Assembly: GCF_014779655.1 (NCBI RefSeq)
Contig: NZ_JACXYX010000007.1
Location: forward strand, 62,001-126,000
DNA: 64,000 nt
Direction: 5' to 3'
From: Nocardioides ganghwensis
GTDB lineage: Bacteria > Actinomycetota > Actinomycetes > Propionibacteriales > Nocardioidaceae
The notes beneath the pieces are model-generated. The model was not told the DNA's origin. It searched no databases and worked only from the letters and a program-made list of their open reading frames with translations. Both the position numbers and the translations under genes were made by a program. Below are positions 1 to 64,000 of the stretch, in pieces; position 1 is the stretch's first letter; each line of letters begins with the position of its first letter.

Positions 1-1
1 C

Positions 2-463
2 GCGTTGCCGCAGGCGCCACGCGAGGCACCCGTGCCCGCGTGGGTGCACGCCCGAGCCCCGCACTGGGCCGCGGTGCTGCGGGACCTGGCCGAGCAGCCG
101 GGGTCGCACGTCGCCCACTGGGACATCCGCGTCGACAACCTGCTGCGGCGACCAAGCGGTGAGCTGGTCTTCCTCGACTGGGGAATGGCCGCTCGTGGTC
201 CGGCGTGGGCGGACCCGCTCCTCGCCCGCCTCGAACGCGTCGAGGACCCGTGGTTCGACGCCTCGATCCCCCTCTCGCCGGCCCTGTCGGAGGCCGGCGA
301 CGAGGTCGTCACCGCGTTCCTGGCGGGGTTCGGCACCCACCTCGCCGTACGCTCGGTGGTGGCCGTCGACGTCAACCTGCCGACGCTCAACGATTTCCGT
401 CTGCGGGAGTCGCGCCGCATCCTGGAGGCAGTCGCCCGCCGCACCGGTCGACCTCGCGCCTGA
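2..463 (+). CDS. Aminoglycoside phosphotransferase-family protein, C-terminal part (cut by window edge)
   Basis: The reading frame is open to the left edge, so the N-terminal lobe lies outside the window. A TTG at 5 is available but is probably not the real start. The visible part carries the kinase-like catalytic loop HWDIRVDNLL (H-x-D-x4-N type), followed by FLDWG, which matches the metal-binding Asp segment of the APH/choline kinase fold. A helical C-terminal end follows. Such proteins transfer a phosphate from ATP to a small-molecule hydroxyl, but the family is broad and the substrate cannot be read from this fragment. It ends 162 bases before rpsT, whose promoter lies between them, so it is unlikely to share that transcript. 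Confidence 0.75.
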   Translation, partial: ALPQAPREAPVPAWVHARAPHWAAVLRDLAEQPGSHVAHWDIRVDNLLRRPSGELVFLDWGMAARGPAWADPLLARLERVEDPWFDASIPLSPALSEAGDEVVTAFLAGFGTHLAVRSVVAVDVNLPTLNDFRLRESRRILEAVARRTGRPRA

Positions 464-468
464 GCGAT

Positions 469-498
469 TTGGGCGCGCACGAGCCGTGGCGGTAGTGT
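469..498 (+). promoter_or_regulatory. Candidate rpsT promoter
   Basis: TTGGGC (469-474) and TAGTGT (493-498) are separated by 18 bases. This is a plausible sigma-70-type pair just after the stop of the preceding gene. It would give rpsT a 5' leader of about 120 bases, unusually long for this window, where many transcripts look leaderless. Confidence 0.4.
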
Positions 499-523
499 TC
501 CTCCTTGCGTGTCCGGCACCCGA

Positions 524-549
524 CCCTCCCCGTGCCGATCTTGGGAGGG
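524..549 (+). promoter_or_regulatory. Hairpin in the long rpsT leader
   Basis: CCCTCCC (524-530) pairs perfectly with GGGAGGG (543-549) across a 12-base loop. Further short self-complementary stretches follow before the ribosome binding site. Ribosomal protein S20 represses its own translation in other bacteria. This structured leader would be the natural site for that here, but no known S20-leader consensus was recognised. Confidence 0.35.
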
Positions 550-625
550 GTTGCCAGGCAGCCGACAAGCACAGACTTTCCCATTCCGGTCAAGCCCTTC
601 CGGTCGAGCACTCAAGGATCCACAC

Positions 626-886
626 GTGGCGAACATCAAGTCCCAGATCAAGCGCAACAAGCAGAACGAGAAGGCGCGTCAGCGCAACCAGGCCGTCAAG
701 TCGCGCCTGAAGACTGCTGTCCGCAAGTTCCGCGAGCTGTCCGACGCCGGCGACAAGGACGCCGCCGTGGCTGCCGGTCGCGACGCCATGAAGGCGCTCG
801 ACAAGGCCGCGTCGAAGGGCGTCATCCACGCCAACCAGGCCGCGAACCGCAAGTCGTCGATCGCCAAGAAGGCCGCGTCGCTCTGA
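626..886 (+). CDS. rpsT: 30S ribosomal protein S20
   Basis: The gene encodes 86 residues, the normal bacterial S20 length, beginning [18 protein letters not shown] and ending in the basic stretch [13 protein letters not shown]20 binds 16S rRNA early in assembly of the small subunit. The GTG at 626 is chosen because AAGGA lies at 614-618, seven bases upstream, and because the conserved family start aligns there. The upstream in-frame extension is low-complexity leader sequence. The gene stands alone, is followed by a terminator at 905-930, and converges on holA as in many actinobacteria. Confidence 0.96.
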
Positions 887-904
887 CCCGGACCCTCCCG
901 CTGG

Positions 905-930
905 ACACCCGCCCCTGGTGGCGGGTGTTT
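905..930 (+). terminator. Terminator after rpsT
   Basis: The stem ACACCCGCC (905-913) / GGCGGGTGT (920-928) has a 6-base loop and is followed by T residues. It lies 19 bases after the rpsT stop. Confidence 0.75.
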
Positions 931-966
931 CGCATTTCGGGGGGGCAGCGACCCGCCGCCGGCCGT

Positions 967-1062
967 CATGGCGCGGGGCTGTCCCGACGACCACGGCCCA
1001 TGACGTACGGGCGCGGCGGCATGGCGCGCGGTTGCCCGGACGACCACCGCCCATGACGTACG
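967..1062. repeat. Pair of 43-bp direct repeats between rpsT and holA
   Basis: Two copies (967-1009 and 1020-1062) match at 38 of 43 positions. Each starts with CATGGCGCG and ends with GCCCATGACGTACG, so each unit also has weakly inverted ends (CATGG...CCATG). Ten bases separate the copies. Neither lies in a gene. The form resembles a short intergenic repeat family, but no third copy was noticed in this window. Confidence 0.6.
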
Positions 1063-1101
1063 CCGAGGAGGCGGGACGCGGGCGGGAAGCCCGCTCCCAG
1101 G

Positions 1102-2088
1102 TCAGCGGCTCTCGCGCAGTCCCGCCACCGTGAGCACGAGCCGCTCGAGCGTGTAGGACGCGTCGTGCGCCTGACCCTTGATGTCGGCGTCGGCGACCGC
1201 CACTGCCCGGACCGCGGCGGCGATGCCCTCGGGGTTCCACGAGCGGGACTGGTCGCGGACCGTGCGCACCTTCCACGGAGGCACGCCGAGGTCACGGGCG
1301 AGGTCGGCGTCGCGGGCTCCCCGCGGGGCGCCGAGGTAGCGCGCGAGGCTGCGGGCGGACGCCGCCATGGCCGAGGTGACGAGGACCGGGGACGTGCCGG
1401 AGTCGAGCGCCCAGCGCAGCTCCTCCAGCGCGACCGCGCGTCGGCCGGCGAACGCGGCGTCGGCGACGGTGAAGGACTTCGCCTCCGCGCGGCCGCCGAA
1501 GTAGCGCTGGACCTTGTCGACGGTGAGGTGCTCGCCGTGGAAGTCGTTGGTGAGCTGGTCGGCGGCGGCGGCCAGCGACCGGAGGTCGGTGCCGACCGCC
1601 TGGACGAGGAACGCGGCCGCGTCTGAGTCGATCCGGGCACCGTGCGAGGCCACCTCGGAGGACACGAAGGCCGGCATCTCGTTGGCCCTGACCTCCTCGG
1701 ACTTGACCTCGGTCACCGGTCCGAGCTTGCGCAGCTTGGTGAGGACGCCGCTGCCCTTCTGCCCGCCGGAGTGCACCAGGACGAGGGCGACGTCGTCGGC
1801 CGGCGCCGCACAGTAGGCCAGCAGCCCGTCGACCGACTCGTCGGGCAGGTCCTCCAGCCCGCGCACGACCACGCACCGGATCGAGGAGAACAGCGACGGC
1901 GCCGACATCTCCCCGAGCGACGCGAGGGTGAGGTCGGACGCGGGCGACTCGGCCATCTCCGCCTCGGCGTCGTGGGCGCGCACGGCGTCGCGGACCGAGG
2001 CGACCGTGCGGGCGGAGAGGTATTCCTCCTTGCCCGTCACGAGGACGACGTGGCCGAGGACCTGCGCGGCGGAGGGGGTGCGTGCCAT
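1102..2088 (-). CDS. holA: DNA polymerase III subunit delta
   Basis: The product has 328 residues, the usual HolA length. HolA is the subunit of the clamp loader that opens the beta sliding clamp during replication. Seen here are an N-terminal RecA-like region with strand VVLVTGKEEYL, the GLEDLPDESVDGLLAYC lid region, the SGGQKGSG segment typical of actinobacterial HolA, and a helical C-terminal collar domain (ARSLARYLG...). The ATG at 2088 lies 12 bases after the comEC stop, so holA is probably the last gene of a comEA-comEC-holA operon. It converges on rpsT. No strong ribosome binding site is visible before the ATG, consistent with read-through translation from comEC. Confidence 0.92.
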   Translation of the reverse strand: MARTPSAAQVLGHVVLVTGKEEYLSARTVASVRDAVRAHDAEAEMAESPASDLTLASLGEMSAPSLFSSIRCVVVRGLEDLPDESVDGLLAYCAAPADDVALVLVHSGGQKGSGVLTKLRKLGPVTEVKSEEVRANEMPAFVSSEVASHGARIDSDAAAFLVQAVGTDLRSLAAAADQLTNDFHGEHLTVDKVQRYFGGRAEAKSFTVADAAFAGRRAVALEELRWALDSGTSPVLVTSAMAASARSLARYLGAPRGARDADLARDLGVPPWKVRTVRDQSRSWNPEGIAAAVRAVAVADADIKGQAHDASYTLERLVLTVAGLRESR

Positions 2089-2100
2089 GGTGCGCCAACC

Positions 2101-4368
2101 CTATCCGCCGGTGGCGACACCGACCTCGCCGTCGGCGACCACCACGACGACGTCGCCGGCGAGGTCGGTGCGCCACACCTGCGCACCCGTGGCCGACAGT
2201 GCTGCCAGCAGGTCCGGTGCAGGGTGCCCGTAGTCGTTGCCCTCCCCCACCGACACCAGCGCGAGCCGGGCGCCGAGCGACGTCAGCCAGTCGACGTCCT
2301 GGTGCCGGCTGCCGTGGTGAGGCACCTTGAGCACGTCCACGCGGAGCCCACCGAGGTCACGCGCCAGCGCGGACTGGGCCGACGGCTCCACGTCGCCGGT
2401 CAGCAGGATCCGTACGCCGGCGACCTCGGCGAGCAGCACGACGCTGGCGTTGTTGGGTGCGCTCTCCCCCGCGTCGCCGGGCGCAGCGCCCGGGCGCGGC
2501 CACACCGACTGCAGCGTCACCTCGCCCACCCGCCGCGTGAGCCCGTACGCCGCGGGCTCGGGAGCGCTGCCCGCCGCCGCCTCGACGTCCCGCACGCCAC
2601 CGACCGGCTCGAGCAGCGCCGTCGCCTCGACGGAGCCGACCTCGCGCCCGTCGAGGACCCCCGCGAGACCACCCACGTGGTCGGCGTGGAAGTGCGTCAG
2701 GACCACCAGGGGGACGCGCGTGACCTCGAGCCGGTCGAGGCAGGCCTCCATGGCCGCGGGGTCGGGGCCCGCGTCGACCACGACGGCGGAGCCGGGTCCG
2801 GCGCGCAGGACGAGCCCGTCACCCTGGCCGACGTCGCACATCGCCAGCACCCACCCCTCGGGCGGCCAGCCCGGCGTGGGCGGCCGGGCCGCCATCACCA
2901 CCACGAGCAGGCCGGTGCAGGCCAGTGTCGAGCCCGGTCGGGCCAGCAGTCGCGGGGCGAGCGGCACCGACAGCAGGCACAGGACGGTGAGGGCGGCCAG
3001 CGGCAGCGGACCGGTGCCCCAGCCGATCGCCGCGGTCGGCACCGCCGCTCCCCAGCGGGCCACGGCGATGATCCATCCTGCGGACCACGCGGCGGGCGCG
3101 GCCACCACCACGCCGAGCGGCATCCACAGCAGCCCGAGGAGACCACCCGCGAGGCCGAGCACGGTGGCGGGCGCGACGGCGGGTGCGGCGAGGAGGTTGG
3201 CGCCGACGGCCACGAGGCTGACCTGCCCGGACAGCGCCGCCACCACGGGCGTGCAGGCCACCTGCGCCGCGAGCGGCACCGACACCGCCTCGGCCACCCA
3301 GCGCGGCGTCCACCGCATCAGGGCGTCGCGCCACACCGGGGCGAGGAGCAGGATGCCCGCGGTCGCCAGCGCCGACAGCGCGAACCCGGCCGTCACCGCC
3401 AGCTGGGGTCGAAGGAGGAGCAGGCCGAGGACCGCCACGCCGAGAGCTCGTACGCCTCGCGAGCGCCCGTTGCGCCCCATCCCGACGAGGGCCACCGCCC
3501 CCATCGCGGCGGCGCGCACGACGCTGGGCTCGGCTCGTGCGGTGAGCACGAACCCGACGATGCCGACCACGCCGAGCGCGTAGAGCCACGGGCCGCGCAC
3601 GCCGGCCCACCGACCGAGGACCAGCAGGAAGCCGACCACCAGCGTGAGGTTGGTGCCGCTCACCGCCAGCAGGTGGGTCAACCCCGTGGTCCGGAAGTCC
3701 TCGGCGAGGTCGGGGTCCAGGCCGCCGTCGTCCCCGACCACCAGGGCGGGAACGAGCTCGCGGGCATCCGCGTCGCGACCGGAGACCGCCTCCCTCACCG
3801 CCCGGCGCACGGCCGCCGCGGCGTCCCACCAGACGTCGGGCCCGGACACCACCCTCGGCGCACCCGTGGGCCGGACCAGCGCAGCCACGTCGTCGTCGCC
3901 CGGCACCAGCCGGGCGGTCGTCTCGAGCCTGGTGCCCAACGGTTGGCGCGGCCAGTCCGCATCGGCCATCACGACGACCGGCGCGTCGAGGCGCCACGTC
4001 GTCCCCCGCCCCGCGAGGCGGGTCACGTCGGCCCGGAGGACCTGGAGCTCGCCGTACTGGCCGGGCACGACGCGCACGTCGGACGTCACCTCCAGGTGCA
4101 CGGTGGCCACCGCGCGCTGCTGGGCCAGCGCGGTGAGCGGCGACGTGGCGACCAGCGCCTGGTGCAGGGCGGCGACCCCGGCCACGGCCACGAGTGCCGC
4201 CAGCGGTGCCAGCCACGCGGCCGTCCACCACCGGCGCAGCACGCCGGCGCCGACGAGCACCACCACGGCGCAGGTGCCGCACAGGGCGGCCCGGCCGGGA
4301 AGGAGGAGCACCAGCAGGGCGCCCACCCAGGCTCCCACGCCCAGGGCGATCGCGCGCAGGTCCGGCAC
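2101..4368 (-). CDS. comEC: ComEC/Rec2-family DNA uptake channel with metallo-beta-lactamase domain
   Basis: The product has 755 residues in the usual ComEC order: an N-terminal membrane region, an OB-like soluble segment (about 100-170), a multi-pass competence domain containing HLLAVSGTNLTLV, and a C-terminal metallo-beta-lactamase-like domain with the metal motif THFHADHVGG and later PHHGSRHQD. ComEC forms the inner-membrane channel for transforming single-stranded DNA, and the C-terminal domain is proposed to degrade the other strand. The start is a GTG nine bases after the comEA stop. The gene is intact, but the function is known from other phyla, and whether this organism is naturally competent is unknown. 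Confidence 0.92.
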   Translation of the reverse strand: MPDLRAIALGVGAWVGALLVLLLPGRAALCGTCAVVVLVGAGVLRRWWTAAWLAPLAALVAVAGVAALHQALVATSPLTALAQQRAVATVHLEVTSDVRVVPGQYGELQVLRADVTRLAGRGTTWRLDAPVVVMADADWPRQPLGTRLETTARLVPGDDDVAALVRPTGAPRVVSGPDVWWDAAAAVRRAVREAVSGRDADARELVPALVVGDDGGLDPDLAEDFRTTGLTHLLAVSGTNLTLVVGFLLVLGRWAGVRGPWLYALGVVGIVGFVLTARAEPSVVRAAAMGAVALVGMGRNGRSRGVRALGVAVLGLLLLRPQLAVTAGFALSALATAGILLLAPVWRDALMRWTPRWVAEAVSVPLAAQVACTPVVAALSGQVSLVAVGANLLAAPAVAPATVLGLAGGLLGLLWMPLGVVVAAPAAWSAGWIIAVARWGAAVPTAAIGWGTGPLPLAALTVLCLLSVPLAPRLLARPGSTLACTGLLVVVMAARPPTPGWPPEGWVLAMCDVGQGDGLVLRAGPGSAVVVDAGPDPAAMEACLDRLEVTRVPLVVLTHFHADHVGGLAGVLDGREVGSVEATALLEPVGGVRDVEAAAGSAPEPAAYGLTRRVGEVTLQSVWPRPGAAPGDAGESAPNNASVVLLAEVAGVRILLTGDVEPSAQSALARDLGGLRVDVLKVPHHGSRHQDVDWLTSLGARLALVSVGEGNDYGHPAPDLLAALSATGAQVWRTDLAGDVVVVVADGEVGVATGG

Positions 4369-4377
4369 GGGTCGCCG

Positions 4378-5223
4378 TCAGAGCGTGACGTGCGGCGCCA
4401 GGTCGGCGAGGGTGGCCTCCCCGATGCCGTCGACCTCCAGCAGCTCGTCGACCGAGGTGAAGCCCCCGTTGGCGTCGCGCCAGCCGAGGATCGCCTCCGC
4501 CGTCACCGGACCGACCCCCGGCAGGGTGTCGAGGGCCGCCAGGTCCGCGGTGTTGAGGTTGACCAGGGCCTCACCACCGGGGACCGACGTGCCGAGGGAG
4601 CCCGCCACCCCCGCCGCTGCCTCGACGCCGACCAGGATCTGCTCGCCGTCCACGACCGGCCGGGCGAGGTTGAGCGAGGTCAGGTCCACCCCGCGACGGG
4701 CCCCTCCCGCCGCCTCGAGGGCGTCGACGACGCGCGAGCCGGCTGGCAGCACGGCGATGCCCGGACGACGCACCTTGCCGGCGACGTCGACGACCAGCTC
4801 CTCGGTCGGCGGGGCAGCCTCCGACGCCCCGACGGGCGCGGTGCCGGCGGCGTCGACCGGGGCGAGCGGAGCGGGAGAGGCGGCCGCGTCCGCCGACGGC
4901 GCGACGGGCACCACCTCGGCCTGGTCGCGCACGGCCCACCAGGCCGCCAGGCCGACGGCGACAGCAGCCACGCAGCACACCACCGCGAGGTGCGCCGGAC
5001 CGAGCTGGAGCCCGCCGATCCGGAGCCGACGGGACGCGTGCCGGCCCGGGACGGGCAGCACCACCGGAGCGGGCGGGTCGTCGGGACGCTCGCGGACCCG
5101 GGTGTGCGTGGGGTCGGGCGCCTCGTCGGACTCACCGCGGACGGCGGCGAGCTCGGCGCTCAGGGTCGCCAGCCGCCGCGACACCGCCTCGGCGTGCTCG
5201 GAGGACGACTGGGATCGGCGCAT
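4378..5223 (-). CDS. comEA: ComEA-family DNA-binding protein with SLBB and helix-hairpin-helix domains
   Basis: The product has 281 residues: a charged cytoplasmic N-terminus (about 1-75), one membrane segment (VVCCVAAVAVGLAAWWAV), an Ala/Pro-rich linker, an SLBB domain starting ELVVDVAGKVRRPG, and a C-terminal ComEA domain with two helix-hairpin-helix motifs (LPGVGPVTAEAIL and VDGIGEATLADL). ComEA binds double-stranded DNA outside the membrane and passes it to ComEC, which follows nine bases later. A TAGCGT hexamer at 5230-5235 lies six bases before the ATG, so the operon transcript is probably leaderless. Confidence 0.92.
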   Translation of the reverse strand: MRRSQSSSEHAEAVSRRLATLSAELAAVRGESDEAPDPTHTRVRERPDDPPAPVVLPVPGRHASRRLRIGGLQLGPAHLAVVCCVAAVAVGLAAWWAVRDQAEVVPVAPSADAAASPAPLAPVDAAGTAPVGASEAAPPTEELVVDVAGKVRRPGIAVLPAGSRVVDALEAAGGARRGVDLTSLNLARPVVDGEQILVGVEAAAGVAGSLGTSVPGGEALVNLNTADLAALDTLPGVGPVTAEAILGWRDANGGFTSVDELLEVDGIGEATLADLAPHVTL

Positions 5224-5315
5224 GGCTCCACGCTAGGAACGCCACCCGGCCCTCCGACAGGGGCGAGCGGCAATCTGTGGACAGGGCCGCGCAGGTCGCG
5301 CCCGGTCAGGGTGGA

Positions 5316-6173
5316 TCAGTCCCGAGGTGCGACGCAGACCGCCACCATGCCGGGGCCGACGTGCGCGCCGAGCACGGCGCCGAGCTCCCCGCACATCACC
5401 TCGCGACCCTCCAGCCCCTCGGCCAGCCGATCGGTGAGCGTCGCCGCGAGCTCCTCGGCCCGGCCGGCGTTGGCGAGGTGGGAGACGCACACGTCGACCG
5501 GCCGGTCCCCTGCCGCCTCGACGGCGAGCTCGGCCAGCCGCGCCAGCGCCCGGGAGGCCGTACGGACGCGCTCGCGCGGCACGACCTTGCCGCCGGCGAT
5601 CTCGAGCAGCGGCTTGACCGACAGCGCGCTGCCGAAGATCGCGGCTGCCGCACCGATCCGCCCGCCGCGGCGCAGGTACTCGAGGGTGTCGACGTAGAAC
5701 AGCGAGGTGGCGGCCTCCCCGCGGGCCAGCGCGGCCTCCGCCGCCTGCTGCGCCGTACCTCCGGTCGCGAGCACGTCGGCCGCGGTCAGGGCGGCGTAGC
5801 CGGTCGCGATCCCGACCTGGCCGGAGTCGACGACGTGCACCGGCAGGTCGACCTCGAGCGCGGCGAGCTGGGCCGACTCGAAGGTCCCGCTCATCTCGCC
5901 GGAGAGGTGGATCGAGACGATCTCGTCGACCCCCTCCGCCTCCAGCGAGCGGTAGAGCTCGGCGAAGAGCGCGGGTGCCGGGCGGGACGTGCTGACGGGC
6001 ACGAAGTCGCGCAGTGCCTGCGCCACCACCTCGGGGGTGGCCCCGTCGGGTCCCTCGTCGAGCACCCGCGCACCGATGACGACCTGCAGCGGCACCACCC
6101 GGATGCCGTGCGCCTGCGCCACCTCGGCGGGCAGGCTCGCGGTCGAGTCGGTGACGATCACGGTGCCGGACAC
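5316..6173 (-). CDS. DegV family fatty-acid-binding protein
   Basis: From GTG 6173 the product is 285 residues and begins VSGTVIVTDSTASLP, the family signature. Later come STSRPAP, the SGEMSGTFESAQ lipid-binding motif and SLFYVDTLEYLRRGGRIG, as in DegV/FakB proteins. These bind a single fatty acid and, in Firmicutes, present it to the kinase FakA. No DAK-type kinase lies nearby. A longer start at GTG 6197 adds eight non-conserved residues. The shorter start is preferred because TAGCCT (6181-6186) sits seven bases upstream of it, giving a leaderless message. The gene is monocistronic. Confidence 0.9.
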   Translation of the reverse strand: MSGTVIVTDSTASLPAEVAQAHGIRVVPLQVVIGARVLDEGPDGATPEVVAQALRDFVPVSTSRPAPALFAELYRSLEAEGVDEIVSIHLSGEMSGTFESAQLAALEVDLPVHVVDSGQVGIATGYAALTAADVLATGGTAQQAAEAALARGEAATSLFYVDTLEYLRRGGRIGAAAAIFGSALSVKPLLEIAGGKVVPRERVRTASRALARLAELAVEAAGDRPVDVCVSHLANAGRAEELAATLTDRLAEGLEGREVMCGELGAVLGAHVGPGMVAVCVAPRD

Positions 6174-6269
6174 ACCCCGAAGGCTAGTGGCAGCCACCGG
6201 CTACGGGAGCAGCCGCTCACCACGCGGTGGCGTGTTGCAGCCCTCGGGGGCCTCCGCTTGGATGTCCGG

Positions 6270-7139
6270 ATGCGTGACAGGCCCGGGACCTTCGCCGACG
6301 CACTCAGGTCTGCCATCGACGCGCGCGGACTCAGCCTGGACCGGATCACCGACCACCTCGCCCAGCGTGGCGTCTCGGTCAGCTCGGCGACCCTGAGCTA
6401 CTGGCGCTCCGGGCGCAGCGAGCCCGGGCGGAGGTCGTCCCTGGCCGCCCTGCCGCACCTCGAGGAGGTCCTCGGACTGCCTGCCGGCAGCCTCACGGCC
6501 GCCCTCCCCAGCACCCGCGAGCGCACGCCGCGGCACGCCGTACGGGGACTCGACGTCCTGTGGCCCGAGGAGCCCCACACCGCCGTCCTCGGCCGGCTGG
6601 ACACGAGCTGGGACACCGAGCTGGCGCGGGTCTCGGTCCACGACGTCCTGCACATCGGCCCCGACCGTCGCCAGGCCCGCCTCACCGTCCGGCAGGCGAT
6701 GCGCGCCCGGGCAGACGGACCCGACCGCCGCGTCGTGATGCACGCCCAGGACGACCTGGACGCCGGGCTCCCCGAGATCCGTCCGCTGCGCGGGTGCGCC
6801 CTCGGACGGGTGGAGCGGGACCCCGAGGCGGGCGTCGTCGGCGCCGAGCTGGTCTTCTTCCGGCCGCTGCGCCGGGGCGAGACCGTGATCGTGACGTACG
6901 ACGTCGTCTCCCCCACCCCGGGCCCACGCGAGCACGAGTACACCCGCCGCCTGCGCCTGCCGATGCGCGAGTACCTGCTCGAGGTCGCGTTCGACCCGCG
7001 CGCGCTCCCGGAGAGCGTGGTGGCCTTCACCGAGGACCGTGAGCAGCCGATCACCCTGGACCGCGACCGGCGGGCCCACCTGGTCCACACCGACACCGCC
7101 CCGGGGACGACGGGGATCCGCTGGAGCTGGCCGAGTTAA
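6270..7139 (+). CDS. Helix-turn-helix (XRE-like) protein with uncharacterised C-terminal domain
   Basis: The product has 289 residues. The first 70 look like an XRE-type helix-turn-helix (FADALRSAIDARGLSLDRITDHL, then SSATLSYWRSGRSEPGR), a DNA-binding fold. The remaining about 210 residues are rich in beta strands and resemble no effector domain known to me. ATG 6270 is chosen because the helix-turn-helix begins immediately after it. TTGGAT ends six bases upstream and may serve as a -10. The upstream in-frame stretch overlaps the antisense of degV and is not coding. It is probably a regulator of its own region or of a developmental process. The target is unknown. Confidence 0.75.
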   Translation: MRDRPGTFADALRSAIDARGLSLDRITDHLAQRGVSVSSATLSYWRSGRSEPGRRSSLAALPHLEEVLGLPAGSLTAALPSTRERTPRHAVRGLDVLWPEEPHTAVLGRLDTSWDTELARVSVHDVLHIGPDRRQARLTVRQAMRARADGPDRRVVMHAQDDLDAGLPEIRPLRGCALGRVERDPEAGVVGAELVFFRPLRRGETVIVTYDVVSPTPGPREHEYTRRLRLPMREYLLEVAFDPRALPESVVAFTEDREQPITLDRDRRAHLVHTDTAPGTTGIRWSWPS

Positions 7140-7225
7140 GTGTTAAGCGGCGCCTGCCCCTTGCCCGGGACCGCGTCGGAAGGTCAAGGTCAGCCTCGTC
7201 CATCTGTCTCGGGAAGGATCCATCG

Positions 7226-8803
<1,578 letters not shown>

Positions 8804-8836
8804 GGGTCAGCACCTGACCAGCACTCCTGAGTGACG

Positions 8837-8868
8837 AACGGCCCCGCGGCAGTGCCGCGGGGCCGTTT
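8837..8868. terminator. Terminator between the peptidase gene and leuS
   Basis: A perfect 14-bp stem (8837-8850 with 8854-8867) has a three-base loop and T residues on the plus side. It lies between two convergent genes and can serve both. Confidence 0.85.
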
Positions 8869-8900
8869 CGCACGCCTGGGACGCCAGGGGGCGGAACAGG

Positions 8901-11396
8901 TCAGACGACGACGTTGACCAGCCTGGGCGCGCGCACGATCACCTTGCGCACGGTGGCGCCGTCGATCGCGCGCTGCACGCCCGCGTCGGCGAGGGCGGCC
9001 GCCTCCAGGTCGGCCTCGGAGATGTCGGGCGACACCTCCAGGCGCGCCTTGACCTTGCCCTTGACCTGCACGACCGCGGTGACGGTGTCCTCGACCAGCA
9101 GCGCCTCGTCGACGACCGGCCACCCGGCGCGGGCGACCGTGGGCTCGTGGCCCAGGCGCTCCCACATCTCCTCGGCCGTGTATGGCGCGACCAGCGACAG
9201 CAGGACCGCCACCGCCTCGGTCGCCTCGCGCACCGCCGGGTCCGCGGGACCGCAGCCGGAGTCGATCGCCTTGCGAGTGGCGTTGACCAGCTCCATGACG
9301 CGGGCCACCACCACGTTGAAGCGGTAGGTCTCGACCAGCTCGGCCGCGTCGTGGACGGTGCGCGCGGTCGTACGCCGCAGCGCGAGGTCGCCGCCCGACA
9401 CGTCCGCACCCGGGGCCGAGGTGACGTCGCCGGACAGTCGCCAGGCGCGCTGCAGGAAGCGCAGCGACCCGTCGGGCGACATGTTGGCCCAGTCGATGTC
9501 GTCCTCCGGCGGACCGGCGAAGACCAGGGTCAGCCGCACCGCGTCGACACCGAACGCGGCCAGCTGGTCGCCCAGGTTGACGCCGTTGCCCAGGGACTTG
9601 CTCATCTTCTTGCCCTGGTTGATCACGAAGCCCTGGTTGAGCTGGGCCGACCACGGCTCGCGGAAGTCGACCAGGCCCATGTCGTTGAGCACCTTGGTGA
9701 AGAACCGGCCGTAGAGCAGGTGCAGCACCGCGTGCTCGACGCCGCCGACGTAGAGGTTGCACGGCATCCAGGCGTTGACCTTGGCGCTGTCGAAGGCCTG
9801 GGTCTCGTCGTGCGGCGAGCAGTAGCGGAACATGTACCAGGACGAGTCGACGAACGTGTCCATGGTGTCGGTGTCGCGGGTCGCCGGGCCACCGCAGGTC
9901 GGGCAGGTCGTGTTGACCCAGTCGGTCGCGCCGCCCAGCGGCGAGGTGCCCTTGGGCTTCAGGTCGGCACCGGTCAGCACCGGCAGCGTCACCGGCAGCT
10001 GGTCCTCCGGCACCGGGACCTCACCGTCGACGGGGCAGTGGATGATCGGGATGGGCGGGCCCCAGTAGCGCTGGCGGCTGATCAGCCAGTCGCGCAGGCG
10101 GAAGTTGACCGCGCCGGAGCCGCGTCCGTCGGCCTCCAGCCGCTCGATGATCGAGCGGATGCCCGAGGCCTTGTCGCCCAGCCCGTCCAGGGGCCCGCTG
10201 TTGACGTACGTCCCGTCACCCGACGTCGCGACCCCGGTCTCCTCGGGGTTGTCGTCTCCGGTGTCGATGACCCGTCGGACCGGCAGGCCCATCGTCCGGG
10301 CGAAGTCCAGGTCGCGCTGGTCGTGGGCGGGCACCGCCATGATCGCGCCGGTGCCGTAGTCGGCCAGCACGTAGTCGCTGGCCCACACCGGGATCTCCTC
10401 GCCGGAGACCGGGTTGGTGGCGGTGATGCCCAGGTCGACGCCGGTCTTGGGCCGGTCGGTGGACAGCCGGTCGATGTCGGAGGCCTTGCGGACCTCGACC
10501 AGGTAGTCCTCCAGCGCCTGCGCGCGGTCGGGGTGCACGATCTCGGCAGCCAGCGCGGCATCCGCGGCGACCACCATGAACGTGGCGCCGTACAAGGTGT
10601 CGGGACGGGTCGTGTAGACCTCGATGTCGCGCTCACCGTCAGCCGCGTGCAGCGTGAACGTGACGTGGGCGCCCTCGGACCGCCCGATCCAGTTGCGCTG
10701 CGCGGTGACCACACGGTCGGGCCAGGTCTTCTCCAGCTCGTCCAGGCCGTCCAGCAGCTCCTGGGCGTAGTCGGTGATCTTGAAGTACCACTGGGTCAGC
10801 TCCTTCTTGGTCACCTCCGCCCCGCAGCGGTCGCAGACGCCGCCGACGACCTGCTCGTTGGCCAGGACGGTCTGGTCGTTGGGGCACCAGTTGACCGGGC
10901 TGTTCTTGCGGTAGGCCAGGCCACGCTCGTGGAACTTCAGGAACAGCCACTGCGTCCACCGGTAGTAGTCGGGGTCGCTGGTGTTGAAGGTCCGCGACCA
11001 GTCGAACGACGCGGCGTACTTCCGGCACGACTCGATCGAACGCGCGATGTTGGCGCGCGTGTAGGTGTCGGGGTGCTCGTCGTTGCGGATCGCGGCGTTC
11101 TCCGCCGGCAGGCCGAAGGAGTCGAAGCCCATCGGGTTCAGCACCTCGTAGCCGCGCTGCCACCAGTAGCGCGCCACCACGTCGTGCAGCGCGAACACCT
11201 CGGCGTGACCCATGTGCAGGTCGCCGCTCGGGTAGGGGAACATCGTCAGCGCGTAGCGCTTCTCGCGCGGGCTGTCGTCGTCGGCGCGGAACGGCTGGAG
11301 GTCCTCCCAGACCCGCTGCCACTTCGTCTCGGTGGCCTCGATGTCGTACGTCGCACGCTCGGGGTTCGCGTCGGGGGCTCCGGTGTCCTGGCTCAT
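8901..11396 (-). CDS. leuS: Leucine--tRNA ligase
   Basis: The product has 831 residues. It charges tRNA-Leu with leucine. Class I signatures are visible: HMGH at 61-64 in [14 protein letters not shown] (the HIGH motif) and [10 protein letters not shown] near residue 597 (KMSKS). The editing domain segment is in the middle ([15 protein letters not shown]), and a zinc-finger-like [14 protein letters not shown]...CDRCG region and a C-terminal anticodon-binding part are present. The gene stands alone in its transcript. Upstream lies a putative leader peptide with three Leu codons and a terminator hairpin (11445-11533), suggesting that synthesis responds to charged tRNA-Leu. The ribosome binding site is AAGAGGA, seven to eight bases before the ATG. 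Confidence 0.97.
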
Positions 11397-11444
11397 GGCG
11401 TGTCCTCTTGTTGCGGTCTGCTCGTGTGTCGCTGGGATGGCATG

Positions 11445-11468
11445 AAAAAACCCCTCACATGGAGGGGT
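11445..11468 (-). terminator. Attenuator-type terminator in the leuS leader
   Basis: Read on the minus strand, ACCCCTC pairs with GAGGGGT around a five-base loop (7 bp, 11450-11468), and a run of six T residues (11445-11450) follows. It lies about 50 bases before the leuS ATG and in the same direction, so it would stop transcription before the gene. That position marks it as a conditional terminator, not one that ends an upstream gene. The next upstream gene on that strand is far away. Confidence 0.75.
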
Positions 11469-11497
11469 GGCCGCGTGTCGGGTCCTGGGGGACGCGA

Positions 11498-11533
11498 TCA
11501 GCGCGGCTGTCGAAGAAGGAGCTGCTGGCGCAC
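11498..11533 (-). CDS. Putative leuS leader peptide (11 codons, three consecutive Leu codons)
   Basis: The minus strand reads [11 protein letters not shown]-stop from GTG 11533, with leucine codons CTC CTT CTT at 11513-11521. CTT is rare in this high-GC genome, which is typical of attenuator leader peptides. The GTG lies exactly six bases after a TAGGAT hexamer (11540-11545), so the peptide would be the first thing on a leaderless transcript, as for many other genes in this window. GCCGCG near the peptide end (11502-11507) can pair with CGCGGC just before the terminator stem. An alternative ATG at 11541-11543 would give a 28-codon ORF without Leu but lies inside the -10. Not experimentally supported. 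Confidence 0.55.
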
Positions 11534-11539
11534 GACGTC

Positions 11540-11570
11540 ATCCTAACCTGTCCCCGTCACCGGCCGCGAA
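11540..11570 (-). promoter_or_regulatory. Candidate leuS leader promoter
   Basis: On the minus strand, TAGGAT (11540-11545) is a good -10. A weak -35, TTCGCG (11565-11570), lies 19 bases upstream. The predicted start site is the G of the leader-peptide GTG at 11533. The promoter sits between divergent genes, beside the ribosome binding site of the plus-strand gene at 11585. Confidence 0.5.
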
Positions 11571-11584
11571 GGGATACTGCGATC

Positions 11585-12388
11585 GTGGCCGCTGACCTGG
11601 ACAGGTACTCCGACGTGCTCGACCTCCTGCGTGGGCTGCCGACGCACTGCCCCGACGTGCGGGTCGTCGTGGTGAGCGGGTCCGCGGTGACCGGGGGCTA
11701 CGACGCGCACTCCGACCTCGACGTCCAGGTGTGGACCGACGGTCCCCCGTCGGCGACGTACGACGAGGCCCTGGCGCTCGTGCACGACCGCTTCGACGTC
11801 GACCACGTCTGGCGGGTGGCCGCCGACCGCTGGCCGACGGCGGCCCAGGGCTTCATCCACCTCCAGCCGGACGCCGCCGACCTGTCCCGCCCCACGCGGC
11901 TCGTCGACCTCTTCGTCGACCGGCTGCCCGAGCGGCTGACCATCGACGTCCGACGGCACGGCACTCCCGAGGTGCTGCACGACCCGGACGGCCTGATCCA
12001 CCTCGAGCACGACGACGAAGAGGTGATGGAGTCGCAGCGCAGGCGCGCGGTCGACCAGGCGGCCGCCCGTCGTCAGACCGGGGCGTGGCTGGTCGAGCGC
12101 GCGCTGGCCAGGGGTGACGTCGCCGAGGCGGCCTGGTTCCACATGCGGTTCGCGGTCGAGCCACTGGTGACCCTCCTGCGGATCCGGCACTGCCCGGCGC
12201 GGCACGACTTCGGGCTGCGCTACCTCCGCACCGACCTGCCGGAGGGGATGGCCGAGCGGGTGGAAGCACTGCTGCCCGGACCGGCAGGCTCCACCGACTC
12301 ACCGACGTCGTCCCCCGAGGAGCTGCTGGCGGACCGGGCCCGGGCGGCGTTCGCGTGGCAGGACGAGGTCCTGCGCGAGCTCACGTGA
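11585..12388 (+). CDS. Nucleotidyltransferase domain-containing protein
   Basis: The product has 267 residues. The N-terminal part carries VVVVSGSAVTGGYDAHSDLDVQVW, the G-S-x-x-x-G ... S-D-x-D-x-x-V pattern of the pol-beta-like nucleotidyltransferase fold, with two metal-binding Asp residues. A helical C-terminal half (from about residue 150) resembles the substrate-binding part of aminoglycoside nucleotidyltransferase relatives. Such enzymes transfer a nucleotide onto a small molecule or protein, and the substrate is not evident. GTG 11585 is chosen because GAAGGGA lies ten bases upstream and the region before it holds the divergent leuS promoter. It ends three bases from the convergent DUF4870 gene. 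Confidence 0.75.
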   Translation: MAADLDRYSDVLDLLRGLPTHCPDVRVVVVSGSAVTGGYDAHSDLDVQVWTDGPPSATYDEALALVHDRFDVDHVWRVAADRWPTAAQGFIHLQPDAADLSRPTRLVDLFVDRLPERLTIDVRRHGTPEVLHDPDGLIHLEHDDEEVMESQRRRAVDQAAARRQTGAWLVERALARGDVAEAAWFHMRFAVEPLVTLLRIRHCPARHDFGLRYLRTDLPEGMAERVEALLPGPAGSTDSPTSSPEELLADRARAAFAWQDEVLRELT

Positions 12389-12391
12389 GGC

Positions 12392-12880
12392 TCAGCTGAC
12401 GAACCGCGGCGTGAGCGGCGGGTTCCACCACTCGCCGTTGTAGGCCTTGACCGCCCCGACCACGTGGAGGATGCCGGCGATCACCGGCGGCACGAAGAAC
12501 ACCGGCAGGAAGACGAGGAAGCCGACGCCGAGGGTGACGATGCCGAGGACCACGTAGAGGACCGTGACGACCACCAGCCAGATGAACATCGAGATCTGGA
12601 CGTTGAGCGAGTTGGCGGCGTGGGACCGGACGAAGGGACCGCGGTCCTTGTACATCACGTAGACCACGATCGAGGCCAGGAACCCGAGGAAGCCGGCGGA
12701 GAACACCATGGCCGCGACGGCTCCGGCGTGGCTGATGGCGCCCCACGTGCGCTCCTCCTGCGGCGAGATCGTCGGCGGCGCGGCACGGTAGGCGGTGTCG
12801 GGCTGCTGGCCGAACGACTGCTGGCCGTAGGGCCGCGTCGGGTCGGGTCCCTGCGAGTCGCTGGGGTACTGGTCGGACAT
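12392..12880 (-). CDS. DUF4870 domain-containing membrane protein
   Basis: The product has 162 residues. A Gln/Pro/Tyr-rich cytoplasmic N-terminus (about 1-45) is followed by a DUF4870-type region: AAMVFSAGFLGFLASIVVYVMYK, FVRSHAANSLNVQIS, then two hydrophobic segments. It ends in AYNGEWWNPP. Three membrane helices are expected. Function is unknown. ATG 12880 is preferred over an upstream start because GAGGAG sits about nine bases before it. Confidence 0.85.
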   Translation of the reverse strand: MSDQYPSDSQGPDPTRPYGQQSFGQQPDTAYRAAPPTISPQEERTWGAISHAGAVAAMVFSAGFLGFLASIVVYVMYKDRGPFVRSHAANSLNVQISMFIWLVVVTVLYVVLGIVTLGVGFLVFLPVFFVPPVIAGILHVVGAVKAYNGEWWNPPLTPRFVS

Positions 12881-13006
12881 CTCACTCACTCCTCGGCGGG
12901 CCGGGTGCCCTGCTGTCGAGGACAAGCCAACCACGCACCCCAGCCGTTTTCACCCCGTTCCGGGGTCGAGTCAGGGTGCGGTCAGGGTCGCACCCGGGAC
13001 GACTGC

Positions 13007-13067
13007 CCAAGAAGTGTTTGACAGTCGGCTGCGTCCTGCCGCACACTCACTCCCCAAGAACTCTTGG
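13007..13067 (+). promoter_or_regulatory. Promoter and candidate operator of the ArsR-MFS operon
   Basis: A perfect -35 TTGACA (13018-13023) and CACACT (13042-13047) are 18 bases apart. The palindrome CCAAGAACTCTTGG (13054-13067) covers the predicted start site, and a second CCAAGAA (13007-13013) lies just upstream of the -35. The arrangement suggests autorepression by the ArsR-type protein encoded next. Confidence 0.6.
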
Positions 13068-13075
13068 AGGGTGAT

Positions 13076-13645
13076 GTGGACGAGACCGATCCCGCGGCAG
13101 TGACCCGGCTGCGGGCGACCGCGCACCCCGTGCGGCTGCGCATCCTGTCGCTGCTGACCGCGGAGGCGATGAGCGCCGCCGAGGTGGCCCGCACGCTCGA
13201 GATCACCCACGCCAACGCGTCCTACCACCTGCGCCAGCTGCACGACGCCGGCGAGCTCGTCGTCGAGAGCGAGGAGAAGATCCGCGGGGGCGTGGCCAAG
13301 CGCTACCGGTACGACGCCTCCCGCGACCTGCGCACCCACCGGCCCGGCGTCGACGAGCGCGTCGCCTACGCCCGCGCCATCGCCCTGGAGGTCGAGCGGC
13401 GGCTGCGCGAGGTCGCTCCGGGCACGTCGACCTCCAGCGACCTGGAGACCTGGGTCGACGTCGGGACCTGGCACCGGGCGCTCGACCTCCTCCACGAGGC
13501 CTCGCACCTCCTCCATGCGGCCGCGAGGCCGGCGGGGACGCCCGACACCGTCCACGTCAGCGCGACGACGACCGCCTTCACGATGACTGGCGGCCTCACC
13601 GGCGAGGCGGTCCGGTGGGACCCGGCCCGCGAGGAGACCCGATGA
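13076..13645 (+). CDS. ArsR-family-like winged-helix transcriptional regulator
   Basis: The product has 189 residues from GTG 13076. GGAGG lies at 13066-13070, five bases upstream. The N-terminal 80 residues form a winged helix-turn-helix (ATAHPVRLRILSLLTAEAMSAAEVARTLEITHANASYHLRQLHDAGELV). The DASYHL-type recognition helix is typical of ArsR-like regulators paired with exporters. The C-terminal half is helical, with no CxC metal-binding motif, so the signal is probably not a thiol-bound metal. Its stop overlaps the start of the MFS gene by four bases (ATGA), so the two are translationally coupled and the protein probably controls that exporter. Confidence 0.88.
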   Translation: MDETDPAAVTRLRATAHPVRLRILSLLTAEAMSAAEVARTLEITHANASYHLRQLHDAGELVVESEEKIRGGVAKRYRYDASRDLRTHRPGVDERVAYARAIALEVERRLREVAPGTSTSSDLETWVDVGTWHRALDLLHEASHLLHAAARPAGTPDTVHVSATTTAFTMTGGLTGEAVRWDPAREETR

Positions 13646-14892
13646 CGTGGTCCGCCGCGATCGCGCCGCTGCGCAACCGCAACTTCGCGTGGTACTTCGC
13701 GTCGCGGTTCGTCAACACGCTCGGCAACATGATGGCCAGCATCGCGCTCGCCTTCGCCGTGCTGGACATCACCGACTCCCCCACCGCCCTCGGTCAGGTG
13801 CTGGCCGCCCACACGATCCCGATGATCGCGCTGCTGCTCTACGGCGGGGTGATCGCCGACAGGTTCCCGCGCACCGTGGTGCTCCAGTCCTCCAACCTCG
13901 CCTCGGCCGTGAGCCAGGGCGCCATGGCGGCCCTCGTGCTGACCGGCGAGGCCGAGATCTGGATGCTGGTCGTGCTCGCGGGCGTGCACGGTGTCGTGTC
14001 CGGAGTCGGGTTCCCGGCGATGGCCAGCGTCCTGCCGCAGCTGGTCGAGCGCACCGACCTCCAACCGGCGAACGCACTCGTCTCCCTGACCCGCAACGGC
14101 ATGATGGTGCTCGGTCCCACGATCGGCGCGCTCCTGGTGGTCACGGTCGGCTCGGGCTGGGCGCTCGCGGTGGACGCCGCCACCTGGCTGCTCGCCGCAC
14201 TGCTCCTCGTGCCGGTGCGGCTACCCGCCCGCCAGCCGCGGGCAGAGGCTCCCGACACCCTCCGTGAGCTGCGCGAGGGCTGGTCGTTCTTCTGGGCCAC
14301 CCCGTGGCTGTGGACGGTCGTCGTCGGCTTCGGCGTGCTCAACGCGATCCACACCGGCGCGTGGTTCACCCTCGGACCGGCGGTCGCCGACGACACCATC
14401 GGACGCCAGGGCTGGGGCTACGTGCTGTCCGCCGAGGCGGCCGGCCTGCTGCTCACGACCGTGGTCCTGCTGCGTGTACGGCTCGAGCGTCCCCTGCTGC
14501 TGGGGATGCTCGGCATCGCGCTGATCGCCCCGCCCATGCTGCTGCTCGGCGTGTCACCCCACCTCGTGGGGCTCGTGACCGCGGCCTTCCTCGCCGGCGC
14601 CGGCACCGAGGTCTTCGGCATGGGCTGGAACCTGGCCATGCAGGAGAACATCGAGGACGGCATGCTGTCGCGCGCCTACTCCTACGACGCACTCGGCTCC
14701 TTCATCGCGATGCCCGTCGGTCAGCTCGCCTGGGGGCCGCTCGCCGTGGCCTTCGGCTTCCAGCCGGTGCTGGTCGTCTCCGCGATCGCCTACGTCGGGG
14801 TGGTGGCGCTGGTGCTCTGCTCCCGCTCGGTGCGCGAGCTGCCGCGCGCACCGGTGACCCCTGCGTCCGCGGTGACGACCACCACGCCCTAG
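13642..14892 (+). CDS. MFS transporter (drug/secretion effector type)
   Basis: The product has 416 residues with about 12 hydrophobic segments. The MFS motif A-like loop GGVIADRFPRTVVL follows the second segment, and GPTIGALLVV follows in the middle of the first half. It resembles the MFS_3/EntS group that exports siderophores or drugs by proton antiport. ATG 13642 overlaps the regulator stop. An earlier in-frame start at 13615 would lie inside the regulator gene and is not favoured. The partner regulator and the palindromic operator suggest inducible export of a small molecule, identity unknown. The TAG stop is also part of the apparent -10 of the next gene. Confidence 0.9.
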   Translation: MTWSAAIAPLRNRNFAWYFASRFVNTLGNMMASIALAFAVLDITDSPTALGQVLAAHTIPMIALLLYGGVIADRFPRTVVLQSSNLASAVSQGAMAALVLTGEAEIWMLVVLAGVHGVVSGVGFPAMASVLPQLVERTDLQPANALVSLTRNGMMVLGPTIGALLVVTVGSGWALAVDAATWLLAALLLVPVRLPARQPRAEAPDTLRELREGWSFFWATPWLWTVVVGFGVLNAIHTGAWFTLGPAVADDTIGRQGWGYVLSAEAAGLLLTTVVLLRVRLERPLLLGMLGIALIAPPMLLLGVSPHLVGLVTAAFLAGAGTEVFGMGWNLAMQENIEDGMLSRAYSYDALGSFIAMPVGQLAWGPLAVAFGFQPVLVVSAIAYVGVVALVLCSRSVRELPRAPVTPASAVTTTTP

Positions 14893-14901
14893 GGTCCCGC
14901 C

Positions 14902-15663
14902 ATGGGAGTCATGGAGATGTTCCGCCTGGACGGCAAGGTCGTCATCGTCACCGGCGCCTCGAGCGGGCTGGGGGTCGCGTTCGCCCACTGCTTCGCCGAG
15001 GCGGGCGCCGACGTCGTGCTCGGCGCGCGCCGCGTCGACAAGCTCGAACGGGTCGCCGCCTCCGTACGCTCGACGGGCCGCCGGGTGCACACGGTCGCCA
15101 CCGACGTGGCCGACCCCGAGCAGTGCCAGCGGCTCGTGGACGAGGCGATGGCGAAGTTCGGCCGGGTCGACGTGCTCGTCAACAACGCCGGCGTCGGCAC
15201 GGCCGTCCCCGCCACCCGGGAGACGCCCGAGCAGTTCCGCTCGGTCATCGACGTCAACCTCAACGGCTGCTACTGGATGGCGCAGGCGTGCGGGCGCGTC
15301 ATGGAGCCCGGGTCGAGCATCATCAACATCTCCTCGATCCTCGGCATCACCACCGGCGGCCTGCCGCAGGCGGCGTACTCCGCGTCGAAGGCGGGCCTCG
15401 GCGGGCTCACCCGCGACCTCGCCCAGCAGTGGACGGGCCGCAAGGGCATCCGGGTCAACGCCCTCGCCCCGGGCTTCTTCGCCTCCGAGATGACCGAGAC
15501 CTACCCCGACGGCTACCTCGACCTCGCCCTCCAGCGCGTCCCGGCCGGGCGCAAGGGCGACCCGCACGAGCTCGCCGCCACCGCGGTGTGGCTGGCGTCC
15601 GACGCCGCCGGCTACGTCACCGGGCAGATGATCCCGGTCGACGGCGGCCTGACGATCGCCTGA
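14902..15663 (+). CDS. SDR family NAD(P)-dependent oxidoreductase
   Basis: The product has 253 residues, a classical short-chain dehydrogenase. Visible are the cofactor motif TGASSGLG near residue 18, NNAG near 95, the catalytic Ser in SSILG and Y-S-A-S-K near residue 155, and PGFFASEM after the active site. An N-terminal Arg pair (GARRVDK) in place of an Asp suggests NADP preference. The substrate is unknown. TAGGGT (14890-14895) sits six bases before the ATG, so the gene has its own leaderless promoter. The ankyrin gene starts on its stop codon, so the two are coupled. Confidence 0.92.
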   Translation: MGVMEMFRLDGKVVIVTGASSGLGVAFAHCFAEAGADVVLGARRVDKLERVAASVRSTGRRVHTVATDVADPEQCQRLVDEAMAKFGRVDVLVNNAGVGTAVPATRETPEQFRSVIDVNLNGCYWMAQACGRVMEPGSSIINISSILGITTGGLPQAAYSASKAGLGGLTRDLAQQWTGRKGIRVNALAPGFFASEMTETYPDGYLDLALQRVPAGRKGDPHELAATAVWLASDAAGYVTGQMIPVDGGLTIA

Positions 15664-15944
15664 TGTCGCACGGCGACTACAAGGCGTTCTTCGCCGCGGC
15701 CTGCTCCGGCGACCTCGCGCTGGTCGAGCACCACCTCGACGCCGGGGTCGACGTCGACTTCGTCCACCCCGAGCTCCAGTCGACCGCGCTCGTGGCAGCG
15801 ATCGAGGAGGGCCGCGAGGACGTCGCGCTGCTGCTCCTCGACAGCGGGGCCTCCCCGACGCTCCGCTCGCCGCTCGAGGGCATGACGCCGTTCGAGGCCG
15901 CACGCGCGGCGGGGCTCGACCGGGTGGTGGCGCGGCTCAGCTGA
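15663..15944 (+). CDS. Small ankyrin-repeat protein
   Basis: The product has 93 residues. Two to three ankyrin-like repeats are visible: FFAAACSGDLALVEHHLDAGVDVDFV, then TALVAAIEEGREDVALLLLDSGASPTL, then GMTPFEAARAAGLDRVVARL. Ankyrin repeats bind other proteins. ATG 15663 shares its A with the SDR stop TGA, so the protein is probably made together with the SDR and may interact with it. Its last eight bases overlap the convergent frameshifted gene. Confidence 0.8.
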   Translation: MSHGDYKAFFAAACSGDLALVEHHLDAGVDVDFVHPELQSTALVAAIEEGREDVALLLLDSGASPTLRSPLEGMTPFEAARAAGLDRVVARLS

Positions 15945-16501
15945 GCCAGGGCTCGCCCGCGACGACCCCGTCCGTACGCCGTCCCGCTGCCGCCTGCTCG
16001 AGCCACTGCACGGCCTCGCCGTCCGCGAAGCGACCGCTGCTCCCCCAGCCGTCGAGGGAGCGCGTGACCGAGCGTCGGCGTCCCCGCACCGCGTAGACGC
16101 CACCGCTCAGGGCCAGCACGAACGCGTCGTGTGCGTCGACCTGCTCGGCGGTCGGGGAATCGCCGATCGTGGGCTGTCTCTCGAGGACCTCGACCGGGTC
16201 GCCGACACCGACCACGACGACGTCGTGGCGGTCGAGCGGGTGCGACGAACCGGCGCCGGTCGGGCCGGGCGACGACGCCGACGCCGTCGAGGTCGAGGTG
16301 CGCGAGCTGGACGTTGGACTCGTCACTGCCGGGCGCGATCAGCTCGACGTACGCCGGCCCGGGCCCGCGCACGAGGGCGTTGACCGTTCCGACCGGGTGT
16401 GCTCCCCCGCGTGCGGCAGGCAGACCGGCGGCGGTCCACCGGGCCATGGCGTCGTCGAGGTCCTCGACGGCGACGACGAGGTGGTCGAACCGCGCGACCA
16501 C
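15937..16501 (-). pseudogene. VOC/glyoxalase-like gene broken by a frameshift
   Basis: Starting at GTG 16501, the first 55 or so residues are a good VOC/glyoxalase-like N-terminus (FDHLVVAVEDLDDAMARW, GGAHPVGTVNALVRGPGPAYVELIAPGSDES). Coding-type GC3 continues in this frame to about 16230. It then moves to another frame, which reads HPLDRHDVVVVGVGDPVEVL and ends VAGEPWLS at 15937. A GTG at 16326 could start the second frame alone as a 129-residue ORF, but its first 30 residues are Ser/Thr-rich and look like an out-of-frame shadow. The best reading is one gene of about 188 codons with a single-base indel near 16225-16240, either a real mutation or a sequencing error. The second half does not resemble the rest of a known VOC protein. 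Confidence 0.55.
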
Positions 16502-16509
16502 GGCTCGGC

Positions 16510-17760
16510 TCAGGCGGCCGCGAGGATCTCGGTGACCGCAGTGACGAGCCCGGCGATGTCCTCGTCGCTGGCCACCAGCGGCGGGGCGAAGCGGACGGTC
16601 GACCCGTGGGTGTCCTTGGCGAGGATGCCGCGGGCCATCAGCGCCTCGGACATCTGCCGGCCGGACATCAGCGACGGATCGATGTCGATGCCGGCCCAGG
16701 CGCCGCGGACGCGTACGTCGGACAGGCCCTTGCCCACCAGCGGGCCGAAGCCGGCCTCGAGCTGGGCGCCGATCTCGGCGGAGCGGGCCTGGAAGGTGCC
16801 CTCCTCCAGCATCGCGACGACCTCGGTGCCGATGGCGGCGGCGAGCGGGTTGCCGCCGAAGGTCGATCCGTGGGAGCCGGGCGTGATGACGTCCATGACC
16901 TCGCGGTCGGCGGCGATCGCGGAGACCGGGTAGATGCCGCCGCCGAGCGCCTTGCCCATGATGTAGATGTCGGGGACGACGTCCTCGTGGTCGCACGCGA
17001 AGGTGCGGCCCGAGCGCGCCAGGCCCGACTGGATCTCGTCGGCGACCATCAGCACGTTGCGCTCGGTGCAGAGCGCGCGCAGGTCGCGCAGGAAGCCCTC
17101 GGGCGGCATGACGACCCCGCCCTCGCCCTGGATGGGCTCGAAGAGGACCGCGACGGTGGTCTCGTCGATGGCCGAGGCGATCGCCTCGATGTCGCCGTAC
17201 TTCACGCCGCGGAAGCCGGTGGTGAACGGGGCGTAGCCGGAGGTCGCCACGTCGTCGTCGGAGAAGCTGACGATGGTGGTGGTGCGGCCGTGGAAGTTGC
17301 CCTCCATGGTGATGATCGTGGCCTGGCCGGCGGGCACGCCCTTGACCTCGTAGCCCCACTTGCGGCTGACCTTGATGGCGGTCTCGACGGCCTCGGCGCC
17401 GGAGTTCATCGGCAGGATCATGTCCTTGCCGGTGAGGCGGCACAGCGCCTCGGCGAAGCCGCTCAGCTTGTCGTTGAAGAACGCGCGACTGGTCAGCGTG
17501 AGCCGGCCGAGCTGCTCGCGCGCGACGGCGACGAGGCGCTCGTTGGAGTGACCGAAGTTGAGCGCCGAGTAGCCCGCGAGGCAGTCGAGGTAGCGCTTGC
17601 CGTCGACGTCGACGACCCACGCGCCGTCGCCCTCGGCGAGGACCACCGGGAGCGGGTGGTAGTTGTGCGCCGCGTAGCGCTCGGTGGCCTCGATGTGGGC
17701 GCTCGTGAGCTCGGAGAGCTGCGGCGACGTGGTGCTGGTGGAGAGGTCGGTCGCGGTCAT
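16510..17760 (-). CDS. rocD: Ornithine--oxo-acid transaminase
   Basis: The product has 416 residues, a class III PLP-dependent aminotransferase. Typical elements are YLDCLAGYSALNFGH, PMNSGAEAVETAIK, GNFHGRTTT, EPIQGEGGV, ADEIQSGLARSG and the Lys-containing IMGKALGGG that binds PLP. The pattern matches ornithine delta-aminotransferase, which converts ornithine and 2-oxoglutarate to glutamate semialdehyde and glutamate. ATG 17760 is chosen; the longer frame runs back through the tRNA gene and cannot be coding. No strong ribosome binding site is seen. The broken VOC gene follows after a short gap. proA, which handles the same semialdehyde, lies 2.5 kb away in a separate transcript. Confidence 0.92.
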   Translation of the reverse strand: MTATDLSTSTTSPQLSELTSAHIEATERYAAHNYHPLPVVLAEGDGAWVVDVDGKRYLDCLAGYSALNFGHSNERLVAVAREQLGRLTLTSRAFFNDKLSGFAEALCRLTGKDMILPMNSGAEAVETAIKVSRKWGYEVKGVPAGQATIITMEGNFHGRTTTIVSFSDDDVATSGYAPFTTGFRGVKYGDIEAIASAIDETTVAVLFEPIQGEGGVVMPPEGFLRDLRALCTERNVLMVADEIQSGLARSGRTFACDHEDVVPDIYIMGKALGGGIYPVSAIAADREVMDVITPGSHGSTFGGNPLAAAIGTEVVAMLEEGTFQARSAEIGAQLEAGFGPLVGKGLSDVRVRGAWAGIDIDPSLMSGRQMSEALMARGILAKDTHGSTVRFAPPLVASDEDIAGLVTAVTEILAAA

Positions 17761-17816
17761 GAGCACATGGTGCCACCGCCCCGATCCGTTCGCCGACTCG
17801 GCGACGTCCGGACGCG

Positions 17817-17850
17817 CGAAGAGGCCGGACCTCACGGTCCGGCCTCTTCG
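17817..17850. terminator. Hairpin behind tRNA-Ala
   Basis: A perfect 15-bp inverted repeat (17817-17831 with 17836-17850) has a TCAC loop. It begins two bases beyond the encoded CCA of the tRNA. There is no long U-run, which is usual for actinobacterial terminators. Confidence 0.7.
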
Positions 17851-17851
17851 T

Positions 17852-17927
17852 TGGTGGAGCTGAGGGGACTCGAACCCCTGACCCTCTGCATGCCATGCAG
17901 ATGCGCTACCAGCTGCGCCACAGCCCC
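17852..17927 (-). tRNA. tRNA-Ala (anticodon GGC)
   Basis: On the minus strand the acceptor stem GGGGCTG pairs with CAGCTCC and includes the G3-U70 pair that identifies alanine tRNA. The anticodon stem TCTGC/GCAGA encloses ATGGCAT, giving anticodon GGC, which reads GCC. The T arm is CAGGGGTTCGAACCCCT. The 3' CCA is encoded (17852-17854). Confidence 0.97.
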
Positions 17928-17938
17928 AACAGCCGAGA

Positions 17939-17968
17939 ACATTAGCGGACGGTTCCGCGAGGGTGAAA
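17939..17968 (-). promoter_or_regulatory. Candidate tRNA-Ala promoter
   Basis: On the minus strand TTTCAC (17963-17968) and TAATGT (17939-17944) are 18 bases apart. The -10 lies about 12 bases before the mature tRNA 5' end. Confidence 0.5.
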
Positions 17969-17991
17969 TCGGGGTCCCCCTCCACGCGGGA

Positions 17992-18474
17992 TCAGGTGAT
18001 CCAGCGCCACAGGAGCCAGATCCCGAGCACCGTGGCGGCGACCCCGGCGAGGAGCGGGACCACCATGAGCGCCACCGCGCCGGCGACGTACGCCGGGCTC
18101 GGGGGCTCGCGCAACGGCTCGCGCTCGACCTCGCGGAGGAGCAGCCGGAGGTTCTTGCGGTTGGCGCGATGGGCGACGTCGAGGAGGTCCCCGACACCGG
18201 GCACGAGTCCCAGGACCGCGTCGAGGAGAAGGTTCAGCCCCATCCGGGCGAGCACGACCATCGGCACACGGGCGCGTACGGCGTCGCGGACGATCACGCT
18301 CGACAGGGCGCTGCCCACGAGGTCGCCGATGCCCGGGACCAGGCCGATCACGGCGTCGAGGCCGATCCCGATGCGGGTGCCGGGCACGGTCACCGCGTCG
18401 TCCATGACCCGGGCGACCTGCCGGCTCAGGGCGACGTCGACCTCACGCGCGCGCTCGCCCGCCGAGCGCCTCAC
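17992..18474 (-). CDS. DUF4112 domain-containing membrane protein
   Basis: The product has 160 residues. The DUF4112 core is visible: DDAVTVPGTRIGIGLDAVIGLVPGIGDLVG, then LNLLLDAVLGLVPGVGDLLDVAHRANRKN, a duplicated glycine-rich membrane motif. A C-terminal hydrophobic segment (VAGAVALMVVPLLAGVAATVLGIWLLW) follows. Function is unknown. GTG 18474 overlaps the stop of the phosphatase gene (GTGA), so it is the last gene of the proA/nadD-side cluster and is translationally coupled. Confidence 0.85.
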   Translation of the reverse strand: MRRSAGERAREVDVALSRQVARVMDDAVTVPGTRIGIGLDAVIGLVPGIGDLVGSALSSVIVRDAVRARVPMVVLARMGLNLLLDAVLGLVPGVGDLLDVAHRANRKNLRLLLREVEREPLREPPSPAYVAGAVALMVVPLLAGVAATVLGIWLLWRWIT

Positions 18475-19100
18475 GGGGTCGCGACCCGGTTCCAGGCCGT
18501 CAGCCGCCAGCGCTCGGTCCCACCTGTCCAGAAGGACGCGGAGTGCTCGAGCTCGACCCACCCGCAGTTGGCGAGGCCGCCGAGCGCCTCGCCCGGTCCG
18601 TCGCCCCAGCCGAGGAAGGCGGACACGGCGACGCGCAGCGCGGCACCGTGCGAGACCACCAGGCCGGTCTCACCGTCCCCGAGCGAGTCGGCGTACGTCG
18701 TGAGGGCCGGGAGGAACCGCGCGAGCACGTCCTCGTCGGTCTCGCGCCCGGGGATGCCGGCGATCTCGCCCGCCAGCAGGGCGGCGTACTCGTCGGGGAA
18801 GGCGGCGGCGTACTCGTCCGTGGTCAGGCCCGTGCGGTTCGCGCCCACGTCGAACTCCCGCAGGCGGGCGTCGAGGGCCGGCTCGAGTCCGCACTCGGCG
18901 GCGACGGCCTCGGCCGTGGCCGAGGCCCGCGCCAGGTCCGAGGACCAGACCGACACCGGCGCCATGGCGGCCAGGAGGGGCGCGACCTCCTTGGCCTGCG
19001 CCAGGCCGACGTCGTCCAGCGGCACGTCGGCGTGCCCCTGGGCGCGACCGGCGTCGTTCCAGGCGGTCCGCCCGTGACGGAGGAGGACCAGGCGCCTCAC
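18471..19100 (-). CDS. gpgP: Histidine phosphatase family protein, probably glucosyl-3-phosphoglycerate phosphatase
   Basis: The product has 209 residues. It begins [15 protein letters not shown], the RHG motif that holds the phosphorylated His. The second catalytic His is in VVSHGAALR, with Arg and Glu in the usual places. In mycobacteria the phosphatase GpgP lies next to rsfS and nadD, in the same order and with the same spacing. It acts in synthesis of glucosylglycerate and methylglucose lipopolysaccharide. That synteny, not any specific motif, is why the name is suggested; other broad-specificity phosphatases look similar. The GTG start overlaps the rsfS stop (GTGA). Confidence 0.8.
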   Translation of the reverse strand: MRRLVLLRHGRTAWNDAGRAQGHADVPLDDVGLAQAKEVAPLLAAMAPVSVWSSDLARASATAEAVAAECGLEPALDARLREFDVGANRTGLTTDEYAAAFPDEYAALLAGEIAGIPGRETDEDVLARFLPALTTYADSLGDGETGLVVSHGAALRVAVSAFLGWGDGPGEALGGLANCGWVELEHSASFWTGGTERWRLTAWNRVATP

Positions 19101-19456
19101 GTGAGGGTCAGCGGGATGAGCGGGCAGTCGCTCCAGAGGCGCTCGAGGGCGTAGAACGAGCGCTCCTCCTCGTGCTGGACGTGCACCACGATCTCGCCGT
19201 AGTCGAGGAGGACCCAGCGGCCCTCCTTGTGGCCCTCGCGCCGGATCGGCTTCGCGCCGGACTCGCGGAGCTTGTCCTCCACCTCGTCGACGATCGCGCC
19301 GACGGCCCGCTCGTTGCTCGCGCTGGCCAGCACGAACGCGTCGGTGATCGCTAGCTGGTCGCTCACGTCGAAGGCCAGGACCTGGTCAGCCTTCTTGTCG
19401 TGCGCGGCCTGGGCCGCGACGGCGACGAGCTCGAGGGCGTGGTCGGTGGCAGTCAT
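19097..19456 (-). CDS. rsfS: Ribosome silencing factor RsfS
   Basis: The product has 119 residues, normal for RsfS (Iojap/RsfA). The conserved segments are [28 protein letters not shown] and [30 protein letters not shown]. RsfS binds ribosomal protein L14 on the large subunit and blocks subunit joining when nutrients are scarce. ATG 19456 overlaps the nadD stop (ATGA), and its own stop overlaps the phosphatase start, so the three are translated as a chain. The longer frame to 19999 is an out-of-frame reading of nadD. Confidence 0.96.
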
Positions 19457-20097
19457 GCGGTGTCCTTGCTGGTCGTGGTGCTGGTGGCGGGTGCCGTGTA
19501 GAGGCGGTGCTTGGCGATGTACTGCACCACACCGTCCGGCACGAGGTACCAGACGGGCTCCCCTCGACGCTTGCGCTCGCGGCAGTCGGTGGAGGAGATC
19601 GCGAGGGCCGGGATCTCGACCATGGTGACCCGGTCGGACGGGATCCGGGCGAGCGCCTCGGGGTCCATCTCGTAGCCCGGCCGGGTGCAGCCGACGAAGT
19701 TCGCGAGATCGAAGAGCTCCTCGGCGTCGCGCCACGTGAAGATGTCGGCCAGAGCGTCGGCGCCGGTGATGAAGAACAGGTCCGCGTCGGGCATCTCGGC
19801 CCTGAGGTCGCGCAGCGTGTCGATGGTGTAGGTCCTGCCCGCGCGGTCGATGTCGACCCGGGAGACGTTGAAGCGCGGGTTGGCGGCCGTGGCCACCACC
19901 GTCATCAGGTAGCGGTGCTCGGCCGGGGTGACCGTGCGGTCGCTCTTCTGCCAGGGGTCGCCGGTGGGCACGAAGACGACCTCGTCGAGGTCGAACCACG
20001 CCTGCACCTCGGACGCGGCGACGAGGTGGCCGTGGTGGATGGGGTCGAACGTGCCGCCCATCACCCCGACGCGACGCCGTGCCCCAGGAGTCGCCAC
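19453..20097 (-). CDS. nadD: Nicotinate-nucleotide adenylyltransferase
   Basis: The product has 214 residues. The nucleotidyltransferase motif [12 protein letters not shown] is at 14-25, and [13 protein letters not shown] near residue 168 is the C-terminal ISSTxxR motif. NadD makes nicotinate adenine dinucleotide from nicotinate mononucleotide and ATP in NAD synthesis. The GTG start lies four bases after the stop of a 48-residue membrane protein gene, so it is part of the same message. A Thr/Ser-rich tail ([13 protein letters not shown]) follows the conserved domain. Confidence 0.96.
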
Positions 20098-20101
20098 CGG
20101 A

Positions 20102-20248
20102 TCAGCTGTGTTCGCGACCGCCGCCGAAGGAGACCACGGCCAGGAGCAGCACCATGAGGAGGACCAGGGTCACGGCGCCGATGACGTAGGGGTGGACGGC
20201 GGGCTCGCTCTCGGCCTCGGCGGCAAGCGTGATGACGGTGCTCAGCAT
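20102..20248 (-). CDS. Small single-pass membrane protein (48 aa)
   Basis: The minus strand from ATG 20248 encodes [18 protein letters not shown], then [21 protein letters not shown] and a short tail SFGGGREHS. This gives one transmembrane helix with a small cytoplasmic end. A TAGGGT hexamer (20255-20260) six bases before the ATG indicates a leaderless promoter. The stop lies four bases before nadD. Small hydrophobic ORFs in this position are common in actinobacteria, but I know no function. It probably heads the nadD-rsfS-phosphatase-DUF4112 transcript. Confidence 0.75.
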
Positions 20249-20266
20249 GGGCTCACCCTACCGGCA

Positions 20267-21517
20267 TCACCGTACGTGGCCCTCGCCGACCACGACGTAC
20301 TTGCTCGACGTCATCTCCGGGAGCCCCATCGGACCGCGGGCGTGCAGCTTCTGGGTGGAGATGCCGATCTCGGCCCCGAAGCCGAACTCAGCCCCGTCGG
20401 TGAAGCGCGTGGACGCGTTCACCATCACGGCGGCGGAGTCGACCGCGGCGACGAAGCGACGGATCGTGCCCTGGTCGCGGGCCACGATCGCCTCGGTGTG
20501 GCCCGAGGAGAACCGACGGATGTGCTCGATCGCGCCCTCGACGTCGGCGACGACCGCGGCGGAGATCTCCAGTCCGAGGAACTCCGCGGCGTGGTCGTCG
20601 TCGGTGACCGGGACGACGTCGTCGTACTCCGCGAACGCAGGGTCACCGTGCACGAGCACGCCGGCCTGCTGCAGCGCCTCCACCACGAGCGGCAGGAACT
20701 CGTCGGCGACGTCCTCGTGCACCAGCAGCGACTCGGCCGCGTTGCAGACGCTGGTGCGGTGGGTCTTGGAGTTCATCACGATGGCCAGCGCCTGCTCGAG
20801 GTCGGCCGAGGCGTCGACGTAGACGTGGCAGTTGCCGACGCCGGTCTCGATCACCGGCACGGTCGACTCCTCGACCACGCTGCGGATCAGCCCGGCACCG
20901 CCGCGCGGGATCAGCACGTCGACGAGCCCGCGCGCCCGCATCAGCGCCTTCACCGAGTCGTGGGTCTCGCCGGGCACCAGCTGGACGGCGTCCTCGGGCA
21001 GGCCGCTGCCGGCGAGCGCGCCGCGCATCGCCGCGACGATCGCCGCGTTGCTCGACCGGGCGCTCGACGAGCCGCGCAGCAGCACCGCGTTGCCGGACTT
21101 GAGGCAGATCCCGGCGGCGTCGGCGGTCACGTTGGGGCGGGCTTCGTAGATCATCCCGACCACCCCGAACGGCACACGCACCTGGCGCAGCTCGAGACCG
21201 TTGGCCAAGGTGCTGCCGCGCAGCACCTCGCCCACCGGGTCGGGCAGCGCGGCGACGTCGCGCAGCCCCTGGGCCATCGCCTCGAGCCGGCCCTGGTCCA
21301 GGCGCAGCCGGTCGACGATGTTGGCGGGGGTGCCGCCGGCCTCGGCCCGGGCGACGTCCTCGGCGTTGGCTGCCAGGACCTCCTCGGCGCTCGCCACGAG
21401 GGCCTCGGCCATCGCGTGGAGCGCAGCGTCCTTGGTCGCCCGGGTGGCCGTGGCCAGCTCGTGGCTGGCGGTGCGGGCGCGCAGGGCCACCTGCCGAACG
21501 GCTTCCTCGCTGCTCAT
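20267..21517 (-). CDS. proA: Glutamate-5-semialdehyde dehydrogenase (gamma-glutamyl phosphate reductase)
   Basis: The product has 416 residues, the usual ProA length. Conserved parts are [62 protein letters not shown] with the catalytic Cys, and [22 protein letters not shown]. ProA reduces gamma-glutamyl phosphate with NADPH in proline synthesis. TACGCT (21525-21530) lies seven bases before the ATG, so the gene has its own leaderless promoter. No proB is seen in the window. The frame continues further upstream but is not conserved there. Confidence 0.96.
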
Positions 21518-21592
21518 GGGACCGAGCGTAGGCCGAGCCGACGCCTCCGCGGTCGCCGTCTCGTATCGCAGGGCGGCGCCGGTGGAGACGCA

Positions 21593-21626
21593 CAGTGGCC
21601 CGGCAGGAAGACCTGCCGGGCCACTG
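21593..21626. terminator. Terminator behind etfA
   Basis: A perfect 15-bp stem (21593-21607 with 21612-21626) has the loop AAGA. It lies 18 bases beyond the etfA stop, before proA. There is no U-run. Confidence 0.75.
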
Positions 21627-21644
21627 GACGAGGAGCTGCGCTGG

Positions 21645-22610
21645 TCAGCCCTTGCGCTCGGTGATCTTCTCGGTGGCGGCGGGCAGGACGGTGTGGAGGT
21701 CGCCCACGACACCGAAGTCGACGAGCTCGAAGATCGGGGCCTCCGGGTCCTTGTTGACCGCGACGATCGTCTTCGAGGTCTGCATGCCGGCGCGGTGCTG
21801 GATCGCACCCGAGATGCCGTTGGCGACGTAGAGCTGCGGCGAGACCGTCTTGCCGGTCTGGCCGACCTGGAAGGCGTGCGGCATCCAGCCAGAGTCGACC
21901 GCGGCACGCGAGGCACCGACGGCCGCCCCGAGGGAGTCGGCGAAGCCCTCGACGGGCTCGAAGTTGCCGCCGGTGCCACGACCACCGGAGACCACGATCG
22001 CGGCCTCGGTCAGCTCGGGACGACCGGTGGACTGGCGCGGCTGGGTGGCCACGATCTGCGCGCCCTTGGCCGCATCCGACACGGTCACCGCGACCGCCTC
22101 GACCGCACCGGCACCCTCGGCCTCCTCGGGGGCGGCCGAGTTGGGCTTGACCGTGATGATCGGCGTCCCGGTGGTGACCTTGGCCTGCACGGTGTAGTTG
22201 CCGGCGAACACGCTCTGCGTGGTCACGGCGCCCCCGTCGGGCCCAGCGGCGACGTCGACGGCGTCGGTGATCAGGCCCGAGCCCAGCTTGATCGCCAGGC
22301 GACCGGCGACCTCCTTGTTCTCGAACGTCGACGGCAGCAGGATCGCAGCCGGGCTGCTCTTCTCGGCCAGCTGCTGCAGGGCCTCGGCCTTCGGCGCGAC
22401 GAGGAAGCCCTTGATCTGGGCGTCGTCGACGACGTAGACCTTCGCCGCGCCGTACTTCTTGACCTTCTCGGCCACGGCGTCGCCCTGGTCGGGCGAACCG
22501 AAGAACACCGCGGACGGCTCGCCGAGGCGACGCGCGAGGGTCAGCAGCTCGTAGGTCGGCTTCTTGACCTCGCCGTCGGCGTGGTCGATGACAACAAGAA
22601 CCTCAGACAT
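21645..22610 (-). CDS. etfA: Electron transfer flavoprotein subunit alpha
   Basis: The product has 321 residues. The C-terminal FAD domain shows [64 protein letters not shown] and [22 protein letters not shown], the standard ETF-alpha pattern. With EtfB it carries electrons from acyl-CoA dehydrogenases to the respiratory chain. It follows etfB by 13 bases in the same operon and ends at a 15-bp hairpin. Confidence 0.96.
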
Positions 22611-22623
22611 CTCTGGCTGCTCC

Positions 22624-23424
22624 TCAGATGAACTTCTTGGACGCGAGGAACTCGACCAGCGCGCCAGCGCCCGAGCCGTCCTCGTCGGTGACGACCTCGC
22701 CGGCCGTACGGGGCGGGCGGGCCGTGGTGTCCTCGACCTGCGTGTAGGCCACCGACAGGCCGACCTGGTCGGCGTCGAGGCCGAGGTCGGTCAGCGACCA
22801 CGTCTCCAGCGGCTTCTTCTTCGCCGCCATGATGCCCTTGAAGGACGGGTAGCGGGCCTCGCCGGACTGGTCGGTCACGCTGAGCACGATCGGCAGCGTC
22901 GCGCCGATGACCTCGGTCGAGCCCTCGTTGTCGCGCTTGATGCGGACCTGGTCGCCCTGGGACTCCACGACCGACGCGAGCGTCACCTGTGGCATGCCGA
23001 GGCGCTCGGCCAGCATCGCGGGGACCACGGAGCCGGAGGCGTCGGTCGAGGCCATGCCGCAGACCACGAGGTCGGCACCGGTGTCGGCCTTGATCTTCTC
23101 GATCGCCTTGGCCAGCACCAGCGAGGTGCCGAGGTAGTCGGAACCCGCGATGGCGTCGTCGACGACGTGCACACCGGAGTCGGCGCCCATCTGCAGCGCC
23201 TTGCGCACCGCGTCGACCGCCTTCTCCGGGCCCACGGTCAGAGCGGTGACGGTGATCTCCTCACCCTCGCGCTTCTCACGGAACTGCAGGGCCTGCTCCA
23301 CGGCGTACTCGTCGAGCTCGGACAGCAGGCCGTCGACGCCAACGCGGTCGACGGTGAAGTCGTCCTCGAACTTGCGGTCGGCCGTGGCGTCCGGCACGTA
23401 CTTCACACAGACAACAATGTTCAT
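22624..23424 (-). CDS. etfB: Electron transfer flavoprotein subunit beta
   Basis: The product has 266 residues. It begins MNIVVCVKYVPD, and contains LSELDEYAVEQALQFRE, DLVVCGMASTDASGSVVPAMLAERLGMPQ and FKGIMAAKKKPLETW, all typical of ETF-beta with its AMP-binding site. It is the first gene of etfBA. A perfect 13-bp palindrome lies about 100 bases upstream (23524-23536) and may be the operator. The enoyl-CoA hydratase gene in the same direction upstream fits a role in fatty-acid or branched-chain oxidation. Confidence 0.96.
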   Translation of the reverse strand: MNIVVCVKYVPDATADRKFEDDFTVDRVGVDGLLSELDEYAVEQALQFREKREGEEITVTALTVGPEKAVDAVRKALQMGADSGVHVVDDAIAGSDYLGTSLVLAKAIEKIKADTGADLVVCGMASTDASGSVVPAMLAERLGMPQVTLASVVESQGDQVRIKRDNEGSTEVIGATLPIVLSVTDQSGEARYPSFKGIMAAKKKPLETWSLTDLGLDADQVGLSVAYTQVEDTTARPPRTAGEVVTDEDGSGAGALVEFLASKKFI

Positions 23425-23523
23425 GGTGTGTGGCCTCGCGGCCCCTCCTGTGCAATCGGATGTGCTCGTGAGGTTACTAGCCGGTCATCGCCGATCGGAA
23501 TGGCGATCCGGGTGTGGTCGCTC

Positions 23524-23536
23524 ACAGTGACACTGT
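23524..23536. promoter_or_regulatory. Palindrome upstream of etfBA
   Basis: ACAGTGACACTGT is a perfect inverted repeat of six bases around one central base. It lies in the 139-base gap between etfB and the small membrane protein gene. Size and symmetry fit a repressor operator, but no regulator gene is adjacent. Confidence 0.4.
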
Positions 23537-23563
23537 CACGGTCAGGTCACGGTCGGCGTCCGG

Positions 23564-23866
23564 TCAGGGCTTGACGATGCGGTCCAGGACCCGGCCCACG
23601 ACGAGCCACGCGATGGCCCCGAGGCCCCAGTTGAACAGCGCGTTCTTGACCTGGGCCCCGTCACCGCGGAACTGCTTGATGCCGTCCTGGCGGGAGAAGA
23701 CCCCGACGTCGACGTAGTCGGCGGCCCGCAGGACGAAGTCGACCAGCGCGTTGGACGTGTTGGCGTCCAGGGCGATCAGCAGCGCGCCGACCGCCAGCAC
23801 CAGCGCGCAGAGCGCGCACACCAGCCAGATCAGCTGCGCCAGCCTCGCCCGGATCTTCGTTGCCAC
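23564..23866 (-). CDS. Hypothetical membrane protein (100 aa)
   Basis: The product has 100 residues. One long hydrophobic stretch (LIWLVCALCALVLAVGALLIAL) and a second near the C-terminus (WGLGAIAWLVVGRVLDRIV) suggest two membrane helices around a polar loop (DANTSNALVDFVLRAADYVDVGVFSRQDG). I do not recognise the family, though similar short proteins occur in actinobacteria. GTG 23866 is preceded by GGGAG about nine bases upstream. It lies between the enoyl-CoA hydratase and etfB genes in the same direction. Confidence 0.7.
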   Translation of the reverse strand: MATKIRARLAQLIWLVCALCALVLAVGALLIALDANTSNALVDFVLRAADYVDVGVFSRQDGIKQFRGDGAQVKNALFNWGLGAIAWLVVGRVLDRIVKP

Positions 23867-23885
23867 AGTCGTCGTCTCCCTCTGT

Positions 23886-23913
23886 CGTGTCAGGCTCGTC
23901 GTGTCAGGCTCGT
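23886..23913. repeat. Two exact 14-bp tandem repeats
   Basis: CGTGTCAGGCTCGT occurs twice in direct contact (23886-23899 and 23900-23913). Degenerate copies run on to about 23940. The array fills the gap between the enoyl-CoA hydratase stop and the next gene on the minus strand. Confidence 0.6.
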
Positions 23914-23941
23914 TGTGTCGGCGCTCGTCCCGTGGTGTCGC

Positions 23942-24718
23942 TCATCGACCCACGAAGGTCGCCTTGCCCGGTCCGTTCTCAACGAACGAGGTGATGCCGC
24001 GGGTACGGTCCTCCGTCGCGAAGACACCGGCGAACTGCTGCCGCTCGATCTCCAAGCCCGTGTCGAGGTCGACCTCGCTGCCCCGGTCGATGCACTCCTT
24101 GGCGGCCCGGACCGCGAGGGCGGCGGCCCCGCTGAACTGCGCGGCCCACGCCACGGACTCCTCCAGGACCTTGTCGGCCGGGACGACCCGGTCCACCAGG
24201 CCGATGCGCAGGGCCTCGTCGGCCTTGACGAAGCGGCCGGTGAAGATGATGTCCTTCGCCCGGGAGGCGCCGACCAGGCGCGCGAGGCGCTGGGTGCCGC
24301 CGGCCCCGGGGATGATGCCGAGGAGCACCTCGGGCTGGCCGAGGACGGCGTCCTCGGCGGCGAAGCGCAGGTCGGCGGCCAGGGCGAGCTCGCAGCCGCC
24401 GCCCAGGGCGTACCCGTTGACGGCGGCGACCACCGGCTTCGGGATGCGCGCGACCGCGGTGGTGGCGGAGCTGACCGACGCGGAGACCTTCACCATGTCG
24501 GAGTAGCTCAGGTCCGCCATCTCCTTGACGTCGTTGCCGGCCGCGAAGACCCGCTCGCCGCCCCACAGGACCACGGCGCGGACGTCGTCGCGCTCGGTGA
24601 GCTCGGCGGCCGCCTCGCGCAGGTCGGCCTGGACCTGCACGCTGATCGCGTTCATCTTCGGGCGGTCCAGCCGCAGGACGGCGACGCCGTCGGTCACGTC
24701 GATCGAGACGAACTCCAT
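23942..24718 (-). CDS. Enoyl-CoA hydratase/isomerase family protein
   Basis: The product has 258 residues of crotonase fold. The oxyanion-hole segments FAAGNDVKEMA and NGYALGGGCELALAADLRFA, and the active-site region GQPEVLLGIIPGAGGTQRLARLVG with both glutamates (about 117 and 137), match true enoyl-CoA hydratases. These add water to trans-2-enoyl-CoA in beta-oxidation. ATG 24718 is preceded by GAGGAG. It lies upstream of etfBA in the same direction, consistent with shared acyl-CoA metabolism, though a 75-base repeat-containing gap and a small gene lie between them. Confidence 0.92.
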   Translation of the reverse strand: MEFVSIDVTDGVAVLRLDRPKMNAISVQVQADLREAAAELTERDDVRAVVLWGGERVFAAGNDVKEMADLSYSDMVKVSASVSSATTAVARIPKPVVAAVNGYALGGGCELALAADLRFAAEDAVLGQPEVLLGIIPGAGGTQRLARLVGASRAKDIIFTGRFVKADEALRIGLVDRVVPADKVLEESVAWAAQFSGAAALAVRAAKECIDRGSEVDLDTGLEIERQQFAGVFATEDRTRGITSFVENGPGKATFVGR

Positions 24719-24788
24719 GGTGGCTCCTCATCGTGGTGCGGTCGCGGGTGCGAGCCGCATTGTGCCGTGCGTGGACGATGCCACCACA

Positions 24789-26975
24789 ATGGCTCGCGTG
24801 ACACCGCCCCCCGAGACGACGACGGTCTGGAACCACGACGGCGAGACGATGACCGTCTGGCCGGGACGCAACTACCCCCTGGGCGCCACGTGGTCCTCCG
24901 AGTCGACCAACTTCGCCGTCTACGCTCCCGCCGCCTCCGCGATGTGGGTGTGCCTCTTCGAGGACGACGGCACCGAGGTCCGCCACCGGCTCACCGAGCA
25001 CTCGCTCGGCGTGTGGCACGGCGCCCTTCCGGGCGTCGCCCCCGGCACCCGCTACGGCTACCGGGCCGACGGTCCGTGGGACCCGGAGGCGGGCCTGCGG
25101 TTCAACCCGGCGAAGCTGCTGCTCGACCCCTACGGCAAGGCGGTCTCGGGCGACCTCGTCGTCGACGACGCGATCTTCGGCTACACCAAGGACGACCCCG
25201 AGACGATCAGCGACCTCGACTCCGCGCCGTACGTGCCGCGCAGCGTCGTGGTCTACGACGACTTCCAGTGGGGGCCGGACACCTCGCCGCGCCGCCGGTG
25301 GCGCGACACGGTCATCTACGAGATGCACGTCAAGGGCATGACGATGCTGCACGACCGGGTGCCGGAGGACCTGCGGGGCACGTACGCCGGGCTCGCGACG
25401 CCCGCGGTGACCGACTACCTCAAGGACCTCGGCGTGACGGCGGTCGAGCTGCTGCCGGTGCACCAGTTCTTCTCCGAGCCGGCGCTCGCCGAGCGGGGCC
25501 TGGTCAACTACTGGGGCTACAACTCGCTGTGCTTCTTCGCCCCGCACAACGCCTACGCCGCCTCCGGCGACCGCGGGCAGCAGGTGACCGAGTTCAAGCA
25601 GATGGTCAAGGACTTCCACGCCGCCGGCCTCGAGGTGATCCTCGACGTCGTCTACAACCACACCGCCGAGGCGGGCCCGCTCGGGCCGACGCTGAGCTTC
25701 CGCGGGCTCGACGACCGCGGCTACTACCAGCGCGTGGCTGCCCCGGCGCCCGAGGCGGGCGACGAGCCCGGACCGGTGCGCTACTGGGACGTCACCGGTT
25801 GCGGGAACACCGTCGACTCCACCCACACCCAGAGCCTGCGGATGATCCTCGACTCGCTGCGCTACTGGGTCAGCGAGATGCACGTCGACGGCTTCCGCTT
25901 CGACCTGATGAGCGCGATCACCCGGACGAACCAGGTCGTCGACATGGGCTCGCACCTGCTCACCGCGATCGGGCAGGACCCCGTGCTGCGCCACGTGAAG
26001 CTCATCGCCGAGCCGTGGGACGCCTCGATGGACGGCTACCGGGTGGGCCAGTTCCCGCCGCCCTGGATCGAGTGGAACGACCAGTTCCGCGACACCGTCC
26101 GCGACTTCTGGCGCGGCCACTCCGGCGGCGTGCGCACCGTCGCGACCCGGTTGGCCGGCTCGAGCGACCTGTACGCCGACGACGGCCGCTCGCCCTACGC
26201 GTCGGTCAACTTCATCACCGCCCACGACGGGTTCACCGTGCGCGACCTGGTGTCCTACAACGAGAAGCACAACGAGGCCAACGGCGAGGACAACCGCGAC
26301 GGCACCGACAACAACCGGTCCTGGAACTGCGGCGTCGAGGGCGAGACCGACGACCCGGAGATCATCGCGCTGCGACGCCGCCAGGCCGCCAACCTGATGG
26401 CCACGCTGTGCTTCTCCAGCGGCGTGCCGATGCTGACGGCCGGCGACGAGCGCGGCCGTACGCAGGGCGGCAACAACAACGCCTACGGCCAGGACAACGA
26501 GACCTCGTGGATCGACTGGCGCCCCGACGACGCGTGGCTCGACGTCTACGAGATCACCAAGACGGCCCTGCGCCTGCGCCGCGAGCACCCCGTGCTGCGG
26601 CAGCGGCACTGGTTCGAGGGCCGTCCCACCATCAAGGGCGGGATCAAGGACCTGGTGTGGGTGCACCCCAGCGGCCGCGAGATGACCGTCGAGGACTGGA
26701 ACGACGACGCCATCCGCACGATCGGCATGTTCCTCAACGGGGCTCCGCTGCGCTCCCCCGGGCCGCGCGGCGAGCAGGTCCGCGACCAGTCGTTCATGAT
26801 CTGGCTCAACTCCGGTGCGGACGACGTGGAGCTGGTGCTGCCCGCCAACCAGTGGGTCCACCACGGCGAGGTCGTGCTCTCGACGAACGCCGAGCTCGCG
26901 GTCGGCACGCCGGTCGTCGCCGGCGGGACGCTGGACCTCCAGGCCCGGTCGGTGCTCGTCCTGCGCCAGACCTGA
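24789..26975 (+). CDS. glgX: Glycogen debranching enzyme GlgX
   Basis: The product has 728 residues of GH13: an N-terminal CBM48 domain (NYPLGATWSSESTNFAVYAPAASAMWVCLF), then the (beta/alpha)8 barrel with DVVYNHTAE, the nucleophile Asp372 in GFRFDLMS, the acid Glu in IAEPWDA, and TAHDGFT. The segments NGEDNRDGTDNNRSWNCG and TAGDERGRTQGGNNNAYGQDNE are typical of GlgX/TreX. It hydrolyses alpha-1,6 branches in glycogen trimmed by phosphorylase, whose gene lies 1.2 kb away. ATG 24789 is chosen because CBM48 begins soon after; a GTG three codons later is also possible. The ribosome binding site is weak. Confidence 0.95.
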   Translation: MARVTPPPETTTVWNHDGETMTVWPGRNYPLGATWSSESTNFAVYAPAASAMWVCLFEDDGTEVRHRLTEHSLGVWHGALPGVAPGTRYGYRADGPWDPEAGLRFNPAKLLLDPYGKAVSGDLVVDDAIFGYTKDDPETISDLDSAPYVPRSVVVYDDFQWGPDTSPRRRWRDTVIYEMHVKGMTMLHDRVPEDLRGTYAGLATPAVTDYLKDLGVTAVELLPVHQFFSEPALAERGLVNYWGYNSLCFFAPHNAYAASGDRGQQVTEFKQMVKDFHAAGLEVILDVVYNHTAEAGPLGPTLSFRGLDDRGYYQRVAAPAPEAGDEPGPVRYWDVTGCGNTVDSTHTQSLRMILDSLRYWVSEMHVDGFRFDLMSAITRTNQVVDMGSHLLTAIGQDPVLRHVKLIAEPWDASMDGYRVGQFPPPWIEWNDQFRDTVRDFWRGHSGGVRTVATRLAGSSDLYADDGRSPYASVNFITAHDGFTVRDLVSYNEKHNEANGEDNRDGTDNNRSWNCGVEGETDDPEIIALRRRQAANLMATLCFSSGVPMLTAGDERGRTQGGNNNAYGQDNETSWIDWRPDDAWLDVYEITKTALRLRREHPVLRQRHWFEGRPTIKGGIKDLVWVHPSGREMTVEDWNDDAIRTIGMFLNGAPLRSPGPRGEQVRDQSFMIWLNSGADDVELVLPANQWVHHGEVVLSTNAELAVGTPVVAGGTLDLQARSVLVLRQT

Positions 26976-26983
26976 GCCAGGAC

Positions 26984-27361
26984 TCAGGAGGCCGGCTCGA
27001 ACACCTCGACGGGGTTGCCCGCCGGGTCGGCGACGAGGAACTGGCGCCCGCCCGGTCCGGCGACGACGTCGCCGAGCGGCTCCACCCCCGCCTCCCGCAG
27101 ACGCGCGAGCTCGGCGTCGAGGTCGCCCACCACCAGGTGGATCCGGTTGCGCCCCGGTCCGGCCAGCTCGTCCGGCGTCGCACGCGCCCCGGAGGTCTGC
27201 GGTCCCGAGAGCAGCAGGCGCAGAGGTCCCCGTACGACGTCGGCGAACGGCGGCGCCGGGCGGCTGAGCAGCGTGAACCCGAGGACGTCGGTGTAGAACG
27301 CGACCGCGGCGTCGACGTCGTCGACGAGGTAGCGGACGCTGGCGTACTGGTCGTCCGGCAT
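26984..27361 (-). CDS. VOC family (glyoxalase/bleomycin resistance-like) protein
   Basis: The product has 125 residues, one VOC domain: two beta-alpha-beta-beta-beta halves beginning VRYLVDDVDAAVAFYTDVLGFTLL and RIHLVVGDLDAELARLREAGV, ending FLVADPAGNPVEVFEPAS. The closing glutamate and the His of IHLVV fit metal ligands. The substrate is unknown. ATG 27361 is preceded by AAGGAGG at good spacing; the longer ORF start at 27463 is not supported. It ends eight bases from the convergent glgX. Confidence 0.88.
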   Translation of the reverse strand: MPDDQYASVRYLVDDVDAAVAFYTDVLGFTLLSRPAPPFADVVRGPLRLLLSGPQTSGARATPDELAGPGRNRIHLVVGDLDAELARLREAGVEPLGDVVAGPGGRQFLVADPAGNPVEVFEPAS

Positions 27362-27461
27362 GGCGGACCTCCTTGCTGACCGCGCTGTCCTCCCACCCTC
27401 GACCCGGGTCCAGCGGTGGTCAAGGGGGCTGGGTCGTCGGCCCGTCTGCGAGGATGTCCCC

Positions 27462-27827
27462 ATGGCCAGCAGCGTTCCCGCGCGACGTACGGAGAAGGGC
27501 CGCAGCCACCTCCTCGACCTCGACGCGCCCCGTCAGGTGATCAAGGACCCCGAGAAGGACGCGCGCGACCTCGCGCGGGTGCAGCGCTGGGTGATGTCGA
27601 CGCTGGCCGTGACCACGATCCTTCACCTCGTCGTGGGCCTGGTGGTGGCGGGCGTGATGCTCGACGGTCCGATGTCGTCGCGGCTCGGGCTCCACGTCAT
27701 CGCCGGTGTCTTCGGCGCGATCGCCGTCGCAGCCGGACGTGCGATCCACGGCAAGTCGATCCTGTCGCCCTGGCTCCTGCTCGGGGCGGTCCCGACCGCG
27801 GTCGGGCTGTGGCTGACCCTCGTCTGA
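27462..27827 (+). CDS. Hypothetical membrane protein (121 aa)
   Basis: The product has 121 residues. A basic cytoplasmic N-terminus (about 1-50, ARRTEKGRSHLLDLDAPRQVIKDPEKDARDLARVQRW) is followed by three hydrophobic segments (STLAVTTILHLVVGLVVAGVML, GLHVIAGVFGAIAVAAGRAI, WLLLGAVPTAVGLWLTLV). I do not recognise the family. ATG 27462 lies six bases after GAGGAT, which could be either a -10 or a weak ribosome binding site. It is followed after 24 bases by a 51-codon ORF with its own -10. Confidence 0.75.
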   Translation: MASSVPARRTEKGRSHLLDLDAPRQVIKDPEKDARDLARVQRWVMSTLAVTTILHLVVGLVVAGVMLDGPMSSRLGLHVIAGVFGAIAVAAGRAIHGKSILSPWLLLGAVPTAVGLWLTLV

Positions 27828-27851
27828 TCCTCCGGGCGCTACCCTCGCGAC

Positions 27852-28007
27852 ATGGGAGCCCCTGAGGACCGCGCCGACTCGCGCTTCACCACCCTGCCCG
27901 ACGGCGTACGCCTCGAGGACACCGTCGCGGGCGTCGACACCGGGCGTACGCCCGAGCCCGACGACGTCCGCAACTTCGAGCAGCACGCCGCGACGCGAGA
28001 CGACTGA
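27852..28007 (+). CDS. Small acidic protein (51 aa)
   Basis: The ORF reads MGAPEDRADSRFTTLPDGVR, then LEDTVAGVDTGRTPEPDDVR and NFEQHAATRDD. It is soluble and acidic, with no recognised domain. TACCCT (27840-27845) sits exactly six bases before the ATG, matching the leaderless promoters of many other genes here, and codon use is strongly GC3. It is followed by a long inverted repeat that can terminate it. Confidence 0.6.
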   Translation: MGAPEDRADSRFTTLPDGVRLEDTVAGVDTGRTPEPDDVRNFEQHAATRDD

Positions 28008-28018
28008 CGGCGTCGGAC

Positions 28019-28107
28019 GCGTAGACGCGCGGACTGAACCTCGAGGCCGCCGGGCCGCCCACGCTCAGGTGGGCGAACCGGCGGCACTTCGGTCCGCGTG
28101 TCTACGC
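28019..28107. terminator. Long interrupted inverted repeat between convergent genes
   Basis: GCGTAGAC...GCGGAC on the left (from 28019) pairs with GTCCGCGTGTCTACGC on the right (ending 28107). Inner pairings include GCCGCCGG/CCGGCGGC and a central GCCCAC/GTGGGC hairpin. The whole 89-base element could fold as one long stem-loop. It stands between the 51-aa gene and glgP, which converge, so bidirectional termination is the simplest role. Confidence 0.6.
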
Positions 28108-28124
28108 CGACCTGAGGGCCGACC

Positions 28125-30707
28125 TCAGGCGGGCTCGGCCACCAGCCCCAGCTCGGCCACCGATGCGAGCGCGTCGTTCTTGGGCAGCGCGCGCACGGTG
28201 TAGCCGAAGGCACCGGAGTGGTCGAGCAGGACGGTCGCGTCGAAGCGGTGCCGGTTGCCGTCGTAGGACTCCCCCACCGCCATCGGCGTGACGGAGGTGG
28301 CGGTCAGCTCGTCGTCCGAGCCGATCTTGCCGTGCACCACCTGGATCTCGACGTCCGACGGCGACAGCGACCCGAGCGCGACCCAGGCGCGTACGGCGAG
28401 GGTGGCGCCGACCTCGGCCTGGTCGCCGACGCCCTCGGAGTCGACGTGCTCGACCCGGACGCCGTGCCAGGCCGCGCGGACCGACTGCTTCCAGGCGGAC
28501 AGCTCGTGGGCACCGGCGTAGTCGGAGTTGAGCGACCGCGCGGTGTGCGCCGCGGGGGCGTAGAGCTCGCGGACGTAGTCGCGCACCTGACGGGTCGCCA
28601 GCACCTTGGGGCCGAGCGACTTCAGGGTGTGGCGCACCATCTCCAGCCAGCGCGGCGGCACACCCTCGTCGTTGGTCTCGTAGAACCGCGGGACGACCTC
28701 GGTCTCGAGGAGGTCGTAGAGCGCGTGCGCCTCGAGGTCGTCACGACGGTCGGGGTCGTCGATGCCGTCGGCCGACGGGATCGCCCAGCCGTTGTTGCCG
28801 TCGTACCACTCGTCCCACCAGCCGTCGAGGATCGACAGGTTGAGGCCGCCGTTGAGCGCGGCCTTCATGCCGGACGTGCCGCACGCCTCGTAGGGGCGCA
28901 GCGGGTTGTTGAGCCACACGTCGCAGCCGGGGTAGAGCGGCTGCGCCATCGCGATGTCGTAGTTGGGCAGGAACGCGATGCGGTGCCGGATCTCCGGGTC
29001 GTCGGCGAAGCGCACCATCTCCTGGATGAGCCGCTTGCCGGTCTCGTCGGCCGGGTGCGCCTTGCCGGCGATGACCAGCTGGATCGGACGCTCGGGGTCG
29101 AGCAGGAGCTTCCTGAGCCGGGCGGGGTCGCGCAGCATCAGGGTGAGGCGCTTGTACGTCGGCACGCGCCGCGCGAAGCCGATGGTCAGCACGTCGGGGT
29201 CGAGGGCGGTGTCGATCCACGTGGTCTCCGCCGGGGCGAAGCCGCGCTTGGCCGCCGAGCGGCGCATCCGGTCGCGAGCGTCGTCGACGAAGCGGGTGCG
29301 CAGCGTGCGCTTGAGGTCCCAGATCTCGCGGTCGCCGATCTGGTCGACCATCGGCCAGAGCGCGTCGGTGTCGTCACCGTCGATGTCGGCACCACGGCTC
29401 GCGGCGAGCTCGATGACCTCGCGGGCGATCCAGGTCGGGCCGTGCACGCCGTTGGTGATCGAGGTGATCGGGACCTCGGCCTCGTCGAAGGCGGGCCAGA
29501 GGCCGTTGAACATGCCGCGTGACACGTGGCCGTGCAGCTGGGACACGCCGTTGGCGCGCTGGGCGAGCCGGAAGCCCATGACCGCCATGTTGAAGACGCC
29601 GGCGTCGCCGCCGTCGTAGTCCTCCGCGCCCAGCGCGAGCACGCGCTCCACGGGGACGCCCGGGGTGGGGCTGTTGCCGCCGAAGTACTGGGAGACCAGC
29701 TCGCGCGGGAAGCGGTCGATGCCGGCCGGCACGGGCGTGTGGGTCGTGAAGACGGTCCCGGCGCGGGAGACCTCGAGCGCGGTGTCGAAGTCGAGGTGCG
29801 GACCGTCCTCGCCGACGGTCAGCTCGCGGATCCGCTCGATGCCGAGGAAGCCGGCGTGCCCCTCGTTGGTGTGGAAGACCTCCGGGGCCGGGGCCCCGGT
29901 GATGCGTGACCACACCCGCAGGGCGCGTACGCCGCCGACGCCGAGGAGCAGCTCCTGGCGGAGCCGGTGCTCGGAGTTGCCGCCGTAGAGGCGGTCGGTC
30001 ACGTCGCGGTAGTGGGAGCTGTTGTCCTCGATGTCGGTGTCGAGCAGCAGCAGCGGCACGCGGCCGACCTGGGCCACGAGGATCCGGGCCACGAGGTCGG
30101 GCCCGTCGGGCAGCGCGATCGAGACGGTCGCCCGGCTGCCGTCCGCCTCGCGCAGCTGGGTGAGCGGCAGCTCGTCGGGGTCGAGGACCGGGTAGCTCTC
30201 CTGCTGCCAGCCGTCGCGGTCCAGGGCCTGCTTGAAGTAGCCGTGGCGGTAGAACAGCCCGACGCCGATCAGCGGGATGCCGAGGTCGGAGGACGCCTTG
30301 AGGTGGTCGCCGGCGAGGATGCCGAGACCGCCGGAGTACTGGGGCAGCACCGAGCTGATGCCGTACTCCGGGGAGAAGTACGCGATGGAGCGGGGCGCGT
30401 CCGCGCCGGCCTTCCGGGCGTACCAGCGGTCCCCGGTGAGGTAGCGCTGGAGGTCGGCGTGGGCCGCGTCGAGGCGCGCCCGGAACTCGTGGTCGCCGGC
30501 CAGCTCCTCGAGGCGCTCACGGCCCACCGCACCGAGGAGGCGCACCGGGTCGCACTTGACCTGGCGCCACAGCCCGGGGTCGATCGAGGAGAACACGTCT
30601 TGCGTCGGAGGATGCCACGACCAGCGGAGGTTGCCGGCCAGGACCGACAGCGCCCCCAGGGGCTCGGGCAGGACAGGACGGACGGTGAATCGTCGGAACG
30701 CTCGCAC
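28125..30707 (-). CDS. glgP: Alpha-glucan (glycogen) phosphorylase
   Basis: The product has 860 residues of the GT35 actinobacterial type with the long N-terminus. Clear parts are SIAYFSPEYGISSVLPQYSGGLGILAGDHLKASSDLG, HTNEGHAGFLGIER, GFARRVPTYKR and the PLP/phosphate region PLRPYEACGTSGMKAALNGGLNLSILDGWWDEW. It releases glucose-1-phosphate from alpha-1,4-glucan ends. GTG 30707 is chosen because a promoter (30716-30744) ends just upstream, leaving an almost leaderless message. The longer ORF to 30800 would start upstream of that promoter and its extra residues are not conserved. It is divergent from glgE, with operator-like palindromes between them. Confidence 0.92.
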   Translation of the reverse strand: MRAFRRFTVRPVLPEPLGALSVLAGNLRWSWHPPTQDVFSSIDPGLWRQVKCDPVRLLGAVGRERLEELAGDHEFRARLDAAHADLQRYLTGDRWYARKAGADAPRSIAYFSPEYGISSVLPQYSGGLGILAGDHLKASSDLGIPLIGVGLFYRHGYFKQALDRDGWQQESYPVLDPDELPLTQLREADGSRATVSIALPDGPDLVARILVAQVGRVPLLLLDTDIEDNSSHYRDVTDRLYGGNSEHRLRQELLLGVGGVRALRVWSRITGAPAPEVFHTNEGHAGFLGIERIRELTVGEDGPHLDFDTALEVSRAGTVFTTHTPVPAGIDRFPRELVSQYFGGNSPTPGVPVERVLALGAEDYDGGDAGVFNMAVMGFRLAQRANGVSQLHGHVSRGMFNGLWPAFDEAEVPITSITNGVHGPTWIAREVIELAASRGADIDGDDTDALWPMVDQIGDREIWDLKRTLRTRFVDDARDRMRRSAAKRGFAPAETTWIDTALDPDVLTIGFARRVPTYKRLTLMLRDPARLRKLLLDPERPIQLVIAGKAHPADETGKRLIQEMVRFADDPEIRHRIAFLPNYDIAMAQPLYPGCDVWLNNPLRPYEACGTSGMKAALNGGLNLSILDGWWDEWYDGNNGWAIPSADGIDDPDRRDDLEAHALYDLLETEVVPRFYETNDEGVPPRWLEMVRHTLKSLGPKVLATRQVRDYVRELYAPAAHTARSLNSDYAGAHELSAWKQSVRAAWHGVRVEHVDSEGVGDQAEVGATLAVRAWVALGSLSPSDVEIQVVHGKIGSDDELTATSVTPMAVGESYDGNRHRFDATVLLDHSGAFGYTVRALPKNDALASVAELGLVAEPA

Positions 30708-30715
30708 GATCCTGC

Positions 30716-30745
30716 ACGCTAGGGCATTTCTTGGAACGATCCAAG
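30716..30745 (-). promoter_or_regulatory. glgP promoter with LacI-type operator
   Basis: On the minus strand TTGGAT (30739-30744) and TAGCGT (30716-30721) are 17 bases apart, with the predicted start at the glgP GTG. CTTGGAACGATCCAAG (30730-30745) covers the -35. It is an almost perfect palindrome with central CG, the form bound by LacI-family sugar regulators. Confidence 0.6.
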
Positions 30746-30862
30746 TGATCGGGCCGACCCATCGCCAACCTCTCGGTGCGTCGCGCCGTCGTCGCGGCAC
30801 GACGTGGCCCGCCGCCGATCGGACCGTCCCGTGTCAAAGGGGTGAGACCGGGACCCGCCCGG

Positions 30863-30893
30863 CTTGCGTCGCGACCCCGACCTTCGCAAGTGT
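30863..30893 (+). promoter_or_regulatory. Candidate glgE promoter with inverted repeat
   Basis: TTGCGT (30864-30869) and AAGTGT (30888-30893) are 18 bases apart, and AAGTGT ends six bases before ATG 30900. CTTGCG (30863-30868) and CGCAAG (30885-30890) form an inverted repeat overlapping both elements. The half-site resembles the CTTGCA-type sites described for the maltose repressor MalR of Streptomyces, but that comparison is from memory and loose. Confidence 0.4.
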
Positions 30894-30899
30894 GGGGTC

Positions 30900-32879
30900 A
30901 TGGTTGGACGGATACCCGTGATGGATGTCTCTCCCGTGGTCGACCTGGGTCGCCAGTCGGCCAAGGCCACCGTGGGCGAACCGATGCCCGTGCGCGCGGC
31001 GGTGTTCCGCGAGGGCCACGACCAGCTGGCCGCCGAGGTGGTGGCCACCGACCCGACGGGGCGCACCCGCGACCCGGTGCGGATGCGTCCCGACGGCGAC
31101 GCCCCGAACCGCTACGTCGCCCACGTCACCCCCGACGTCCCCGGCGAGTGGACCTTCGAGATCCACTCCTGGTCCGACCCGGTCGCGACCTGGCAGCACG
31201 ACGCGGGCATCAAGATCCCGGCCGGGGTCGACGTCGAGCTGATGTTCACCGAGGCCCGGCTGCTGCTCGAGCGGGTGGCAGCCGGCACCGGACCGCAGCG
31301 GCTCGACAAGGCGTCGGCGACCGTCGTCTCCGGTGCGCTCGCCGCCGCGTCCGACACCGAGCGACCCGTCGGCGCGCGCCTCGCCGCGCTGCAGGACCCC
31401 GACCTCGACGAGGTGCTGCTCGCCCACCCGCTGCGTGAGCTGCTCACGGTGACCGGGCCGTTCCGGTTCCGCGCCGATCGCACCCGCGCCCTCTTCGGCA
31501 GCTGGTACGAGTTCTTCCCGCGCTCCGAGGGTGCGACGCGCGACGAGAAGACCGGCAAGGTCACCACCGGCACGTTCCGCACGGCCATGGAGCGGCTCGA
31601 CCGGGTCGCCGAGATGGGCTTCGACGTCATCTACCTCCCGCCGGTCCACCCCATCGGCGAGGTCAACCGCAAGGGCCCCAACAACACCCTCACCCCCGGC
31701 CCCGACGACCCCGGCTCGCCCTGGGCGATCGGCAGCAAGGACGGCGGCCACGACGCCATCCACCCCGACCTCGGCACGTTCGCCGACTTCGACGCCTTCG
31801 TCGCCCGGGCCCGCGAGCTCGACCTCGAGGTCGCCCTCGACCTCGCCCTCCAGGCCGCGCCCGACCACCCGTGGGTGACCACCCACCCGCAGTTCTTCAC
31901 CACGCGCGCCGACGGCACCATCGCGTACGCCGAGAACCCGCCGAAGAAGTACCAGGACATCTACCCGATCAACTTCGACAACGACCCGTCCGGCATCTGC
32001 CGCGAGGTGCTGCGGATCGTGAGGCTCTGGATGTCGCACGGCGTGCGGATCTTCCGCGTCGACAACCCGCACACCAAGCCGCTCGCGTTCTGGGAGTGGC
32101 TGCTGGCGGAGGTGCGGCGCACCGACCCCGACGTGATCTTCCTGTCCGAGGCGTTCACCAAGCCGGCGATGATGCACGGCCTCGGTGCCGTGGGCTACCA
32201 CCAGAGCTACACCTACTTCACGTGGCGCACCGGCAAGCGCGAGATCGAGGACTACCTCGTCGAGGTCTCGTCCGAGTCCGACCACCTGATGCGGCCGAAC
32301 TTCTTCGTCAACACCCCCGACATCCTCCACGCCTACCTGCAGTACGGCGGGCCGGCCGCGTTCAAGGTGCGCGCCGCACTCGCCGCCACCGGGTCTCCGA
32401 GCTGGGGCGTGTACGCCGGCTACGAGCTGTTCGAGCACGTGGCGGTGAAGCCGGGCTCGGAGGAGTACCTCGACTCGGAGAAGTACCAGATCCGGATCCG
32501 CGACTGGAAGAAGCACGACGCGGAGGGCACCACCCTCGCGCCCTACCTCACCCGCCTCAACGAGATCCGCCGCCACCACCCGGCGCTGCAGCTGCTGCGC
32601 AACGTCACCATCCACCACAGCGACGACGACCAGGTGCTGGTCTTCTCCAAGAGGCACGGGGACGACGTCGTCGTCAGCGTCATCAACCTCGACCCCCACG
32701 GCACCCGGGAGACCATGGTCCACCTCGACATGCCGGCGCTCGGCCTCGACTGGCACGACTCCTTCGTCGCGCACGACGAGATCACCGGCGCCGACTGGAG
32801 CTGGAGCGCGCACAACTACGTACGTCTCGACCCCGGGTGGGAACCCGCCCACATCATCAGCGTCAGGAGGACCCGTTGA
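30900..32879 (+). CDS. glgE: Alpha-1,4-glucan:maltose-1-phosphate maltosyltransferase
   Basis: The product has 659 residues of GH13_3: an N-terminal beta domain, [31 protein letters not shown], the nucleophile Asp388 (FRVDNPHTK), the acid/base Glu417 (SEAFTK), and NTPD. The 29-residue spacing of Asp and Glu matches what I recall for Streptomyces GlgE (394/423). It adds maltosyl units from maltose-1-phosphate to the non-reducing end of alpha-1,4-glucan. It heads the glgE-treS-mak-glgB operon. The treS start overlaps its stop (TTGA), with AGGAGG at 32865-32870. The start at ATG 30900 fits a leaderless message. Confidence 0.96.
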
Positions 32880-34639
32880 CCGACCACCCCACGTCAGCCG
32901 ACATGCCGACGGACGCAGGTGCGGCCACGGCTGTCCTCAACGCGGAGCCGGAGTGGTTCAAGACGGCGGTCTTCTACGAGGTCCTGGTGCGGTCGTTCCG
33001 CGACTCCAACGGGGACGGGACCGGCGACTTCAAGGGACTCATCGAGAAGCTCGACTACCTCGAGTGGCTGGGCGTCGACTGCCTCTGGGTGCCGCCGTTC
33101 TTCACCTCGCCGCTGCGCGACGGCGGCTACGACGTCGCCGACTACAACAACATCCTCCCCGAGTGCGGCACCGTCGAGGACTTCCACGAGTTCCTCGACG
33201 CCTGCCACCAGCGGGGCATCCGCGTGATCATCGACTTCGTCATGAACCACACGAGTGACGCGCACCCGTGGTTCCAGGCCAGCCGCAGCGACCCGGACGG
33301 GCCCTACGGCGACTTCTACGTGTGGTCCGACACCGACGAGCTCTACCAGGACGCGCGAGTCATCTTCGTCGACACCGAGCCGTCCAACTGGACGTGGGAC
33401 CCGGTCCGCCAGCAGTACTTCTGGCACCGGTTCTTCCACCACCAGCCCGACCTCAACTTCGACAACCCCAAGGTCCACGACGCGATGCTGGACGCCATGG
33501 CGTTCTGGCTCGACATGGGCCTCGACGGCTTCCGCCTCGACGCCGTGCCCTACCTCTACGAGCGGCCGGGCACCAACGGCGAGAACCTCCCGGAGACGCA
33601 CGACTTCCTCAAGAAGTGCCGCCGCTTCGTCGACGAGCACTACCCCGGTCGCGTGCTGCTCTGCGAGGCCAACCAGTGGCCGGCCGACGTCGTGGAGTAC
33701 TTCGGCCCCGAGAAGACCGAGGACGGTCGCTGGATCGGCACCGAGTGCCACATGGCGTTCCACTTCCCGGTGATGCCGCGCATCTTCATGGCCGTGCGAC
33801 GCGAGTCCCGCTTCCCGATCTCGGAGATCCTCGAGCAGACGCCGTCGATCCCCGACGGCTGCCAGTGGGGCATCTTCCTGCGCAACCACGACGAGCTCAC
33901 CCTCGAGATGGTCACCGACGAGGACCGCGACTACATGTGGTCCGAGTACGCCCACGACCCGCGGATGAAGGCCAACATCGGCATCCGCCGGCGCCTCGCC
34001 CCGCTCCTCGACAACGACGTCAACCGGATGGAGCTGTTCACGGCGCTCCTGCTGTCGCTGCCCGGCTCCCCCGTCCTCTACTACGGCGACGAGATCGGGA
34101 TGGGCGACAACATCTGGCTCGGCGACCGCGACGGCGTGCGTACACCCATGCAGTGGACCCCCGACCGCAACGCGGGCTTCTCCTCCGCCACGCCGGGCAA
34201 GCTCCACCTGCCTGCGATCCAGGACCCGGTCTACGGCTACCAGTCGGTCAACGTCGAGGCGCAGCTGGAGAACACCTCCTCGCTGCTGCACTGGACCCGC
34301 CGCCTCGTGCACGCCCGGCGCCGCCACCCGGCGTTCGGGCTGGGCGACTTCACCGACCTCGGCGGCTCCAACCCGAGCGTGCTGTCCTACGTCCGCGAGC
34401 ACAGCTCCGACCAGGGCCGCGACGTGATCCTGTGCGTCAACAACCTGTCGAGGTTCCCGCAGCCGGTGGAGCTCGACCTGCGCCACTGGGAGGGCATGGT
34501 CCCGGTCGAGCTGCTCGGCGGGGTGCCGTTCCCGGCCATCGGCGAGCTGCCCTACCTGCTGACGCTGGGAGGGTACGGCTTCCTGTGGCTGCGCCTGACC
34601 GATCCGGATGCGGGGACGGGAATGGGGGTGGAGCAGTGA
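32876..34639 (+). CDS. treS: Maltose alpha-D-glucosyltransferase (trehalose synthase)
   Basis: The product has 587 residues of GH13_16. Signatures are [34 protein letters not shown], the nucleophile Asp222 in [22 protein letters not shown] and [12 protein letters not shown]. TreS interconverts trehalose and maltose and so supplies maltose to Mak. The start is TTG 32876, overlapping the glgE stop, with AGGAGG five bases upstream; an ATG ten codons later (32906) has no comparable site. There is no fused maltokinase domain. The kinase is the separate next gene, overlapping by four bases (GTGA). Confidence 0.96.
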
Positions 34640-36042
34640 ACGACGAGCTGAGGAGCTATGTCGCTGAGGCCCGCTGGTTCGGCGGCAAGGGACGTGACTG
34701 GGAGCTCACGTCCGTACGCCGCGTGGGCGAGCTGCCGGGCGCCCCGGACGGCCTGCGCGTCACCATCGAGCTCGCGGAGGTGGTCTACGGCGGCGACGCC
34801 GACACCGAGCTCTACCAGCTGCCGCTCGCCTACTACCAGCAGCCGCAGGACCGGATCGGCCACGCGCTGATCGGCGAGTGGCACGACGACGAGCTCGGCC
34901 AGGCGTACGTCTACGACGCCGTGCACGACCGCGAGTCGATGGCGCTGTGGCTGAGGGCGTTCGCGGCGGCCGACCCGGTCGCGGGCGGCGCAGGCCCTGG
35001 CGAGCTCATGTTCCACCGCCTCCCCGGCCACGAGTTCGACCTCGAGGCACACTCGACGCTGTTCTCGGGCGAGCAGTCCAACTCCTCGGTGGCCTTCGGG
35101 GAGGACTCGTTGATGAAGGTGTTCCGCAAGGTCACCCCGGGGGTGAACCCCGACGTCGCGATCCACCAGGTGCTCACCGAGGCCGGCTCGACCCACGTCG
35201 CCGCCCTCTACGGCTGGCTCGACCTCGTCGACGACGAGGCCGAGGGGACGTACTCGACCATCCAGCTCGCGATGCTCCAGCAGTTCCTCCGCACCGCCAG
35301 TGACGGCTGGGACCTCGCCCTGGCGAGCGTCCGCAACCTGTTCGCCGAGGCCGACCTCCACGCCGACGAGGTCGGCGGCGACTTCGCCGGCGAGGCCGCC
35401 CGGCTCGGGGTCGCGCTGGCGGAGGTGCACGACGACCTCGCCGAGCACTTCCCGCTCGAGCAGCGCGACGCCGCCGTCGTCGACGACCTCGCCACCGCGA
35501 TGGAGCAGCGGCTCACCGCCGCGATCGACGTGGTGCCCGACCTCGCGGTCCACGAGGCCTCGCTGCGCGCGACGTACGCCGCGCTGCGCGAGCTGGACCA
35601 CATCGACGTGCAGCAGGTCCACGGCGACCTGCACCTCGGCCAGACGCTCCGCACCTCCAAGGGGTGGAAGATCGTCGACTTCGAGGGCGAGCCGGCCAAG
35701 CCGCTCGCCGAGCGGCTCAAGCCCGACTCCGCGTGGCGCGACGTCGCCGGGATGATGCGGTCCTTCGACTACGCCCCGCGCGTGGTCGCGCTCACCAGCG
35801 GCGGCTACGACGCCGAGGAGTCCGACCAGCGGGCCTACCGCGCCGCGGAGTGGTCGGCGCGCAACCGCACCGCCTTCCTCGACGCCTACACCAACCGGCG
35901 CGGGGTGGAGGCCGACCGGACCGCCCGGGTCCTGCTCGACGCCTACCTCGCCGACAAGGTCGTCTACGAGGCGGTCTACGAAGCACGCAACCGACCGGGA
36001 TGGCTGTCCATCCCGCTGGCAGCGTTGGGAGAGACGCGATGA
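34636..36042 (+). CDS. mak: Maltokinase
   Basis: The product has 468 residues. It begins with the [21 protein letters not shown] segment of the maltokinase N-terminal cap and has a C-terminal kinase lobe with the catalytic loop [12 protein letters not shown] (Asp331) and [12 protein letters not shown] for metal binding. It phosphorylates maltose with ATP to maltose-1-phosphate, the GlgE donor. In mycobacteria it is called Mak or Pep2. The GTG start overlaps the treS stop. Position between treS and glgB confirms the role. Confidence 0.94.
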
Positions 36043-37919
36043 CCGAGACGACACATGCCCCCGGTGAGCTCGACCTGCACCTCATCAACGAGGGGCGTCA
36101 CGAGGAGCTCTGGAAGGTCCTCGGCGCCCAGGTGGGCGACGACGGCACCTCGTTCCGCGTCTGGGCGCCCAACGCGATGGAGGTCCAGGTCGCCGGCGAG
36201 TGGGCCGGCTGGGACGGCTCCGCGCACCCGATGACCAGGCTGGCCGACTCCGGCGTGTGGCACGTGCACGTCGCGGACGTCGGCGTCGGCGCCCAGTACA
36301 AGTACCGCCTGCGCGGCGCCGACGGCCAGTGGGGCGACCGCGCCGACCCGCTCGCCCAGTACGCCGAGAAGCCGCCGAGCTCGGCCTCGCGCGTCTGGCG
36401 CTCCGAGCACGAGTGGGGCGACGACGCCTGGCTCGAGGCGCGACGCACCAGGCAGCCGGCGGACGAGGCCATGTCGACCTACGAGGTGCACCTCGCGTCG
36501 TGGCGCAAGCACTACTCCGGCGAGCTCTACTCGTGGGACGAGATCGCCGACGCGCTCGTGCCGTACGTCTCCGACCTGGGGTTCACCCACGTCGAGCTCA
36601 TGCCGGTCATGCAGCACCCGTTCGGCGGCTCGTGGGGCTACCACGTCACCTCCTACTTCGCGCCCGACTCGCGCTTCGGCGACCCCGACGGGCTCAAGCG
36701 CCTCATCGACCGGCTCCACCAGGCCGGAGTCGGCGTGATCCTCGACTGGGTCCCGGGCCACTTCGCGACCGACGAGTGGGCACTCGCCCGGTTCGACGGC
36801 ACGCCGCTCTACGAGGACCCCAACCCGCAGCGCGGCTGGCACAAGGAGTGGGGCTCCCACATCTTCAACTTCGGCCGCCACGAGGTGCGCAACTTCCTCT
36901 ACGCCAACGCGGTCTACTGGCTCGAGGAGTACCACGCCGACGGCCTGCGCGTGGACGGCGTGGCGTCGATGCTCTACCTCGACTACGCCCGCGAGCACGG
37001 CGAGTGGTCGCCCAACGTCCACGGCGGGCGGGAGAACCTCGAGGCCGTGCAGTTCCTCCAGGAGATGAACGCCACCGTCTACAAGCGGGTCCCCGGCATC
37101 GTCACGATCGCCGAGGAGTCCACCGCGTGGCCCGGCGTCACCGGTCCCACCAGCGACGGCGGCCTCGGGTTCGGCTTCAAGTGGAACATGGGCTGGATGC
37201 ACGACTCGCTCAACTACGTCTCCAAGGACCCGCTCTACCGCAGCCACCACCACGGGCAGATGACCTTCTCGCTCGTCTACGCCTTCGCCGAGAACTACGT
37301 CCTGCCGATCAGCCACGACGAGGTCGTCCACGGCAAGGGCTCCCTGCTGCGCAAGATGCCCGGCGACCGCTGGCAGCAGCTGGCCAACCTGCGCGCCTAC
37401 CTCGCCTACATGTGGGCCCACCCCGGCAAGCAGCTGCTCTTCATGGGCTGCGAGTTCGGCCAGGAGTCCGAGTGGGCGGAGAGCCGCGAGCTCGACTGGT
37501 GGCTCCTCGAGCACCCCGAGCACGCCGGCGTCCACGCCATGGTCCGCGACATGAACTCCACCTACAAGGCCACCGGCGCGCTGTGGGGCCGCGACAACGA
37601 CCCGGCGGGCTTCCAGTGGCTCGACGCCAACGACGCGGGGCGCAACACCTTCTCGTTCGTACGCCGCTCCCCCGGCCACCCCGACCTCGTCTGCGTCGCG
37701 AACTTCGCCGGCAACCCGCACGAGGGCTACCGGCTCGGGCTCCCGTCGGCCGGCACGTGGACGGAGGTGCTGAACACCGACGCGGAGGCCTACCACGGCT
37801 CCGGCGTGGGCAACCTCGGCTCGATCACCGCGACCGAGGGCGACCACCACGGCCAGCCGGCGTACGCCGACATCGTCGTTCCCCCGCTCGCGACGATCTG
37901 GTTCCGCAGGGAGGACTGA
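36039..37919 (+). CDS. glgB: 1,4-alpha-glucan branching enzyme
   Basis: The product has 626 residues, shorter than the 730-residue enteric form because the extra N1 domain is missing. It has a CBM48 (SFRVWAPNAMEVQVAGEWAGWDG), the barrel with FTHVELMPVMQHPFGGSWGYHVTSYFAPDSRFG, the nucleophile Asp306 (LRVDGVASMLYLDY), IAEEST, and LPISHDEVVHGKGSL. It cuts alpha-1,4 chains and reattaches them by alpha-1,6 links, completing the GlgE route. ATG 36039 overlaps the mak stop (ATGA). It is the last gene of the operon and is followed by a strong hairpin. Confidence 0.96.
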   Translation: MTETTHAPGELDLHLINEGRHEELWKVLGAQVGDDGTSFRVWAPNAMEVQVAGEWAGWDGSAHPMTRLADSGVWHVHVADVGVGAQYKYRLRGADGQWGDRADPLAQYAEKPPSSASRVWRSEHEWGDDAWLEARRTRQPADEAMSTYEVHLASWRKHYSGELYSWDEIADALVPYVSDLGFTHVELMPVMQHPFGGSWGYHVTSYFAPDSRFGDPDGLKRLIDRLHQAGVGVILDWVPGHFATDEWALARFDGTPLYEDPNPQRGWHKEWGSHIFNFGRHEVRNFLYANAVYWLEEYHADGLRVDGVASMLYLDYAREHGEWSPNVHGGRENLEAVQFLQEMNATVYKRVPGIVTIAEESTAWPGVTGPTSDGGLGFGFKWNMGWMHDSLNYVSKDPLYRSHHHGQMTFSLVYAFAENYVLPISHDEVVHGKGSLLRKMPGDRWQQLANLRAYLAYMWAHPGKQLLFMGCEFGQESEWAESRELDWWLLEHPEHAGVHAMVRDMNSTYKATGALWGRDNDPAGFQWLDANDAGRNTFSFVRRSPGHPDLVCVANFAGNPHEGYRLGLPSAGTWTEVLNTDAEAYHGSGVGNLGSITATEGDHHGQPAYADIVVPPLATIWFRRED

Positions 37920-37924
37920 CAGGG

Positions 37925-37958
37925 CGGACCCGGAGGACGCAGGCGTCCTCCGGGTCCG
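37925..37958. terminator. Terminator behind glgB
   Basis: A stem of about 15 bp joins 37925-37939 with 37944-37958 and has a very small loop. It lies between convergent genes, six bases after the glgB stop, and has no U-run. Confidence 0.75.
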
Positions 37959-37980
37959 GGACCGCCACGTGGCGAGGTCG

Positions 37981-38817
37981 TCACATGACGTGGATCATCT
38001 TGACCATGCCCATCATCGCGTGCGGCATGCCCTTCATCTTCGGGTCCGGGAAGAAGCACAGCAGGACGTACTGCCCGGCCGGCAGCTCGTAGTCCATCGT
38101 CATCTGGCGACCCGGGCTCAGCGTGTCGGTCTGGGCCCAGGCCGGCAGCAGCCACGCCGGCTCCTCCTCGCTCTGGAGGCCCTCCATGACCTGCTCCATC
38201 GTCGTCCCCTCCTGCACCTGCTGGAGCACTGCGAAGTGGGGCTGGTCGTCGGCGTTCTTGAACTTCAAGGTGCCCCGGGTCGGCAGGTGGCTCGCGCCGC
38301 CCCACTTCATGCCCTTGCGGGCCTTGATCGTGGCGTCGACGGACGGCGCCTTCGACGCCTTCACCGGGCCGACGCGGAAGGTCGTGGGCGCCATGATCCT
38401 GTTGGCCATGACCAGGGCGGTGTACGTGCCCGCCCGGGGCAGCACGATGGTGCCGGTGCTGCCGGTCATCAGGCCGCCGTGCCAGGTGGTGTTGGCGATC
38501 GCGCGCTTCAGGGCCTTCATGTCGCCCTTGTTGGACGCGGCGTAGTCCTTGGCCATGTCCCGCACGGTGTAGCCCCTGGCGAAGGACACGATGCTCACAG
38601 GAGCGGGCTTGCCCTTCACGGCGAGCTTGATGCGGCCGGCTCGGAGGCCGTTGACCCCCTGGAGCTTGAGTGACCCCTTGGCCACGGTGATGGTGAGCGA
38701 CTGACCGGCCTGCTGCTCGGTCGTCATCGCGGACGATGACGAGGTGACCAGTGCCGGCACGGAGATCATGGTTCCGGCGCAGACCAGGGCCATCCCTGTT
38801 CGCAACTGAGTGAACAT
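37981..38817 (-). CDS. Secreted protein with cupredoxin-like C-terminal domain
   Basis: The product has 278 residues. An N-terminal hydrophobic segment (about 7-30) looks like a signal peptide. The C-terminal 120 residues read as a cupredoxin-type beta sandwich with possible copper ligands His194 (DDQPHFAVL), Cys254 (YVLLCFFPD), His266 and Met269 (GMPHAMMGM). The Cys-to-His spacing is longer than in plastocyanin. The middle part is unfamiliar. It is divergent from a multicopper oxidase gene, so a role as copper carrier or electron donor to that enzyme is a fair guess. It could instead be a beta-sandwich protein without copper. Confidence 0.65.
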   Translation of the reverse strand: MFTQLRTGMALVCAGTMISVPALVTSSSSAMTTEQQAGQSLTITVAKGSLKLQGVNGLRAGRIKLAVKGKPAPVSIVSFARGYTVRDMAKDYAASNKGDMKALKRAIANTTWHGGLMTGSTGTIVLPRAGTYTALVMANRIMAPTTFRVGPVKASKAPSVDATIKARKGMKWGGASHLPTRGTLKFKNADDQPHFAVLQQVQEGTTMEQVMEGLQSEEEPAWLLPAWAQTDTLSPGRQMTMDYELPAGQYVLLCFFPDPKMKGMPHAMMGMVKMIHVM

Positions 38818-38959
38818 GCGGTGCTACCCCCGACGAGTGATGTGATGAGGCAGCCATGATGCGGCTGGTCCACCGGGCGGTCATCGGCAATTCTGGGGTG
38901 GTCCAGACATCACCGGAAGGTGGGTAGCAGGGGATGCAGATCGGCGGATAATCCCTCCG

Positions 38960-40798
38960 ATGAGGGGGAGATCTCGCACGATCACGGTGCTGGTGACGGC
39001 CGTCGCGCTCGCAGTCCTGGGACCGGCGCTCGGCACCGGCGGCGACACCGGGCTCTCCGCCCGGACGGGCGCCCAGGCGGCGGCACCGCGTTCGGCGACG
39101 CTCGTGATCGAGGCGCGCGGATCGACGTACGTGCCCGCGACGGTGACGGTCGGTGGCGGCGGCACGCTGACGGTGGTCAACCTCGACACCTACGACCACA
39201 CGGTGACGTCCACGGCCGTCGACGAGCGCGGCGAGCCCCTCTTCGACGTGCGGGTCGCCGCCGGCACCACCGCTACGGTGACCGGGGTCGAGGCCCTGGC
39301 GAACGGTCGCTACGACTACTACTGCCGCTTCCACCCCTTCATGCGCGGCGTCCTGGTCGTGGAGGACTCGACGGGCGAGGTCGGAGCCGACCTGGTGGAG
39401 TTCGAGCAGCCGCTGGTGGTCCCGCGGGTGGTGCGCGGCGCCGACGTCCGCCTGCTGATGCGCCAGGCGAAGGTGCGCATGCTGCCCCGCGGCCCCCGTA
39501 CGACCATGTGGACCTACGGAGGCAGCTATCCGGGCCCGACCATCGTGGGCCGCGCAGGTCGCGAGAGCCGGGTGACCTTCGTGCACCGCCTCCCGAGGAA
39601 GGCGGGGTCGTTGACGACCCACCTGCACGGGGACCACCACGCCTCCAGCGAGGACGGCCAGCCGACGACCCACCTGATCCGGCGAGGACGCTCCCGTACC
39701 TATCGCTACCCGCTGACCTACGGCGGTGATCCGGAGCCTGCGTCGTTCTTCTTCTACCACGACCACCGCATGGACCGGACCACCCGCAACAACTGGCGCG
39801 GGCTCCAGGGCATGTTCATCGTCGAGGACGCCACCTCGCGTCGGCTCCGGCTCCCGAGGGGACGCCGCGACCTCCCGCTGATGATCTCCGAGCGCTCGTT
39901 CACCCGGCGCAACCAGCTGACCGACCCGTTCGCCGAGGGGCCGACCATGCAGGGGCACCACGGGACGATGGCGTTCACCGGCCCCGGCAGCCCCCCGGAC
40001 GACCACACCGTGGGCTCGCACGTGGTCGTCAACGGTCGCTACGCGCCGTTCCACCGGGTGACGGCCACCCGCTACCGGCTGCGCCTCGTCAACGCGGCGC
40101 CGTTCTCGGCGTACAACCTCTCGCTCTCCGACGGCCGCCCGTTCGTCCAGATCGGCACGGGCAACGGCTTCCTGCGGACGCCGGTCGTCCGGACCGAGCT
40201 CAGCCTCGGTCCGGCCCAGCGTGCCGACGTGATCGTCGACTTCTCCGGCGCGTCCGGGCAGGACGTCGTCCTGCAGTCCGTCCCCGGTGCCGAGGAGCGC
40301 GGCACCGGATCGCGTACGGCAGCGGTCATGCAGTTCCGCGTCGGCGACCACGCGCGCGACCGGTCGCGGCTCCCGGCCCGGCTCCCTTCCCCCGACCTGG
40401 TGACCGCTCCCGCCAAGGTCACCAAGACCTGGACCTTCGACCTCGGCGGCGACAAGCGTCACGGCACGTTCTGGGCGATCAACGGCAAGCCGTTCGACCC
40501 GGCCCGCAGCGACCACCGCGCCCGGCTGGGCAGCGTCGAGCGCTGGCGGCTGCGCAACACCAGCGACATGACGCACTACGTGCACATCCACGCCCAGCAG
40601 TGGCGCACCGTCTCGCGCAACGGCAAGCGGCCGCCGCCGTGGGAGCGCGGGCTGGAGGACACCTGGCGGCTGGACCCCGGCGAGTACGTCGACGTCGCGG
40701 CCCGGTTCGCCGACCACACCGGCCCCTTTATGATCCACTGCCACATGCTCGACCACGAGGACCACGGGATGATGGCGCGCTTCGACGTGGTGCGCTGA
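38960..40798 (+). CDS. Multicopper oxidase with fused N-terminal cupredoxin domain
   Basis: The product has 612 residues and an N-terminal signal or anchor (about 7-27). Residues 45-136 form a plastocyanin-like domain with complete type 1 ligands: His80, Cys122, His125, Met128 (YDH, YCRFHPFMRG). A CotA/laccase-like oxidase follows with HLHG (221-224), YHDH (266-269), THYVHIHAQQW and HCHMLDHEDHGMM (593-605), so all trinuclear and type 1 sites look intact. It would oxidise a phenolic, metal or amine substrate outside the membrane and reduce O2. GATAAT (38947-38952) lies seven bases before the ATG, suggesting a leaderless message. It is divergent from the secreted cupredoxin-like gene. Confidence 0.88.
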   Translation: MRGRSRTITVLVTAVALAVLGPALGTGGDTGLSARTGAQAAAPRSATLVIEARGSTYVPATVTVGGGGTLTVVNLDTYDHTVTSTAVDERGEPLFDVRVAAGTTATVTGVEALANGRYDYYCRFHPFMRGVLVVEDSTGEVGADLVEFEQPLVVPRVVRGADVRLLMRQAKVRMLPRGPRTTMWTYGGSYPGPTIVGRAGRESRVTFVHRLPRKAGSLTTHLHGDHHASSEDGQPTTHLIRRGRSRTYRYPLTYGGDPEPASFFFYHDHRMDRTTRNNWRGLQGMFIVEDATSRRLRLPRGRRDLPLMISERSFTRRNQLTDPFAEGPTMQGHHGTMAFTGPGSPPDDHTVGSHVVVNGRYAPFHRVTATRYRLRLVNAAPFSAYNLSLSDGRPFVQIGTGNGFLRTPVVRTELSLGPAQRADVIVDFSGASGQDVVLQSVPGAEERGTGSRTAAVMQFRVGDHARDRSRLPARLPSPDLVTAPAKVTKTWTFDLGGDKRHGTFWAINGKPFDPARSDHRARLGSVERWRLRNTSDMTHYVHIHAQQWRTVSRNGKRPPPWERGLEDTWRLDPGEYVDVAARFADHTGPFMIHCHMLDHEDHGMMARFDVVR

Positions 40799-40841
40799 CC
40801 GAGGTCGGCTGCCCCGACCGGGCTCTGGCTAGGGTGGCCGG

Positions 40842-41864
40842 GTGCCTGCCGAACAGCCGACGCTGACTGACGGGACCGTCACCCTGAGGCCGTGGCGCGA
40901 CGACGACGTCGCCGAGGCCGTGGCCGGTCACGACGACGAGATGGCCCTCTGGTTCGGGTGGGACCCGGCCGACGTCACCGAGCAGTCGCACCTGGCGGCG
41001 ATCACGCGCTGGCGCGAGCGCTACCGGGCCGGCGAGCAGGCGTCCTTCGTCATCGAGCACGACGACCGGCTGGTCGGCAGCGTCGAGCTGACCCGCGACG
41101 GCAGCGCGGGCGCCCGGCTGAGCTGGACCCTGTACGCCGGCCACCGGGGCCGCGGCCACGCCGCGCGGGCCGTACGGGTCCTCGTGGACTGGGCCTTCGC
41201 CGACCCCGAGCAGGGCGGGTGGGGCCTCCAGCGGGTCGAGGCCCGCATCGACCCCCGCAACGACCGCAGCCGTCGCGTCGCGACCCGCGCGGGCCTGCGG
41301 CTCGAGGGCGTGCAGCGGGTCAGCCCGGGCATGGGCGACCGCCCGGACGCCACCTCGTACGCCGTGTTCGCGCGCCTGGCCACCGACCCCCCGCTGAGCG
41401 ACCCCGAGTCCTTCCGCTCCCTCCTCAACTCCTTCCTCCCCCGCAAGCGCGCCATCTCGCAGATGCTGGTGCGCGACCCCGAGGGCCGCGTGCTGCTGTG
41501 CCAGCTGACCTACAAGCGCGACTGGGACCTGCCCGGTGGCGTGGTCGAGGTAGGCGAGTCGCCCCAGGTGGCGGTGCAGCGCGAGGTGGAGGAGGAGCTC
41601 GGGCTCACGGTCGAGCCGCGCGGCCTGCTGCTCACCGACTGGCTGCCCGCGTGGGGTGGCTGGGACGACGCCGTCTGCCTGGTCTTCGACGGCGGCACGT
41701 TGCCGCACTCGGCGCTGGCGGACGTCGTGATGCAGGAGCGGGAGATCCGCGACGTGCGGTTCTGCACCCTCGAGGAGGTCGACGAGCTCGCCGCCGACTT
41801 CACCGCGCGCCGGGTCCGCGCCGCCGTCACCGGCGAAGGGACGTATACGGAGTCCGGCCGCTGA
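40842..41864 (+). CDS. GNAT N-acetyltransferase fused to NUDIX hydrolase
   Basis: The product has 340 residues. Residues 1-175 are a RimJ/RimL-like GNAT domain (VTLRPWRDDDVAEAVAGHD, AGHRGRGHAARAVRVLVDWAF, RVEARIDPRNDRSRRVATRAGLRLEG). Residues 200-340 are a NUDIX domain with the full box GGVVEVGESPQVAVQREVEEELGL (G-x5-E-x7-R-E-U-x-E-E-x-G-U). The first acetylates an amine, the second hydrolyses a nucleoside-diphosphate-linked compound. No substrate is evident. TAGGGT (40830-40835) is exactly six bases before GTG 40842, a clear leaderless arrangement. ppdK begins 15 bases after its stop. Confidence 0.9.
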   Translation: MPAEQPTLTDGTVTLRPWRDDDVAEAVAGHDDEMALWFGWDPADVTEQSHLAAITRWRERYRAGEQASFVIEHDDRLVGSVELTRDGSAGARLSWTLYAGHRGRGHAARAVRVLVDWAFADPEQGGWGLQRVEARIDPRNDRSRRVATRAGLRLEGVQRVSPGMGDRPDATSYAVFARLATDPPLSDPESFRSLLNSFLPRKRAISQMLVRDPEGRVLLCQLTYKRDWDLPGGVVEVGESPQVAVQREVEEELGLTVEPRGLLLTDWLPAWGGWDDAVCLVFDGGTLPHSALADVVMQEREIRDVRFCTLEEVDELAADFTARRVRAAVTGEGTYTESGR

Positions 41865-41878
41865 GGCAGGATGCCTCC

Positions 41879-44557
<2,679 letters not shown>

Positions 44558-45496
44558 TCAGAACAGGGCGGACGCCAGGTCGCGACGCCCGGCGAGCACG
44601 CGCGGATCGTCGTTGCCGACGGCGGCGAACAGGCCGAGCAGGTGGTCGCGCGCCTTCTCGCGGTCCTTGTCGCTCGTGCGGGCCACGAGGTTGATCAGGC
44701 GGGTGAAGGCGTCCTCGACGTGCCCGCCGAGCATGTCGAGGTCGGCGACCATCGTCTGGGCGTCCACGTCGTCGGGGTTCTCGGCGGCGGCCGCGCGGGC
44801 CGCGCCGAGGTCGACGCCCTGCGTGCGCTGCATGACCTTGGCGATCGCCAGGCCGCCGGCGGCCTCGACGTCGGCCGGGTTGGCGTCGACCAGCTTCTGG
44901 TACTCGGCGACGGCGCCCTCGATGTCCCCCGCGGCGAGCGCGTCCTGCGCGGGTGCGTAGCGCGGGTCGACGACCTCCTCCTCGCCGTCGGCAGCGGGCG
45001 CCCCGCTCGCGCGCGGCTGGTGGCGGCCGGTCACGCCCTGCGCGGTGAGCTGCTGGCCGACCTGGGTCAGTGCGGTGCGCAGCTCGTCGATCGGGAGCGG
45101 GTCCTGCAGCAGCGGCATCGGACGACCGTCGACGACGGCGACCACGAGCGGGATCGACGGGATCTGCATCGCCTGCGCGATCTGGGGTGCGGCGTCGATG
45201 TCGACGAGGCCGAGGAGGTAACGGCCCTCGTGCTCCTCCACCACCGTGGCGAGGTCGTCGGCGAGCTGCCCGCTCTCCGGCATCCGGGTGCGCGAGTAGA
45301 ACACCAGGAGCACCGGTGCCGTCATCGACTGCTCCAGCAGGGCCTGGAAGCCCTGCTCGTCCACCGTCACGCTGTAGGAGGCCCCGCCGCCCGCCGGGGC
45401 AGCGGGCCGGCCGCTCGGGGCTCCCGCGTGCGGCGCGGGCTTCCCCAGCCCGGAGAGGTCGATGGCACCTGGGCGGCTGAAGGGCTGCTGCGTCAT
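44558..45496 (-). CDS. Thioredoxin-fold/TPR protein (YbbN/CnoX-like), without CxxC
   Basis: The product has 312 residues. A Pro/Ala-rich N-terminus precedes a thioredoxin fold (about 40-155: PVLLVFYSRTRMPESGQLADDLA, IPSIPLVVAVVDG). TPR-like repeats from about 180 follow (APAQDALAAGDIEGAVAEYQKLVDANPADVEAAGGLAIAK). Where thioredoxin has WCxxC, this protein has SRTRMPES, so it cannot do disulfide exchange. YbbN/CnoX proteins of this layout act as holdases or co-chaperones. TAGGAT (45503-45508) lies six bases before the ATG, a leaderless promoter back to back with that of the GtrA gene. Confidence 0.85.
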   Translation of the reverse strand: MTQQPFSRPGAIDLSGLGKPAPHAGAPSGRPAAPAGGGASYSVTVDEQGFQALLEQSMTAPVLLVFYSRTRMPESGQLADDLATVVEEHEGRYLLGLVDIDAAPQIAQAMQIPSIPLVVAVVDGRPMPLLQDPLPIDELRTALTQVGQQLTAQGVTGRHQPRASGAPAADGEEEVVDPRYAPAQDALAAGDIEGAVAEYQKLVDANPADVEAAGGLAIAKVMQRTQGVDLGAARAAAAENPDDVDAQTMVADLDMLGGHVEDAFTRLINLVARTSDKDREKARDHLLGLFAAVGNDDPRVLAGRRDLASALF

Positions 45497-45502
45497 GGCT
45501 CA

Positions 45503-45547
45503 ATCCTAGGGAGCCGCGCCACGGGACGGCTCCCGGGTCGGTAGCCT
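45503..45547. promoter_or_regulatory. Back-to-back leaderless promoters
   Basis: TAGGAT on the minus strand (45503-45508) is six bases from ATG 45496. TAGCCT on the plus strand (45542-45547) is seven bases from ATG 45555. The -35 elements are weak on both sides. Confidence 0.5.
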
Positions 45548-45554
45548 CGCGGCC

Positions 45555-46100
45555 ATGGGATCCCGGGGTGCCGTGCTGTCGCCGCGCCACCGGCGCAACG
45601 TCGCCCTGCTCGTGCGCTTCGGCGCCGTCGGCGCGTCGGGAGTGGCGGTCAACCTGCTCACCCTGGTGCTCCTGCAGCGGCTCGGCCCGCACTTCGACGA
45701 CGCCGTCGCCGCGCTCGGCGGCACCGACTACAACCTGCGCTGGTACCACGTCTACTCCACTGCGGCGTTCCTCGTCGCGAACCTGACCAACTTCCAGCTC
45801 AACCGCACGTGGACCTTCCGGAGCAGCGGGGCGGCGTCCTGGGCGCGCGAGTACTGGCCGTTCCTCGCGGTGGGCCTCGGCGTGCAGGTGATCGGCCTCG
45901 CGCTCCTCACCATGCTCATGCACCCGCACTCGCCCGTCAGCCTGCCGAGCGAGGTGTTCGACGACTCCTCCGGCCTGCGCAACCGCCTGTTCTGGTCGCA
46001 GCTGGTCGTGATCGCGCTGGTGACCCCGGCGTCGTTCGTGCTCAACAAGCTGTGGACCTTCGCCGCCGTGCGGTCGTGGCGGCTCGACCTCGGGCCGTGA
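45555..46100 (+). CDS. GtrA family membrane protein
   Basis: The product has 181 residues with four hydrophobic segments. The GtrA pattern is clear: LLVRFGAVGASGVAVNLLTLVLL, AAFLVANLTNFQLNRTWTF, then WPFLAVGLGVQVIGLALLTML and VIALVTPASFVLNKLWTF, an inverted-repeat pair with N-x-x-W-T-F at both ends. GtrA-type proteins help move polyprenyl-linked sugars across the membrane. No glycosyltransferase is adjacent, so the cargo is unknown. Confidence 0.88.
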   Translation: MGSRGAVLSPRHRRNVALLVRFGAVGASGVAVNLLTLVLLQRLGPHFDDAVAALGGTDYNLRWYHVYSTAAFLVANLTNFQLNRTWTFRSSGAASWAREYWPFLAVGLGVQVIGLALLTMLMHPHSPVSLPSEVFDDSSGLRNRLFWSQLVVIALVTPASFVLNKLWTFAAVRSWRLDLGP

Positions 46101-46235
46101 GGCGGGAGGGGTGTCGGGTGAGCATGGGACCGGGCGCCGCGAAGTGTGTCCGAACTGGGCACCGCCTCGCCTGTCACCGCAGGTCTACCGCGTGGTAGAA
46201 AATGCCGCGGAGCTCGACGGGAGGGACGCCAGGGC

Positions 46236-46970
46236 ATGACGACATCGGGGTCGTACGACTTCACCGGCTACCAGGTCCTGGTCATCGGTGGCACTCGCGG
46301 TGAGGGCCACACCATCGCCTCCTCCTTCGCCGCCTGCGGTGCCTCCGTGACGGTGACGGGCACGATGATGCTGCGCTCGCTCTACGACAGCGACCTCTCG
46401 GCCTTCGACTACGAGTCGGTCAACCTGGCGCGCCAGGAGTCGATCGACCACCTGGTCGGCACGATCAACCACATCGACGTCCTCGTGCTCGCCGCGTCGT
46501 GCAACCTCCCCTACGGCCTGCCGCCCGGTGAGCAGGCCTTCGTCGCCGAGGCGACGCGCTCCGGCCTGCTCGGCCCGACCTTCCTGACCACCCGCCTGCG
46601 CCTCAAGCTCGGCCAGAGCCCCGCCCTGGGCGGTGGGTGCGTGGTCAACACCGGGGCGGTGACGTCGTGGCTCCAGCTCGCGACGACGCCCGAGGCCGCG
46701 CAGCGCGAGCTCGTCGAGTCGACCGCACGGGCGGGCGACAACTGGGCCGGCCTGGGCGTGCGGGTCAACTCCGTGCTGCATGCCCAGCGGTCCGTCCTGC
46801 CGCGCCAGTACGCCCCGGACTCGCCCCCGTCCGGCGGCAGCCGGGTCGCGGGCGGCACGCTGGTGCGCACCGCCCAGACACGCGTGGGCGACGCCGTGGC
46901 CGACGCGACCCTGTTCCTGGCGAGCAGTGCCGCCGCGCGCATCACGGGGCAGACCCTGCGCATCAGCTGA
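46236..46970 (+). CDS. SDR-like protein lacking the catalytic YxxxK
   Basis: The product has 244 residues of Rossmann type. VLVIGGTRGEGHTIASSFAACGASVTVTG is a glycine-rich cofactor loop, VLVLAASCNLP replaces the usual NNAG region, and SSAAARITGQTLRIS is the normal SDR C-terminus. At the expected active site the sequence is SWLQLATTPEAAQRELV, with no Tyr-x-x-x-Lys, so it is probably not a typical dehydrogenase. GAGGGACG and AGGGC precede ATG 46236. An AT-richer stretch with TAGAAAAT at 46195-46202 may hold its promoter. A 163-aa protein of unknown function lies downstream in the same direction. Confidence 0.75.
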   Translation: MTTSGSYDFTGYQVLVIGGTRGEGHTIASSFAACGASVTVTGTMMLRSLYDSDLSAFDYESVNLARQESIDHLVGTINHIDVLVLAASCNLPYGLPPGEQAFVAEATRSGLLGPTFLTTRLRLKLGQSPALGGGCVVNTGAVTSWLQLATTPEAAQRELVESTARAGDNWAGLGVRVNSVLHAQRSVLPRQYAPDSPPSGGSRVAGGTLVRTAQTRVGDAVADATLFLASSAAARITGQTLRIS

Positions 46971-47012
46971 GCCTCGGTTCGAGGCCGCATTTCCGCGAGT
47001 TCGACGAAATGC
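46971..47012 (+). terminator. Two hairpins behind the SDR-like gene
   Basis: GCCTCG/CGAGGC (46971-46985) begins right at the stop codon. A second inverted repeat, GCATTTC (46987-46993) and GAAATGC (47006-47012), follows. Either may terminate the transcript. The second is AT-richer and could also be an operator for the next gene. Confidence 0.45.
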
Positions 47013-47128
47013 CGTGCAGGCCGGTCTGGTCCAGTTACATTTCCCCTACACGGAATCAACGAGAGATCCACAGGGTCTCGGCGCCGTCTCGGGTCGGTCG
47101 CTCCCTCGTCGCCAGGAAGGACGTCCCC

Positions 47129-47620
47129 TTGACCGCCGAACTCATCTCCCCGCCCTCCACCCGGAGTGGCGCATCCTGGTCCGCACGCGCCACCCGGCGG
47201 CGTCGCGAGCAGCTCCTCGGCCGCGCGCCGGCCACCGACTCGCCCGTGCACCACCTGTGGGCCTCCCTCGTCGAGGTCCTCGGCGCGATCGACGGTCCCT
47301 CGACGGCGCTCCTCGCCACCGCGGGCGGCGACCCGGTGGCGGTGCACGGCCTCGCCGGGTCCGACGTGGCACGCGTCGCCCGTCAGGACCGGGCGGTCTT
47401 CGGCGCACGCATCCCCGACACGGTGCCCGACGGTCCGGCGCCGGTGGAGACCGTCGAGCTGACCCTGGGCCTGCGGCACACCGTGATCGCATCGGTGCCC
47501 GCGGGCGGGGGGCACCTGCTGTCCGTGACCGCGCAGGGCGTCAGCATCCAGGTGCTCGAGGCGTGGACGCGCCGGCTCGCCGAGGACATCCGCGCCGCGC
47601 TCTCAGTCGCGACCCGGTAG
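47129..47620 (+). CDS. Small roadblock/LC7-like protein
   Basis: The product has 163 residues from TTG 47129. AGGAAGGA (47114-47121) lies seven bases upstream and decides this start. The core (about 40-160: HHLWASLVEVLGAIDGPSTALLATAGGDPVAVHG, TLGLRHTVIASVPAGGGHLLSVTA) has the helix-strand pattern of roadblock/LC7 domains, which in actinobacteria work with small GTPases and signalling kinases. The similarity is in pattern only and may be wrong. No GTPase or nitrate-sensor kinase gene is adjacent. Its last 18 bases overlap the convergent meaB. Confidence 0.6.
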   Translation: MTAELISPPSTRSGASWSARATRRRREQLLGRAPATDSPVHHLWASLVEVLGAIDGPSTALLATAGGDPVAVHGLAGSDVARVARQDRAVFGARIPDTVPDGPAPVETVELTLGLRHTVIASVPAGGGHLLSVTAQGVSIQVLEAWTRRLAEDIRAALSVATR

Positions 47621-48607
47621 CCCGTCCAGCAGCTCGTCGGCGGCGGCGTACGGGTCCACGTCCCCGCTGGCCACCCGCGCGGCGAGGGCGTCGAGGTCGA
47701 CGCCGGAGCCCGCGGTCCCCCACCGCTCCTGCAGGGCGGCGAGCGCGACCGCCTCGACCTCCCCGCGCGCGCGGAGCGTACGCCGGCGCGCGAGCTCGCC
47801 CGACTCCTCGAGCCACGCGGCGTGCCTGTCCAGCTCCTCCAGCAGGCGGTCGATGCCCTCCCCCGCGCTGGCCACGGTCTGCAAAACGGGTGGTCGCCAC
47901 GCCCCGTCGCGGCGCTCCCCCATGCCGAGCATCGTGCGCAGCTCACGCCGGGTCCGGTCCGCACCCTCGCGGTCGGACTTGTTGACGGCGTAGACGTCGC
48001 CGATCTCCAGGATCCCGGCCTTGGCGGCCTGGATGCCGTCGCCCATGCCGGGCGCGAGCAGCACCAGCGTCGTGTCGGCGAGGCCCGCGACCTCAACCTC
48101 GCTCTGTCCCACCCCGACGGTCTCCACGATCACCACGTCGCAGCCGGCGGCGTCGAGCACGCGCACCGCGTGCGGGGTCGACCAGGCCAGGCCCCCGAGG
48201 TGCCCGCGGGCCCCCATGGAGCGGATGAACACCTCGCGGTCGAGGGCGTGGTCGCCCATGCGTACGCGGTCGCCGAGCAACGCGCCTCCGGAGAACGGGG
48301 ACGACGGGTCGATCGCCAGCACGCCGACACGCTTGCCCGCGCGGCGCATGCCGGTGACGAGGGCGCTCGTGGACGTCGACTTGCCGACGCCCGGGGCGCC
48401 GGTGATGCCGAGCACGTGCGCGCGGCCGGCGGTGCCCCGCAGGGCGGCCATCACCTCCCGAAGGAGCGGCGACGCGGTCTCGACGAGCGTGATCAGCCGG
48501 GCCACGGCCGCCGGGTCGCCCTCACGGGCGCGCGCGACGAGGTCGGGGACCGCGTCGGCACCCCGCCCGCGCACGCGCCTCGCCGCACCCGCAGCGCCGT
48601 GGCTCAC
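47603..48607 (-). CDS. meaB: Methylmalonyl-CoA mutase-associated GTPase MeaB
   Basis: The product has 334 residues. The P-loop GITGAPGVGKST is near residues 68-78, followed by VLAIDPSSPFSGGALLGDRVRM, VIVETVGVGQSEVEVAGLADTTLVL and AVNKSDREGAD, the G3 and G4 motifs of the ArgK/MeaB family. MeaB guards methylmalonyl-CoA mutase and its B12 cofactor against inactivation. The mutase genes are not in the window. It follows the thiolase gene by seven bases in the same operon, which ties it to acyl-CoA metabolism. Confidence 0.95.
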   Translation of the reverse strand: MSHGAAGAARRVRGRGADAVPDLVARAREGDPAAVARLITLVETASPLLREVMAALRGTAGRAHVLGITGAPGVGKSTSTSALVTGMRRAGKRVGVLAIDPSSPFSGGALLGDRVRMGDHALDREVFIRSMGARGHLGGLAWSTPHAVRVLDAAGCDVVIVETVGVGQSEVEVAGLADTTLVLLAPGMGDGIQAAKAGILEIGDVYAVNKSDREGADRTRRELRTMLGMGERRDGAWRPPVLQTVASAGEGIDRLLEELDRHAAWLEESGELARRRTLRARGEVEAVALAALQERWGTAGSGVDLDALAARVASGDVDPYAAADELLDGLPGRD

Positions 48608-48614
48608 GCCATCC

Positions 48615-49799
48615 TCACGCCGAGGGGACGCGGATGATCAGGGCGTCGCCCTGGCCTCCGCCGCCGCACAGGGCGGCCGCGCCGACGCCGCCGCCGCGCC
48701 GCTGGAGCTCCAGCGCGAGGTGCAGCACGATGCGGGCACCGGACATGCCGACCGGGTGGCCGAGCGCGATCGCCCCGCCGTTGACGTTGACCTTGTCCTC
48801 GCTGACGCCGAGCTGCCGGGCCGACTCGATGCCCACGGCGGCGAAGGCCTCGTTGAGCTCGAAGAGGTCGATGTCGGAGATCGCGATGCCCTCCTTCTCC
48901 GCGGCCTTGGCGATCGCGTTGGCGGGCTGGAGCTGCAGCGAGGAGTCGGGGCCGGCGACCTGGCCGGAGGCGCCGATCTCGGCGATCCAGCTCAGGCCGA
49001 GCTCCTCGGCCTTCGCCTTGCTCATCACGACCACGGCGCAGGCCCCGTCGGAGATCTGCGAGGCGGACCCGGCGGTGATGCTGCCGTCCTTGGCCACGGG
49101 TCGCAGGCCGGACAGGGACTCGGCGGTGGTGTCGCCGCGCACGCCCTCGTCCTCGGCGACGGTGATGTCGCCCTTGCGGCTGGGGATGGTCACCGGGACG
49201 ACCTCGTCGTCGAAGACGCCGTTCTTCCAGGCCAGCGCCGCACGCTGGTGCGACTGCGCCGCGAACGCGTCCTGCTCCTCGCGGGTGAGGTTGGCGCCGG
49301 CGGCGTTGCAGCCGTCGGTCAGGTTGATCATCGCCTGGTGGGTGAACTGGTCGTAGAGCGCGTCGTAGGCCATCGAGTCGACGAGCGAGGTGTCGCCGTA
49401 CTTGAAGCCCTCGCGGCTCTTCGGGAGCAGGTGGGGGGCCTGGGTCATCGACTCCATGCCGCCGGCGACGACGACCTCGTGCTCGCCCGCGCGGATCAGC
49501 TGGTCGGCCATCGCGATCGCGTTGATGCCCGAGAGGCACACCTTGTTGATCGTGATCGAGGGGACGCTCATCGGGATGCCGCCCTTGACCGCGGCCTGGC
49601 GGGCGGTGATCTGGCCGGCGCCGGCCTGGATGACCTGACCCATGATCACGTAGTCGACCTGGTCGCCGGTCACGCCGGCCTTCTCCAGGGCGCCCTTGAT
49701 GGCGACGCCGCCGAGGTCGGCGGCCGACTGGTCCTTGAGGCCGCCGAGCAGGCGGCCGATCGGGGTGCGAGCCCCTGCGACGATGACGGAACCGGTCAT
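48615..49799 (-). CDS. Acetyl-CoA C-acetyltransferase (thiolase)
   Basis: The product has 394 residues. The nucleophile Cys88 is in NKVCLSG, with His348 in GHPVGMSG and Cys378 in LCGGGGQG, plus NEAFA and the [14 protein letters not shown] loop. This fits a biosynthetic-type acetyl-CoA acetyltransferase, which joins two acetyl-CoA to acetoacetyl-CoA. Together with crotonyl-CoA carboxylase/reductase nearby this is the first step of the ethylmalonyl-CoA route. ATG 49799 has GGAGG upstream. A TATCGT on the minus strand (49842-49847) may be its -10. Confidence 0.94.
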
Positions 49800-49949
49800 G
49801 AGAGTCCTCCAGGCGTGCGGGTGTGGGTGCTGCTCCTTTGGACGATACCCATGCGGACGCCTCCACCGGCAGGGTGTGCGCCCCGGCCGTCGTGAGGCAC
49901 ACGTCACACCCCCTCGCGGCCCCCCGGCGCCGGAGTGCACGATGTGCCC

Positions 49950-50405
49950 ATGAGCTCCCCCGACCTCCCGGACGACGTCCGGCACCTGTTCACCGCCATC
50001 GACCACGTCGGCATCGCCGTGCCCGACCTCGACGAGGCGATGGCGTTCTACCGCGACGCGTACGGCATGCAGGTCCTCCACGAGGAGGTCAACGAGGAGC
50101 AGGGCGTGCGAGAGGCGATGGTCGGGGTCGGCGACTCCGGCTCGTGCATCCAGCTCCTGGCACCCCTCACCCCGGAGTCCACGATCGCGAAGTTCCTCGA
50201 CCGCAACGGCCAGGGCATCCAGCAGCTCGCCTTCCGCGTCGACGACGTGGAGCACGTCGCGGACGTCCTGCGCGAGCGCGGGCTGCGCCTGCTCTACGAC
50301 GCCCCGAAGCGCGGCACGTCGGACAGCCGGGTCAACTTCATCCACCCCAAGGACGCCGGCGGCGTGCTGGTGGAGCTCGTCGAGCCCGCCGCAGCCACCC
50401 ATTGA
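49950..50405 (+). CDS. mce: Methylmalonyl-CoA epimerase
   Basis: The product has 151 residues, a VOC-fold protein. [33 protein letters not shown] starts the first half. [32 protein letters not shown] and [17 protein letters not shown] complete the methylmalonyl-CoA epimerase pattern with its metal His and Glu ligands. It converts (S)- to (R)-methylmalonyl-CoA. ATG 49950 is chosen; an ATG five codons earlier (49935) is possible. It is divergent from the thiolase-meaB operon and so belongs to the same functional neighbourhood. Confidence 0.94.
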
Positions 50406-50424
50406 GCCGGTTGAGCCGGACGGG

Positions 50425-51234
50425 TCACGGCACGAGGTAGTCGCTGTCGCGCGCGTCGGTGACGAGCATGTGGCCCGGCGCGTGCGCGATGGCCAGCGGC
50501 GGGCGCGACTCCATGACCGCCGCCTGCGGGGTCACCCCGCACGCCCAGAAGACGGGCACCTCGCCGGGTCGTACGTCGACCGGGTCGCCGAAGTCGGGCC
50601 GGGAGAGGTCGGCGATGCCGAGCGCCGCCGGGTCGCCCACGTGCACGGGCGCCCCGTGCACGGCGGGATAGCGCGAGGTGATGCGTACGGCGTCGGCGAC
50701 CTGCTCGGCCGGCACCGGCCGCATCGACACCACGAGAGGACCGGAGATCGCCCCCGCCGGTCGGCACCGCCGGCTGGTCATGTACATCGGGACGTTGACG
50801 CCCTGCTCCACGTGCCGCACCGGCACCCCGCCCTCGACCAGTGCGGACTCGAAGGTGAAGCTGCACCCGACGAGGAACGACACCAGGTCCTCGCGCCACC
50901 ACCCCGAGACGTCGGTCGTCTCCTCGGCGAGCTCGCCGTCGACGTAGACGCGGTAGGCGGGCAGGTCGGTGCGGACGTCCCCGTCGAGCAGGGGGCCGGA
51001 CACCTCGCCCGCCTCGAGGACGTCGAGCACGGGACACGGCTTGGGGTTGCGCTGGGCGAAGACCAGGAAGTCGAGGGCCAGGTCGCGCGGCAGCACCATC
51101 AGGTTGGCCTGGGTCCAGCCGCGGCTCCATCCGGCCGTCGGGGTCACCAGCCCCTCACGGAAGAGCTGCCTGGCCGCGCGGGGCGCGAGCCCGGCACGGT
51201 CCGGGGCGTGGTCGTCGGTCGGGTGGACGGTCAT
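50425..51234 (-). CDS. UPF0317/DUF1445 family protein (YcsI-like)
   Basis: The product has 269 residues. The family signature is clear: [72 protein letters not shown], and [13 protein letters not shown] near the end. UPF0317 proteins are listed as putative hydro-lyases; the mitochondrial relative is D-glutamate cyclase. In Bacillus the homologue YcsI lies with YcsF, YcsG and KipIA exactly as here. ATG 51234 overlaps the pxpC stop (ATGA). It is the last gene of the five-gene operon. Confidence 0.9.
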
Positions 51235-52094
51235 GGGGCCTCGATCCATCGGAAGCGCACGGGGTCCCCCGGGCGCAGCTGTGCGGCGCGGTCGACGTCG
51301 GCGTCGACGACGACCGCCACCACCGGATAGCCGCCGGTCACCGGGTGGTCGGCGAGGAACAGCACCGGCTCCCCGCTCGGCGGCACCTGCACGGCGCCCC
51401 GCCAGGCGCCCTCGCTGGGCAGCTCCTGGGGGCGGGCCGGACGCAGGGCGTGCCCGCCGAGGCGCATGCCGACCCGGTTGCTCCGCTCGGTCACCGCCCA
51501 CGTGCTCGCCACGAGCGCGTCGACGTCGTCGACCCACCCGTCACGCGGGCCGCGCACGGCGCGCAGGACCGCCTCGCCGGCGAGATCGGGCGCGGCGACC
51601 GAGTCGACCTCGGGGAACCGGTCACCCGGGGTGCCGACCGGCAGCACGTCGCCGGCCGAGAGCGCCGCCGGCCCGAGGCCGGACAGCACGTCACTGGCGC
51701 GGGACCCGAGCACCTGCTCGGCTGCCACGCCACCGCGTACGCCGAGGTAGGACCGCAGGCCGGCGGCCGGGCGGTCCAGCACGACACGGGCGCCCGGCTC
51801 GGCGAAGAAGACCGCGTGCGAGCCGACGTCGCGTCCGTCGACGCGCACCGGGCAGGGCGCACCGGTGACGCAGCACCACAGGCCCTCGTCGAGCACCGCG
51901 ACCTCCAGGCCGCCGTAGGTGACCTCGACCGCCGCGGCGTCGTCGGAGTTGGCCAGTGCGCGGTTGACCTGCCGCAGGGCACCCCGGTCGGCCGCACCCG
52001 AGCGGCCGACCCCCACGCCGGACAGCCCGCGCCGACCGAGGTCCTGCACCAGCGCCAGCGGTCCGGTCGCGTGCACGCGCAGCGCCCGGGTCAC
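51231..52094 (-). CDS. pxpC: 5-oxoprolinase subunit C (KipA-like biotin-dependent carboxyltransferase family)
   Basis: The product has 287 residues. The KipA/AHS2 pattern is seen in [68 protein letters not shown], and [21 protein letters not shown]. With PxpA and PxpB it forms the ATP-dependent prokaryotic 5-oxoprolinase that opens 5-oxoproline to glutamate. GTG 52094 overlaps the pxpB stop (GTGA). No separate biotin carboxylase is near, which supports the oxoprolinase role over a carboxylase. Confidence 0.92.
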
Positions 52095-52723
52095 GACGTC
52101 ACCTGCACGAACCGGACCCGTACGCCCGGTGAGAGCAGGGCGGCCGGGTCGCGCTCGAGGTCCCACAAGGTGACGTCGGTGCGCCCGATGAGCTGCCAGC
52201 CGCCGGGCGAGGGGCGCGGGTAGATGCCGGAGTACTCCCCCGCCAGCCCGACCGCTCCGGCCGGCACGCGCGTCCGGGCCTCCGCGCGCCGGGGCACGTG
52301 CAGGCGCTCGTCCTCGCCGAGCAGGTAGCCGAACCCGGGGGCGAAGCCGCCGAAGGCGACCCGCCACGTCTGGCCCGTGTGGGCGGCGACGACGTCGTCG
52401 ACCGAGAGGCCCGTCAGCTCCGCGACGTCCGCGAGGTCGTCCCCGTCGTAGGTGACGGGGACCTCCACCAGCGGGCTGTCGTCCCGGGCCGCGGCGTCCG
52501 GCTCCGGTGAGACGTCCGCGAGCACCTGCCGGAGGTCCGCGACCGCGACGCCGTCGCTCGCCACCACGAGGACCGTGCGCGCGGCGGGGACGATCTCGCC
52601 GACCGCCGCCGATCGGCTGGCGCGCAGCGCGGACGCGTACGCCACGGCCTCCGCCGTCGAGCCGAGCTCGACCAGCACCGCCCGGTCGCCGTAGGGCAGC
52701 AGCTCGACCCGCGGAGTCGTCAT
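52091..52723 (-). CDS. pxpB: 5-oxoprolinase subunit B (KipI-like)
   Basis: The product has 210 residues. [15 protein letters not shown] opens the AHS1 domain. [49 protein letters not shown] and [14 protein letters not shown] are characteristic. The Bacillus homologue KipI also inhibits the sporulation kinase KinA, but that function need not apply here. ATG 52723 overlaps the pxpA stop (ATGA). The gene sits between the A and C subunits as usual. Confidence 0.92.
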
Positions 52724-53484
52724 GCGAACGCGCCCAGCTCGACGCCCTGCGCGGCGAGCGCGTCGCGGACCGCCGCGGCCATCGCCACGGCACCGGGGCT
52801 GTCGCCGTGGACGCAGACCGAGTCGGCCTCCACCCGCACGACCGAGCCGTCCGCCGCCACGAGGGTGCCCTCGGTCACCAGGCGCACCACCCGGGCCGCG
52901 ACCTCGTCGGGGTCGGACAGCACCGACCACGGCTCCGTACGCGGCACGAGCGTCCCCTCGGAGGTGTAGGCCCGGTCGGCGAACGCCTCGCGGACCGTGC
53001 GCAGGCCCGCCTCCTCCGCCGCCGCCAGCAGCCGGGACCCGGGCAGCCCGAGGACGGGCAGCGACGGGTCGTACGCCCGCACCGCCGCGACGACCGCCCG
53101 CGCCTGCGCGTCGTGGTGCACGGTCGCGTTGTAGAGCGCACCGTGCGGCTTGACGTAGGCGACCCGGGTACCGGCCACGCGGGCGAGCGCCTCGAGCGCA
53201 CCGATCTGGTAGGTCACGTCGTCCGCGAGCTCGACGGGGTCGTAGTCGACGAACCGTCGACCGAAGCCGGCGAGGTCCCGGTAGCCCACCTGAGCCCCGA
53301 CGACCACCCCGTGTCGCGTCGCGGTCTCGCAGCACTGCCGCAGGGTCGAGGCGTCGCCGGCGTGGAACCCGCAGGCCACGTTGGCGCTGGTGACGACCTG
53401 CAGCACCCGCTCGTCGTCACCGAGCTCCCAGCGTCCGAACGACTCGCCGACGTCGCTGTTGAGGTCGATCCGCGGGGCGCTCAC
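52720..53484 (-). CDS. pxpA: 5-oxoprolinase subunit A (LamB/YcsF family)
   Basis: The product has 254 residues. [39 protein letters not shown] starts the protein, and [12 protein letters not shown] and [11 protein letters not shown] are the two other conserved blocks of the YcsF barrel. It is the catalytic part of the 5-oxoprolinase. The GTG start overlaps the transporter stop (GTGA), so transport and hydrolysis are expressed together. Confidence 0.94.
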
Positions 53485-54737
53485 AGGTCACCCAGCAGCA
53501 GGAGCGCGTTGTAGCCGAGGTAGAGCGTGAGGAGCCAGGCGATCGCGCCGACGGCCAGGAGCCACCCCGGGTAGCGGTACCCGTGGAGCAGGTCGCGGCG
53601 GCGCCACGCCACCCACAGCAGCACCCCGAAACCGATCGGGAGGATCAGCCCGTTGAAGGTTCCGGCGAAGATCAGCAGCTGGGTGGGCGCCTGCTCGATG
53701 ATCAGGTAGACCACCGCGCAGAAGGCGATGAAGGCGACCGTGATCAGGCTGCGGGTGCGCTCGGCCGTCGCCGACGTGGTCACGAACGACACGGACGTGT
53801 ACGCCGCGCCGATGACCGACGTGAGCGCGGCCGACCAGAGGATGACACCGAACACGCGCAGGCCGGCCTCGCCCGCCGCGGCGCTGAAGGCGGCGCCTGC
53901 AGGCCCGCCGACCGCGTCCTGCGAGAGCACGGCGCCGCCGGCGACGACGCCCAGGATCGCGAGGAAGAGCAGGATCCGCATCAGGCCGGTCACGAGGATG
54001 GACACGACCGAGCTGCGGGTGATGTCGCCGACGTGCTCGGGCCCGGTCAACCCTGAGTCGAGCAGGCGGTGGGCGCCGGCGTAGGTGATGTAGCCGCCGA
54101 CGGTGCCGCCGATGATCGTGGTGGTGGCCACGAAGTCGAAGGTGTCGGGGCGCACGACGCTCACCAGCGCCTCGCCGACCGGCGGCGAGGAGGTCACGGC
54201 GATCGCCAGGGTCGCCACGATCATCAGCAGGCCGAGGAGCACCACGATCCGGTCCAGCGCGACACCGGCGCGGCGGCTCAGGAAGATGCCCACCGCGAGG
54301 GCGGCCGACGCCGCGCCGCCGATGCGGGGGTCGAGGCCCAGCATGGCGTTCACGCCGAGACCGGCGCCCGCGATGTTGCCGATGTTGAAGACCACGCCGC
54401 CGAGGAACACCAGCCCGGCGAGCAGGAAGCCGACGCCCGGCAGCACGGCGTTGCCGAGCTGGTGGGCCCGCAGGCCGGAGACGCCGATGACCCGCCACAC
54501 GTTCATCTGCACCGCGATGTCGACCACGATCGAGATGACGATCGCGCAGGCGAAGGCTGCGCCCAGGGTGATCGTGAAGTTCGCCGTCTGGGTGATGAAG
54601 CCGGGCCCGATGGCGCTCGTGGCCATCAGGAACACGGCGCCCATCACCGCCGTACGGCTGAACCCGGACGCCCCGGCGGGCTGGCTTCCGGCGGGCTGGC
54701 TTCCGGCGGGGGTGTCGGCTGGTGTGTGCTGGGTCAT
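53481..54737 (-). CDS. NRAMP-family-like transporter (YcsG type)
   Basis: The product has 418 residues with about 11 membrane helices. The N-terminus has the tandem peptide [11 protein letters not shown]. The overall sequence resembles NRAMP transporters ([24 protein letters not shown] in helix 1, [23 protein letters not shown] in helix 6), but the metal motifs DPGN and MPH are absent. A substrate other than a metal ion is therefore likely. Being first in a 5-oxoproline operon, it may import 5-oxoproline or a related acid. The ATG is exactly six bases after TAGTGT (54744-54749), so the operon mRNA is leaderless. Confidence 0.88.
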
Positions 54738-54743
54738 ACCGGG

Positions 54744-54801
54744 ACACTAAGGATTGTTGAACAATTCTTCAATACCCCCATCGGGACGGATCTACTACGC
54801 T
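54744..54801. promoter_or_regulatory. Divergent promoters with palindromic operator
   Basis: For the transporter on the minus strand, TTGAAG (54767-54772) and TAGTGT (54744-54749) are 17 bases apart. For the regulator on the plus strand, TACGCT (54796-54801) is seven bases before ATG 54809. ATTGTTGAACAAT (54753-54765) is a perfect palindrome inside the transporter promoter spacer, and TTGAA/TTCAA (54758-54773) overlaps it. This is the expected site for the GntR/FCD protein. Confidence 0.7.
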
Positions 54802-54808
54802 GCGGCAC

Positions 54809-55549
54809 ATGGGCACCACTGACCCCGCGAGCCCCACGGGTGACGGACGAAGCGCACTCGACGCCGTGCTCGACGAGGTCCTCGCCGCGCGGCGGGCGGA
54901 GCGTACGGTCATGAGCACCTCCGCGGATCGCGCGGCCCGCGTGGTGCGCGAGCAGGTCGTGGAGGGCCACCTCCGCTCGGGCACCCGCCTCCCCGAGGAG
55001 CGCCTCGCCGGCGCCCTGGGCGTCTCCCGCAACACCCTGCGCGAGGCCCTGAGCCAGCTGGTCGCCGAGCGGATCCTGGTGCGCGAGCCCAACCGGGGCG
55101 TCGTCGTCGCGACGCCGGCGGTCGTGGACGTCGAGGACGTCTACCGCGTACGGCGCCTCGTCGAGCCCGCCGCCCTCGCACGCGGCACCGGCCACACCCC
55201 CGAGCGCATCGCGGCCGTGGCCGCGGCCGTGACCGAGGGTCGCGAGGCGGGCGAGCGCGGCGACTGGGACGGGGTCGCGTCGGCCAACCAGCACTTCCAC
55301 CGCGCCGTCGTCTCGTTGGCGGGCAGCCCGCGCCTCGACGCCCAGATGGACCTGCTCCTCGCCGAGATGCGCCTGTTCTTCCACCAGATGGGCGCACCCG
55401 AGCGGTTCCACCGGCCCTACCTGGAGGAGAACGCCGCCATCGCGGGACTGCTCACCTCGGGAGACCGGCAGGGAGCCGCGGACCGGCTCGACGCCTACCT
55501 GGCCGCCGCCGAGGGCCAGCTCGTGGCCGCCTTCCGCGACCGCGACTGA
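54809..55549 (+). CDS. GntR family regulator with FCD effector domain
   Basis: The product has 246 residues. After a 35-residue tail comes the GntR winged helix (REQVVEGHLRSGTRLPEERLAGALGVSRNTLREALSQLVAERILVREPNRGVVVA). A C-terminal all-helical FCD domain (about 115-240) includes the conserved D-x4-R (VYRVRRLVEP) and ANQHFHRAVVSLAG metal/ligand residues. It is divergent from the 5-oxoproline operon and probably represses it until 5-oxoproline or a related acid binds. In Bacillus the regulator at this place is the IclR-type KipR, so this is a replacement. ATG 54911 is an alternative start after the tail. Confidence 0.92.
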   Translation: MGTTDPASPTGDGRSALDAVLDEVLAARRAERTVMSTSADRAARVVREQVVEGHLRSGTRLPEERLAGALGVSRNTLREALSQLVAERILVREPNRGVVVATPAVVDVEDVYRVRRLVEPAALARGTGHTPERIAAVAAAVTEGREAGERGDWDGVASANQHFHRAVVSLAGSPRLDAQMDLLLAEMRLFFHQMGAPERFHRPYLEENAAIAGLLTSGDRQGAADRLDAYLAAAEGQLVAAFRDRD

Positions 55550-55633
55550 CCCCCTCGCCACCCCAGCAGCACCCGCTCCGGACCGGCTGGATCGATCCAA
55601 CGAGCCCGTACGGACCATGGGGGCGCGGCATAG

Positions 55634-55649
55634 GTCACACTCGGGTGAC
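55634..55649. promoter_or_regulatory. Inverted repeat upstream of ccr
   Basis: GTCAC (55634-55638) and GTGAC (55645-55649) form a short inverted repeat in the 170-base gap before ccr. TATACC follows at about 55655 and may be a -10. This is weak evidence for an operator. Confidence 0.3.
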
Positions 55650-55719
55650 ACGGCATATACCCGTCGGTACCTTTCACGCACCCGAGCCCCGACGCCCCCG
55701 ATGCCCCAGGAGCCAGCAC

Positions 55720-57060
55720 GTGCAGAACATCCTCGAAGCGATCCAGTCCGGCAGCGCCACCTCGGAGGACTTCGCCAGCCTCGAGCTCCCCGAGTCCTAC
55801 CGCGCGGCCTTCGTCAAGAAGGACGAGGTGGACATGTTCGAGGGGTTGGCCTCGAAGGACAAGGACCCCCGCAAGTCCCTCCACGTCGACGAGGTCGCCC
55901 TCCCCGAGCTCGGCCCCGGCGAGGCGTTCGTCGCCGTCATGGCCAGCGCGATCAACTACAACACGGTGTGGACCTCGATCTTCGAGCCGGTCTCCACCTT
56001 CGGCTTCCTCGAGCGCTACGGCCGCAACTCCGAGCTCACCAAGCGCCACGACCTGCCCTACCACGTCGTCGGCTCCGACCTGTCCGGCGTGGTGCTCAAG
56101 ACCGGCCCCGGCGTCACCAACTGGAAGCCCGGCGACCGCGTCGTGGCCCACTGCCTCTCGGTCGAGCTCGAGGGTCCCGACGGCCACAACGACACGATGC
56201 TCGACACCGAGCAGCGGATCTGGGGCTTCGAGACCAACTTCGGCGGCCTGGCCGACGTCGCGATGGTCAAGGCCAACCAGCTGATGCCCAAGCCCGAGCA
56301 CCTCACCTGGGAGGAGGCCGCCTCCCCCGGGCTCGTCAACTGCACGGCCTACCGCCAGCTCGTCTCCAAGAACGGCGGCGACATGAAGCAGGGCGACAAC
56401 GTCCTCATCTGGGGCGCCTCGGGCGGCCTGGGCGGCTTCGCGACGCAGTACGCCCTCAACGGCGGCGCGACCCCGGTGTGCGTGGTCTCCAACGAGGAGA
56501 AGGCCGCGATCGCGCGCAGCATGGGAGCGGAGCTGATCATCAACCGCTCCGAGGAGGGCTACAAGTTCTGGAACGACGAGGGCACCCAGCAGGACCCCAA
56601 GGAGTGGAAGCGCTTCGGCGCCCGCATCCGCGAGCTCACGGGCGGCGAGGACATCGACATCGTCTTCGAGCACCCCGGCCGTGAGACCTTCGGCGCCTCG
56701 GTGTTCGTCACCCGCAAGGGCGGGACCATCACCACCTGCGCGTCGACCTCGGGCTACATGCACGAGTACGACAACCGCTACCTGTGGATGAACCTCAAGC
56801 GCATCATCTCCAGCCACTTCGCCAACTACCGCGAGTCGTGGGAGGCCAACCGCCTCATCGCCAAGGGCAAGATCCACCCCACCCTGTCGAGGACCTACAC
56901 CCTCGAGGAGGTCGGCCAGGCCTCGCTCGACGTCCACCACAACGCCCACCAGGGCAAGGTCGGCGTCCTGTGCCTGGCCCCCGAGGAGGGCCTCGGCGTC
57001 CTCGACCACGAGATGCGCGCCCAGCACGAGGACGCCATCAACCGGTTCCGCGGCGTCTGA
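55720..57060 (+). CDS. ccrA: Crotonyl-CoA carboxylase/reductase
   Basis: The product has 446 residues of the medium-chain reductase superfamily. YHVVGSDLSGVVLKTGPGV, GASGGLGGFATQYALNGGATPVCVVSNEEKAAIARSMGAELIINRSEEGYKFW, and VFEHPGRETFGASVFV are characteristic of Ccr. It reduces crotonyl-CoA with NADPH while fixing CO2 to give ethylmalonyl-CoA. GTG 55720 is chosen; AGGAG (55708-55712) lies seven bases upstream and the conserved N-terminus NILEAIQSG starts there. It is monocistronic, with a long hairpin behind. Other genes of the ethylmalonyl-CoA route (thiolase, epimerase, MeaB) are 6-8 kb away. Confidence 0.95.
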   Translation: MQNILEAIQSGSATSEDFASLELPESYRAAFVKKDEVDMFEGLASKDKDPRKSLHVDEVALPELGPGEAFVAVMASAINYNTVWTSIFEPVSTFGFLERYGRNSELTKRHDLPYHVVGSDLSGVVLKTGPGVTNWKPGDRVVAHCLSVELEGPDGHNDTMLDTEQRIWGFETNFGGLADVAMVKANQLMPKPEHLTWEEAASPGLVNCTAYRQLVSKNGGDMKQGDNVLIWGASGGLGGFATQYALNGGATPVCVVSNEEKAAIARSMGAELIINRSEEGYKFWNDEGTQQDPKEWKRFGARIRELTGGEDIDIVFEHPGRETFGASVFVTRKGGTITTCASTSGYMHEYDNRYLWMNLKRIISSHFANYRESWEANRLIAKGKIHPTLSRTYTLEEVGQASLDVHHNAHQGKVGVLCLAPEEGLGVLDHEMRAQHEDAINRFRGV

Positions 57061-57089
57061 GCGAGGTTCCACCAGGGCCTGAGATCTTT

Positions 57090-57141
57090 CACACCCCGGT
57101 TCGCGCGACTCCGACGGGAGTCGTCCGCGAGCCGGGGTGTG
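57090..57141 (+). terminator. Long terminator hairpin behind ccr
   Basis: CACACCCCGG (57090-57099) pairs with CCGGGGTGTG (57132-57141), continuing through TCGCG/CGCGA and CGACTCC/GGAGTCG with one wobble and a two-base bulge. TCAATT follows. At about 52 bases it is the longest stem in the window after the one near 28060. Confidence 0.8.
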
Positions 57142-57209
57142 TCAATTGCTCGGCATCGGACAGACTGGCACCGACGCAGTCCGTACGACGTGAGAGTGGG
57201 TGCCGCAGC

Positions 57210-58523
57210 ATGGCTTCCGACCAGGGCCTGTCCATCTTCGACGAGCCGGAGTCCGGCGACGGCGCGAAGAGCGCCGACAACGCCGCGGAGGAGACGCAGG
57301 TGCTGCCCGTGACCCCGAAGGACGAACCACGCCCCGCCGGCGACAAGGCGGCGGCCCAGAAGCCGGTGGCCCAGAAGCCGGCGGCCGCGGAGCCCGAGCC
57401 GACCGTGAAGGCGCCGGTCATCCCGCCGCCGGCACAGCGCCCGGCCCCGACGCCGAGCCCGGTCGCCCAGCGCCCGGCCGCGCCTGCTTCGAGCCCCGCC
57501 ACCCCGCCCGTGACGCCCTCCGCTCCTGCGGCGGCCCCACTGCCGGTCGTGCGTCGCGGCGGCTACGACAAGGCCGCCGTCGACCAGCGGGTCGGGCAGC
57601 TCCAGTCCGAGAAGTCCGGCCTGGCCAGCAGCCTCGCCAGCAGCGAGCAGCGCGTCATCGAGCTGGAGGACGAGCTCGAGCGGCTGCGTGCCGAGGCCGC
57701 CGAGAACGCCAACCCGACGTACGCCGGGCTGGGCGGTCGCGCGACGTCGATGCTCAAGCTGGCCGAGGACGAGGCCGCCGACGTGCGCACCGCCGCGCGA
57801 CGGGAGGCCGACGAGATCCGCGCCCAGGCCGAGCGCGACGCCCACAGCATCCGCGCCGACGCCGCCCGCGAGGCCGACGACATGCGGATGGTGCAGCTCA
57901 AGGAGCTGGACGAGATGCGCGCGCGGATGACCGCCGACGCCGAGACCGAGCGCAGCCTGGCCAAGGCCGAGGCCGAGGACCTGCTCGCCGCCGCGCGTCG
58001 CGAGTCCGACCAGATCCGCCTGGCCGCGCAGCAGGAGACCAACGAGATGCGCGTGACGGCGACCCGCGAGGCCGAGCAGGCCCGCGCTGCCGCCGACCGC
58101 GAGGTGCAGGAGGCCAGGCGCACGCTCGCGGTGGAGAAGGAGCGCCTGACCCGCGAGGCCGCCGAGCACCACAGCAACGCCACCGCGGAGACCCAGCGGC
58201 TCGTCGCGGAGGCCGAGGCCCGTGCCACCGCCGCCGAGCAGCGGGCACGCGAGGCGACCACCCAGGCCAACACCCACCGCCAGCAGGCGCAGTCGGAGTC
58301 CGAGGGCCTGCTCGCCCGGGCCCGTCGCGAGGCCGAGCAGATCGTCGCGTCGGCGCGCACCCAGGCGGACTCGATCGGCGCGACCCGCGTCGCCGAGGCC
58401 GAGCGCGAGCTCGCCAACATCCAGGCCGAGGTCGACCGCGCCGCCCGGCGCCGCGACGCCATCACCGCCCAGCTCGGCGCACTGCGCGACGTCGTCGCCG
58501 GTTTCGACGAGGACGAGTCCTGA
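57210..58523 (+). CDS. Coiled-coil protein of DivIVA/Scy-like type
   Basis: The product has 437 residues. A Pro/Ala/Lys-rich N-terminus (about 1-115, with repeats such as AAAQKPVAQKPAAAEPEPTV) precedes a short domain GGYDKAAVDQRVGQLQSEKSGL, which resembles a DivIVA-type N-terminal segment. From about 140 to the end a long uninterrupted coiled coil follows, with 11-residue-like repeats (AARREADEIRAQAERDAHSIRADAAREADDMR). Such proteins organise polar growth or the cytoskeleton in actinobacteria. The exact function is unclear. ATG 57210 has no strong ribosome binding site. Its stop overlaps the next gene. Confidence 0.75.
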   Translation: MASDQGLSIFDEPESGDGAKSADNAAEETQVLPVTPKDEPRPAGDKAAAQKPVAQKPAAAEPEPTVKAPVIPPPAQRPAPTPSPVAQRPAAPASSPATPPVTPSAPAAAPLPVVRRGGYDKAAVDQRVGQLQSEKSGLASSLASSEQRVIELEDELERLRAEAAENANPTYAGLGGRATSMLKLAEDEAADVRTAARREADEIRAQAERDAHSIRADAAREADDMRMVQLKELDEMRARMTADAETERSLAKAEAEDLLAAARRESDQIRLAAQQETNEMRVTATREAEQARAAADREVQEARRTLAVEKERLTREAAEHHSNATAETQRLVAEAEARATAAEQRAREATTQANTHRQQAQSESEGLLARARREAEQIVASARTQADSIGATRVAEAERELANIQAEVDRAARRRDAITAQLGALRDVVAGFDEDES

Positions 58524-59863
58524 GCTGGCGCGACCGGCTCCGCGGGGTCCTTGCCCCCGGTGACGCCGGTTCCGGTGACACCGGTCCCCCGGACGCGACC
58601 GCGGCGCTGCGCCAGGCCGCCGACTCCCCCGCCGAGCTCCCCCAGGCGCTCGAGGAGGTCGTCGAGCAGGTCAACGGCGACGCCGACCGCGCCGAGGCCG
58701 CGGCCGACTCCGCGGAGGAGTCCGCGCGCTCGGCCGCCGACATCGCCGAGCGGATCGACGACGCCACCGACCTCGTGGTCGACGAGGCCACACCCGCGCC
58801 GTACGTCCCGGCCGCGTCAGCCCCCGCCCCCCTGCTGCTGCGCCACTCCCCCTTCAACATCGGGTTCTTCGGCGCCCTGGGCGCCCTCATCGCGATCTTC
58901 CTGAGCCAGCAGCTGCTGAGCATCTCCTCGGTGCTGATCCTGCTGGTGATGTCGATGTTCCTCGCGATCGGCCTCAACCCGGTCGTGGAGTCCTTCATGC
59001 GCCGCGGCATGCGCCGCGGGCTCGCCGTCCTCCTGGTCCTCGTCGTCGTGATCGGGGTGCTCGCGCTCTTCGTCGTCGCCATCGCCCCGGTGATCAGCGA
59101 GCAGATCACCGCCATCACCCGCAACGCCCCGGGCTGGCTCGACGACCTCCAGAGCAACTCGCAGGTGCAGAGGCTCGACGCCAAGTACGACGTCATCGCG
59201 AAGGCCCGCGACTACATCCAGAACGGCGACTTCGGCCAGCGGGTCTTCGGCGGGGCGCTCGGTGTCGGCCTCCGGGTGCTCTCCGCCCTGGCCAACAGCC
59301 TGATCGTGGTCGTGCTGATGATCTACTTCCTCGCCTCGCTGCCGAGCATCAAGCACGCCGCCTACTCCCTCGCCCCCGCCTCGAAGCGGCCCCGGGTCAG
59401 CGAGCTCGGCGACAAGATCATCCGCTCGACGGGCGCCTACGTCGCGGGTGCGTTCGTCGTCGCCCTGTTCGCGGGACTGAGCACGCTGGCGTTCTCGTTC
59501 ATCGTCGGGCTCGGCGACTACGCCTTCGCCCTCGCCTTCGTCGTCGGCCTGTTCTCGCTGATCCCGGTCGTGGGTGCGTTCATCTCCGGGGCGCTGATGA
59601 CGCTCCTCGGCCTCACGGTCTCGCCGACGGTCGCGTTGGTGGCGCTGGTCTACTACGTCGCCTACCAGCAGCTGGAGTCCTACCTCATCTACCCGCGCAT
59701 CATGAAGAAGTCGGTGGACATCCCGGGGTCGGTCACCGTGGTCGCCGCGCTCGTCGGCGGCTCGCTGCTGGGCATCATCGGTGCCCTGCTCGCCGTGCCG
59801 GTCGCAGCAGCCCTGCTGCTGCTGCACCGCGAGGTGTTCCTCAAGCGGCAGGACGCCCGCTGA
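58520..59863 (+). CDS. AI-2E family transporter (putative permease), apparent CTG start
   Basis: The product has 447 residues if it starts at CTG 58520. An Ala/Glu-rich cytoplasmic part (about 1-100) precedes the AI-2E/YtqQ-type membrane domain with eight helices (FNIGFFGALGALIAIFLSQQLL, ILLVMSMFLAIGLNPVVESFMRRGMRRGLAVLLVLV, GLFSLIPVVGAFISGALMTLLGL, YLIYPRIMKKSVDIPG). No ATG, GTG or TTG lies in frame near the upstream stop. CTGA there overlaps the coiled-coil stop just as ATGA, GTGA and TTGA do elsewhere, and AGGA (58510-58513) is six bases upstream. A GTG at 58775 would give 362 residues but would discard about 85 well-coded residues. Its cargo is unknown. Confidence 0.8.
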   Translation: MSWRDRLRGVLAPGDAGSGDTGPPDATAALRQAADSPAELPQALEEVVEQVNGDADRAEAAADSAEESARSAADIAERIDDATDLVVDEATPAPYVPAASAPAPLLLRHSPFNIGFFGALGALIAIFLSQQLLSISSVLILLVMSMFLAIGLNPVVESFMRRGMRRGLAVLLVLVVVIGVLALFVVAIAPVISEQITAITRNAPGWLDDLQSNSQVQRLDAKYDVIAKARDYIQNGDFGQRVFGGALGVGLRVLSALANSLIVVVLMIYFLASLPSIKHAAYSLAPASKRPRVSELGDKIIRSTGAYVAGAFVVALFAGLSTLAFSFIVGLGDYAFALAFVVGLFSLIPVVGAFISGALMTLLGLTVSPTVALVALVYYVAYQQLESYLIYPRIMKKSVDIPGSVTVVAALVGGSLLGIIGALLAVPVAAALLLLHREVFLKRQDAR

Positions 59864-60842
59864 GCGACTCCGCGTCGGGCTCCGGCTCGGGCAGGGGCTC
59901 CACCACGAGCGGCACACGGCCCTCACCCAGCTTGACCACGACGACGCCCGCGAGCACGAGCAGGCCGCCAGCGAGCTGGACCGGGCGCGGCAGCTCCCCG
60001 AGGAGCGCCCACGTCCACAGCACGGCGGCGAGCACCTCACCGAGGGCGACGAACGACGCCAGCCGGCTGCCGAGCCGACGGCCGGCCGCGATGCCGGTGA
60101 CATAGGCGAGGGCCGCGGTGACGAGTCCGAGCGCGACCACGGCGACCCACCAGGGCACCGCGAACCCGTCGTAGACGGCGTCGTCGGTGGACCAGTCGAA
60201 GGGCAGCAGGCCCGTGCCACCGGCCACCACCAGGACGGTGCCTCCCACCACCAGGCCGCCTGCGGCGAGGCTGATGCCCGGCAGGCCGTTGCCCTCGTCG
60301 GCGGAGATCACGAAGTAGGTGGCGGCGCCCACCATCGCGCCGAGCGCCCACAGCACGCCGGGCGTGCTGAGCTCGGCTCCCGAGACGACGTCGAGCACGA
60401 GCACGAGGCCGCCCAGGGCGATCAGCCCGCCCAGCACGGTGAGCCGTGACGGGCGGTGGCCGTGCCGCAGCCACAGCCAGACGACCACGGCGACGGGAGC
60501 GGTGTACTCGAGCAGCAGCGCGACGCTGACCTGCATGTAGGTGACCGCGTAGAAGTAGCACAGCTGCGCCCCCGCGACGGCAGCGATGCCGTAGACGGTG
60601 ACGAGGCCCGCGTTGTCGCGCAGGAGGTGCCAGCGACCGCGCAGCGCCAGCGCGCCGGGCACGACGAGGACCGCTGCGGCGAGGAGCACCCGTACGGTCA
60701 CTGCCGCGCCGGCGCTCCATCCCGTGTCGAGCAGGCCGCGGGCGAGGGCGCCGGACAGTCCGAACGAGGTCGCCGACGCCACCGCGAGCACCAGCCCCGC
60801 GGCCGTCCGCGAGGATCGGGTGTCATGAGTCAAAGCCGTCAC
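59841..60842 (-). CDS. EamA family transporter (DMT superfamily)
   Basis: The product has 333 residues and ten hydrophobic helices in two EamA repeats (LVLAVASATSFGLSGALARGLLDTG near the start, WALGAMVGAATYFVISADEG in the middle). GTG 60842 is preferred to ATG 60848: the -10 TACGGT (60850-60855) lies seven bases before the GTG, so the ATG would be upstream of the transcript start. EamA proteins export amino acids or other small metabolites. It is divergent from the CGNR regulator gene and probably controlled by it. Its end overlaps the convergent AI-2E gene by 23 bases. Confidence 0.88.
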   Translation of the reverse strand: MTALTHDTRSSRTAAGLVLAVASATSFGLSGALARGLLDTGWSAGAAVTVRVLLAAAVLVVPGALALRGRWHLLRDNAGLVTVYGIAAVAGAQLCYFYAVTYMQVSVALLLEYTAPVAVVVWLWLRHGHRPSRLTVLGGLIALGGLVLVLDVVSGAELSTPGVLWALGAMVGAATYFVISADEGNGLPGISLAAGGLVVGGTVLVVAGGTGLLPFDWSTDDAVYDGFAVPWWVAVVALGLVTAALAYVTGIAAGRRLGSRLASFVALGEVLAAVLWTWALLGELPRPVQLAGGLLVLAGVVVVKLGEGRVPLVVEPLPEPEPDAESLSGRPAA

Positions 60843-60849
60843 GGTCATG

Positions 60850-60879
60850 ACCGTAAGCGGGGCTGATGTAATGTGTCAA
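60850..60879. promoter_or_regulatory. Divergent leaderless promoters of EamA and CGNR genes
   Basis: On the minus strand TTGACA (60874-60879) and TACGGT (60850-60855) are 18 bases apart. On the plus strand TAATGT (60869-60874) is six bases before ATG 60881. The two promoters overlap, so binding of a regulator here would affect both genes. Confidence 0.7.
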
Positions 60880-60880
60880 C

Positions 60881-61417
60881 ATGCTTTTCACGGATGACAC
60901 GGACGCGGCGCTCCAGGCTGCGGTCGCCCTCGTCAACTCCACCGACGAGCCCGGCGACCCGCTCGGATCCGTCGACGACCTGTCAGCCTTCCTCACCTCC
61001 TGGTCCTACACCGGTCGCCACGACGCGACGCCGCAGGAGCTCGAGGCCGTACGCCGGCTGCGCCCGTCGCTGAAGGCGCTGCTGCTCGCCGACCGTGACG
61101 AGGCGGCCGGGCTGGTCAACGCGATGCTGGCGCAGGCCCAGGCGCTCCCCCAGCTCCAGCGCCACGACCAGTGGGACTGGCACCTGCACGCCGTCGACCC
61201 CGACCGTCCGCTCGACGAGCGCGTCGTGGTCGAGACGGCGATGGCGATGGTCGACGTCATCCGCGCCGACGAGATGTCGCGACTGGCACGCTGCGCGGCC
61301 GACGACTGCGACGACGTGGTGCTCGACCTGTCCCGCAACCGCTCGCGACGCTACTGCTCGACCACCTGCGGCAACCGCGAGGCCGTCGCCGCCTACCGGG
61401 CCCGCCAGCGGGCCTGA
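60881..61417 (+). CDS. CGNR zinc finger domain-containing transcriptional regulator
   Basis: The product has 178 residues. The N-terminal helical part (about 1-125) is of the ABATE stress-sensor type (LVNSTDEPGDPLGSVDDLSAFLTSW). The C-terminal CGNR zinc finger has Cys ligands in LARCAADDCDDVVLDLSRNRSRRYCSTTCGNREAVAAYRAR. Such proteins bind DNA near their own gene. It starts six bases after TAATGT and is divergent from the EamA gene, which it probably regulates. Confidence 0.92.
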   Translation: MLFTDDTDAALQAAVALVNSTDEPGDPLGSVDDLSAFLTSWSYTGRHDATPQELEAVRRLRPSLKALLLADRDEAAGLVNAMLAQAQALPQLQRHDQWDWHLHAVDPDRPLDERVVVETAMAMVDVIRADEMSRLARCAADDCDDVVLDLSRNRSRRYCSTTCGNREAVAAYRARQRA

Positions 61418-61470
61418 GCTGCGCCGGCCGGTTCGCCCGGGCCGCCCAGGTCGGCCAGGTCGCCAGGCGG

Positions 61471-62238
61471 TCAGGCGAGGAAGCGCCGCATCACCTCGAG
61501 GAAGACCTCCGGCTGCTCCGAGTGCACCCAGTGCCCGGCGTCCTTGATCAGGACCCGCCGGTTGCGCGGGAACCTGCGGTCCATCTCGGCCGCGTGCTCG
61601 TCGGAGATGTAGTCCGACCGGGCACCGCCGACCCAGAGCACCGGGCCGTCGTAGGTCGCGTCGCCGAGCTCGTCGCCGGGCCAGCCCACCAGCTCGGCCA
61701 TGTGCTCGCCGAGCAGGTCGAGGTTGAGCTGCCAGTGCCAGCCGTCGTCCCCGCGCCGCAGGTTCTGCAGCAGGAAGCTGCGCACCACCCGGTTCGGCAC
61801 CGCGTCGCGCAGCGCTGCCTCCGCCTGGTCGCGTCGCTCCAGGTTGGCGAGGTCGAGCGACCGCATCGTGTCGATGTAGCCGACGAACTCCCGCCCGCTC
61901 TCGTAGGTCACGGGCGCCACGTCGACGACGGCCAGCCGCTCGACGAGCTCGGGGTGCCGCAGGGCCAGGCACATCGCGATCTTGCCGCCCATCGAGTGCC
62001 CGACAAGGGCGACCGGCTCGTCGCCCAGCTCGGCGGCGACCAGGTCGGCCAGCTCGAGGTAGTCGAAGGTCTCGGTCCACGGTGAGCGGCCGTGGTTGGG
62101 CATGTCGAGGAGCAGCACGCGGTGGTCGGCGCTGAGCGCCTTGCCGGCCTGCGTCCAGTTCTTGCCCTGGCCGAAGAGTCCGTGGCAGAAGACGACGCGC
62201 TGCCCGGACTCGCCGAGCTCGGTGCGGTGCAGGCTCAC
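61471..62238 (-). CDS. Alpha/beta fold hydrolase
   Basis: The product has 255 residues from GTG 62238. FCHGLFGQGKNW gives the oxyanion loop, GHSMGGKIAM the nucleophile Ser, and AGHWVHSEQPEVF the catalytic His near the C-terminus. The form is that of YbfF/ABHD11-type esterases that cut small esters. A longer start at GTG 62259 adds seven residues. The shorter one is preferred because CAGGAT ends six bases before it and the family begins at SLHRTELG. The substrate is unknown. Confidence 0.88.
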   Translation of the reverse strand: MSLHRTELGESGQRVVFCHGLFGQGKNWTQAGKALSADHRVLLLDMPNHGRSPWTETFDYLELADLVAAELGDEPVALVGHSMGGKIAMCLALRHPELVERLAVVDVAPVTYESGREFVGYIDTMRSLDLANLERRDQAEAALRDAVPNRVVRSFLLQNLRRGDDGWHWQLNLDLLGEHMAELVGWPGDELGDATYDGPVLWVGGARSDYISDEHAAEMDRRFPRNRRVLIKDAGHWVHSEQPEVFLEVMRRFLA

Positions 62239-62291
62239 GTCGTCATCCTGCCGCAGCACGACCGGGCGGCGCGCGCGGGGCCCGACGACGC

Positions 62292-63053
62292 TCAGAAGTC
62301 GAAGCCGTCGAACAGGTCGCCGATGCCGTCGCCGATACCGCCGAACATGTCACCGATGCCCTCGCCGATCGCCCCGATCCCCTCGCCGATGCCGTCGAAG
62401 CCACCACCGAAGAGCATGCCCATGAACATCCAGTCCATCGGACCGAAGCCACCGAAGTAGCCCTGGGCGTAGGGCTGGTAGGCGCGGCCGCCCTGCCAGT
62501 AGGGCACCCGCCGCGAGCCCACCATGACCTTGCGGATGTCGGGCTCGGCACCGGCCCGCACCCGCTCCACGTCGAGCGCGCACGCGGGCACGTCGCGCGG
62601 AGCACCGCCCGGCGGCGTCCACGGCACGTCGGCGACCGACAGGCCGTGGCGCGGGTCGAAGAAGCACGGCGGGCGTCGCTGCGGCAGGAGCTCGCCCGCC
62701 ACCCGGGCGCGTACGCATGCCATCGCGTAACGGCCGTCCTCGAGGATCTCGGTGACGTGCCTGACCTCCTCCGGGCGCTTCAGCGCCGCAGCCGCGGTCT
62801 TGGCCGACTCGTAGGAGTCGAGAGCCCGCTGGTAGTCGGCGTTGGCGCCGGCGTCGAGGGGCTCGCCGGCCAGCTCGATGTCGAGGTCCTGCAGCTCGAC
62901 GCCGAGGGCGGTGACGTCCTCCTCGGCGAGCTTCTTCACCGGGGCGACCTCGGCCTCGACGCGGGCGAGCTCGCGCTTCTTGCCCGACTTCCCGGCGGCT
63001 ATCGCGACCGCCGTCAGCCCGCCGAGGACGACCAGCACGAGGACGAGTTCCAT
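62292..63053 (-). CDS. Hypothetical membrane-anchored protein with Gly-rich tail
   Basis: The product has 253 residues. MELVLVLVVLGGLTAVAIAAGKSGKK is a membrane anchor. A short coiled coil follows (AEVAPVKKLAEEDVTALGVELQDLDIELAG), then a conserved-looking middle (EDGRYAMACVRARVAGE, PPCFFDPRHGLSVADVPWTPPGG). The tail is almost only Gly, Ile, Asp and Phe (GIGEGIGAIGEGIGDMFGG). I do not recognise the family; short actinobacterial homologues of similar layout exist. TACTCT (63060-63065) lies six bases before ATG 63053, so it is leaderless. Confidence 0.7.
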   Translation of the reverse strand: MELVLVLVVLGGLTAVAIAAGKSGKKRELARVEAEVAPVKKLAEEDVTALGVELQDLDIELAGEPLDAGANADYQRALDSYESAKTAAAALKRPEEVRHVTEILEDGRYAMACVRARVAGELLPQRRPPCFFDPRHGLSVADVPWTPPGGAPRDVPACALDVERVRAGAEPDIRKVMVGSRRVPYWQGGRAYQPYAQGYFGGFGPMDWMFMGMLFGGGFDGIGEGIGAIGEGIGDMFGGIGDGIGDLFDGFDF

Positions 63054-63065
63054 GGAGCCAGAGTA

Positions 63066-63288
63066 CGCAGCGGCGGCAAGACGGAAGGGCCGCGGACAGC
63101 GGCTCCGAACCTGCGAGAGCAGGCCGCCCATCGACCCCCGACGATGTGCGGCCTGCTCCGACAGGCGGCCGGTCGGCTGCGAGACCATCCCCTCGTGCAG
63201 TCCCGTCGCCCCGGCGTACGAGAAGGATCCCGCGAGACGGTGCTGCCCAGCATCCGTAGTCCTACCTATCTCTCGGGCGCGGGAGCGA
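63066..63288. other. Structured 220-base intergenic region without a gene
   Basis: It lies between divergent genes whose messages both appear leaderless, so it is not needed as 5' UTR. GAGCAGGCCGC (63117-63127) pairs perfectly with GCGGCCTGCTC (63148-63158), with CATCG/CGATG inside. Further self-complementary pieces include CTCGT...ACGAG around 63193-63225. It may hold an unannotated small RNA or operators. No known riboswitch was recognised. Confidence 0.45.
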
Positions 63289-63300
63289 TAGATTCGCTGC

Positions 63301-64000
63301 GTGCTGTCCCCCTGTCTCGGTCGTGACGACGTGCGGCGAGCGCTGCACGAGGTGCTCGGCGAGTCCCGCTGGGTGAGCGTGGTCGGCCCGCCCGGCAGCG
63401 GCAAGACCCTGCTGGTGCGCCACGTCGCAGCCGAGACGACCGACGGGGCCCTCGACGGACCGACCCTCGCGTGGGTCGACGCCCGCAACCTGCGCAGCCT
63501 CGACGACCTGCTCGTCGCCGCGCTGGAGAGCCTCGAGTCCGAGACGGCTCCCGGCGACTCCCTCGTCGGCGCCCTCGGCCGTGCGGTCGACGGCCGCTCG
63601 TGCCTGCTGGTCCTCGACGGCCTCGACCTCGACGCCACGGCGGCCGGACCGGTGCTCCAGGCGATGCTGGAGAGCACCACCGACGCCCGCGTGGTGGTCA
63701 CCGCACTGACCACGGCCGGCGAGCCGCTCGAGTCGGTCGTGCGGGTCGGCCCGCTCCCCGTGCCCGCCCATCGGGCGCCGCTGGAGGGCCCGGCCGTCGA
63801 GCTGTTCCTGCGCCGCATCCGTGCCGCGGGCGGCCAGCAGGTCGACCTGGCCGCACAGGCTCACGAGGTACGCCGCCTGCTCGGCGCGACCGGTGGCCTG
63901 CCGCTGCTGATCGAGCAGGTCGCGGTGCAGTCCGCCCTGGTCGGGCTCGCCAACGCGATGTCCACGGTCAGCCTCGACCAGGCCGTCGACTCCGCGCACG
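63301..64000 (+). CDS. STAND/LuxR-type ATPase regulator, N-terminal part (cut by window edge)
   Basis: The frame is open from GTG 63301 to the window end (233 codons). Residues 29-36 are a Walker A motif GPPGSGKT, LLVLDG near 102-107 is Walker B, and GATGGLPLLIEQVA near 212 is the G-x-P motif of STAND ATPases, the AP-ATPase group found in LuxR- and SARP-like regulators. It starts with no N-terminal extension, unlike SARP proteins, so a C-terminal LuxR helix-turn-helix or a sensor is expected beyond the edge. TAGATT (63289-63294) lies six bases before the GTG, which supports this start. The gene is easily missed because it has no stop in the window. Confidence 0.85.
   Translation, partial: MLSPCLGRDDVRRALHEVLGESRWVSVVGPPGSGKTLLVRHVAAETTDGALDGPTLAWVDARNLRSLDDLLVAALESLESETAPGDSLVGALGRAVDGRSCLLVLDGLDLDATAAGPVLQAMLESTTDARVVVTALTTAGEPLESVVRVGPLPVPAHRAPLEGPAVELFLRRIRAAGGQQVDLAAQAHEVRRLLGATGGLPLLIEQVAVQSALVGLANAMSTVSLDQAVDSAH

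Follow-up and report, generated by a model that had tools for sequence, protein, structure and literature searches.

A predicted leucine-responsive leader-peptide attenuator upstream of leuS in Nocardioides ganghwensis, and similar hairpin pairs upstream of branched-chain amino acid genes

The window, a 64,000-nucleotide stretch of contig NZ_JACXYX010000007.1 of Nocardioides ganghwensis, carries on its minus strand a gene for leucyl-tRNA synthetase (leuS, 8901–11396; 831 amino acids, ATG at 11396), the product of which scores 912 bits against NCBIfam leuS_bact (TIGR00396; cutoff 548). By reading the sequence, AAGAGGA (11403–11409) is its likely ribosome-binding site. Further upstream on the same strand lies a short leader. 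A putative -10 promoter hexamer, TAGGAT (11540–11545), is separated by exactly 6 nt from a GTG which opens an ORF of 11 codons plus stop (11498–11533) bearing three consecutive Leu codons, CTC CTT CTT (11513–11521). These had been described in an earlier note on this locus, and all of them are present, as is the terminator it proposed ahead of leuS: a 7-bp stem-loop (P2; ACCCCTC/GAGGGGT, 11450–11468), recognized by terminator scan, fold and covariation, with a run of six T residues (11445–11450), the first of which also closes P2, so that hairpin and T run together occupy 11468–11445. The pairing of GCCGCG in the ORF with a downstream CGCGGC is also real. With additional inner pairs it forms a second hairpin (P1, 11507–11470), the 5' arm of which sits within the 3' end of the leader ORF, and which stops one unpaired base (11469) short of the terminator stem without overlapping it. 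The predicted fold of this leader, with P1 ending one base ahead of the P2 stem, has a minimum free energy z-score of -3.2 relative to shuffled sequences. A scan of 1.2 kb gave a single terminator-like site against an expectation of 0.3, and the Rfam covariance models gave no match to the region at the gathering threshold.

Among 105 distinct leuS leaders, gathered with a pattern admitting a gap of 5 to 8 nt between the -10 hexamer and the start codon, a TAnnnT-type hexamer lies 6 nt (82 leaders) or 7 nt (22 leaders) ahead of the start codon in 104. With such a gap the transcript should begin at or beside the start codon, which, as far as sequence can tell, speaks to the earlier concern that the true start might lie elsewhere and leave the peptide off the mRNA. 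In the window organism we infer a leaderless transcript beginning at the first base of the GTG (11533), from the position of the hexamer and from the homologous leuL2 ahead of leuS in Streptomyces lividans, which was found to be leaderless by RNA-seq in 2021 (PMC8079986). The window peptide also fits the LLLxxPR-ending Streptomyces type, represented by that of S. lividans (MRAVRLLLSEPR).

The Leu run comprises three codons in 92 of the 105 leaders and ends in CTT in 99. CTT had been called rare, and this is borne out, since in the leuS genes that follow these leaders it accounts for 1.9% of 2,676 Leu codons. As the gathering pattern required CTT or CTC as the last codon, the fair test is CTT against CTC at that position: the ratio is 99:6, against background frequencies of 1.9% and 12.8%, respectively.

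Of thirty Nocardioides loci selected on no other criterion than their leuS gene, 28 possess the leader (L011 and L028 being judged by eye), far more than chance would give. A second search recovered it from Micrococcaceae, Streptosporangiales, Microlunatus and one Frankiales MAG. Alignment of the upstream regions of relatives, a check which the earlier note had proposed, showed the Leu-rich short ORF and the terminator to be conserved; the alignment of 46 leuS leaders (A1) is gap-free from the P2 3' arm on and nearly so in the arms of P1. In a class-wide sample of 297 genomes, a covariance model built from these leaders (R1) had matches in 153, the main ones directly ahead of leuS. The matches include two loci, L179 and L182, which we term Streptomyces-like on the resemblance of leader and protein. 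In some of the matched genomes, L182 among them, LeuRS is only about 38% identical to that of the window, so one leader serves two rather different types of the enzyme; the partial L182 protein has its best score to leucine--tRNA ligase. Two histories would account for this: replacement of the gene with the leader retained, or movement of the leader.

Several loci deserve separate mention. In L026 and L029, both Nocardioides, leuS has no leader and an apparent ABC transporter gene lies directly upstream; a sampled Aeromicrobium (L047) also has leuS without a leader. L182, L183 and L174 are Streptomyces- or mycobacteria-like genomes which carry the same leader with LeuRS about 38% identical to the window leuS product. 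In four Actinomadura loci (L074, L090, L091 and L096) the T run behind P2 is poor (for instance GAGGGGCCATTTCATG), and termination there may consequently be weak or factor-dependent. A record titled Sporosarcina beigongshangi (L075), and thus labelled as a Firmicute, contains an Arthrobacter-like leuS with its attenuator; this contig is probably contamination or wrongly labelled.

RNAalifold applied to A1 recovered both P1 and P2 without prior instruction. Two-sided changes are present in 9 of 17 pairs, and the covariation score of 0.223, as against 0.115 in shuffled alignments, was reached by none of 500 shuffles; every slid control of this test collapsed. Over 97 elements from leuS, cimA and ilvB, two-sided changes extend to 14 of the 17 pairs, in an alignment fitted to the model. 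In the same set the linker between P1 and P2 is 0–3 nt in all 97 (1–2 nt in 87) and P1 begins 5–6 nt past the last control codon in 93, counts for which the model-fitted alignment favours the model's own spacings. The loop of P1 ranges from 4 to 47 nt. The closing pair of P2 varies between G-C and A-U in A1, and is T-A in the Streptomyces-like loci.

Folding was then computed for the 46 leuS leaders, with no pairing allowed to bases that lie under the ribosome. P1 has a mean probability of 0.97 with no ribosome and of 0.96 when one is stalled at the first Leu codon; this drops to 0.13 for a ribosome on the last Leu codon and to 0.00 for one that has reached the stop. Hence P1 is free when the stall is early and covered when translation is complete, and since its folding tracks the site of the ribosome P1 would be a readout of ribosome position. 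P2 forms in every computed state and is stable together with P1; because it is thermodynamically formed in all states, read-through is unexplained by a simple energy switch. The earlier note had found no clear antiterminator. That stands insofar as there is none which overlaps the terminator, but the non-overlapping P1, which covaries, adjoins the terminator and is gated by the ribosome, most likely fills the role: by these folding calculations no other conserved structure could do so, and we regard P1 as a candidate antiterminator and sensor of ribosome position.

Other features of the leader were considered and set aside. In columns 108–118 of A1 the final G of the terminator stem and a later TG are a constant distance apart in the 46 leaders, and the arrangement resembles a G-10 Y-1 G+1 pause; as a pause motif at the stem-to-(R)TG distance it was discarded, the final G not being kept in Streptomyces-like loci. 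Coupled change at columns 34, 84 and 109 is not base-pairing and probably reflects clade structure. A second ORF, with an ATG just past the T run and an ATGA overlap with leuS, is not conserved in length among relatives. Pairing of the leader ORF, including the Leu codons, with the 3' arm of P2 gave -8.4 kcal/mol, little better than the -7.6 of shuffled sequences, and would have the wrong sign, and pairing of the Leu codons with the leuS ribosome-binding site, in the style of the LEU element, was considered by eye.

The Leu codons and both hairpins are thus kept in relatives, which supports the interpretation of this region as a leucine attenuator, and we consider it very probable that it is a leader-peptide transcription attenuator through which leuS responds to the supply of charged leucyl-tRNA. 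It has the features of such attenuators in the broad sense: a leader ORF with a Leu run, an intrinsic terminator and, by computation, a ribosome-dependent structure. Transcription would begin at the leader GTG, and the ribosome would translate the 11 codons without a Shine-Dalgarno site. With ample Leu-tRNA it would reach the stop codon and cover the 5' arm of P1; only P2 would form, and transcription would end about 50 nt ahead of leuS. When Leu-tRNA is scarce, stalling at the first Leu codons would leave P1 free to fold against P2, allowing read-through. Since P1 and P2 have no nucleotides in common, we propose that P1, with almost no linker between them, blocks closure of the base of P2, either sterically, within the RNA polymerase exit channel, or by competition at the base. 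We infer both the sign of the leucine response and that P1 weakens P2 by abutment rather than through a common arm. For leuS one would expect read-through when P1 is formed, and Mycobacterium tuberculosis ilvB1 shows that same sign (PMC13236596). As a counterpoint, work cited in PMC1262725 is described there as having found no effect of changes to the codons of the S. coelicolor ilvB leader.

A switch of the classical trp type, or "fast attenuator," in which P1 and P2 exclude one another through common nucleotides at their base and their competition decides termination, has a precedent in Corynebacterium glutamicum ilvBNC, where an adjacent antiterminator and terminator have a GCC trinucleotide in common and point mutations support the arrangement (PMC11857589). 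Moreover, in some leuS leaders P1 can be extended by one or two pairs into the nucleotide which closes P2 (UAGCCGCG/CGCGGCUG). These extension pairs are, however, not conserved among leuS leaders, and a search for a shared arm in the window found none, P1 and P2 having zero nucleotides in common and one unpaired base between them. Pairing of the P2 5' arm with a rival partner is also weaker than in shuffled sequences (mean -3.5 versus -6.2 kcal/mol). We therefore regard such a switch as unlikely, though worth keeping in mind.

The stability of P1 and P2 together might instead mean that P1 aids termination, as an anti-antiterminator or a pause hairpin, with stalling acting through another structure; in trp-type systems the first hairpin indeed pauses RNA polymerase and synchronizes it with the ribosome. 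Yet an alternative conserved antiterminator was sought in the alignment of leuS leaders and not found, and removal of P1 by a ribosome at the stop codon would give less termination under rich conditions. Such a sign is wrong for leuS and the reverse of that in M. tuberculosis ilvB1, and the reading is improbable. A terminator so near a gene might also simply yield a short stable RNA, whether as a constitutive leader terminator or a small-RNA gene, with no amino acid sensing and the Leu codons incidental; given that codon identity tracks the downstream gene across regulons and that the rare CTT and ATT codons are strongly favoured, we find this very hard to credit. Hardest of all to entertain is a riboswitch, T-box or protein-binding leader: ileS is under T-box control in some Actinobacteria (PMC1262725), but Rfam gives no match here at E up to 1, and what is conserved amounts to codons plus simple hairpins, the loop being anything from 4 to 47 nt long.

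The preferred reading, a leucine-responsive leader-peptide attenuator, has known counterparts. The earlier note was not aware of leader-peptide attenuation of leuS, but it was already published for Streptomyces: in 2005 Seliverstov and coworkers predicted leuS attenuators in two species of the genus, which they called classical attenuators (PMC1262725). The Streptomyces elements, leuL2 of S. lividans included, resemble the present one in their leader peptide with three Leu codons, their hairpins with a U run upstream of leuS and a leaderless transcript, such as we predict here, and the window element is a Nocardioides member of this kind. In the literature searched they are published for that genus only, whereas here the element is followed across Nocardioides and a large part of the phylum; its hairpins covary and do not overlap.

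The ilvBNC attenuator of C. glutamicum (PMC11857589; ilvB-II motif, PMC10272879), for which there is mutational support (PMC11857589), similarly has a near-leaderless branched-chain amino acid (BCAA) leader peptide and an antiterminator adjoining the terminator; it differs in that its hairpins have GCC in common and a third hairpin is involved, while those of the window have nothing in common. M. tuberculosis ilvB1 is induced by BCAA shortage, and replacement of its LVVI codons by Ala abolishes the stall-dependent induction (PMC13236596). There too a stalled ribosome frees the upstream hairpin and a ribosome at the stop covers it; unlike leuS, the system senses Leu, Val and Ile, controls biosynthesis, and is described in terms of mutually exclusive structures (PMC13236596). 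The window leader, with its predicted leaderless start, shares with this ilvBNC/ilvB1 type a (near-)leaderless BCAA leader and an antiterminator hairpin directly ahead of the terminator hairpin. The LEU element of actinobacterial leuA has a Leu-run leader ORF and the same amino acid, but it has no terminator and relies on a pseudoknot or hairpin that extends to the ribosome-binding site of leuA (PMC1262725). No antiterminator and terminator made mutually exclusive by a common segment, as in the trp type, were seen in the window. The leuS leader would resemble the trp and leu attenuators of Escherichia coli, in which ribosome stalling at control codons decides between termination and read-through. 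Those, however, have a common segment (2:3 versus 3:4), absent from the leuS leader, and a leader peptide led by a Shine-Dalgarno site.

Second matches of R1 precede the citramalate synthase gene (cimA), with codons ATC ATC ATT, and ilvB, with Ile, Leu and Val codons. A reduced model, R2, was confined to P1, P2 and the final control codon. With a limit of E up to 1, its matches in the genome of the window number exactly three and belong to leuS, cimA and ilvB. The cimA leader (MSTSTIIIA*, ATC ATC ATT; locus L214, G000:C3:32210–32273, + strand) was matched by R1 and R2, and the gene product scores 530 bits against TIGR00977 (cutoff 450). The ilvB leader (MRTEILVRTRRVS*, MRTEILV...; loci L203 and L249, G000:C3:7112–7203, + strand) was matched by R2 at E 0.0135 and has the P1–P2 layout. 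At E up to 0.001, R2 matches 90 of 118 genomes of the class. Of 60 non-leuS matches fetched for their downstream gene, nearly all belong to cimA or ilvB. A threonine-dehydratase-like gene follows in four cases and leuA, with Leu-Leu-Leu, in one (L318), and L276 is without an assigned gene. Twenty matches were fetched from other classes of the phylum, and 18 of these are ahead of ilvB, leuA or leuS, most with fitting codons; of the exceptions, L330 runs off its contig and L342 resembles a chance terminator.

Codon identity goes with the gene: leuS and leuA have Leu, cimA has Ile, and ilvB has Leu, Val and Ile. The two control codons that R2 leaves out fit this as well, the penultimate one being Ile in all cimA leaders read in frame and Val, mostly GTA, in most ilvB leaders. 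The last cimA codon is ATT in 18 of 18 cases, compared with 9 of 463 Ile codons in genes (about 1.9%), under a gathering pattern which admitted ATT or ATC. P1 and P2 also covary among the cimA elements alone, which are kept in most Nocardioides sampled and occur across the class; ilvB elements with the P1–P2 layout match the models in many genomes. Two further groups were observed. In L318, L328, L329 and L339, leuA follows Leu-run leaders with a P1–P2–terminator layout, unlike the LEU pseudoknot of leuA elsewhere, while L287, L301, L302 and L316 have threonine-dehydratase-like (ilvA-like) genes behind the same hairpin pair and leaders with one Ile codon beside a Thr codon (MAIT*, MVIT*).

We suggest tentatively, as something close to but short of an even bet, that these elements represent one ancient, phylum-wide platform reused ahead of leuS, leuA, cimA, ilvB and possibly ilvA with the codons alone swapped, in which a ribosome-gated hairpin acts against a terminator without mutually exclusive pairing. 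Its layout would run from a leaderless start through control codons of which the last is NTT and a constant 5–6 nt to P1, then 0–3 nt and P2. Descriptions of a cimA attenuator, and of a shared codon-swapped platform, were not found in the open-access literature, a scope outside which the 2010 Lopatovskaya review of attenuators falls; reuse of one platform with swapped codons appears to be less known. The work on leuS also points to an attenuator of citramalate synthase. Hairpins that abut without a common arm raise the matter of how an upstream hairpin defeats an intrinsic terminator. Because codon and gene match, function becomes predictable from sequence. In a large part of the Actinomycetota, the branched-chain amino acid pathway appears to share its cheap sensor with an essential tRNA synthetase.
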